Below, piece by piece: positions 1 through 23,597 of a stretch of DNA of 23,597 nt. The position numbers and the translations under genes are program-made. The stretch comes from a virus. The notes beneath the pieces were generated by a model, which was not told the origin of the DNA, made no database searches, and saw only the letters and a list, made by a program, of their open reading frames with translations. Numbering within the stretch: the stretch's first letter is position 1; the number at the start of each line of letters is the position of its first letter. The stretch spans positions 1 through 23,597 of the IMG/VR virus record IMGVR_UViG_3300031952_001743. One strand, given 5' to 3'.

Positions 1-279
1 GGGATACTTTGGCAGGCATTAGACACTATATTCTTTACAGACTGGTTTAGCAGAAAGTTCAATAGTGTCAAACTTCCTTATTGCAGCGAACTTATAGAAC
101 GGATTTACATAAAACTTCCCACCCCCGAATCTCCACTACATCAGGGGATAAGAGTAAGCTATAAACCACTTGGTACTGCTACCCCTAATGATATCTATGA
201 GTATGTTGAACATGAGAAAGATTGGAAATGTGTGTTTAAGATGGAGAAAGTAGCGGGAGAATGGAGGGTTGAGCAATGA
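1..279 (+). CDS. C-terminal part of a permuted papain-like (YiiX/NlpC-type) cysteine hydrolase, 5' truncated
   Basis: Frame 1 is open from the first base to a TGA at 277-279, giving 92 residues of a protein whose start lies upstream of the window. The segment has YCSELIERIY, the kind of Cys-Ser-Glu-Leu motif that carries the catalytic cysteine in circularly permuted papain-fold amidases of the YiiX/YaeF type, and later TPNDIYEYV, resembling the substrate-side element near the end of that family. In such enzymes the catalytic His precedes the Cys, so it would be outside the window. Phage members are thought to cleave peptide or amide bonds in the cell wall or lipids. It overlaps the next gene by an ATGA junction, placing it in the same operon as the lysis genes. 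The family call rests on one motif and an incomplete domain, so it is tentative; the reading frame itself is secure. Confidence 0.5.
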   Translation, partial: GILWQALDTIFFTDWFSRKFNSVKLPYCSELIERIYIKLPTPESPLHQGIRVSYKPLGTATPNDIYEYVEHEKDWKCVFKMEKVAGEWRVEQ

Positions 280-626
280 AAAGACTTACTCTTATCACCA
301 TACTTATCATTTTATATGCACCTCTTTGTTTCAGTATGCCAGGTATTGTCAAGTGGAAGCTCACTTGGACGGCAAATACTGAAGCTGACTTGGCGAGCTA
401 TTCAGTCTACTACCGAACCGCAACCCAAGTATTTGCGGATGCCCGCAAGGTAGACGTGGGAAAGGTTATCCAATATAACCTTGATACTATTCCCACCAAC
501 AACTACCTTACCGTTACCGCAAAAGATACCTCTGGTAATGAAAGTGACTTTGCAGATGAAATTTTTTTCTCCAAAGACCAGGTTGCTCCAGCCAAGGTGG
601 GGGGACTTGGTATAGTCCAACAGTAA
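276..626 (+). CDS. Secreted protein with a fibronectin type III-like domain
   Basis: This 116-residue protein starts at an ATG overlapping the previous stop, with a GGAGG ribosome site at 264-268. Residues 1-20 form a Sec-type signal peptide: KR, a hydrophobic stretch, then a likely cleavage after CFS. Residues 27-98 look like one FN3 beta-sandwich, with a WTANTEADLASYSVYYR segment and a closing YLTVTAKDTSGNESDFA segment, both typical of bacterial FN3 domains. The short tail after the domain has KDQVAPAKVGGL, resembling an inter-domain linker, so the protein may be a shortened relative of multi-FN3 proteins. It probably acts outside the cytoplasm, in the periplasm or on the envelope. Being inside a lysis-type operon suggests an envelope role, but no function can be assigned from the sequence. 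Confidence 0.75.
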   Translation: MKRLTLITILIILYAPLCFSMPGIVKWKLTWTANTEADLASYSVYYRTATQVFADARKVDVGKVIQYNLDTIPTNNYLTVTAKDTSGNESDFADEIFFSKDQVAPAKVGGLGIVQQ

Positions 627-642
627 AAATAGAGGAAGACCA

Positions 643-870
643 ATGAGGAAATTAGTTCTATTTATTGCAATACTATTCCTATTTTCTGGTTGCATTACCA
701 ACTCATCCTTGAATATCTGTAGTTCTCAGCACATGCAGAGTGCAGAGCATAATGTCGCCTCAGCTGAAAGCAAAGTAAACACAGAGCTTCAAAGCAAGAT
801 AGAGAAAACCATTAATAAAGATGATGAAGAGGGCGGGATTGTAAGAAGATTTCTTAAACGAGTGTTTTAA
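643..870 (+). CDS. Small lipoprotein, possible outer-membrane spanin
   Basis: A 75-residue protein preceded by GAGGAAG. Its first 16 residues are a lipoprotein signal ending in the lipobox LFSG-C, so Cys17 would be lipidated after cleavage by signal peptidase II. The mature part is about 59 residues, polar and predicted helical, with a heptad-like stretch (SAEHNVASAESKVNTELQSK) that could form a coiled coil, then an acidic patch and a basic C-terminus (RRFLKRVF). A small lipoprotein next to an endolysin in a phage is the usual signature of an o-spanin, which joins an inner-membrane partner to disrupt the outer membrane. No convincing i-spanin with a long periplasmic domain is visible nearby, so the spanin role is inferred. 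Lipoprotein nature is well supported. Confidence 0.7.
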   Translation: MRKLVLFIAILFLFSGCITNSSLNICSSQHMQSAEHNVASAESKVNTELQSKIEKTINKDDEEGGIVRRFLKRVF

Positions 871-975
871 ATGAAATCATTCTTAATTATCGCAGGCTTT
901 ATAATTTTAGTGATATGGCTACTCTGGAAAGTAGCGCAGCAGGGAAGTGACGATCCCTGGGATGGTACGATATGA
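871..975 (+). CDS. 34-residue single-pass membrane peptide, holin candidate
   Basis: The ATG follows directly after the TAA of the lipoprotein gene, and the TGA stop overlaps the start of the peptidase gene (ATGA at 972-975), so translation is likely coupled on both sides. Residues about 4-20 (FLIIAGFIILVIWLLWK) form one hydrophobic helix, followed by a short polar tail rich in Asp and Gly. The position between a lipoprotein and an endolysin, and the one-helix layout, fit a very small holin or membrane lysis helper. It is much shorter than most holins and lacks a periplasmic domain that would make it an inner-membrane spanin. The open frame and its exact coupling support a real gene; its role is a guess. 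Confidence 0.55.
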   Translation: MKSFLIIAGFIILVIWLLWKVAQQGSDDPWDGTI

Positions 976-1313
976 CAATACAAGAGAAACAAGAAATATT
1001 TGTAATAATGGTACGGGATTTAATAACCTTTGCCTATGATAATGGCTATGAACTGAGTTTTGGGGAGGCGACAGTATCGGTGGCAAGATGTCATGGGTGT
1101 GGCATGAAGATAAGCAAACATATTGATAACAGTCTTCATTATTTGAGATTAGCTATTGATTTGAATCTTTTCAAAAATGGTGAATATCTTAGAACCACAG
1201 AGGATCATAGACCACTAGGTGAATATTGGGAGAGATTGGGAGGGAGTTGGGGGGGGAGATTTGAGAATGGAGATGGGAATCATTACAGTCTTGAACATGA
1301 TGGTGTTAAATGA
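972..1313 (+). CDS. M15-family peptidase, probable endolysin
   Basis: This 113-residue protein has the layout of small phage M15 zinc peptidases that cut peptide cross-links of peptidoglycan. The motif SLHYLRLAIDLN gives two expected zinc ligands (His56 and Asp63), and GDGNHYSLEH supplies the third (His104) with Asp101 as likely catalytic base. A conserved LGGSWGGRF segment at residues 89-97 lies between them. There is no signal peptide, so release would need a holin or other membrane lesion; the adjacent 34-residue membrane peptide is the obvious candidate. The start overlaps the upstream stop by ATGA and the stop overlaps the next start the same way. A run of eight G at 1249-1256 encodes part of the Trp-Gly-Gly core. 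The length is short but normal for single-domain endolysins without a wall-binding domain. Confidence 0.85.
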   Translation: MTIQEKQEIFVIMVRDLITFAYDNGYELSFGEATVSVARCHGCGMKISKHIDNSLHYLRLAIDLNLFKNGEYLRTTEDHRPLGEYWERLGGSWGGRFENGDGNHYSLEHDGVK

Positions 1314-1555
1314 AAAAGAAACAACTCTATAAAATTCCAGTACTCACCAGGGAAGAAATTCAAACCCTTCAGGCAGACGCAGCTATGAGAGTTATGGGTG
1401 AACTTACCTTAGCGATTACGGAGATAAACCAGGAATTTGGATTTGCAATATCAGCATTAGGCAATGCCAGAGTAAAGGTAGAAAAACTCAAGGCGGACAA
1501 GCAGACAGTAATCGAACTTATGAGAGCATTAAAGGTACTGGTGCAAAATGGCTAA
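1310..1555 (+). CDS. Small helical protein of unknown function upstream of terminase
   Basis: An 81-residue protein starting in an ATGA overlap with the endolysin gene and ending inside the start of the next gene (8-base overlap). After a basic N-terminus the rest is predicted almost wholly helical, with LQADAAMRVMGELTLAITEI and VKVEKLKADKQTVIELMRAL as amphipathic segments; a coiled-coil dimer or a helical bundle is plausible. I do not recognise a family. Its place directly before the terminase genes could mean a packaging accessory role, or it may belong to the lysis module. No cysteines, membrane segments or catalytic motifs are visible. Confidence 0.7.
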   Translation: MKKKQLYKIPVLTREEIQTLQADAAMRVMGELTLAITEINQEFGFAISALGNARVKVEKLKADKQTVIELMRALKVLVQNG

Positions 1556-2069
1556 AAAACATAGAAAAAAGAGAATAGAACCGACCATAAAGTCAACGTT
1601 AAAATTAACTCCTTCTGCCCCAACACCTGAGAAAACACAGATGCATTATGATGAGATAGAATATATCCGGGCATTGTTGGCTACTATTCCTAATCTGTCA
1701 GAAGTATCGAGGATAACTGGTAGGAACAGGAATACAATATTAAGGATAAAAAGACTGAGTCAAGATGAGATTTCAGAATATAGAACGTTCAAAACAAAAG
1801 AGTTTGTGAAAAAAGCATGGGAAAAGATTGAATTGCTCATAAAAGCTATTAATGATGGGAAGTGTGCGTTTGCTTCTGTAAATCAACTTACTACTGCAAT
1901 TGGGACATTGTACGACAAGGCAGCCCTGGCAAGTGGGGACGTGACAAACCGCACCGAGCATAAAATCTCAGATATTGATTTATCGAAACTTAGTCTTGAA
2001 GAGAAGTTAAAACTCAGAGAATTTATGTTAAAAATAAATGGAAATGCAACTACAGACACAGACAATTGA
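1548..2069 (+). CDS. terS: Terminase small subunit candidate (HTH protein)
   Basis: This 173-residue protein lies immediately upstream of the large terminase, overlapping it by 32 bases, the usual place for the small subunit that recognises the packaging site and regulates the ATPase. The N-terminus is strongly basic (AKKHRKKR). Residues 37-70 read as a helix-turn-helix: a helix at HYDEIEYIRALLATIP, then NLSEVSRITGRNRNTILRIKRL, typical of phage homeodomain-like HTH. The middle, residues 80-130, is helical with KAWEKIELLIKAIND and a Gln/Thr/Leu helix suited to oligomerisation. The acidic, Ser/Leu-rich C-terminal segment (SDIDLSKLSLEEKLKLREF) would be the part that contacts TerL. Small terminase subunits are poorly conserved, so the call depends on position and the HTH rather than a sequence match. 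Confidence 0.65.
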   Translation: MAKKHRKKRIEPTIKSTLKLTPSAPTPEKTQMHYDEIEYIRALLATIPNLSEVSRITGRNRNTILRIKRLSQDEISEYRTFKTKEFVKKAWEKIELLIKAINDGKCAFASVNQLTTAIGTLYDKAALASGDVTNRTEHKISDIDLSKLSLEEKLKLREFMLKINGNATTDTDN

Positions 2070-4734
2070 TTTCACAAAGCTAAGACTCCCCACCATTGAG
2101 GAAATCGACAAATCAATAGCAGACGATTCTATATCGTTTAGCGATTGGTGTTCTAAAACTCCTGTAATCCTAGATGGCAATAATTTCTCATTTAAAAGGC
2201 ATGAGTATTTGGTAGAGCCATACCAGGACGTGCACAATTGCATTGTAGAGGAGAAAGCTGCACAGATGGGGCTAACCTCCAAGGCGATGCTTTCAGCCCT
2301 GTATGGGTCAAGGTACAGAGGATATAAGGGTATTCTATATTTATTCCCATCCAAGTCAGACGTTTTGGACTTCTCAAAAGGTAGGATTACTCCTCTAATT
2401 GATGATAACCCTGATACGATAGGATCGTGGCTGAGGGATACCGATGCCGCCGGTATTAAGGAGATATGGAACAGTTTTCTCTATCTCAGAGGGATGCAGA
2501 GTAAAATAGGATTAAAATGTCATGACGATCAAACCGAGGTACTTACCAAAGTTGGATGGAGGAAGTTTTCAGACATAAATATGCAAGATGAACTAGCCAC
2601 ACGATCTCCATCAGGTTGTTTTATGTGGCAGCAACCAATAGAGATACATAGTTATAAACATAATGGTAAAATGCTTAAATTTAAGGCTAATGGATTAGAT
2701 ATGTGTATAACCCCAAATCATCGTTTATTATTAACTAATCAGAGTAGAGAGGAGTGGTTTGAGACTGCAGAAAAAGCAAAAAAAGCAAACCATTTTATTG
2801 TAAGAACGTGTAAAAATTGGAAAGGAAAGTTCCCTAAATTTATTGTTAAAGACGGGAGAGACCAAGAAGGCACAAAGAAATTTATTATTATTAAAGGAAA
2901 TAAAAAAAATGGAGCATGGGAAAGTTTTGGTCGTCATCCAGAAAGAAAAATAAATCTAAAAATATTTATTGCTTTTCTAGGGTTATATATAGCAGAGGGT
3001 TGTTGCAGTGGAGTAAAAACAGGGATTAGGCAATTTGGGCGTATACATATTTCTCAAGAAAGAAAATCAAAGCATTTCAAAGAAATAAATGAACTTTTAA
3101 ATAAAATAGAGGTAAATGGACAGGGTATAAAAGGATGGAAATATAATGGTCATAGTTTTCGTGTTGGGGATATGGCGTTTGCAGACATTTTATTTCCTCT
3201 TGGAAATAAATATACAAAGTGTTTACCTGATTGGGTTCTCGATCTTCCTAAAAAATACCTTGAAATTCTATGGGAATGGTTACTAAAGGGTGATGGTCAC
3301 GTAAGTCCAAAAGGATATAGAATTTATGCAACAGTAAGTAAAAAATTAGCGGATCAACTTCAGGAAATACTTCAAAAATGTGGTAGGTCTGCATCCATTC
3401 TAATACAAAAAGGAAATACTGAAGGAAAATTAAAAGATGGAAGATTAGTAAAGTCAACTACTCCATGTTATTTAGTGTCTGAGAGAAAATCTCAATGTTC
3501 TAGGATTCCTATGTCGGAAGAAATGCAGTACAATGGTAAAGTATATTGTGCGTCTGTACCAAACGGTACTATTTATACAAGAAGAAATGGGTATGCTACG
3601 TGGAGTGGTAATTCGATCCCAGTTGACTATATAATTTTCGATGAGTTAGATGAGGCCCCTCAAAACTCTATTGATATGGCAATGGAACGTATGAGTCATA
3701 GTGAGTTTAAGAAGGTGTTAAAACTCTCTAATCCTACCCTACCTGATTACGGAATAGATCGAGCGTTTTTACAAACAGATCAAAGGTATTGGATGTTAAA
3801 GTGTAAGTCCTGCGGTGAATATACCTGCCTTGAGGATACATTCCCTGATTGTTTAATGGAAGTAGGGGATCGAGTTATTAGGGTATGTCAGAAGTGCCAA
3901 GGTGAACTCAACCCTGCTATTGGGGAGTGGGTAGCAAAGAAACTAGGTGTAACAGATAAGCGAGGTTATCATTATTCACAATTGTTTTCTCAGTTTGTTG
4001 ATCCTGCTGACATTCTTCATCAATTCAGAACGACCTCAAATCCTACTGATTTTTACAATCTAAAGATAGGGATTGCCTATGTAGAAGCCGAGAACAGACT
4101 CAGTGTGCAGGAAATACTATCACTGTGTTCTCCCGATGGTATCTCAAGTTCAGACCCAGGTTTATGTTTCATGGGAGTTGACCAAGGGAAGGACCTTCAT
4201 GTAGTCATAGGCAAACATATAGACAACGTTAGTAAAATCATACACATAGGTATTTACAAGGACTGGGAAGAACTTGATAGATTAATGACCATATTTAATG
4301 TGGCAAGATGTGTAGTTGATGCACTTCCAGAGACCCGAAACGCAAGGGCGTTTTCTGATAGGTTTAAAGGCAGAATATATCTCAATTATTACAATGATAG
4401 TCAACGTGGTAGATATTCGTGGAACGAAAAAGACATGATTGTAATGTGTAACAGAACGGAAAGTCTTGACGCTTCCCATAATGAGATAATGCACAAAAAC
4501 ATTATTTTACCAAAAGAGTGTGATATTGTTAATATATTTGCTAGACACTGTGCAAACATAGCCAAGAAGCTAGAAGAGGATGAGGAGACAGGGAATAAAC
4601 GATATGTGTATGTTAAGTTAGGAGATGATCATTTCAGACATGCGTACAATTATGAATGTATGGCGAGGACTGAGGGGGCTGGTCATTTCTGGTATGCAGA
4701 TGAGTTTAACTATAAAAGTGTGTTTAATGCGTAG
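2038..4734 (+). CDS. terL: Terminase large subunit (GpA-like) interrupted by an intein
   Basis: The 898-residue precursor has a terminase large subunit split by an intein at residues 161-525; the spliced product would be 533 residues. In the N-extein, KAAQMGLTS at residues 73-81 is a deviant Walker A like that of GpA-type terminases. The Walker B strand, VDYIIFDELDEAP, starts four residues after the intein, with Asp535 and Glu536 as the magnesium and catalytic residues. The C-extein then has two CxxC pairs (CKSCG and CQKCQG), a zinc-ribbon-like insertion, and an RNase H-like nuclease domain: GVDQGKD with Asp715, VVDALPETRNA with Asp761, and GDDHFRHAYNY near residue 864. The enzyme pumps phage DNA into the prohead through the portal and cuts it. 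The start overlaps the small-subunit gene and has no clear ribosome site, so translation is probably coupled. An alternative ATG lies two codons downstream. Confidence 0.92.
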   Translation: MEMQLQTQTIDFTKLRLPTIEEIDKSIADDSISFSDWCSKTPVILDGNNFSFKRHEYLVEPYQDVHNCIVEEKAAQMGLTSKAMLSALYGSRYRGYKGILYLFPSKSDVLDFSKGRITPLIDDNPDTIGSWLRDTDAAGIKEIWNSFLYLRGMQSKIGLKCHDDQTEVLTKVGWRKFSDINMQDELATRSPSGCFMWQQPIEIHSYKHNGKMLKFKANGLDMCITPNHRLLLTNQSREEWFETAEKAKKANHFIVRTCKNWKGKFPKFIVKDGRDQEGTKKFIIIKGNKKNGAWESFGRHPERKINLKIFIAFLGLYIAEGCCSGVKTGIRQFGRIHISQERKSKHFKEINELLNKIEVNGQGIKGWKYNGHSFRVGDMAFADILFPLGNKYTKCLPDWVLDLPKKYLEILWEWLLKGDGHVSPKGYRIYATVSKKLADQLQEILQKCGRSASILIQKGNTEGKLKDGRLVKSTTPCYLVSERKSQCSRIPMSEEMQYNGKVYCASVPNGTIYTRRNGYATWSGNSIPVDYIIFDELDEAPQNSIDMAMERMSHSEFKKVLKLSNPTLPDYGIDRAFLQTDQRYWMLKCKSCGEYTCLEDTFPDCLMEVGDRVIRVCQKCQGELNPAIGEWVAKKLGVTDKRGYHYSQLFSQFVDPADILHQFRTTSNPTDFYNLKIGIAYVEAENRLSVQEILSLCSPDGISSSDPGLCFMGVDQGKDLHVVIGKHIDNVSKIIHIGIYKDWEELDRLMTIFNVARCVVDALPETRNARAFSDRFKGRIYLNYYNDSQRGRYSWNEKDMIVMCNRTESLDASHNEIMHKNIILPKECDIVNIFARHCANIAKKLEEDEETGNKRYVYVKLGDDHFRHAYNYECMARTEGAGHFWYADEFNYKSVFNA
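2518..3612 (+). mobile_element. In-frame intein with LAGLIDADG homing endonuclease inside terL
   Basis: Residues 161-525 of the TerL precursor form a 365-residue intein. It begins at Cys161 (block A, CHDDQTEVLTKVGWRKF), has a block B with TPNHRLL (Thr225, His228), and ends with a block F/G of the form SVPNGTIYTRRNG then WSGN, with Asn525 as terminal residue and Ser526 as the +1 nucleophile. Between the splicing blocks lie two dodecapeptide motifs of a LAGLIDADG (DOD) endonuclease: FLGLYIAEG at residues 313-321 and WLLKGDGH at 414-421. The penultimate residue is Gly instead of the usual His. The insertion is immediately before the Walker B strand, a conserved active-site region favoured by inteins. 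The intein is fully in frame with no stops and appears more A-rich than the flanking terminase. Splicing competence is inferred from intact motifs. Confidence 0.93.
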
Positions 4735-4936
4735 TGAATTTAAGACAATAAAACGATTTGAAACAAAGAAAATCATGTTATTAATTGATAAGATACAAGA
4801 AAAAATTATTAAGGATATTCATGAAGAGTTAGCAAAAACAAAAGGCAAACATTTAAAATTCAGGAGATTTCAAAGTTTAAATGAGAAAACGAATGGTAAA
4901 AATAGCAGACAAAGACAAAAAAGCATTAGTCTATAA
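4727..4936 (+). CDS. Small basic protein of unknown function
   Basis: The frame is open from 4625, but most of that overlaps the terminase, so I choose the ATG at 4727, which overlaps the terminase stop by 8 bases and gives 69 residues (MRSEFKTIKRF...). A second possible start is at 4775 (MLLIDKIQEK). The product is lysine-rich, with one predicted helix (MLLIDKIQEKIIKDIHEELA) followed by a basic, disordered tail. No family is recognised and no strong ribosome site is visible, so translation would rely on coupling to terL. It could be a nucleic-acid-binding accessory protein, or a non-functional frame. Confidence 0.45.
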   Translation: MRSEFKTIKRFETKKIMLLIDKIQEKIIKDIHEELAKTKGKHLKFRRFQSLNEKTNGKNSRQRQKSISL

Positions 4937-5033
4937 GAGTAAGGCATTAATACGAAGCGATAATCTCCAAGAGGATTATAATAAAGCTATAATTATACCA
5001 CTCCTAATGTCAAAACGTGTTAGTTTGAAATGA
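4881..5033 (+). CDS. Very small basic ORF of unknown function
   Basis: Fifty codons from an ATG at 4881 to a TGA at 5031-5033, overlapping the previous frame by 56 bases and the next start by an ATGA junction. The product (MRKRMVKIADKDKKALVYKS...) is lysine- and arginine-rich with a short hydrophobic IIIPLLM segment near the C-terminus. AGGAG at 4862-4866 is somewhat far from the start. Tight linkage to the next gene is the main support; no family is recognised. Confidence 0.4.
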   Translation: MRKRMVKIADKDKKALVYKSKALIRSDNLQEDYNKAIIIPLLMSKRVSLK

Positions 5034-5215
5034 GAAAACTAGGCGTATCTATTGCAGACTTAGAACCCAAGGTGAACTATGAGAGAGTATTGGTTTATCG
5101 TTATAAAAAACTCTCTCCATTTACAGATATATATAATCTACCCAAACTAGAAAAGGTGATAGATTACCAGTTATCTATTAAGGGTGGATATCTGAATGTG
5201 AGAGATATTGCCTAG
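5030..5215 (+). CDS. Small protein of unknown function
   Basis: A 61-residue frame starting in an ATGA overlap with the preceding small ORF and ending at TAG 5213-5215. The sequence (MRKLGVSIADLEPKVNYERV...) looks like a folded small alpha/beta protein rather than noise: balanced composition, an aromatic LVYRYKKLSPFTDIY segment and an amphipathic LEKVIDYQLSI helix. I do not recognise a family. Its position between terminase and portal is where phages often carry small accessory genes. Confidence 0.5.
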   Translation: MRKLGVSIADLEPKVNYERVLVYRYKKLSPFTDIYNLPKLEKVIDYQLSIKGGYLNVRDIA

Positions 5216-5220
5216 TGACC

Positions 5221-5364
5221 ATGATTAGTATGAACAAAAAATATAAGAAAAACAAATCAAGAAGCGGTACTGCGTGGGATGCACTTCGTCTTTGTAGACT
5301 TTGGCAAATTAGATATGAGATGGTGACTCAAATGATGGCCAATCGTTATAGGTTTATCGCATAA
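5221..5364 (+). CDS. 47-residue ORF of unknown function
   Basis: ATG at 5221 (or 5230) to TAA at 5362-5364, overlapping the next ATG by one base (TAATG), which supports coupled translation. The product starts with a lysine-rich patch (MNKKYKKNKSR) followed by a predicted helix rich in Arg, Trp, Leu and Met (TAWDALRLCRLWQIRYEMVT). It is small, basic and unrecognised. No ribosome site is evident, so it is supported only by its fit between two genes. Confidence 0.4.
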   Translation: MISMNKKYKKNKSRSGTAWDALRLCRLWQIRYEMVTQMMANRYRFIA

Positions 5365-5765
5365 TGGAAATCCTAGAAGAAAACAATCAGATATTCATTA
5401 TTGCAGATGGGAAGAAATTTCTAATGCCTGAAAGCAATCATGATGTTGGTTTTTATGAGATAGCTCCCATTGAAGAAATTTGTGATTTTCTTAGAACAAG
5501 AGGCATGTTTAAAGAGGCAAACGCATTGCTCGTTGCAATAGGGAAAGAAGTAAAGGCGGAGCAAAAGGAACGAATTCAATCAAATAAGTGCATATATTCG
5601 TGTCTTCTTTCATGCTGCGAGTTCTGTATACTCCTTAATCGTTGTAAATTTATTAAAATGGCAAAGGATAATAAAGAAGTATATGCCAATACACCACTAG
5701 CGATTCGATCTCTTTGTAAATGTAAAATATTAGACAAAGAATATCGTCGTGCATCAGCCAGTTAA
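5364..5765 (+). CDS. Cysteine-rich protein of unknown function
   Basis: 133 residues. The N-terminal half reads as a small beta-alpha domain (MEILEENNQIFIIADGKKFLMP, then a helix at IEEICDFLRTRGMFKEANALLVAIGKEV). The C-terminal half has nine cysteines in total, most clustered: Cys76, 80, 84, 85, 88 and 94 in a pattern like C-x3-C-x3-CC-x2-C-x5-C, then Cys118 and Cys120 (CKCK). The cluster suggests bound metal (zinc or iron-sulphur), though the spacing fits no family I can name. It overlaps the next gene by 17 bases. The function is unknown; a metal-binding regulator or structural protein are both possible. Confidence 0.65.
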   Translation: MEILEENNQIFIIADGKKFLMPESNHDVGFYEIAPIEEICDFLRTRGMFKEANALLVAIGKEVKAEQKERIQSNKCIYSCLLSCCEFCILLNRCKFIKMAKDNKEVYANTPLAIRSLCKCKILDKEYRRASAS

Positions 5766-6441
5766 GGCATCGTATGATTATGATAGTGGACTATCAAACT
5801 TAACCTTTCTCAAAGACAAGAAGTGCAATTTTGATACATGTTTCATTTGTCAAGAACTGGGGAAGGTTGATCTTTTAGACTATCCAATTAAGGTAGTTAT
5901 AAAGTTTCTTATCAGGGGATCAATAGTATGGCCTACTGGGGGAAATCCTGGGTATGCGTTGGTTTCGGGAAGAGATCCGATCACGAAGAAGATCAGGATA
6001 ATAGAAGAGTGCCCATTTACGAGTGTTGGAACGGTCGATGGCAAAAAGGGTCTGAATTACTTTATACAAAAGAATATCGAACGATACCGGTGCCTGTATT
6101 ATTTCTATGTCAAGTCCGAAGAACACAGGCGGTTCTTTATCCAAACATTGAGGGAGAAGATACTCAAGACGAAACCGTTATTTCTTCAGGCAGTTTACGC
6201 GAGCACTAACAAACAAAACATTGATAATTTAGTTAATGAATACGCCAAGTTAAACAAAATGGCGATTGACGAAAACTATGATTATCAAAAATGGTTGTCT
6301 GAGAATGATACACAAAAAATAGGTAATCTGGCGACGCAGTATATTGAATATACAAAAGGAATGGCAATAGATGAGGATCGATTCCCTGCGGTTAAAGCAT
6401 TACGGGCTTTAATTGCAGGATACGAAAGGTTATATCCTTGA
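5749..6441 (+). CDS. Conserved-looking phage protein of unknown function
   Basis: A 230-residue protein overlapping the preceding frame by 17 bases. Near the N-terminus there is a short Cys cluster, KKCNFDTCFICQ (Cys26, 31 and 34). Residues about 45-95 form a beta-rich region with WPTGGNPGYALVSGRDPITKKIRI, followed by two helices (EHRRFFIQTLREKIL and a long helical C-terminus). No signal peptide, membrane segment or catalytic signature is seen. The beta-rich middle with a Gly/Pro loop could be a ligand- or nucleic-acid-binding fold, but I cannot assign one. It sits between terminase and portal in a run of small genes. Well-behaved length and composition make it a secure gene with unknown role. 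Confidence 0.7.
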   Translation: MHQPVKASYDYDSGLSNLTFLKDKKCNFDTCFICQELGKVDLLDYPIKVVIKFLIRGSIVWPTGGNPGYALVSGRDPITKKIRIIEECPFTSVGTVDGKKGLNYFIQKNIERYRCLYYFYVKSEEHRRFFIQTLREKILKTKPLFLQAVYASTNKQNIDNLVNEYAKLNKMAIDENYDYQKWLSENDTQKIGNLATQYIEYTKGMAIDEDRFPAVKALRALIAGYERLYP

Positions 6442-6458
6442 AACCCATGAGGTTCTAA

Positions 6459-6806
6459 ATGGATAAACGCACAACTGAGTTTTTTAATGCTGAAACAACA
6501 ATTGATGAGAAAACACGAAAACTTTGGGGCAAAGTTAAAGATGAAGACATAGATTCAAAAAAAAGAAAAGTAAGATATTGTCTGAGGAAAATTCAAAAGA
6601 AATATCCATGTAGAAGTTTTTCAATAATACTAGAAGTTGATAATGGTTGCCCAGTCTGTATTGTAGATGTTTGCAAGTTATATAAATATCCTGGATGTAT
6701 GTTATTGTATGGATTTGCTAAGGTTAAGGATGGTAGGGTTACATCATTCCATAAAAATTCTAGTCGATTATTTGCAATATTAAAAGAAAAAAGTCTTAAA
6801 GGGTAG
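6459..6806 (+). CDS. Small cysteine-containing protein of unknown function
   Basis: 115 residues, started by an ATG preceded by a modest GAGG. The N-terminal third is helical and charged; the middle has six cysteines (41, 51, 64, 67, 72, 80), including a CPVC pair and a following C-x7-C, then a beta-like segment MLLYGFAKVKDGRVTSFH. This is the third consecutive Cys-rich gene in the region. The CxxC pair could bind zinc or act in redox chemistry, but there is no thioredoxin-like context. No family recognised. Confidence 0.6.
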   Translation: MDKRTTEFFNAETTIDEKTRKLWGKVKDEDIDSKKRKVRYCLRKIQKKYPCRSFSIILEVDNGCPVCIVDVCKLYKYPGCMLLYGFAKVKDGRVTSFHKNSSRLFAILKEKSLKG

Positions 6807-6817
6807 ATATAAAAAAC

Positions 6818-8815
6818 ATGGCTAAGAAGAAAGAAGAAAAATTCGCAGAAGGCACTAGTAATTCTGCCATTGCAGATTATTTGCTTACCTTGTTTAAAGA
6901 ATTTGGAGCAAACAGGAAGCAACTAAGAGAGAATGAATGGCAGAAGAATTACGATGCCTTTAAGGCTATCTATTCTGATAAGTGGAGAAAGAAGGCACAG
7001 GAAAAGAAATCAGAGAAAGACGAGTGGAAAGCTGATGTATTTTTGAGACTCACTTCTCAAATAGTAATGGGTGTGTTTAGTATGTTATCTGAACTCATGT
7101 TTCAAGGTGGGCAGATTCCCTTTATGCTAAAACCTATTGAGGATGATTATCAACCTGACTACTTGAAGATGGCAGAAGAATCAGCAAAGAAACAAACCAA
7201 AAAAATAAGAGGGCAACTTACCGAAGCCAGAATTGACACGGAAATGATGAAGGGATTACTATCCTTGCCAATGTATGGTGATTGGTGGATGAAATGCCCC
7301 GACTATAAAGAAATTACTGTTAAATCGTGGAAAAAAGTTAATTACGGAAACAATGGAAACCAGAACTTAGATAGATATGAAAGAAATGTTGAGACCAGGA
7401 AAATCCCTTGTGCAACCTATAGAAGCGTATGGGATATGTTTCCTGATATGGAAAATGACGATATTCAGGAAGGGCGTGGAATGTTTGATCGACAAATGAC
7501 TAATTCCTATGCCTTGAGGAAACTAAAAGATGAGGATGGATTTTATGGTGAGGCAATAGATAGAGTTATTGCAAAATCTGATAAGCAATCAAACGTAAAA
7601 GACACCGAGTCATTTGCACCAGGGAAAAGAGAAATAACTAAAACTAAGAATAATATCAGGCATCTAATCTTTGCTGGCAGGATTCCAACAAAGTTATTTG
7701 ATGATTGGGAGAAAAAGGAAGGAAAGAAAACAACAGAAATATTTGACTATTCGTGGGATGTAAGTGATGGAGACGAGAAAGAAGTCATTATTCACATGGC
7801 CGACGAGGAAGCCATAGCTGTTTTTGATAATGAAGGGGATAGGAGACCCTACCTTCATTGTCCAATGGAAAAGGTATTAGACGAACTTTGTGGTATTTCT
7901 ACTGCTGAAAATCTAAGAGATTCACAAACGGTAATGAACTCGGCTACAAATATTTATCTTAATAACGCTGCTTTCTCAGGAAATGTGATTTTGGGAGTTG
8001 TAAGATCGCTTATTGCTCAAGGCAAGAAACTAGATCAGATTACGCCAGGAATGATTATTGATTTAATTGAGGACGCAGATGCAGGGAAGGCAATTCAGCC
8101 TATTATAATTCCTAATGTGGGAGCTCAATTAGAACCGATTATTGATAGATTTGAGCGGTATGCTCATGATAATGCAAAATTCCCTAAGTTCATGCAAGGG
8201 GATGTCATGGAGAAAAGGAAACCAGATACCTTGGGTGAACTGACAATGCTCACTGAGAATACTGGAAAGTATGGAGCACAGGTTACAAGAAACATTGATG
8301 AGTATATCATAGAACCTATGATTGAAACAATTTATGACTACAATATGTCACAACCTGGGATGGATGAGACCTATGGTTCATTTAAAGTTCATGCACTGGG
8401 GTTTAGTACTTATCAAATTAAGATTGTTAAAGTTCAATCATTAAAGCAGTTCCTATCAGTCATTCTCTTAGCACCGGAAGTTATGTTGCCTAAAATAAAA
8501 ATAGAACCCATATTAGAAGGAATCGGTAAGGGATATGATCTTGACCCTGAAGAGATTATAAAATCTGATGAGGAACAACAACAGGATGCCATGAATCAAC
8601 AGCAACAGTTGATGGAGCAGCAACAGATGATGGAAAGGGAAAAGCAGGATCAGATTGCACTACAGGAAAAGATGGAGGATGATAAATTAGAACGAGACAT
8701 GGTAAAAGAGGAACATAAGGCGAGTATTGAATCTAAGAAAAAAGGAGAAGAGTTTGGGTTGGGGTTAGCAAAAGAGATGTTAACACCTAAAAAGGAAAAG
8801 GAGAAGGCAGCATGA
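6818..8815 (+). CDS. Portal protein
   Basis: A 665-residue protein, the right size for a dodecameric portal ring that forms the DNA entry channel at one vertex of the prohead and docks the terminase. The N-terminal helical region has the pattern NEWQKNYDAFKAIY and a following WRKKAQ..., typical of portals. The centre (residues about 355-400) has LDELCGISTAENLRDSQTVM and NIYLNNAAFSGNVILGV, as in portal stem/wing regions where helices pack around the channel. From about residue 585 the C-terminus is Gln/Glu/Lys-rich (EEQQQDAMNQQQQLMEQQQM), a helical barrel or coiled-coil extension that is often cleaved or disordered. The stop overlaps the next ATG (ATGA). It lies between terminase and scaffold/capsid, as expected. 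Confidence is high on position, length and composition; no family model was run. Confidence 0.82.
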   Translation: MAKKKEEKFAEGTSNSAIADYLLTLFKEFGANRKQLRENEWQKNYDAFKAIYSDKWRKKAQEKKSEKDEWKADVFLRLTSQIVMGVFSMLSELMFQGGQIPFMLKPIEDDYQPDYLKMAEESAKKQTKKIRGQLTEARIDTEMMKGLLSLPMYGDWWMKCPDYKEITVKSWKKVNYGNNGNQNLDRYERNVETRKIPCATYRSVWDMFPDMENDDIQEGRGMFDRQMTNSYALRKLKDEDGFYGEAIDRVIAKSDKQSNVKDTESFAPGKREITKTKNNIRHLIFAGRIPTKLFDDWEKKEGKKTTEIFDYSWDVSDGDEKEVIIHMADEEAIAVFDNEGDRRPYLHCPMEKVLDELCGISTAENLRDSQTVMNSATNIYLNNAAFSGNVILGVVRSLIAQGKKLDQITPGMIIDLIEDADAGKAIQPIIIPNVGAQLEPIIDRFERYAHDNAKFPKFMQGDVMEKRKPDTLGELTMLTENTGKYGAQVTRNIDEYIIEPMIETIYDYNMSQPGMDETYGSFKVHALGFSTYQIKIVKVQSLKQFLSVILLAPEVMLPKIKIEPILEGIGKGYDLDPEEIIKSDEEQQQDAMNQQQQLMEQQQMMEREKQDQIALQEKMEDDKLERDMVKEEHKASIESKKKGEEFGLGLAKEMLTPKKEKEKAA

Positions 8816-8991
8816 AAGTAGATATTTATTTTGATGTTTACCCTTGGACAAATAACCCAGAGGACATTTCTCCTACTACACGTCCTTGGGAAAAAGCAAA
8901 GGATGCGATACGATATAAAGTATCAGTCGAGATTCCTGACCCCAAGAATCCCGATATAGTTTTAGATGGGAACACAGAAAAGGTTGGTTAA
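8812..8991 (+). CDS. 59-residue protein of unknown function after portal
   Basis: Starts in an ATGA overlap with the portal gene and ends with TAA at 8989-8991. The product (MKVDIYFDVYPWTNNPEDIS...) has a beta-strand-rich look with aromatic and proline residues (FDVYPW, VEIPDPKNP), suggesting a small folded domain. No family is recognised. The tight coupling suggests it is co-translated with the portal and may belong to the head module. Confidence 0.6.
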   Translation: MKVDIYFDVYPWTNNPEDISPTTRPWEKAKDAIRYKVSVEIPDPKNPDIVLDGNTEKVG

Positions 8992-8992
8992 T

Positions 8993-9190
8993 ATGGAAGA
9001 GTTTATCAATGGGGTTCTATCAATTCCAATAAAGATATTATGTTATTTTAAGATATCCCCCTATTTGTTGGGTCAGATACTATCGTGGATAATAAGCCTT
9101 CTATTTTTAGGTATTGTAATTTCAATTTGTTGCGAGATTCTAAGAGTAATAAAGAATTTAATATTCGGGAAAGATGAAAAGCAAGATTAG
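8993..9190 (+). CDS. Small integral membrane protein, holin-like candidate
   Basis: The open frame runs from 8966, but the first ATG there overlaps the upstream gene; the ATG at 8993, one base after that gene's stop, is preferred and gives 65 residues. One long hydrophobic segment at about residues 27-49 (YLLGQILSWIISLLFLGIVI and onward) is flanked by a hydrophobic N-terminal amphipathic helix (VLSIPIKILCYFKI). It ends in a charged tail (FGKDEKQD). A second hydrophobic hairpin is possible, so one or two membrane passes fit. Small phage membrane proteins are often holins or superinfection factors, but here the gene sits in the head module rather than beside the endolysin, so the role is uncertain. 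Confidence 0.6.
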   Translation: MEEFINGVLSIPIKILCYFKISPYLLGQILSWIISLLFLGIVISICCEILRVIKNLIFGKDEKQD

Positions 9191-9191
9191 C

Positions 9192-9308
9192 ATGAAAGAA
9201 TCCATTATCATTATTGCAATAGGAGTCACGATAGTATTAAGTCCTTTTATTAAGTTGCTAGTGTTTGCTACTTTTAAAAAGCTAACCGAACTGATATTTA
9301 AGGTTTGA
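9192..9308 (+). CDS. 38-residue membrane peptide
   Basis: ATG at 9192, one base after the previous TAG, to TGA at 9306-9308. Nearly all of it is hydrophobic (IIIIAIGVTIVLSPFIKLLVF), giving one membrane helix and a short amphipathic tail (KKLTELIFKV). It pairs with the preceding membrane protein, and the two may act together. The coding call rests on position and the membrane-helix pattern; no strong ribosome site is visible. Confidence 0.5.
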   Translation: MKESIIIIAIGVTIVLSPFIKLLVFATFKKLTELIFKV

Positions 9309-9330
9309 ATAAAGACCGTGGCTAATAAAA

Positions 9331-9513
9331 ATGATTGAGTTCAAACTTGTATCCCTTAAATTAGGGAAAAACATTGATAAAAAGGTAAGAACAACTATAG
9401 TTCTTAATTCTAAAGAAAATAAAGACGAAGGGATTATCTGCGTCCCATTAAATGACCTGATTCAGATATTGGCAGATAAAGAATTACTTAGGAAGTTACT
9501 GGGTGAGGGATAG
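9331..9513 (+). CDS. 60-residue protein of unknown function
   Basis: ATG to TAG with a compact alternating-strand pattern (MIEFKLVSLKLGKNI, KVRTTIVLN, GIICVPLNDLIQIL) and a C-terminal helix. It looks like a small globular domain rather than random sequence. It is the last gene before a predicted terminator, so it probably closes the portal transcript. No recognised family and no strong ribosome site; reality as a gene is moderately likely. Confidence 0.5.
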   Translation: MIEFKLVSLKLGKNIDKKVRTTIVLNSKENKDEGIICVPLNDLIQILADKELLRKLLGEG

Positions 9514-9575
9514 CTGTAGTGCGCAACAGTGAGTTCCCCACCTAGTTTCTTCATATCATCACCTTTCCTTGGTTA

Positions 9576-9607
9576 GAGGCAGGGGTTTCCTCAACTCCCT
9601 GCCTTTT
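9576..9607 (+). terminator. Rho-independent terminator after the portal-region genes
   Basis: An 8-bp stem AGGCAGGG (9577-9584) / CCCTGCCT (9597-9604) with a 12-base loop is followed by TTTT. It lies in the 123-base gap after the 9331-9513 gene and just upstream of the next ribosome site. Nothing else was recognised in 9514-9575. Confidence 0.8.
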
Positions 9608-9625
9608 TGTTTAATCTAAACCCAC

Positions 9626-9630
9626 GGAGG
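9626..9630 (+). promoter_or_regulatory. Ribosome binding site deciding the start at 9637
   Basis: GGAGG ends six bases before ATG 9637. The frame is open further upstream, to an ATG at 9607, but that start would lie within the terminator's T-run and lacks a ribosome site, so 9637 is the better choice. Confidence 0.7.
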
Positions 9631-9636
9631 TTAATT

Positions 9637-9897
9637 ATGGGAACAGTAGATATTAAATGTGTTAGTGAGAATATACCATCTTTATCAACCCCTTACTCTA
9701 ATAATATGATCTATTGGGTTTACGATTTTAATTATCATTATGGTTGCTCATATCCTTACTCATTCCCGATTGTTGATAAAAGCAAAGTTGACACGGCCTT
9801 TAAAGTACTCAAGGCACTTCAGGGCAAGAAGGTTATCGACGTGACCAGTGTTCAGAAATTCATTGAATTGGTAGACGAGATTGCAAAGGTTTTGTAA
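9637..9897 (+). CDS. Hypothetical protein, 86 residues
   Basis: Starts at MGTVDIKCVSE with a clear GGAGG site. The middle is aromatic and Ser/Tyr-rich (YWVYDFNYHYGCSYPYSFPI), followed by a helical C-terminus (VDTAFKVLKALQGKKVIDVTSVQKFIELVDEI). I do not recognise a family. It is the first gene after the terminator, so it depends on read-through or an unseen promoter. The strong ribosome site supports a real gene. Confidence 0.65.
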   Translation: MGTVDIKCVSENIPSLSTPYSNNMIYWVYDFNYHYGCSYPYSFPIVDKSKVDTAFKVLKALQGKKVIDVTSVQKFIELVDEIAKVL

Positions 9898-9912
9898 ATT
9901 AGGAGGTGAAAA

Positions 9913-10137
9913 ATGCCAGCAGTGAGTAAGAATCAAAGGATAGCAATGGCAATAAGGGAACACCATCCAGAGAAACTCTATCCAAGAAATAGAGGACTCC
10001 TTAAAATGAGCAAAAGGCAAACTCATGATTTTGCAACAACACCAGAAAAAGGATTGCCCACTATCAAGAAAACCAAGAAAACCACAAAAAGGAAGGGAAG
10101 AAGTAGAAAAATAAAAGTTCCTTCTTATCTAAAATAA
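9913..10137 (+). CDS. DUF3008-like small basic protein
   Basis: 74 residues preceded by a strong AGGAGGTGA at 9901-9909. The N-terminal MPAVSKNQRIAMAIREHHPE and the later MSKRQTHDFATTPEKGLP match the pattern of a small family (DUF3008) common in phages and bacteria: MPA.SK.Q...M then MSK....FA.T..KGLP. The C-terminus is a long Lys/Arg/Thr tail (KKTKKTTKRKGRSRKIK) not usual in the shortest members. Its function is not known; the basic tail suggests nucleic-acid contact. The assignment is from memory of the family pattern. Confidence 0.65.
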   Translation: MPAVSKNQRIAMAIREHHPEKLYPRNRGLLKMSKRQTHDFATTPEKGLPTIKKTKKTTKRKGRSRKIKVPSYLK

Positions 10138-10159
10138 ATATGCCAGAGACATACAAATC

Positions 10160-10447
10160 ATGGATGACGATCTTAAAGATCGCACATATAGATATCGCCT
10201 AATTTTAGAAGGAAAAAATAACGATTATGTCAGGGCATATTTCTATGAGATTAAAAACATGTTGGATAATACAAGGAAGGTTCATAAAACCAGTTTCAAA
10301 TCGTGCACAGATACAATGCTTAGATATCTGGACACAAGAATAAACACATTAGAGGAGGTGTTGGAACTGCCAACAAGAATAGAAAATGAAGTCGATTCGC
10401 TATCAATAGAAGAAAAAACAATAATTAAAAAGAGGAGGTACGAGTAA
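10160..10447 (+). CDS. Small helical protein of unknown function
   Basis: 95 residues from ATG 10160 to a TAA whose last base is the first base of the next ATG (TAATG). The composition is charged and helical (LEGKNNDYVRAYFYEIKNML, LRYLDTRINTLEEVLELP), with a basic C-terminal patch (KKRRYE). The DNA coding that C-terminus carries the AGGAGG ribosome site of the next gene. No family recognised; it may be a small structural or regulatory protein. Confidence 0.6.
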   Translation: MDDDLKDRTYRYRLILEGKNNDYVRAYFYEIKNMLDNTRKVHKTSFKSCTDTMLRYLDTRINTLEEVLELPTRIENEVDSLSIEEKTIIKKRRYE

Positions 10448-11274
10448 TGAAAAAAAAGTATGGAATTGTATTGGTTTTAATGTTGATTGCTCCATTTTTA
10501 ATTGCATGGAGTATTATTTCAAACAATGAGGTCTACTGGCCTCAGAAGCAAAAGTTTGAAAAACCAGTAATTGAAAAAGATTCAAAATTAGGGCCGTGGC
10601 TAGATAGTCCAAACATGGGAAGTGTTGACCCTAAAAACTACGTTATGTTTATGGATGATTTTACCGCACAGAATATTAGTGTAACTGCAAATGCTAATAT
10701 ATGGTTAGCAGCCAAGACAGGAACGATTGAGGATAGTGGGCCTGGCGGTCTGTTAAAGTTAATGACGACTTATTCTGACGAAACCATGAACATGCAGGTA
10801 AACGGTGAATCATTTCAAATCCAGAAAAATAAGCCCCTTTATTTTGAAACAAGGTTTTCTACATCCGTATCGACTTCTTCACCAGACTGGTTCGTTGGTT
10901 TGATGTCAACGGATACTGAATACTTTAATTCTGCTACTACTATCCTGGGATTTATGGGTGGTGAAACATCAACAGAAAGTATTTACGGGATAGTTAAGTC
11001 GGGTAGCGTTGAATATACGATTGATACAGGGCAAGACCTTGTAAGTGGGACGCAGAAACGGCTTGGGTTTACTATAGACAACACAGTAAGTGCAGGTATC
11101 ACAATGTATGTTGATGATAGTCCCGTGGCGAAACCATGTACAGCAGGAATCTGCTCTCAATTCTTGAGTTCAAGTCTTCCGCTTTATGTATCGCCGGCTA
11201 TCGCCATACAAAGCAAAAAGCAATGTACTGGATACTTGGATGTTGACTATATTAAGGCAATTCAGAAACGATAA
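10447..11274 (+). CDS. Secreted or membrane-anchored protein with lectin-like (ConA-type) fold
   Basis: 275 residues with a strong ribosome site (AGAGGAGGT at 10431-10439). Residues 1-24 are a Sec-type signal or N-terminal anchor (KKKYGIVLVLMLIAPFLIAW). The remainder (about 60-270) is beta-rich and ends in YLDVDYIKAIQKR. With DDFTAQ at the front and KPLYFETRFSTSVSTSSPDW and RLGFTIDNTVSAGITMYVDD inside, it resembles jelly-roll domains of the concanavalin/laminin-G type that phages use in surface and fibre proteins. A signal-bearing protein between portal and scaffold is unusual for a virion part assembled in the cytoplasm; it may instead act at the cell surface. The fold call is from residue patterns and is moderate. 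Confidence 0.55.
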   Translation: MKKKYGIVLVLMLIAPFLIAWSIISNNEVYWPQKQKFEKPVIEKDSKLGPWLDSPNMGSVDPKNYVMFMDDFTAQNISVTANANIWLAAKTGTIEDSGPGGLLKLMTTYSDETMNMQVNGESFQIQKNKPLYFETRFSTSVSTSSPDWFVGLMSTDTEYFNSATTILGFMGGETSTESIYGIVKSGSVEYTIDTGQDLVSGTQKRLGFTIDNTVSAGITMYVDDSPVAKPCTAGICSQFLSSSLPLYVSPAIAIQSKKQCTGYLDVDYIKAIQKR

Positions 11275-11285
11275 GGAGAATTAAA

Positions 11286-12278
11286 ATGGGAGAAACCCCA
11301 AAAGCTATAAGCGATGAAGAGGTTCAACCTGGAGAGGATGAGTCTGGTATCCCTGGCGAAGAAGCAAAGGATGATGAAATAAAGAAGTTATGGGATGAAG
11401 TTGACGAAGATGAAATAGATAAAAAGCCAGAACCAGAAAAGAAGAAAAGAGGACGACCTCCAAAGAAAACTGAAGTAGAGACGGAAGAAAAGGAAGAGGA
11501 AACTGAACCAGAGAAAGAAAAGGAAGAGGAAACTGAACCAGAGAAAGAAAAGGGTAAGGAAGAGAAAAAAGAAGAGGTAGAAGAGCCTAAACCAAAAACC
11601 GCCAAAGAAAGAATTGAGGAAAAGCAAAAGGAAGTAGAGGAAGTAGAAAAGAAAGAAGAAGCCGCTAAAGAAAAGATTGCAGCGCAACCAAAAGAAGTGG
11701 TTAAATCAGACCTTCTTTTTGATTTAAGCAAAACCCTTGAGTCACTTCCTTTAACTGAAGAGGATAAAGAATTCATTAAGGATTTCCCGGAATCAATTAA
11801 AATTATGGGTGCTGCCCAAAACGCCCAAACTAAACAAACCTATGATGAATTTAACAGAGTGATTACGGACATTGTTTCAGCAGTCGATAATCAGTTAGCA
11901 AATTTAAGAAATAGAGTGGTTATCAATGAAATTGTCCCTGACTGGCAAAGTTTGATAAACGATCCAGAGAAAAAGGACAAAGAAGGAAACTCACTTATCT
12001 CACCTAAGTTTGAGTCATGGCTTAAAAAACAAACACCATTTTACCAAAAGCAATTTGAATCCGGCAATCCTTACGATTGCGCGGATGTAATTGTTGCGTA
12101 CAAAGAACATCTGGCAGAGGAGAAGGTAACGGAATCAGATCGCAAAAAGCAGGAACAATTAGAAAAGGACAAAAAGAAATATGGTTCATCCCCAAAAGCC
12201 AGAAAGTCATCTATTCCAGGGGGCACAGAAGGTAAAACAATCTCTGAGTTATGGGCTGAAGTGCCGGAGCCAGATTAA
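11286..12278 (+). CDS. Scaffolding-like protein, acidic and coiled-coil
   Basis: 330 residues just upstream of the capsid gene, where phages place the scaffold that templates prohead assembly. Residues 1-140 are extremely rich in Glu and Lys with few hydrophobics, and include a perfect 10-residue repeat (EEETEPEKEK). An AT-hook-like KRGRPPKK is at residues 54-61. Residues 145-240 have a folded, helical segment (TLESLPLTEEDKEFIKDFPE; NRVITDIVSAVDNQLANLRN). Related IxxLWxEV motifs occur near both ends: KKLWDEV at 33-39 and the C-terminal SELWAEVPEPD. The C-terminal segment may be the part that binds the capsid. Preceded by AAGGAGAA. The scaffold assignment is by position and composition; no capsid protease domain is visible. 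Confidence 0.65.
   Translation: MGETPKAISDEEVQPGEDESGIPGEEAKDDEIKKLWDEVDEDEIDKKPEPEKKKRGRPPKKTEVETEEKEEETEPEKEKEEETEPEKEKGKEEKKEEVEEPKPKTAKERIEEKQKEVEEVEKKEEAAKEKIAAQPKEVVKSDLLFDLSKTLESLPLTEEDKEFIKDFPESIKIMGAAQNAQTKQTYDEFNRVITDIVSAVDNQLANLRNRVVINEIVPDWQSLINDPEKKDKEGNSLISPKFESWLKKQTPFYQKQFESGNPYDCADVIVAYKEHLAEEKVTESDRKKQEQLEKDKKKYGSSPKARKSSIPGGTEGKTISELWAEVPEPD
11491..11550 (+). repeat. Exact 30-bp tandem duplication in the scaffold-like gene
   Basis: AGGAAGAGGAAACTGAACCA plus ten more bases is repeated without a mismatch at 11491-11520 and 11521-11550, and a few flanking bases also match. It preserves the reading frame and doubles a 10-residue EEETEPEKEK unit, indicating a recent slippage-type duplication. 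Confidence 0.95.
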
Positions 12279-12454
12279 TGGATAACGAGCAAGAACCAAT
12301 CATTATAGTTGATACTGGGAAGGAAATAAGATGCACCAACCCAAATTATAAAGGCAGACCATGCAGACAACTTCTTATGAAAGGAGAGATTAAATGTATT
12401 GAGGTAAAATGTCATAACTGCAAAAGAATTTATAGAATTGAAAAAATATCATAA
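12278..12454 (+). CDS. Com-like zinc-finger protein
   Basis: 58 residues, starting at an ATG overlapping the scaffold-gene stop by one base. KEIRCTNPNYKGRPCRQLL then KGEIKCIEVKCHNCKRIYRI resembles the Com family (Mu Com, a small zinc-binding translational activator of mom mRNA): EIRC...C.xLL..G.I..IEVKC..CK. The first Cys pair is spaced C-x9-C instead of C-x2-C, so a seven-residue insert separates them; the second is CHNC. Com-like proteins elsewhere bind mRNA stem-loops. Here the gene sits immediately upstream of a structured leader and the capsid gene, so a role in capsid expression is possible. The family resemblance is visible; the role is inferred. Confidence 0.65.
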   Translation: MDNEQEPIIIVDTGKEIRCTNPNYKGRPCRQLLMKGEIKCIEVKCHNCKRIYRIEKIS

Positions 12455-12492
12455 AGGGGGTGATAGTGAAACAAAACTAACATAATATAAAA

Positions 12493-12530
12493 CTGCGATT
12501 TCATTACCTCTTATAAGAGGAGAATTGCAG
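12493..12530 (+). other. Composite inverted repeat upstream of the capsid gene
   Basis: An outer 9-bp stem (12493-12501 with 12522-12530, two G-T pairs) encloses a perfect 14-bp palindrome CCTCTTATAAGAGG (12507-12520). In RNA this gives a hairpin with an internal loop and a TATA tetraloop; in DNA the palindrome is a candidate protein-binding site centred about 64 bases upstream of the predicted capsid transcript start. No T-run follows, so it is not a terminator. Confidence 0.55.
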
Positions 12531-12541
12531 GGGTTGAAATA

Positions 12542-12571
12542 TTGAAGACCCTGTGAGTCTCAAACTATAAT
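12542..12571 (+). promoter_or_regulatory. Sigma70-like promoter for the major capsid gene
   Basis: TTGAAG (12542-12547, four of six bases of TTGACA) is separated by 18 bases from a perfect TATAAT (12566-12571). The start would lie near 12578, just before AGGAGGT (12581-12587) and the capsid ATG at 12596, leaving a very short leader. Between the boxes, TTGAAGAC and GTCTCAA form an imperfect inverted repeat (12542-12563), which could be an operator. Confidence 0.5.
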
Positions 12572-12595
12572 TTTTAATATAGGAGGTAATGTAAA

Positions 12596-13615
12596 ATGAA
12601 TATTACGCTTACAAGTGATATAACGCAGAGAACTACAGTCTATGCAATGAAGAAACTCCTGAAACGGGGTCAGTATGTTGATTTTACTAACCGTTTCGGG
12701 CAAACCTACCCGCTTCCTAAAAATCACGGAAGAACTGCAAAGTTCAGAAGGTTTGAACCTTTAGTACCCGCAATTGCTGCCCTCACCGAAGGCGTAACTC
12801 CTCCTGGTCAAAAAATAAGGGTGAGTGATGTAGCAGTCACCATTAATCAATATGGTGATTTTACCTACATCTCAGATTGGGTTTATGATACCCATGAAGA
12901 CCCCGTATTGAACCAAGCCCTTGATATTCTCGGTGAGCAGGTTGGAGATACCGTTGCCATTCTGAACATCGCGGTATTGAAAGCAGGCAGTTCCGTATTC
13001 TATGCGGGAAATGCGGCAAGCAGAGTTACAATCGCAAATACCATTGGTAGAGGTGATTTATATCAAATCATCCGATCGTTGAAAAAGAACAAAGCAACTC
13101 CCATTACCAAAATGGTAAAAGCCACTACCAATATTGCCACAGAGCCACTTGGTTCTTCTTTTGTTGCAATGTGTAGTACTGACCTTGAGGCAGATTGGGA
13201 AAAAGTTCCTGGTTATAAAACCGTTGAGTTCTACTCTGATTCAGACCGCGCTCTACCAGGAGAACATGGTAGGGTCGGGAATATGAGGGTAATGACCTCC
13301 GGTTATTTTGAACCATGGGAACAGGCTGCAACCAGTGTATCAACAACTGAATTTCTCTCCGCTGGAGTACCACCGTCTGCTGCTGCCATTCCAGATGTGT
13401 ATCCTATTATCATCGTTGGCACAGATAGTTATGGGATAGTACCATTGCAGGGAGAGAATGTAATGCAGCCGTATGTGGTAAATCCAAAAGCACAGATTGG
13501 TGATGAGTTAGCGCAGAAGGGATTTGCTGCATGGAAAGGGTGGCACGCTTGTATCATTCTCCAACAGTTGTGGATTAAACGGTACGAAGTGCTTGCCACA
13601 GCAAAACCTAACTAA
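12596..13615 (+). CDS. N4-gp56 family major capsid protein
   Basis: 339 residues with a strong AGGAGG site. The pattern matches capsid proteins of the N4-gp56 family, an HK97-fold group: an N-terminal helix-rich arm, then PLPKNHGRTAKFRRFEPL, ALTEGVTPPG, DVAVTINQYGDFTYISD and HEDPVLNQALDILGEQ, a motif that is characteristic of this group. The rest alternates strand and helix, with a C-terminal segment GDELAQKGFAAWKGWHACII that fits the axial domain end. Hundreds of copies would form the shell. It follows the scaffold candidate, has its own likely promoter, and is followed by a decoration candidate and tandem terminators, which together suit very high expression. No N-terminal cleavage region or protease is visible nearby, so a processed prohead is not evident. 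Confidence 0.92.
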   Translation: MNITLTSDITQRTTVYAMKKLLKRGQYVDFTNRFGQTYPLPKNHGRTAKFRRFEPLVPAIAALTEGVTPPGQKIRVSDVAVTINQYGDFTYISDWVYDTHEDPVLNQALDILGEQVGDTVAILNIAVLKAGSSVFYAGNAASRVTIANTIGRGDLYQIIRSLKKNKATPITKMVKATTNIATEPLGSSFVAMCSTDLEADWEKVPGYKTVEFYSDSDRALPGEHGRVGNMRVMTSGYFEPWEQAATSVSTTEFLSAGVPPSAAAIPDVYPIIIVGTDSYGIVPLQGENVMQPYVVNPKAQIGDELAQKGFAAWKGWHACIILQQLWIKRYEVLATAKPN

Positions 13616-13647
13616 ATAAAAATCTAACTTATGAGGAGGTATAAATC

Positions 13648-14298
13648 ATGTTAGTACGAAGAGAATTTTTAACAGTCGATGGTTGGACAGCAGCTATCAA
13701 TTTGGGTATAGGTGGTATTCCAGAAAAGGTTGAGATTCATAATCTTGAGGCTGTGGAAAGGATTTCCTGGTACAAAGCTTTTCACAAATCAAGTACCGAC
13801 CAATCTCAAGGCTGGAAAACACATGGTGCAGATGGTGTAGTTACTGTAATGGCCGCTGCGGGTGGTGTTTCTCCCTTTTATGGAGGCAATACTATTACCA
13901 CTGCAACGGAAGCCTACAAGATTAAAGACCCCGATCAGGACAAAAGAACCAGTACCACCTATGGAACGATTGATACTTGGACGTTGGATACCCCAGGTAG
14001 TAAAACTGGGCATTGGAATGTTTACGCAGATACAACCTATGTCACCATTGGTAGTGAAGTAGTAATAAATGGGAAATCCTATTTTATTACTGCGTTTACC
14101 ACTACCTATGGAGGGAGTGCTGCCAATGAAGTAACACTTAATAAGGTTGCTCCAAGTGGTGTTATCGAGTTTGTTGGTTGTAAACACAATACTATCACTG
14201 CACCAGTAGGAACTATTATGCCTGATGGTATCACCATTGCCTATGATACTGTTGTCCATGCAAACGATAACACGATGTTAGTAATAGCTGAATGGTAA
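13648..14298 (+). CDS. Head decoration protein candidate
   Basis: 216 residues, strong GAGGAGGT site, immediately after the capsid gene and before tandem terminators, the classic place for a head decoration protein made in high amounts. The protein is beta-rich, glycine/threonine/serine-rich, without signal peptide or membrane segment. It has repeated short strands (TTYVTIGSEVVINGKSYFI) and a closing VGTIMPDGITIAYDTVVHAN segment. It also contains a middle insert (DPDQDKRTSTTYGTIDTWTLD) that may be a separate Ig-like lobe. No named family is recognised. The position is the main evidence; a minor tail or neck protein is the alternative. Confidence 0.55.
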   Translation: MLVRREFLTVDGWTAAINLGIGGIPEKVEIHNLEAVERISWYKAFHKSSTDQSQGWKTHGADGVVTVMAAAGGVSPFYGGNTITTATEAYKIKDPDQDKRTSTTYGTIDTWTLDTPGSKTGHWNVYADTTYVTIGSEVVINGKSYFITAFTTTYGGSAANEVTLNKVAPSGVIEFVGCKHNTITAPVGTIMPDGITIAYDTVVHANDNTMLVIAEW

Positions 14299-14317
14299 TA
14301 GAATAACGTCAGAACAT

Positions 14318-14352
14318 AAAGGGGAGAGTTGTTTAAAGACTCTCCCCTTTTA
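14318..14352 (+). terminator. Strong Rho-independent terminator after the capsid unit
   Basis: A 12-bp perfect stem, AAAGGGGAGAGT (14318-14329) / ACTCTCCCCTTT (14339-14350), with a nine-base loop and a T-rich 3' side (CCCCTTTTATT). It lies 20 bases after the decoration gene and would stop most capsid transcripts. Confidence 0.85.
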
Positions 14353-14354
14353 TT

Positions 14355-14384
14355 AAGGGAAGGATCATAGGTTCTTCCTTTTTT
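14355..14384 (+). terminator. Second tandem Rho-independent terminator
   Basis: AAGGGAAG (14355-14362) pairs with CTTCCTTT (14374-14381) through one G-T pair, with an 11-base loop and a run of six T at 14379-14384. It follows the first terminator by four bases. The next gene's ribosome site starts at about 14392, leaving no space for a normal promoter downstream. Confidence 0.7.
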
Positions 14385-14403
14385 ATTTAATAGGAGGTTC
14401 AAA

Positions 14404-14835
14404 ATGAGTCCCAAAATAGCCCCAGAGCAATTAGAGGATACTGTTGACAGTAATGGATATGTAGAAGTTACGAATGAAATCAAACCAATCACCAAAGTAA
14501 AACCGTATGTTGAAGAGTATCATTTGGTAAATTTTGCTGAAAGGTCAGGAGAAGAAGAGGAAAGAGACATTGTTCTTGAAAAAGGAACTGATCGATTACA
14601 GTTTGAACGAGGGAAAAATGTAGTATGCCCCAAGAGTTTTCTTGAGATAGCGGATCAGACTAAAAGACCTATCTGGAAAAGAGACTCAGACAATTCCCTT
14701 CATATCGCTGGTTACAAACAAAGTCACCGGTATTCCATCTTAGAAAAGAATGTAGGGAAGGCACTCTTTGATAAACAGAGAAGAGAAGGGCAGGTTGCTA
14801 TCAAAAAATACCTTCAAGATCGAGAGCAAAAATAA
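14404..14835 (+). CDS. Hypothetical protein, 143 residues
   Basis: Preceded by AGGAGG at 14392-14397, directly after the tandem terminators; the TAA overlaps the next ATG (TAATG). The sequence has an acidic, extended N-terminal part (QLEDTVDSNGYVEVTNEIKP), a central beta-like segment (RDIVLEKGTDRLQFERGKNVVCP) and a charged helical C-terminus (EKNVGKALFDKQRREGQVAIKKYLQDRE). It is probably a minor structural or neck protein because it begins the post-capsid operon, but no family is recognised. Confidence 0.6.
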   Translation: MSPKIAPEQLEDTVDSNGYVEVTNEIKPITKVKPYVEEYHLVNFAERSGEEEERDIVLEKGTDRLQFERGKNVVCPKSFLEIADQTKRPIWKRDSDNSLHIAGYKQSHRYSILEKNVGKALFDKQRREGQVAIKKYLQDREQK

Positions 14836-15722
14836 TGGCCGTACATTATTCGACAGGGTTAGATATTTACAACGATGTTATTGACCGATTGCCTTTAGCC
14901 TCTGGTGAAACCCACGAGCGCGCAAAACGAAGCGTTAACAGGGCATATTATGATTTGTTGATGATAGTTGAATGGCCGTGGGCAAAAGCAAAAAGACCAG
15001 GGATCTGTAATCTGAAAGATTCCATTTCTGATACGGTGACAGTCACAAAAGGGTCAGCAAGTGCAACAGTTACTACATTACCTACCACCCAAAGTCTTGT
15101 TGATTGGAAATTAGTACACGATGTAAATCAAAAGGAATATCGGATTCTCACCCACGTTTTGACTGCTATTACATTTGATGCAACGTGGCTTGAAGATAGT
15201 TGCACTGTGGAAGCATGTACTATCTATAATGACGAATTTACACTTGCGACTGATTGTCTTCTGCCCTGGTCATTCTATGATAGAACCTACAACAAGAAAA
15301 TAGAGTTCCCCTATCCAAAAGAAGATAGGGAAACAGGGTCTTTAACTGGTTATTATATTGACCATGCTTCTATCTTGACCAATACCCTTGATGCGGCTTT
15401 TGCAAATATTGTGGTAATAAATTTCAGACCATTAACAGAATATGCAAGAGCGATTGAATATTCCTACACCAAAATTCCAACTCACGGTGCTGTCAATTAT
15501 CTATCTATTGATGGAACAGCCTCGACCGACACTCCACTAGTTCCCATCATGGACAGGCACATACTTGCAGATATGGCATTGAGGATTATGCTCAAGGATT
15601 TCAGGCAGGATGCTAATGCTATGGCAAAAGTTACAACATTAAGTCAGGAGATAAAAGAGAAATTAACAGCAATGAAGAACTTCTGGATCAATACAGGGGG
15701 TTCTAATAGTCTTTCTGCGTGA
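14835..15722 (+). CDS. Head-tail connector/adaptor candidate
   Basis: 295 residues, overlapping the previous gene by one base. The N-terminus (DIYNDVIDRLPLASGETHER then AKRSVNRAYYDLLMIVEWPW) is a helical module seen in phage adaptor-type neck proteins that stack on the portal. A second conserved-looking helical element lies near the C-terminus: DTPLVPIMDRHILADMALRI then MLKDFRQDANAM. Between them (residues 60-190) is a beta-rich insertion with SASATVTTLPTTQSLVDWKL, which looks like an Ig-like lobe. The arrangement (two helical ends, beta centre) fits an adaptor that links portal and tail. No signal peptide. The family assignment is from pattern and position, so moderate confidence. Confidence 0.55.
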   Translation: MAVHYSTGLDIYNDVIDRLPLASGETHERAKRSVNRAYYDLLMIVEWPWAKAKRPGICNLKDSISDTVTVTKGSASATVTTLPTTQSLVDWKLVHDVNQKEYRILTHVLTAITFDATWLEDSCTVEACTIYNDEFTLATDCLLPWSFYDRTYNKKIEFPYPKEDRETGSLTGYYIDHASILTNTLDAAFANIVVINFRPLTEYARAIEYSYTKIPTHGAVNYLSIDGTASTDTPLVPIMDRHILADMALRIMLKDFRQDANAMAKVTTLSQEIKEKLTAMKNFWINTGGSNSLSA

Positions 15723-15730
15723 GTTAAACA

Positions 15731-16060
15731 ATGGATGATGAATATTTATGTAAAAAGTGCGGAAACTGTTGTTCTCCTGTATTCAAAATAAACGATGAAT
15801 GTTTCAGACTATCAAAACTAAAATGCAAATACTTAACTATCGATAATTTATGCAATATTTATAATAGCAGGAAAAATTTGGTAGATATGTGTTCTAGTCC
15901 TAAAGATGAAATAATGGAATATTATATGCCGATTGGTTGTGGTTATGGGAATGGGTTAATAAAAACCATTATAGGAGAAGAAGAGGAACGGTTTTTAAAT
16001 AACTTTCCAGATGAATATGTTGGTATTTTTCTATCTGGTATTTTTGTAATAGGAGAATAA
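15731..16060 (+). CDS. YkgJ-like CxxCxxCC cysteine-cluster protein
   Basis: 109 residues. The N-terminal CKKCGNCC exactly matches the CxxCxxCC signature of the YkgJ/putative zinc- or iron-chelating family, and the downstream Cys pattern fits too: KCKYLTIDNLCNIY then DMCSS and GCGY. Nine cysteines in all (7, 10, 13, 14, 22, 30, 38, 51 and 67) probably bind a metal or Fe-S cluster. In bacteria the function of this family is poorly known. Here it sits between a neck candidate and two virion-protein genes, an unexpected location. Start has only a weak ribosome site. The family is recognised with fair confidence; its role in a phage is unknown. Confidence 0.75.
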   Translation: MDDEYLCKKCGNCCSPVFKINDECFRLSKLKCKYLTIDNLCNIYNSRKNLVDMCSSPKDEIMEYYMPIGCGYGNGLIKTIIGEEEERFLNNFPDEYVGIFLSGIFVIGE

Positions 16061-16062
16061 CT

Positions 16063-16887
16063 ATGGCTCTTCCTTTAATACTTGCGGCGGCAGGAGCAGC
16101 GGGCGTTGGTGCTGGTTCAAGTATGCTTGCTAAAAAAACACAAGATAAAAGCAAAATTACAAGGGTTGAACCACCCGCTAGAAAACTTAGCAATATCCTT
16201 TTGTCGATGGAGGCAGTAAGAAGACTGGGGGGAAGAAAATCATTTGCTGACCTCTTAGAAGAGGATAGAGCAAGGTCTGAAGGACTAAGACTTGCTGGTA
16301 TTGAGGAAGAGGGTTTAAGGCGACAATATGGTATGACGGGTACTGAGTCTCCTGGCATGATGGAGAGGATGTTAAATACAAGGGAATCGGTAACACCAGC
16401 ATTGATGGGTGAGTTTAACAGAAATCAGGTAGCACGAAGAGAGTCAGCAATTCCTATGTTACAAGGTCTTATGGGGGAGAATCCACCTTATGCAAAGATG
16501 GAAGTTAAAGAAGCACCATTGAAATATAAAATGATGCAAGGAGCTACACAGGGAGTAATGAGTTTTTTGGGAAACCGAACTCCTGCCCCTACTACAACCA
16601 CCCCTGAAACACCACAACAGACACCGACTGCCGTGCAACCAACTGGTCAAGTTTCTCCTCCACCAACACAGCAACCAACTGGTACAGTACCGTCTCCAAA
16701 TGTAAAAGCTCCTACTGGTGTTTTGCCATCTACTATTCCTAATGTTGGTGTTAGGACACCTACTCTAACATCTGGTGGGGTATCCCCCACTACTGGGGAA
16801 ACGAATTTCTTAAATATGTTAAGGAGAAGAGGACAAGAAGATCCATTATGGCTACAAAAGCTAATGGGAATGGGGGGTGTACGATGA
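16063..16887 (+). CDS. Internal virion/ejection protein candidate
   Basis: 274 residues, preceded by AGGAGAATAA. It opens with a small-residue hydrophobic segment (LPLILAAAGAAGVGAGSSML, residues 3-22) resembling the membrane-active N-termini of phage ejection or tail proteins. The middle is helical and charged (LEEDRARSEGLRLAGIEEEG). Residues about 168-250 are a low-complexity Pro/Thr/Gln/Gly-rich linker (TPETPQQTPTAVQPTG), followed by a short C-terminal helix (LNMLRRRGQEDPLWLQKLMG). No known family. It lies in the operon just before the other large virion proteins, and the next gene overlaps it through ATGA. Confidence 0.5.
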   Translation: MALPLILAAAGAAGVGAGSSMLAKKTQDKSKITRVEPPARKLSNILLSMEAVRRLGGRKSFADLLEEDRARSEGLRLAGIEEEGLRRQYGMTGTESPGMMERMLNTRESVTPALMGEFNRNQVARRESAIPMLQGLMGENPPYAKMEVKEAPLKYKMMQGATQGVMSFLGNRTPAPTTTTPETPQQTPTAVQPTGQVSPPPTQQPTGTVPSPNVKAPTGVLPSTIPNVGVRTPTLTSGGVSPTTGETNFLNMLRRRGQEDPLWLQKLMGMGGVR

Positions 16888-17999
16888 ACCGTTATTCTGG
16901 TATGGGTGGTGGTGGTGTCATGGAAAGTAACTGGATGCCAATACCTTATGACGCATCCGAGACCCCTATTCTAAAATCATTCACCGAAATGATGCAGAAA
17001 AGAAGAGAAAATGAAATATTGAAAAGAGAGCAAGTAAGGCAAAAAGGTGAATATGCTGCTAAAGTAGCTGAACTTGCAGGTGCTTATACTCCTGAATTAC
17101 AGAATACGGTGTTAAGACCATTGGGGCATGAACCTTCTCTTTCAGAACAGATAGGTGGTGGAATAGCAAGAACTTTTGGATCGGATACTACAATGGGGCA
17201 ACCACAACCTTTTACTTTGCCTGGTGGGTTGAAAACAAAAACACAGATAGAAACAGCGCAGAAAGCAGTTGAAAGAGAAGCGAATGTTTTATCTGACATA
17301 GGAAAAGAGCAAAAATTACAGGACTTAAATCTAAAGGCAAAACCAAAAACATTTGAACAGGAGAAGGAACTTAAAGAAGCAGGCGATATGCCATATACCC
17401 CTACTACTCTTTATGATGAAAGTGGGACTCCTAAAGTATTTAGGTTTAATAAAAGAAGTGGGAAACTAGAAGAAGAACTGGGACGCGGGAAACCACAAGC
17501 AGAGAAAAATAAAAGAATAGAAACGAAAAACTATACTGATCCTAATACTGGCGAAGTAATGGAGCAACGAGTACTTGTTGATGAGAGCGGGAAAGAAACA
17601 GGTACATTTGATGAGGCAGTACCTAAGTATAAACCACCAGGAGAAAAGAAACTAACGCCATTAGAGAAAGAAAAGCAGGCTAATATTTTATTTTTCTGGT
17701 TCCTTGAGAAGTTAGATGAGAAGGGTCAAGAAAAGTATGTTAATAAAGTTAATAAAGAAATGGGTGAGTTAGGGAAGAGGATATATAAGAAAGAAACAAA
17801 ACCAGGGAAGAAAGGAATTTTTTGGGACACTGCTCCTGAAAGTATGTGGGATGTTGAAGATATTGAAACACCTGAACAATCTACAATTACAACCACCACT
17901 CCTTCTAGTAAACGAGATCAGTATCTTAATAATAAGAATAAAAAACAGTCAGAGGGCAGCAAAGGCAAGAAGCCTTCATTAGACGAAATCTTCAAATAA
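16884..17999 (+). CDS. Internal virion protein candidate, unknown function
   Basis: The frame is open from 16848, but the ATG at 16884 overlaps the previous stop by ATGA and is preferred (371 residues, starting MNRYSGMGGGGVMESNW). After a glycine-rich start there are long charged helices (LKREQVRQKGEYAAKVAELAG; TAQKAVEREANVLSDIGKEQ) and linkers with Pro/Lys/Glu. Some segments look like flexible binding regions (DEAVPKYKPPGEKKL). The C-terminus is Ser/Lys/Gly-rich and ends in PSLDEIFK. No family is recognised. The position between the ejection-protein candidate and the giant virion protein suggests that the three work together in DNA delivery, like other podophage internal proteins. Confidence 0.5.
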   Translation: MNRYSGMGGGGVMESNWMPIPYDASETPILKSFTEMMQKRRENEILKREQVRQKGEYAAKVAELAGAYTPELQNTVLRPLGHEPSLSEQIGGGIARTFGSDTTMGQPQPFTLPGGLKTKTQIETAQKAVEREANVLSDIGKEQKLQDLNLKAKPKTFEQEKELKEAGDMPYTPTTLYDESGTPKVFRFNKRSGKLEEELGRGKPQAEKNKRIETKNYTDPNTGEVMEQRVLVDESGKETGTFDEAVPKYKPPGEKKLTPLEKEKQANILFFWFLEKLDEKGQEKYVNKVNKEMGELGKRIYKKETKPGKKGIFWDTAPESMWDVEDIETPEQSTITTTTPSSKRDQYLNNKNKKQSEGSKGKKPSLDEIFK

Positions 18000-18008
18000 A
18001 GAGGACTG

Positions 18009-21000
18009 ATGATGCCTCTGGCATTAGAAGAGCAATACCCAAAATATAAAGATAAGATAGTTACAGCAAGAAACTATGGATATGCTGATGATGATATCCT
18101 TGGTAAAATTAATGGGAAGGTAAATGAAGCTCGTGGTTACGGTTATACTGATGAAGAAATACTTGACCATTTAGGCTCACCTAAAACTCCCCCACCAGAA
18201 GAAATTCCTCAAGCACCATATTATGACATCAATACTGCTACTGGAAATGCAATGGTGTCACAAGATGGCAAGACGTTTGCTCAAGCACGTCCTGCCGCAC
18301 CTCCACCAGAAGAACAACCAACCCAAGAAGATGAGGGTATTTGGTGGCATGAACTTCCCTCAAAAGATAGAATTGAGGATATACAACAGACAATTAATAA
18401 TGGAGAACCAAGAAAATCCGACCCACTTCCTGCTGATTCTTTAATCAAAAGAATGTCTGGTGCTGGTTTCACCGCAGAACAAATAGACAAAGAATTAAAT
18501 CATTATTTTAATGTTACCAGTAAAACTAATTGGAGTTCAAGTACTTTACAACCTTGGAAAATGCGTCTTAGCAAAACACCCACACCCTCTATTGCTTCTC
18601 CTGACAGAATTCTACCAGAACAACCACAACTTCCCACCCCCATACCATCCTATGCTGAAATAGCAGGTGGTGTCACTCCCGAAGCAGTAGAACTCGCAAA
18701 AGGACAGGTAGAAGCGGGGATGTCTACCGCATCAGGACTATCTGCATTTTTACCACAACTAGGTGCTAGAATTTTAGGTGGATACACAAAGGGGCCAGAA
18801 TGGGCAGAGAAAACCTCGCAATTTCTTACCTACGAACCAAGAACAGAACAAGGGAAAACAATATCGGGAACACTTAATTACCCCTTTGCTTTGCTAGGTC
18901 AAGCAGAAGATAAATTAGTTGAGTTATCAAATAAAAATCCTGGTCTATATAGTATGGTACTAGGCAGTCCTGCCTTTGAGCGAATGACACCAGAGCAGAG
19001 AGAGCATGAGGTAAGGATTGCATTTCAAGGTGGATTATTAGCAACACCATTCATAAAGAATTTGTTTAAAAAGGCTAAAGTATCCATACCAGAGACAAGA
19101 CCCATAGAAGCACCAAAAGCCTTACCTGCTCCCGAAGAACAGATAGCTTTACCTGTTTCTCCAGAGTTAAAAGCACTTCCAGAAGCAGGGATAAACGGGA
19201 CGTCAGCCGAAGAAGTTAGAAAGATGGTGGAACGGCAGAGTGTTAAAGAAGTCAAGCCACCAGAAGGATTTAAAAAGGTTGACTTCGGTGTAAATACTGG
19301 GTTAGAAGGAGATAAACTAGAACGTGCATGGGATGACTTTCAAACTTCTTTTACTGGCGATATTCCACCCAGTGAACATTTCCAAAGTTGGATGAAAAAT
19401 AGATATAGTAAATTCAAAGAACCCCCACCCATTGAAGGGAAAGTTAAGCCACCTCACAAAATGACATTGGAGGAGTTCAAGAATTATGATTTTGAAACTC
19501 CTGTAGGTGGTGGGAGTGTAAAACCTTCAACCATATGGAAATGGAGAAAAGGCAAACCAGAAGAAGTAGGAGAAACACTTGCTGACTTAGCAACACATAC
19601 GGATGACTTTAGGTTTAAGGAAGTTCTTGGTAAAGGATGGGAACATGAATGGAAGAACAGTCTATCATTAGAAAATGATATTAAACAAGGGAAGGAAATT
19701 ACTATATGGAGGGCAAGACCAAAAGGAGAACCATCAGAAATAATGCCAGGTTCTTATGTTTCGGAGTCTAGAGAATATGCAACCAAACATGGTGAGAATA
19801 TTTTGGGTGGAGACTATACATTAGTTAGTGAGAAAGTGCACCCAGACGAGTTATTAATTTATGGCGACCCTCATGAGTTCATTTATTATCCAAGAAATGC
19901 AGAAATCGCTCACCAAAGAATTATAGAAAAAGCCCGTCCTGAAGGGAAAGTTAAACCACAAGAGGAAGTTGTTGCAGAGAAGTCAGCAGTTGAACCGTAC
20001 GAGAAGAAAGAACCATTAAAGATGTATCATCAGTCAGATACGGGTGAGTTGAAACTTGGAAAAGATATTTATGGCTTAGGAGAAGGTTATTTTGTATCAA
20101 GCAAAAAACTACCGAAAGGTTTCTACGGAAGCAAAGATGTAACAATATATCTTAAACCAGAAACAAAATTGTTTGACTTTCAACAGTGGGCAAAGGAAAG
20201 CAATAAAAAATTAAGAATACCGCCAGAAGATAGGGCAAAAATAATTGAGGAAGCATCAACTATAGCTAGGGAAGAAGGATATGATGGCATAGAGATAATG
20301 CCGGATGATATTTGGGTGTTTGACAAAAAGAGTATTATCCCGAAGGAGACTCCCAAGACCCTTACCAAACGTGAGGCATATTTAGAGAAAAGGAAAGGTA
20401 TTAAACCCATTGCCGAGATGCAGAAGGAGACAAAACCTCCACCATATTTATATCACGGGACAACACAAGGAGCACTTAGAAAAATAGTTTCTGATGGTTT
20501 AAAACCATCCACAATGAGGCAGATTTCTTTGTCTGATACAGAACAGTATGCCAAGACGTATGCTGACAGAAAAGGGGGGAGTAGAGGTATTATTCTTAGG
20601 ATAAAAAATAGTGAGAAGTATGTACCAGATACTAGGATACCAGAAGGAGGAGATTACTTATCAAAAGAAGCAGTTAAACCAGAAGATATTGAAGTCAAAA
20701 TGCCAAATGGCTCATGGGAGAAGTTGACTGATGTAGATGTATCAATGGGGAAGCCAGAGAAAAAAACTCTTAAGTCTATTTCCACCATGCAGAAGGAGAT
20801 AAAGGAAGGTGGGCAGGTTGAAAAGACAATAGAGAAGATGGTGGAGAAACCAGTTGAGGAAGTAAAGCCAGTTGAGAAGGAATACGGTATCAAAGACATC
20901 CTCAAGGATATAGATACTTCTTTGGGTGGAAAAGAACGTGGCTCATTCTCTGTAAAGGGGTTAACGAAGGAGCAATTAGAAGCACGACAGCGACTTGCAA

Positions 21001-22895
21001 AACGAGGGAAGGAATGGAAAGAGGAGTTTAAGAAGCAAGCAGCAGGCACTTTTAAGGATTTTAGGGACTTTCTTAGTTCCAAGGGATTAAGTGATGATAA
21101 GAAAACAAAACTGCTTTTATACATGAAACAGGAAGATAAAGTAAATAAGGAATTAGAAAACATAAAGGGAAAGGGAATATTTACCAAAGAGGAGTTAGAG
21201 ATAAAAGACGAGTTAACAAAAAAGGGGAAAGTAGCGAATGAACAAGCACAGAAAGTTCAGGAAGAACAAAAAACTGCTTTAGACAAAATGGTTGATGCAG
21301 TTAAAAAGGCTAAAGCACCAAGAAAGGAATTAGAAAAACTATATAGGGAGGAAAGAAGGAAACGAGCTGGGGCAATTGCTGGTATCATGGAAAAAGGTGA
21401 AGGAGAAAAGGGTTATTATCAATCTTTGTCTAAATTAAAAGGTGAGTTAGCACCAGAGAAACCAAGATATGAAGGAATAAAAAATAAATTAACTCAAGAT
21501 GATGTTGATTCACTTTTCTCTACAATTCAAAAGCATAAAGACTTAAACCCATTTGAGAAGATTACTGCGCAAACAGGGTTATACAATGTTTTTAATGGAA
21601 AGATACCACCCCATAGTCAACTGTCTTTATTAGAAGATGTTTTTGGTAAAGAATTAGTAGAAGCAGTAATAAGCAAAAGACCGTTTAGTAGAAAATTAAT
21701 GGACATGACGACCGAAGTTTTAAACATCCCTAAAACCCTTACCACATTTCTTGATATGTCCGCAGTATTAAGACAAGGGATATTTTTTGTTAGAAGGTTT
21801 CCTTCGGTTGGTAGGTCAATAAAGCAAATGTTTAGACAGGTATTTTCGCAAAAGAACTTTGATAATTGGTTAGATGATTTAAAGCACAGTAAAGATTATG
21901 AAGTAATGAAAGAATCAAAACTCTACATCGCTGACCCAAATAAAATTTCTGGTGGTCTTTCTGCAAAAGAAGAAAGATTTATGACCAACTTGGCTGAAAG
22001 AATACCCACTATAGGAAGAGGTGTCAAGGCTAGTGAAAGAGCATATGTTGGATACCTTAATGCACTAAGAGTTGACGTATTCAGGCAAATAGCAAAGAAA
22101 ATGCAAGAGAAAGGTTATGATCCAAAAGAGAACCCCAAAGTTTTTAAAAGTATTGCTGATTTGGTCAACAATGGAACAGGAAGGGGAGATATTGGAAGGT
22201 TACAACCAATAGCACAGGAATTAAACACTGCATTTTTTTCACCAAGACTTATTGCTGCCAGGTTTAATTTATTATTAAACCCAATGTTCTATGCGAAACT
22301 TGAGAAACCGGTAAGAATGGAAGCAGTTAAGGACTGGTTAGGATTTGTTGGTATTGGAATGACAGTACTGGCACTTGCAAAATTAAACGGTGCAGATGTT
22401 GAAGTCGATCTTAGAAGTAGTGATTTTGGTAAAATAAAAGTAGGAAACACAAGATGGGATATATGGGGTGGATTTCAACAATGGGTAAGACTTGCAGCAC
22501 AATTAGCGAGCAAACAAAGAAAGTCAACAAGCACTGGTAAGATTTATGAATTATCAGGGAAAAAGTTTCCCTTTGAAACCAGGTTAGATGTAGCAACTAG
22601 ATTTATTAAAGGGAAACTTGCACCAGTTCCATCTTTAGTAGTTGAATTATTGGAAGGACAAAAAATTTATGGTGGTGACATAACCCTTAAAGAAGAAGCT
22701 ATTGAAAGAATGATACCAATGTATATTCAAGATATTGATGACGCAATAAAACAGTTCGGGCCAGAGGCAATATTTACTACTGGTGTTCCTGCGTTCTTTG
22801 GTACTGGTGTTCAAACATACGAAGAAAAAAAGAAAACTTCCACAAGCGAAGGTAGAAGCAGAGGAAGCATGAGTCGAACCAGGACAGGTAGATAA
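18009..22895 (+). CDS. Giant multidomain virion protein with three ADP-ribosyltransferase-like modules
   Basis: 1628 residues, start ATG ATG preceded by AGAGGA. Residues 10-55 have a duplicated ARNYGYADDDIL / ARGYGYTDEEIL motif. Pro-rich linkers join three ART-like modules: about 560-640 (ITIWRARP, YVSESREYATKHG, EFIYYP), 668-780 (MYHQSDTG, GEGYFVSSKKL, REEGYDGIEIMP) and 812-900 (YLYHGTTQGAL, ISLSDTEQYAKTYADRKG, GIILRI). A lysine-rich coiled-coil stretch follows at about 1000-1160. The C-terminal 450 residues resemble domains of large phage polyvalent/internal proteins (LRQGIFFVRRFPS, FFSPRLIAARFNLLLNPMF, TRWDIWGGFQQWVRLAAQ) with a hydrophobic helix near 1443-1462 (WLGFVGIGMTVLALAK). Likely ejected with the DNA into the host. 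Catalytic activity is inferred; domain folds were assigned by motif reading only. Confidence 0.75.
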   Translation: MMPLALEEQYPKYKDKIVTARNYGYADDDILGKINGKVNEARGYGYTDEEILDHLGSPKTPPPEEIPQAPYYDINTATGNAMVSQDGKTFAQARPAAPPPEEQPTQEDEGIWWHELPSKDRIEDIQQTINNGEPRKSDPLPADSLIKRMSGAGFTAEQIDKELNHYFNVTSKTNWSSSTLQPWKMRLSKTPTPSIASPDRILPEQPQLPTPIPSYAEIAGGVTPEAVELAKGQVEAGMSTASGLSAFLPQLGARILGGYTKGPEWAEKTSQFLTYEPRTEQGKTISGTLNYPFALLGQAEDKLVELSNKNPGLYSMVLGSPAFERMTPEQREHEVRIAFQGGLLATPFIKNLFKKAKVSIPETRPIEAPKALPAPEEQIALPVSPELKALPEAGINGTSAEEVRKMVERQSVKEVKPPEGFKKVDFGVNTGLEGDKLERAWDDFQTSFTGDIPPSEHFQSWMKNRYSKFKEPPPIEGKVKPPHKMTLEEFKNYDFETPVGGGSVKPSTIWKWRKGKPEEVGETLADLATHTDDFRFKEVLGKGWEHEWKNSLSLENDIKQGKEITIWRARPKGEPSEIMPGSYVSESREYATKHGENILGGDYTLVSEKVHPDELLIYGDPHEFIYYPRNAEIAHQRIIEKARPEGKVKPQEEVVAEKSAVEPYEKKEPLKMYHQSDTGELKLGKDIYGLGEGYFVSSKKLPKGFYGSKDVTIYLKPETKLFDFQQWAKESNKKLRIPPEDRAKIIEEASTIAREEGYDGIEIMPDDIWVFDKKSIIPKETPKTLTKREAYLEKRKGIKPIAEMQKETKPPPYLYHGTTQGALRKIVSDGLKPSTMRQISLSDTEQYAKTYADRKGGSRGIILRIKNSEKYVPDTRIPEGGDYLSKEAVKPEDIEVKMPNGSWEKLTDVDVSMGKPEKKTLKSISTMQKEIKEGGQVEKTIEKMVEKPVEEVKPVEKEYGIKDILKDIDTSLGGKERGSFSVKGLTKEQLEARQRLAKRGKEWKEEFKKQAAGTFKDFRDFLSSKGLSDDKKTKLLLYMKQEDKVNKELENIKGKGIFTKEELEIKDELTKKGKVANEQAQKVQEEQKTALDKMVDAVKKAKAPRKELEKLYREERRKRAGAIAGIMEKGEGEKGYYQSLSKLKGELAPEKPRYEGIKNKLTQDDVDSLFSTIQKHKDLNPFEKITAQTGLYNVFNGKIPPHSQLSLLEDVFGKELVEAVISKRPFSRKLMDMTTEVLNIPKTLTTFLDMSAVLRQGIFFVRRFPSVGRSIKQMFRQVFSQKNFDNWLDDLKHSKDYEVMKESKLYIADPNKISGGLSAKEERFMTNLAERIPTIGRGVKASERAYVGYLNALRVDVFRQIAKKMQEKGYDPKENPKVFKSIADLVNNGTGRGDIGRLQPIAQELNTAFFSPRLIAARFNLLLNPMFYAKLEKPVRMEAVKDWLGFVGIGMTVLALAKLNGADVEVDLRSSDFGKIKVGNTRWDIWGGFQQWVRLAAQLASKQRKSTSTGKIYELSGKKFPFETRLDVATRFIKGKLAPVPSLVVELLEGQKIYGGDITLKEEAIERMIPMYIQDIDDAIKQFGPEAIFTTGVPAFFGTGVQTYEEKKKTSTSEGRSRGSMSRTRTGR

Positions 22896-22898
22896 TTT

Positions 22899-23597
22899 AT
22901 GGAAACAAACCATATAATTCCCCCATTCTCTTTGGATCGTCGTGACAGTTCAATCATCAAACCCACTATCGGCACGTTGTTTGAGCTGACTAACCTGATG
23001 ATTGACCAGTATAGCCTTCAGGTGAGGTTAGGGCAGAGTAGGGTTTCATACACTAGGGCTGTTAGCAGTGCCACTACTTCTGCTCATGCGACTGATCTAA
23101 CAGACACTTCAAGCCCTCCGTTCTTATCTACTATGTTTGGATGTGCCGTATCTCAAACTACAGATAGTTATTACGGTACTATTACGGCTTATACAAGCAC
23201 ATCTGTAGTTACTGCACAACTTTATAACGCAGCAGGAACAGCTCAGACATGGGCTAAAGACAAAAACTACAGTGTCTATACACCTATTGGGTCGAGTTTA
23301 ACATCAGGCGGGATACTGAATGGTGCATGTGAAACCAGCAGTGTAACCCACATAACTGATACAGGTATATTTTCTGCTAGCATGGTTGGCTGTGTAGCAA
23401 GAAACATTACCAAAGGAAGTTATGGGATAATAACTGCATGGAACAGTGCAGATGATGTTACAGCACCGATATATACCAGTGCGGGAGTAGCTTCATCATG
23501 GGCCGAGGAAGATATTTATATAATTAGTTACCCCATCATGGCACTTCATAGATTCTATGGGCTTAACCCTGCTACTGGTGTCCAGATAAAAGAATTT
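22899..23597 (+). CDS. Tail or appendage protein with internal repeats, 3' truncated
   Basis: 233 codons open to the window end, starting at an ATG with only a weak ribosome site. The first 45 residues look like a helical attachment region (IGTLFELTNLMIDQYSLQVR). Then two related beta-rich repeats follow: residues about 57-128 (MFGCAVSQTTDSYYGTITAY ... TWAKDKNYSVYTP) and about 145-211 (MVGCVARNITKGSYGIITAW ... SWAEEDIYIISYP). Each has GC, YG.ITA and a W-A-[KE] strand, so the gene arose in part by internal duplication. Ser/Thr/Gly content and lack of charged runs suit a trimeric or fibre-like virion part. Its position after the giant virion protein suggests a tail or appendage role, which cannot be confirmed without the rest. 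Confidence 0.6.
   Translation, partial: METNHIIPPFSLDRRDSSIIKPTIGTLFELTNLMIDQYSLQVRLGQSRVSYTRAVSSATTSAHATDLTDTSSPPFLSTMFGCAVSQTTDSYYGTITAYTSTSVVTAQLYNAAGTAQTWAKDKNYSVYTPIGSSLTSGGILNGACETSSVTHITDTGIFSASMVGCVARNITKGSYGIITAWNSADDVTAPIYTSAGVASSWAEEDIYIISYPIMALHRFYGLNPATGVQIKEF

Follow-up and report, generated by a model that had tools for sequence, protein, structure and literature searches.

The locus raises the question of what a stretch of 365 residues represents that stands in frame within a large terminase gene, between the P-loop half of the ATPase and its Walker B strand, and whether it is better understood as a mobile element or as a timing switch for DNA packaging. Throughout, the window denotes the whole stretch of DNA that was analysed, i.e., 23,597 nucleotides of an IMG/VR virus record (IMGVR_UViG_3300031952_001743). 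The original prediction of an intein with a LAGLIDADG endonuclease at positions 2518-3612 is borne out by family profiles, by empty sites in relatives and by a confidently modelled fold, and it is almost certain that the large terminase gene of this phage has been invaded by a class 1 intein of full length that includes a homing endonuclease of the LAGLIDADG family.

The interrupted terminase gene and its neighbourhood

The open reading frame at 2038-4734 of the window runs for 898 residues without interruption and is identified as a large terminase by the profile phrog_675, and the Pfam profile GpA_ATPase matches it from residue 525 on (coordinates and E-values in Table 1). Both flanks of the insert align to intein-free relatives, in line with a large terminase of the GpA type (phrog_675). 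The intein makes up residues 161-525 of the reading frame, between Lys160 and Ser526, and in the C-terminal extein the Walker B motif FDE is found at residues 534-536, followed by the nuclease part.

Directly upstream of the large subunit, positions 1548-2069 encode a product of 173 amino acids that is likely the small terminase subunit and for which the family searches (Pfam, PHROGs) returned no match, and just 5′ of the terminase genes there is an endolysin-like Peptidase_M15_4 gene (972-1313). Further away, at 18009-22895, the window encodes a protein of 1628 residues with a weak match to RNA 2′-phosphotransferases (KptA-like) at about residues 798-868, a ParB C-terminal-like match at about residues 562-632 and, as judged by eye, repeated ADP-ribosyltransferase-like stretches; it looks like a multi-domain virion protein or injected phage protein.

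Table 1. Features of the intein-bearing large terminase gene (positions in the window; fractions are counts among the 45 aligned inteins)
Feature	Position	Strand	Evidence
N-extein, terminase residues 1-160	2038..2517	+	gapless alignment to intein-free TerL relatives through Lys160
Class 1 intein with LAGLIDADG homing endonuclease, 365 aa, Cys1-Asn365	2518..3612	+	empty sites, Pfam, model, PDB matches
Block A CHDDQTEVLT, N-terminal splice junction, Cys1	2518..2547	+	direct reading; Cys1 45/45, by construction
Block B TPNH, intein 65-68	2710..2721	+	Thr65 44/45, His68 45/45
First dodecapeptide region LGLYIAEG, intein 154-161, acidic Glu160	2977..3000	+	Glu/Asp160 45/45, Gly161 45/45
Second dodecapeptide region WLLKGDG, intein 254-260, acidic Asp259	3277..3297	+	Asp259 43/45
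Blocks F+G, VYCASVPNGTIYTRRNGYATWSGN, C-terminal splice junction, Gly364-Asn365	3541..3612	+	Gly364 43/45; same block in L048
C-extein, terminase residues 526-898	3613..4731	+	phrog_675 E 1.4e-97; GpA_ATPase E 7.6e-13

Empty sites in terminase relatives

Terminase relatives were collected by IMG/VR scans, and 81 loci were examined, some of which are overlapping copies of one contig. With respect to the junction of the two flanks, 58 of these 81 loci have no extra residue at all, the usual reading of the empty site being ...GLK/S[IV]P... (the slash marks the joint), typically RGMKSRVGLK/SIPVDFIVFDELDE. A further 18 loci, which are more distant terminases, have 9-12 residues in the insertion loop, and the rest comprise one intein-occupied locus, one that ends at the joint and three without coverage of the joint. 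Apart from the occupied locus, the homologues that cover the joint thus do without the in-frame insertion. The empty joint nearest in nucleotide sequence to that of the window is found in L036, matching at 32 of 42 bases. At the loci that could be read at the joint, the occupied one included, the +1 residue is Ser in 64 of 69 and the -1 residue Lys in 59 of 69.

The seamless junction in 58 relatives makes the boundaries of the insert exact, and the counts at the joint across loci imply that the insert can be removed with a seamless join; intein-free relatives are joined exactly where the join of Lys160 to Ser526 had been foreseen. The +1 Ser nucleophile is most likely a conserved terminase residue that predates the arrival of the intein. 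It lies nine residues ahead of the Walker B Asp535, and of the position first proposed, four residues before VDYIIFDELDE, the placement just ahead of Walker B holds, the spacing being three residues (Ser-Ile-Pro) and not four. An intein-free terminase model, meant for placing the site in three dimensions, reached a pLDDT of 47 and was left out.

The same comparisons dispose of the view that the 365 residues belong to the terminase itself as a natural domain or result from an assembly join, and are not an intein. This view retains practically no probability, as 76 terminase relatives do without the residues, the same site is occupied in a contig assembled independently from a different metagenome, and the empty sites together with the intein fold described below refute it.

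Profiles and fold of the insert

In the Pfam search, which had been suggested as a check for residues 161-525, LAGLIDADG_3 was found within the insert above the cut-off (E 2.7e-6) and Intein_splicing (E 2.7e-5) at 24.5 bits, i.e., under the curated cut-off of 35.8 bits, and neither of the two proteins searched against NCBIfam gave a match. A loose intein signature occurs once in the six-frame translation of the window and not a single time in 60 codon shuffles of it.

The window intein was aligned with 44 relatives, giving 45 sequences, of which 38 contain LAGLIDADG_3. As alignment rows had to start with Cys and to end with Asn, the constancy of Cys1 is by construction, and the invariance of Tyr338, Gly340, Tyr343 and Cys344, which were included in the search patterns, was not counted as evidence. 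When compared to solved structures, the profile of the aligned inteins matched PI-PkoII (3.9e-21) and also V-ATPase inteins and PI-SceI.

A structure model computed from the 45-intein alignment has a mean pLDDT of 89.5 and a pTM of 0.90. Comparison with the PDB by Foldseek and VIA-align over the whole length (1-365) gave inteins with LAGLIDADG endonucleases as the top matches, with Z-scores of 26.4 for TliVMA, 26.1 for PI-PkoII and 23.6 for PhoVMA; further Z-scores were 21 for PI-SceI and PI-PfuI and 17.8 for NpuDnaE. The model thus has the Hint fold, and together with the sequence it shows that the insert at 2518-3612 consists of a Hint splicing domain split by an endonuclease domain.

Splicing residues, class and endonuclease

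The intact frame, Cys1, TPNH, the two dodecapeptide motifs and the terminal Asn followed by Ser, all of them named in the original prediction, can be read directly from the translation, in which the last residues of the insert are WSGN and the next one is Ser526. Based on Cys1, Thr65, His68, Asn365 and the +1 Ser, the insert is a class 1 intein.

A penultimate His is usual in inteins but not obligatory, and its absence does not bar membership. The window intein has Gly364 at this position, as do most of the aligned inteins (Gly in 43 of 45), and it also lacks the block F His, which is replaced by Gly350. Both helper histidines are missing in 24 of the 45 inteins and their loss should therefore be considered a habit of the family and not a sign of decay, even if it could make Asn cyclisation slower.

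Class 3 inteins have no nucleophile at position 1 and are marked by a Trp-Cys-Thr triplet at B:12, F:4 and G:5. Membership of this class was considered from the block F Cys and a match to AceL NrdHF, and was ruled out by the presence of Cys1 and the lack of the Trp: the corresponding positions are taken by Leu70, two past His68, by Cys344 in block F and by Ser363 at G:5, so that only the block F Cys of the triplet is present.

In the endonuclease part, a LAGLIDADG homing endonuclease is identified by a pair of dodecapeptide motifs, both of which contain an acidic residue, and Lys234, which lies between them, is found in 42 of the 45 aligned inteins. Glu160, Lys234 and Asp259 are the residues usual for such endonucleases and are conserved across the family.

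A second allele and the probable mobility of the intein

An IMG/VR scan with the intein alone as query gave no match, and the sole other allele seen at the Lys160/Ser526 site was found by scanning the terminase relatives. This allele, L048 (IMGVR_UViG_3300010339_000134), comes from an independent contig of a different metagenome and carries, at the identical insertion point in a terminase gene of the same family, the terminal part of the same intein; it ends at the contig edge and is 62-63% identical to the window intein over the C-terminal 60 residues, the part available. It differs in residing in a GC-rich terminase: its GC content is 0.397 in the intein versus 0.57 in the host gene, and 0.28 versus 0.78 at third positions. 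In the window, too, the intein is AT-richer than its host gene, with a GC content of 0.334 next to flanks of 0.417 and 0.390, the contrast being striking in L048.

In the terminase tree, L048 is not the sister of the window TerL and is grouped, with good support, with intein-free terminases, and at least two changes are required to explain the presence of the intein on this tree. With L048 placed among intein-free terminases, the distribution of the terminase intein is, as far as these sequences go, patchy, as expected for a mobile element. Over 47 aligned codons of the window intein and L048, dN is 0.20 and dS is saturated, and the combination of AT-richness, few amino-acid compared to silent changes, and placement is by all appearances the pattern of a functional mobile element.

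This bears also on the possibility of a decayed intein that has lost splicing or homing and is kept as a linker or dead gene. Only two alleles have been seen, which leaves some room for such a reading; nevertheless, it is very improbable given that all catalytic residues for splicing and for the endonuclease are present in an open frame, that amino-acid changes against L048 are few compared to silent ones, and that the model is confident in both domains.

Predicted splicing and homing, and the start of packaging

According to established intein chemistry, Cys1 would form a thioester with Lys160, Ser526 would attack this thioester and Asn365 would then cyclise, and the ligation of Lys160 to Ser526 would result in a normal terminase of 533 residues. 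The freed intein would cut the empty site of intein-free terminase genes in mixed infections, and repair after the cut would copy the intein into these genes. Since the insert stands between the P-loop part of the ATPase and Walker B, the precursor would be unable to hydrolyse ATP or to package DNA before splicing, and it may soundly be inferred that packaging requires splicing of the terminase precursor.

It had further been proposed that the intein might be a post-translational timing switch. Splicing on a cue such as redox state, temperature or late infection would then time the start of packaging, and an intein without helper histidines, splicing slowly or conditionally, would keep the motor inactive until late in infection. 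The site adjoins Walker B and an unspliced precursor is expected to be inactive, as such a switch demands, but the intein is absent from most terminase relatives, which therefore time packaging without need of it. Both helper histidines are indeed missing from the window intein, but their loss is common across the family, in many unrelated genes. The penultimate residue is variable in phage inteins and this variation has been argued to tune splicing (Kelley et al., PMC5050341), but in the same work the mycobacteriophage RDF intein with its native penultimate Gly showed fast and complete splicing whereas its His mutant was slow, and all five terminase inteins that were assayed spliced readily (PMC5050341). 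The sequence bears no sign of conditional splicing, and we consider a cue-dependent switch, or slow splicing that delays the motor, very improbable.

Kin in other genes and phages

Relatives of the window intein are found in many genes of unrelated phages and in some archaeal and bacterial genomes. Amongst those that sequence context places in other terminases, the site is Walker B itself in L111, L133 and L141, the nuclease site in L132, L135 and others, and the loop ahead of Walker B in L155, with terminase identity given by PHROGs profile for L133 and L155 only.

The closest full-length relatives, L097/L098, share 37% identity over 365 residues with the window intein and form a group with it and L103 in the intein tree (SH-aLRT 98). 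They differ from it in residing in portal genes (the L097 host gene is the portal protein phrog_2662, portal by profile for L097 only) and in having Cys as +1 residue. Together with L103, these portal kin hint that inteins have moved from one gene to another within a single packaging module, and with the nearest kin in portal genes a jump between packaging genes becomes a testable idea.

A phage protein of 1221 residues (L121, 1217-4882) apparently contains two inteins of the same family, and the first of its junctions, ...AIAQ/SESTRGGYHPSLIILDE, reads like a terminase loop before Walker B. Among named phages, Lak-A1 gave the best match over the full length. It was at first suspected of being a terminase intein at the same site, since its alignment extended into the flank upstream, but its exteins do not resemble a terminase and the flank similarity is apparently due to chance.

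Comparison with known terminase inteins

Inteins in terminases are already known, as the original prediction held; near Walker B, one is TerL1-e of mycobacteriophages (PMC5050341), and another was identified in this analysis in phage GMA6. In mycobacteriophages, no proteins host inteins more often than terminases do, and the seven terminase sites (TerL1-a to -e, TerL6-f and Pham3880-g) all fall in the ATPase domain, one of them in Walker B (Kelley et al. 2016, PMC5050341); the two terminase inteins assayed as endonucleases cut the empty site (PMC5050341). Like the window intein they reside in the ATPase domain, beside the P-loop, Walker B or the C-motif (PMC5050341), whereas their hosts belong to Terminase_1, Terminase_6 and a terminase-like family and not to the GpA-type phrog_675, a family for which no earlier intein report was found. 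TerL1-e is an earlier terminase intein near Walker B, and TerL1-c and -e were placed among the class 3 inteins (PMC5050341), in contrast to the class 1 intein of the window.

The intein of Gordonia phage GMA6 (KR063280, GMA6_3; terminase gene at 370-2850 of L020) is situated between ...KYKFQ and SAEYQFIGFDE and shares with the window intein a +1 Ser nine residues ahead of the Walker B Asp. Its GenBank record is labelled large terminase only, and a literature search found no paper on GMA6 and an intein together. The host protein differs in having a Terminase_6C nuclease domain (phrog_979), and the GMA6 intein is about 25% identical to the window intein and separate from it in the intein tree. 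The loop before Walker B has hence been invaded at equal distance from the catalytic Asp in two distant terminase families.

PI-PkoII and TliVMA (2cw7, 7qsu) are like the window intein in their whole-length fold, Hint plus LAGLIDADG (Z 26), but they reside in archaeal cellular genes and are only 16-17% identical to it. The window intein is a well-preserved new allele of a known type of element; it adds one more to the terminase families invaded by inteins and otherwise matches what the field would expect.

What the first reader, a model, noticed from the sequence alone, without database searches (positions are those of the whole stretch)
19680..20720. Three dissimilar ADP-ribosyltransferase-like modules in one ejected-type protein
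Residues 560-640, 668-780 and 812-900 each have an ART-like motif set with a different opening motif (WRA, MYHQS, YHGTT), joined by linkers sharing EGKVKP and MQKE. Phages are known to deliver single ART enzymes (for example T4 Alt), but three different modules in one large virion protein suggest a multi-target host-takeover or modification device.
Basis: partly seen in the sequence, partly recalled or inferred. Interest (0 to 1): 0.75.

Follow-up and report, generated by a model that had tools for sequence, protein, structure and literature searches.

The report
Phage protein with three ADP-ribosyltransferase-like modules
A short-tailed-type phage encodes one very large protein, probably carried in the virion, that strings together three unlike modules resembling enzymes that attach ADP-ribose to cell molecules; this is a new variant of the known 'polyvalent' phage proteins, and one module belongs to a widespread phage domain family that has no entry in the protein family library Pfam.

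Summary
The 1628-aa ORF (window 18009-22895) and its three modules are real. Module 3 (aa 797-905) is firmly an ART fold by homology: it matches the NAD lobe of KptA/Tpt1 (profile Prob 98%), but it lacks the RNA lobe and most of the Tpt1 catalytic tetrad, so it is not a 2'-phosphotransferase. Module 2 (aa 660-795) is an orphan by BLAST but matches ART-PolyVal (Prob 82-84%) collinearly, keeping the H-Y-D residues of that clade. Module 1 (aa 506-640) belongs to a widespread phage domain without a Pfam entry (85 of the fetched contigs), with E623 invariant and R568 and S/T585 nearly so. Its motifs look like an R-S-E ART, but profile tests are null and the fold match is weak. The shared linkers bracket modules 1 and 3 as in-frame direct repeats. 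The C-terminal ~475 aa define a framework family (58 contigs) whose N-terminal cargo is swapped (ART, zincin, phosphatase). Several ARTs in one protein is known for polyvalent proteins (Iyer 2017) and recurs in my contigs. The mixture of three ART types is a new variant of a known kind. Virion packaging, injection and activity are inferred.

The parts
18009..22895 (+). 1628-aa polyvalent-type protein carrying all three modules
   Evidence: Single ORF; late cluster with terminase, portal and capsid genes; C-terminal framework shared with 58 IMG/VR contigs
19524..19928 (+). Module 1 (aa 506-640): phage domain without a Pfam entry, candidate R-S/T-E ART; R568 (codon 19710), S585 (19761), E623 (19875)
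   Evidence: 80 loci; 66 distinct rows: E623 100%, Y590 100%, H594 98%, S/T585 94%, R568 83%; AF2 pLDDT 90-97 over the core; best PDB probabilities are two ART-fold proteins, not significant
19986..20393 (+). Module 2 (aa 660-795): HYD2/ART-PolyVal-like ART; H674, Y694, GYDG 757-760, D766/D767
   Evidence: hhalign to 73-row ART-PolyVal profile Prob 82%, score 33.9, controls at most 19.6; collinear over 117 columns; no BLAST or Pfam hit; AF2 model poor
20397..20723 (+). Module 3 (aa 797-905): KptA/Tpt1 NAD lobe without RNA lobe; H816, T818, R854 kept; position of Tpt1 Arg121 is M836
   Evidence: Pfam PF01885 27.0 bits over the 26-bit cut-off when cut out; hhalign to KptA NAD lobe Prob 98%, E 2e-13; residue mapping after PMC6333775
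19433..19452 (+). Direct repeat encoding EGKVKP, left of module 1
   Evidence: 95% identical to 19940-19959, spacing 507 = 3x169
19940..19959 (+). Direct repeat encoding EGKVKP, right of module 1
20394..20434 (+). Direct repeat with MQKE, left of module 3
   Evidence: 73% identical to 20763-20803, spacing 369 = 3x123
20763..20803 (+). Direct repeat with MQKE, right of module 3
21396..22820 (+). C-terminal framework domain (aa 1130-1604), conserved across phages while the N-terminal cargo differs; conserved hydrophobic segment at aa 1444-1462
   Evidence: 58 loci, up to 54% identity; cargo in relatives: ART-PolyVal, His_Phos_1, LPD22; hydrophobic segment

Best explanation
It is a phage polyvalent effector: a large protein, probably packaged in the virion and passed into the cell with the DNA, whose C-terminal framework is shared among many phages while the middle carries swappable effector modules. 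Here the cargo is three ART-superfamily domains of different lineages: a candidate minimal R-S/T-E ART (module 1), an H-Y-D ART of the ART-PolyVal/HYD2 kind (module 2) and a stand-alone KptA-type NAD lobe (module 3). Most likely each binds NAD+ and transfers ADP-ribose to a different host macromolecule early in infection, so the array widens the target range of one delivered chain. Shown: domain architecture, homology of modules 2 and 3 to ARTs, retained signature residues, framework conservation and cargo swapping. Inferred: packaging, injection, catalysis, targets.
For: Modules 2 and 3 match ART profiles far above controls. Module 1 family has an invariant E and near-invariant R and S/T and lies in the same ORF as ART-PolyVal domains in about 17 distinct contigs. 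The framework family carries ART-PolyVal in L109, where a zincin-like HEIQH stretch is also visible, histidine phosphatase in L088/L090 and LPD22 in L134, and module 1 again in L125 and L131. The closest module-1 relative L075 carries ddrB-ParB. Gene position among late structural genes. Literature: polyvalent proteins and multi-copy ARTs (PMC5512222); phage ARTs often in head-packaging contexts (PMC9503650).
Against: Module 1 shows no profile similarity to ART-PolyVal, KptA, T4 Alt or a phage PF03496 ART, and its Foldseek matches are not significant. Module 2 gave only a poor model. Whole-protein Pfam gives only a sub-threshold KptA hit. No PF18760 hit in the window. No virion data; the C-terminal family has no PHROG relative. 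Module 3 lacks three or four of the four Tpt1 catalytic residues.
Confidence: 0.62

Rival explanations
1. Only modules 2 and 3 are ARTs. Module 1 is an unrelated, unnamed phage domain (substrate-binding or structural) that is often coupled to ARTs.
For: No profile link of module 1 to any ART tested; none of 39 members hits an ART family in Pfam, and PHROGs files it as 'ParB C-terminal domain'; it can be short and stand alone next to terminase.
Against: Invariant E, near-invariant R and S/T in ART-like order; the highest Foldseek probabilities in PDB are two ART-fold proteins (0.23 cholera toxin A1 subunit, 0.18 IcmQ).
Confidence: 0.3
2. The modules are NAD+-binding or NAD-degrading domains, or decayed ARTs, that work as NADases or as decoys for host NAD-based defence rather than modifying macromolecules.
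For: Module 3 keeps the NAD lobe (H816, T818, R854) but lacks the RNA lobe and has Met at the Arg121 position; module 2 has YHQS in place of the usual YHGT.
Against: The third catalytic-type acidic residue is kept in modules 1 and 2 (E623, D766/D767); polyvalent ARTs are predicted to modify proteins (PMC5512222).
Confidence: 0.2
3. Module 3 is a working RNA 2'-phosphotransferase used for RNA repair.
For: Best homology is to KptA.
Against: About 20 aa of linker precede it instead of the ~85-aa RNA lobe; Tpt1 Arg18, His19 and Arg68 lie in that lobe (PMC6333775); Arg121 position is M836.
Confidence: 0.04
4. The similarities are chance motif matches in linker-rich sequence.
For: Module 2 has no BLAST or Pfam hit; the ORF has K/E/P-rich stretches.
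Against: Control and shuffle distributions are well separated; module 1 is conserved across at least 85 contigs.
Confidence: 0.03

Closest known systems
Polyvalent proteins of phages and conjugative elements (Iyer et al. 2017, PMC5512222)
   Same: Large multidomain protein in a late/virion gene context, swappable enzymatic cargo, ARTs as common cargo, several ARTs per chain known (up to 12 copies)
   Different: The described polyvalent ARTs are of one clade (HYD2); here three unlike types share one chain, one of them a KptA NAD lobe (KptA is not mentioned in that paper). No HExxH metallopeptidase motif in this protein.
ART-PolyVal, PF18760 (Tox-ART-HYD2 clade)
   Same: Module 2 aligns collinearly, with H, Y, GYDG and D
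   Different: YHQS for YHGT; no Pfam hit at E 10; no close relative found anywhere
KptA/Tpt1 RNA 2'-phosphotransferase, PF01885
   Same: Module 3 matches the NAD lobe, HGT motif and Arg139-type arginine
   Different: RNA lobe absent, Arg121 position is Met, embedded in a polyvalent protein
T4 Alt (R-S-E ART injected with DNA)
   Same: Module 1 shows the same order of motifs: YR, then V-[ST], then E...P
   Different: Much shorter between motifs; hhalign not significant
C-terminal framework protein of MW202497 (UOF78006.1)
   Same: Same C-terminal domain, 28.5% identity over 475 aa, same late position
   Different: No ART modules recognised in it by Pfam

Membership tests
Polyvalent protein (Iyer 2017) | Several enzymatic or effector domains of different kinds in one phage polypeptide | tested here: met
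   At least two ART types plus module 1 and a framework domain
Polyvalent protein (Iyer 2017) | Gene in a late/virion neighbourhood | tested here: met
   Terminase, portal and capsid genes upstream
Polyvalent protein (Iyer 2017) | Linkage by homology to known polyvalent domains | tested here: met
   Relatives of framework or module 1 carry ART-PolyVal, LPD22 or ddrB-ParB
Polyvalent protein (Iyer 2017) | Delivered into the host with DNA | not testable with these tools
   Needs virion proteomics and infection assays
ART-PolyVal / Tox-ART-HYD2 (module 2) | Pfam PF18760 above its cut-off | tested here: not met
   No hit at E 10
ART-PolyVal / Tox-ART-HYD2 (module 2) | H (strand 1), Y (strand 2), D (strand 5) | tested here: met
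   H674, Y694, D766/D767 by profile alignment
ART-PolyVal / Tox-ART-HYD2 (module 2) | ART fold | tested here: inconclusive
   AF2 pLDDT 52, Foldseek uninformative; profile match Prob 82-84%
KptA/Tpt1 (module 3) | NAD lobe homology | tested here: met
   Prob 98%, E 2e-13; PF01885 27.0 bits against 26
KptA/Tpt1 (module 3) | N-terminal RNA lobe | tested here: not met
   Module 2 and a short linker occupy that position
KptA/Tpt1 (module 3) | Arg-His-Arg-Arg tetrad | tested here: not met
   First three residues lie in the missing lobe; Arg121 position is M836, with R837 next to it
R-S-E ART, Alt-like (module 1) | R, S/T and E in order, conserved | tested here: met
   R568 83% (most other rows carry an insertion at that place), S/T585 94%, E623 100% of 66 rows
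R-S-E ART, Alt-like (module 1) | Profile similarity to a known R-S-E ART | tested here: not met
   T4 Alt and a phage PF03496 ART: Prob below 1%
R-S-E ART, Alt-like (module 1) | ART fold | tested here: inconclusive
   AF2 core pLDDT 90-97; best PDB probabilities are ART-fold proteins, E 1.6-3.1
T7-type ejection protein | Sequence relation to known internal virion proteins | tested here: not met
   No PHROG or PDB relative of the C-terminal family

The most novel reading that the evidence does not exclude
Module 1 defines an unrecognised, widespread family of minimal R-S/T-E ADP-ribosyltransferases in phage virion-type proteins, and this protein is a combined three-chemistry ART array (R-S-E, H-Y-D and KptA-lobe) assembled by linker-repeat recombination to hit several classes of host target from one injected chain.
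Probability: 0.35. Interest if true: 0.68.

Novelty: new variant of a known kind. Interest (0 to 1): 0.42.

Why it matters
It adds two pieces to the polyvalent-protein picture. One is a KptA-type NAD lobe used as cargo without its RNA lobe. The other is a common phage domain (module 1), absent from Pfam, with a clear catalytic-looking signature, repeatedly found in the same ORF as ARTs. If module 1 is an ART, a large set of environmental phages carries an enzyme class that current family libraries miss, and its target can be sought directly with isolated domains.

Tried and rejected
Whole-protein and 347-aa searches of IMG/VR with single sequences found nothing. Module 2 had no match in phages, only chance TetR matches in plasmids, and none among genome contigs. 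The pattern EGYDGIEI retrieved no relative. No defence-family (PADLOC) match. A mixed alignment put ART-PolyVal rows on module 3, so module 2 was folded alone, with a poor result. A first hhalign run of module 1 against a PF03496 ART read a stale file and was repeated. The idea that the N-terminal GYxDxEI repeat is shared by the framework family failed. Neighbouring window genes are not conserved with framework relatives, apart from one terminase match. KptA function for module 3 rejected on missing residues.

Full report
What was checked. The window is a 23,597-base IMG/VR virus record. It holds a late cluster: terminase large subunit interrupted by an intein, a head-tail adaptor/portal-type protein, a major head protein, then a 383-aa ORF and a 1628-aa ORF at 18009-22895.

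Module 3 (aa 797-905). Pfam PF01885 reaches 27.0 bits, over its 26-bit cut-off, when the module is cut out. A profile of the NAD lobe of viral KptA proteins matches it with Prob 98%, E 2e-13, score 73, while 150 control segments reach at most 16.9. It also matches an ART-PolyVal profile (Prob 86.5%). The structure paper of Tpt1 places Arg18, His19 and Arg68 of the essential tetrad in the RNA lobe (aa 1-85) and Arg121 in the NAD lobe (PMC6333775). Here only about 20 linker residues precede the lobe, and counting from the HGT motif puts Met836 at the Arg121 position. His816, Thr818 and Arg854 are kept. It is therefore a stand-alone NAD lobe and most likely not a 2'-phosphotransferase.

Module 2 (aa 660-795). 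There is no BLAST relative in phages, only chance TetR matches in plasmids, and no relative among genome contigs. Pfam gives nothing. A 73-row ART-PolyVal profile matches it with Prob 82%, score 33.9, against at most 19.6 in 150 controls. With low alignment stringency the match is collinear over 117 columns: PLKMYHQS to P-LYHGT, GEGYFVSS to GxGxxFT, GYDGI to GYDG and DDIWVFDKKSI to the final strand. The N-terminal half alone is only slightly above the best of 100 shuffles (score 20.4 against 19.3); the C-terminal half carries most of the signal. H674, Y694 and D766/D767 fit the H-Y-D set described for polyvalent ARTs (PMC5512222). AlphaFold gave a poor model (pLDDT 52), so the fold itself is not shown.

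Module 1 (aa 506-640). It has close relatives in 80 IMG/VR loci from one scan, best L075. It has no Pfam family; PHROGs files all members as 'ParB C-terminal domain'. Across 66 distinct rows E623 and Y590 are invariant, H594 98%, S/T585 94%, R568 83%; most other rows carry an insertion just after IYRA. The order YR, V-S/T, E...P resembles R-S-E ARTs such as T4 Alt, but hhalign to Alt, to a phage PF03496 ART, to ART-PolyVal and to KptA is null. The AlphaFold core is confident (pLDDT 90-97). In PDB no match is significant, yet the two highest probabilities belong to the cholera toxin A1 subunit (0.23), an ART, and IcmQ (0.18), whose NAD-binding ART-like domain I know from the literature but did not test here. 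Confident matches in the viral fold library are all unnamed or polyvalent phage proteins. I put the chance that module 1 is an ART at about two in three.

Linkers. EGKVKP (aa 476 and 645) brackets module 1 and MQKE (aa 804 and 927) brackets module 3. In DNA these are in-frame direct repeats: 20 nt at 95%, spacing 507, and 41 nt at 73%, spacing 369. Each is the best pair of the ORF under one of two scorings; the first exceeds, and the second equals, the best of 40 codon shuffles. This suggests cassette-like gain or duplication of modules 1 and 3, with moderate support.

Framework. The C-terminal 475 aa recur in 58 IMG/VR contigs, starting anywhere from residue 67 to 3334 of the host protein, so the part before it varies greatly in size. 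Cargo seen in relatives: ART-PolyVal in L109, with a zincin-like HEIQH stretch visible in its sequence, histidine phosphatase in L088 and L090, LPD22 in L134, and module 1 again in L125 and L131. The family has no PHROG or PDB match. It keeps a moderately hydrophobic segment (aa 1444-1462). In the annotated relative MW202497 it lies just after tail/stabilisation genes. Packaging and injection are therefore inferred, not shown.

How unusual are several ARTs? Iyer et al. [quoted passage not shown] In my contigs, about 17 distinct ORFs carry module 1 together with ART-PolyVal, three of them with two or more ARTs (L034: two plus module 1; L022: two plus module 1; L076: three plus module 1). Many others carry two ART-PolyVal domains. 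What I did not find elsewhere is a KptA-type lobe inside such a protein.

Mechanism. The best reading is a polyvalent effector whose three ART-superfamily modules act on different host molecules after delivery. The order of evidence is: architecture and homology shown; residues retained shown; activity, targets and delivery inferred. Verdict: new variant of a known kind, interest 0.42.

Noticed in passing
window 2038-4734: Terminase large subunit (898 aa) is interrupted by an intein with LAGLIDADG homing endonuclease and intein splicing matches.
   Followed up: partly
window 18042-18165: N-terminal 63-bp-spaced repeat encoding two copies of a YGYxDDxIL/YGYTDEEIL helix motif; weak HAAS match. 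Not found in the framework relatives with the pattern used.
   Followed up: partly
L076, L034, L022: Phage proteins with module 1 plus two or three ART-PolyVal domains in one ORF.
   Followed up: partly
L088:5603-11239, L090:5822-11263: Histidine phosphatase domain (PF00300) as cargo in front of the same C-terminal framework.
   Followed up: no
L143:1444-1899: Stand-alone 151-aa phage protein that looks like a KptA-type NAD lobe without RNA lobe, in a 484-kb phage.
   Followed up: no
L067 record (L237): The same phage contig holds a module-1 protein and a separate PF03496 ADP-ribosyltransferase.
   Followed up: no
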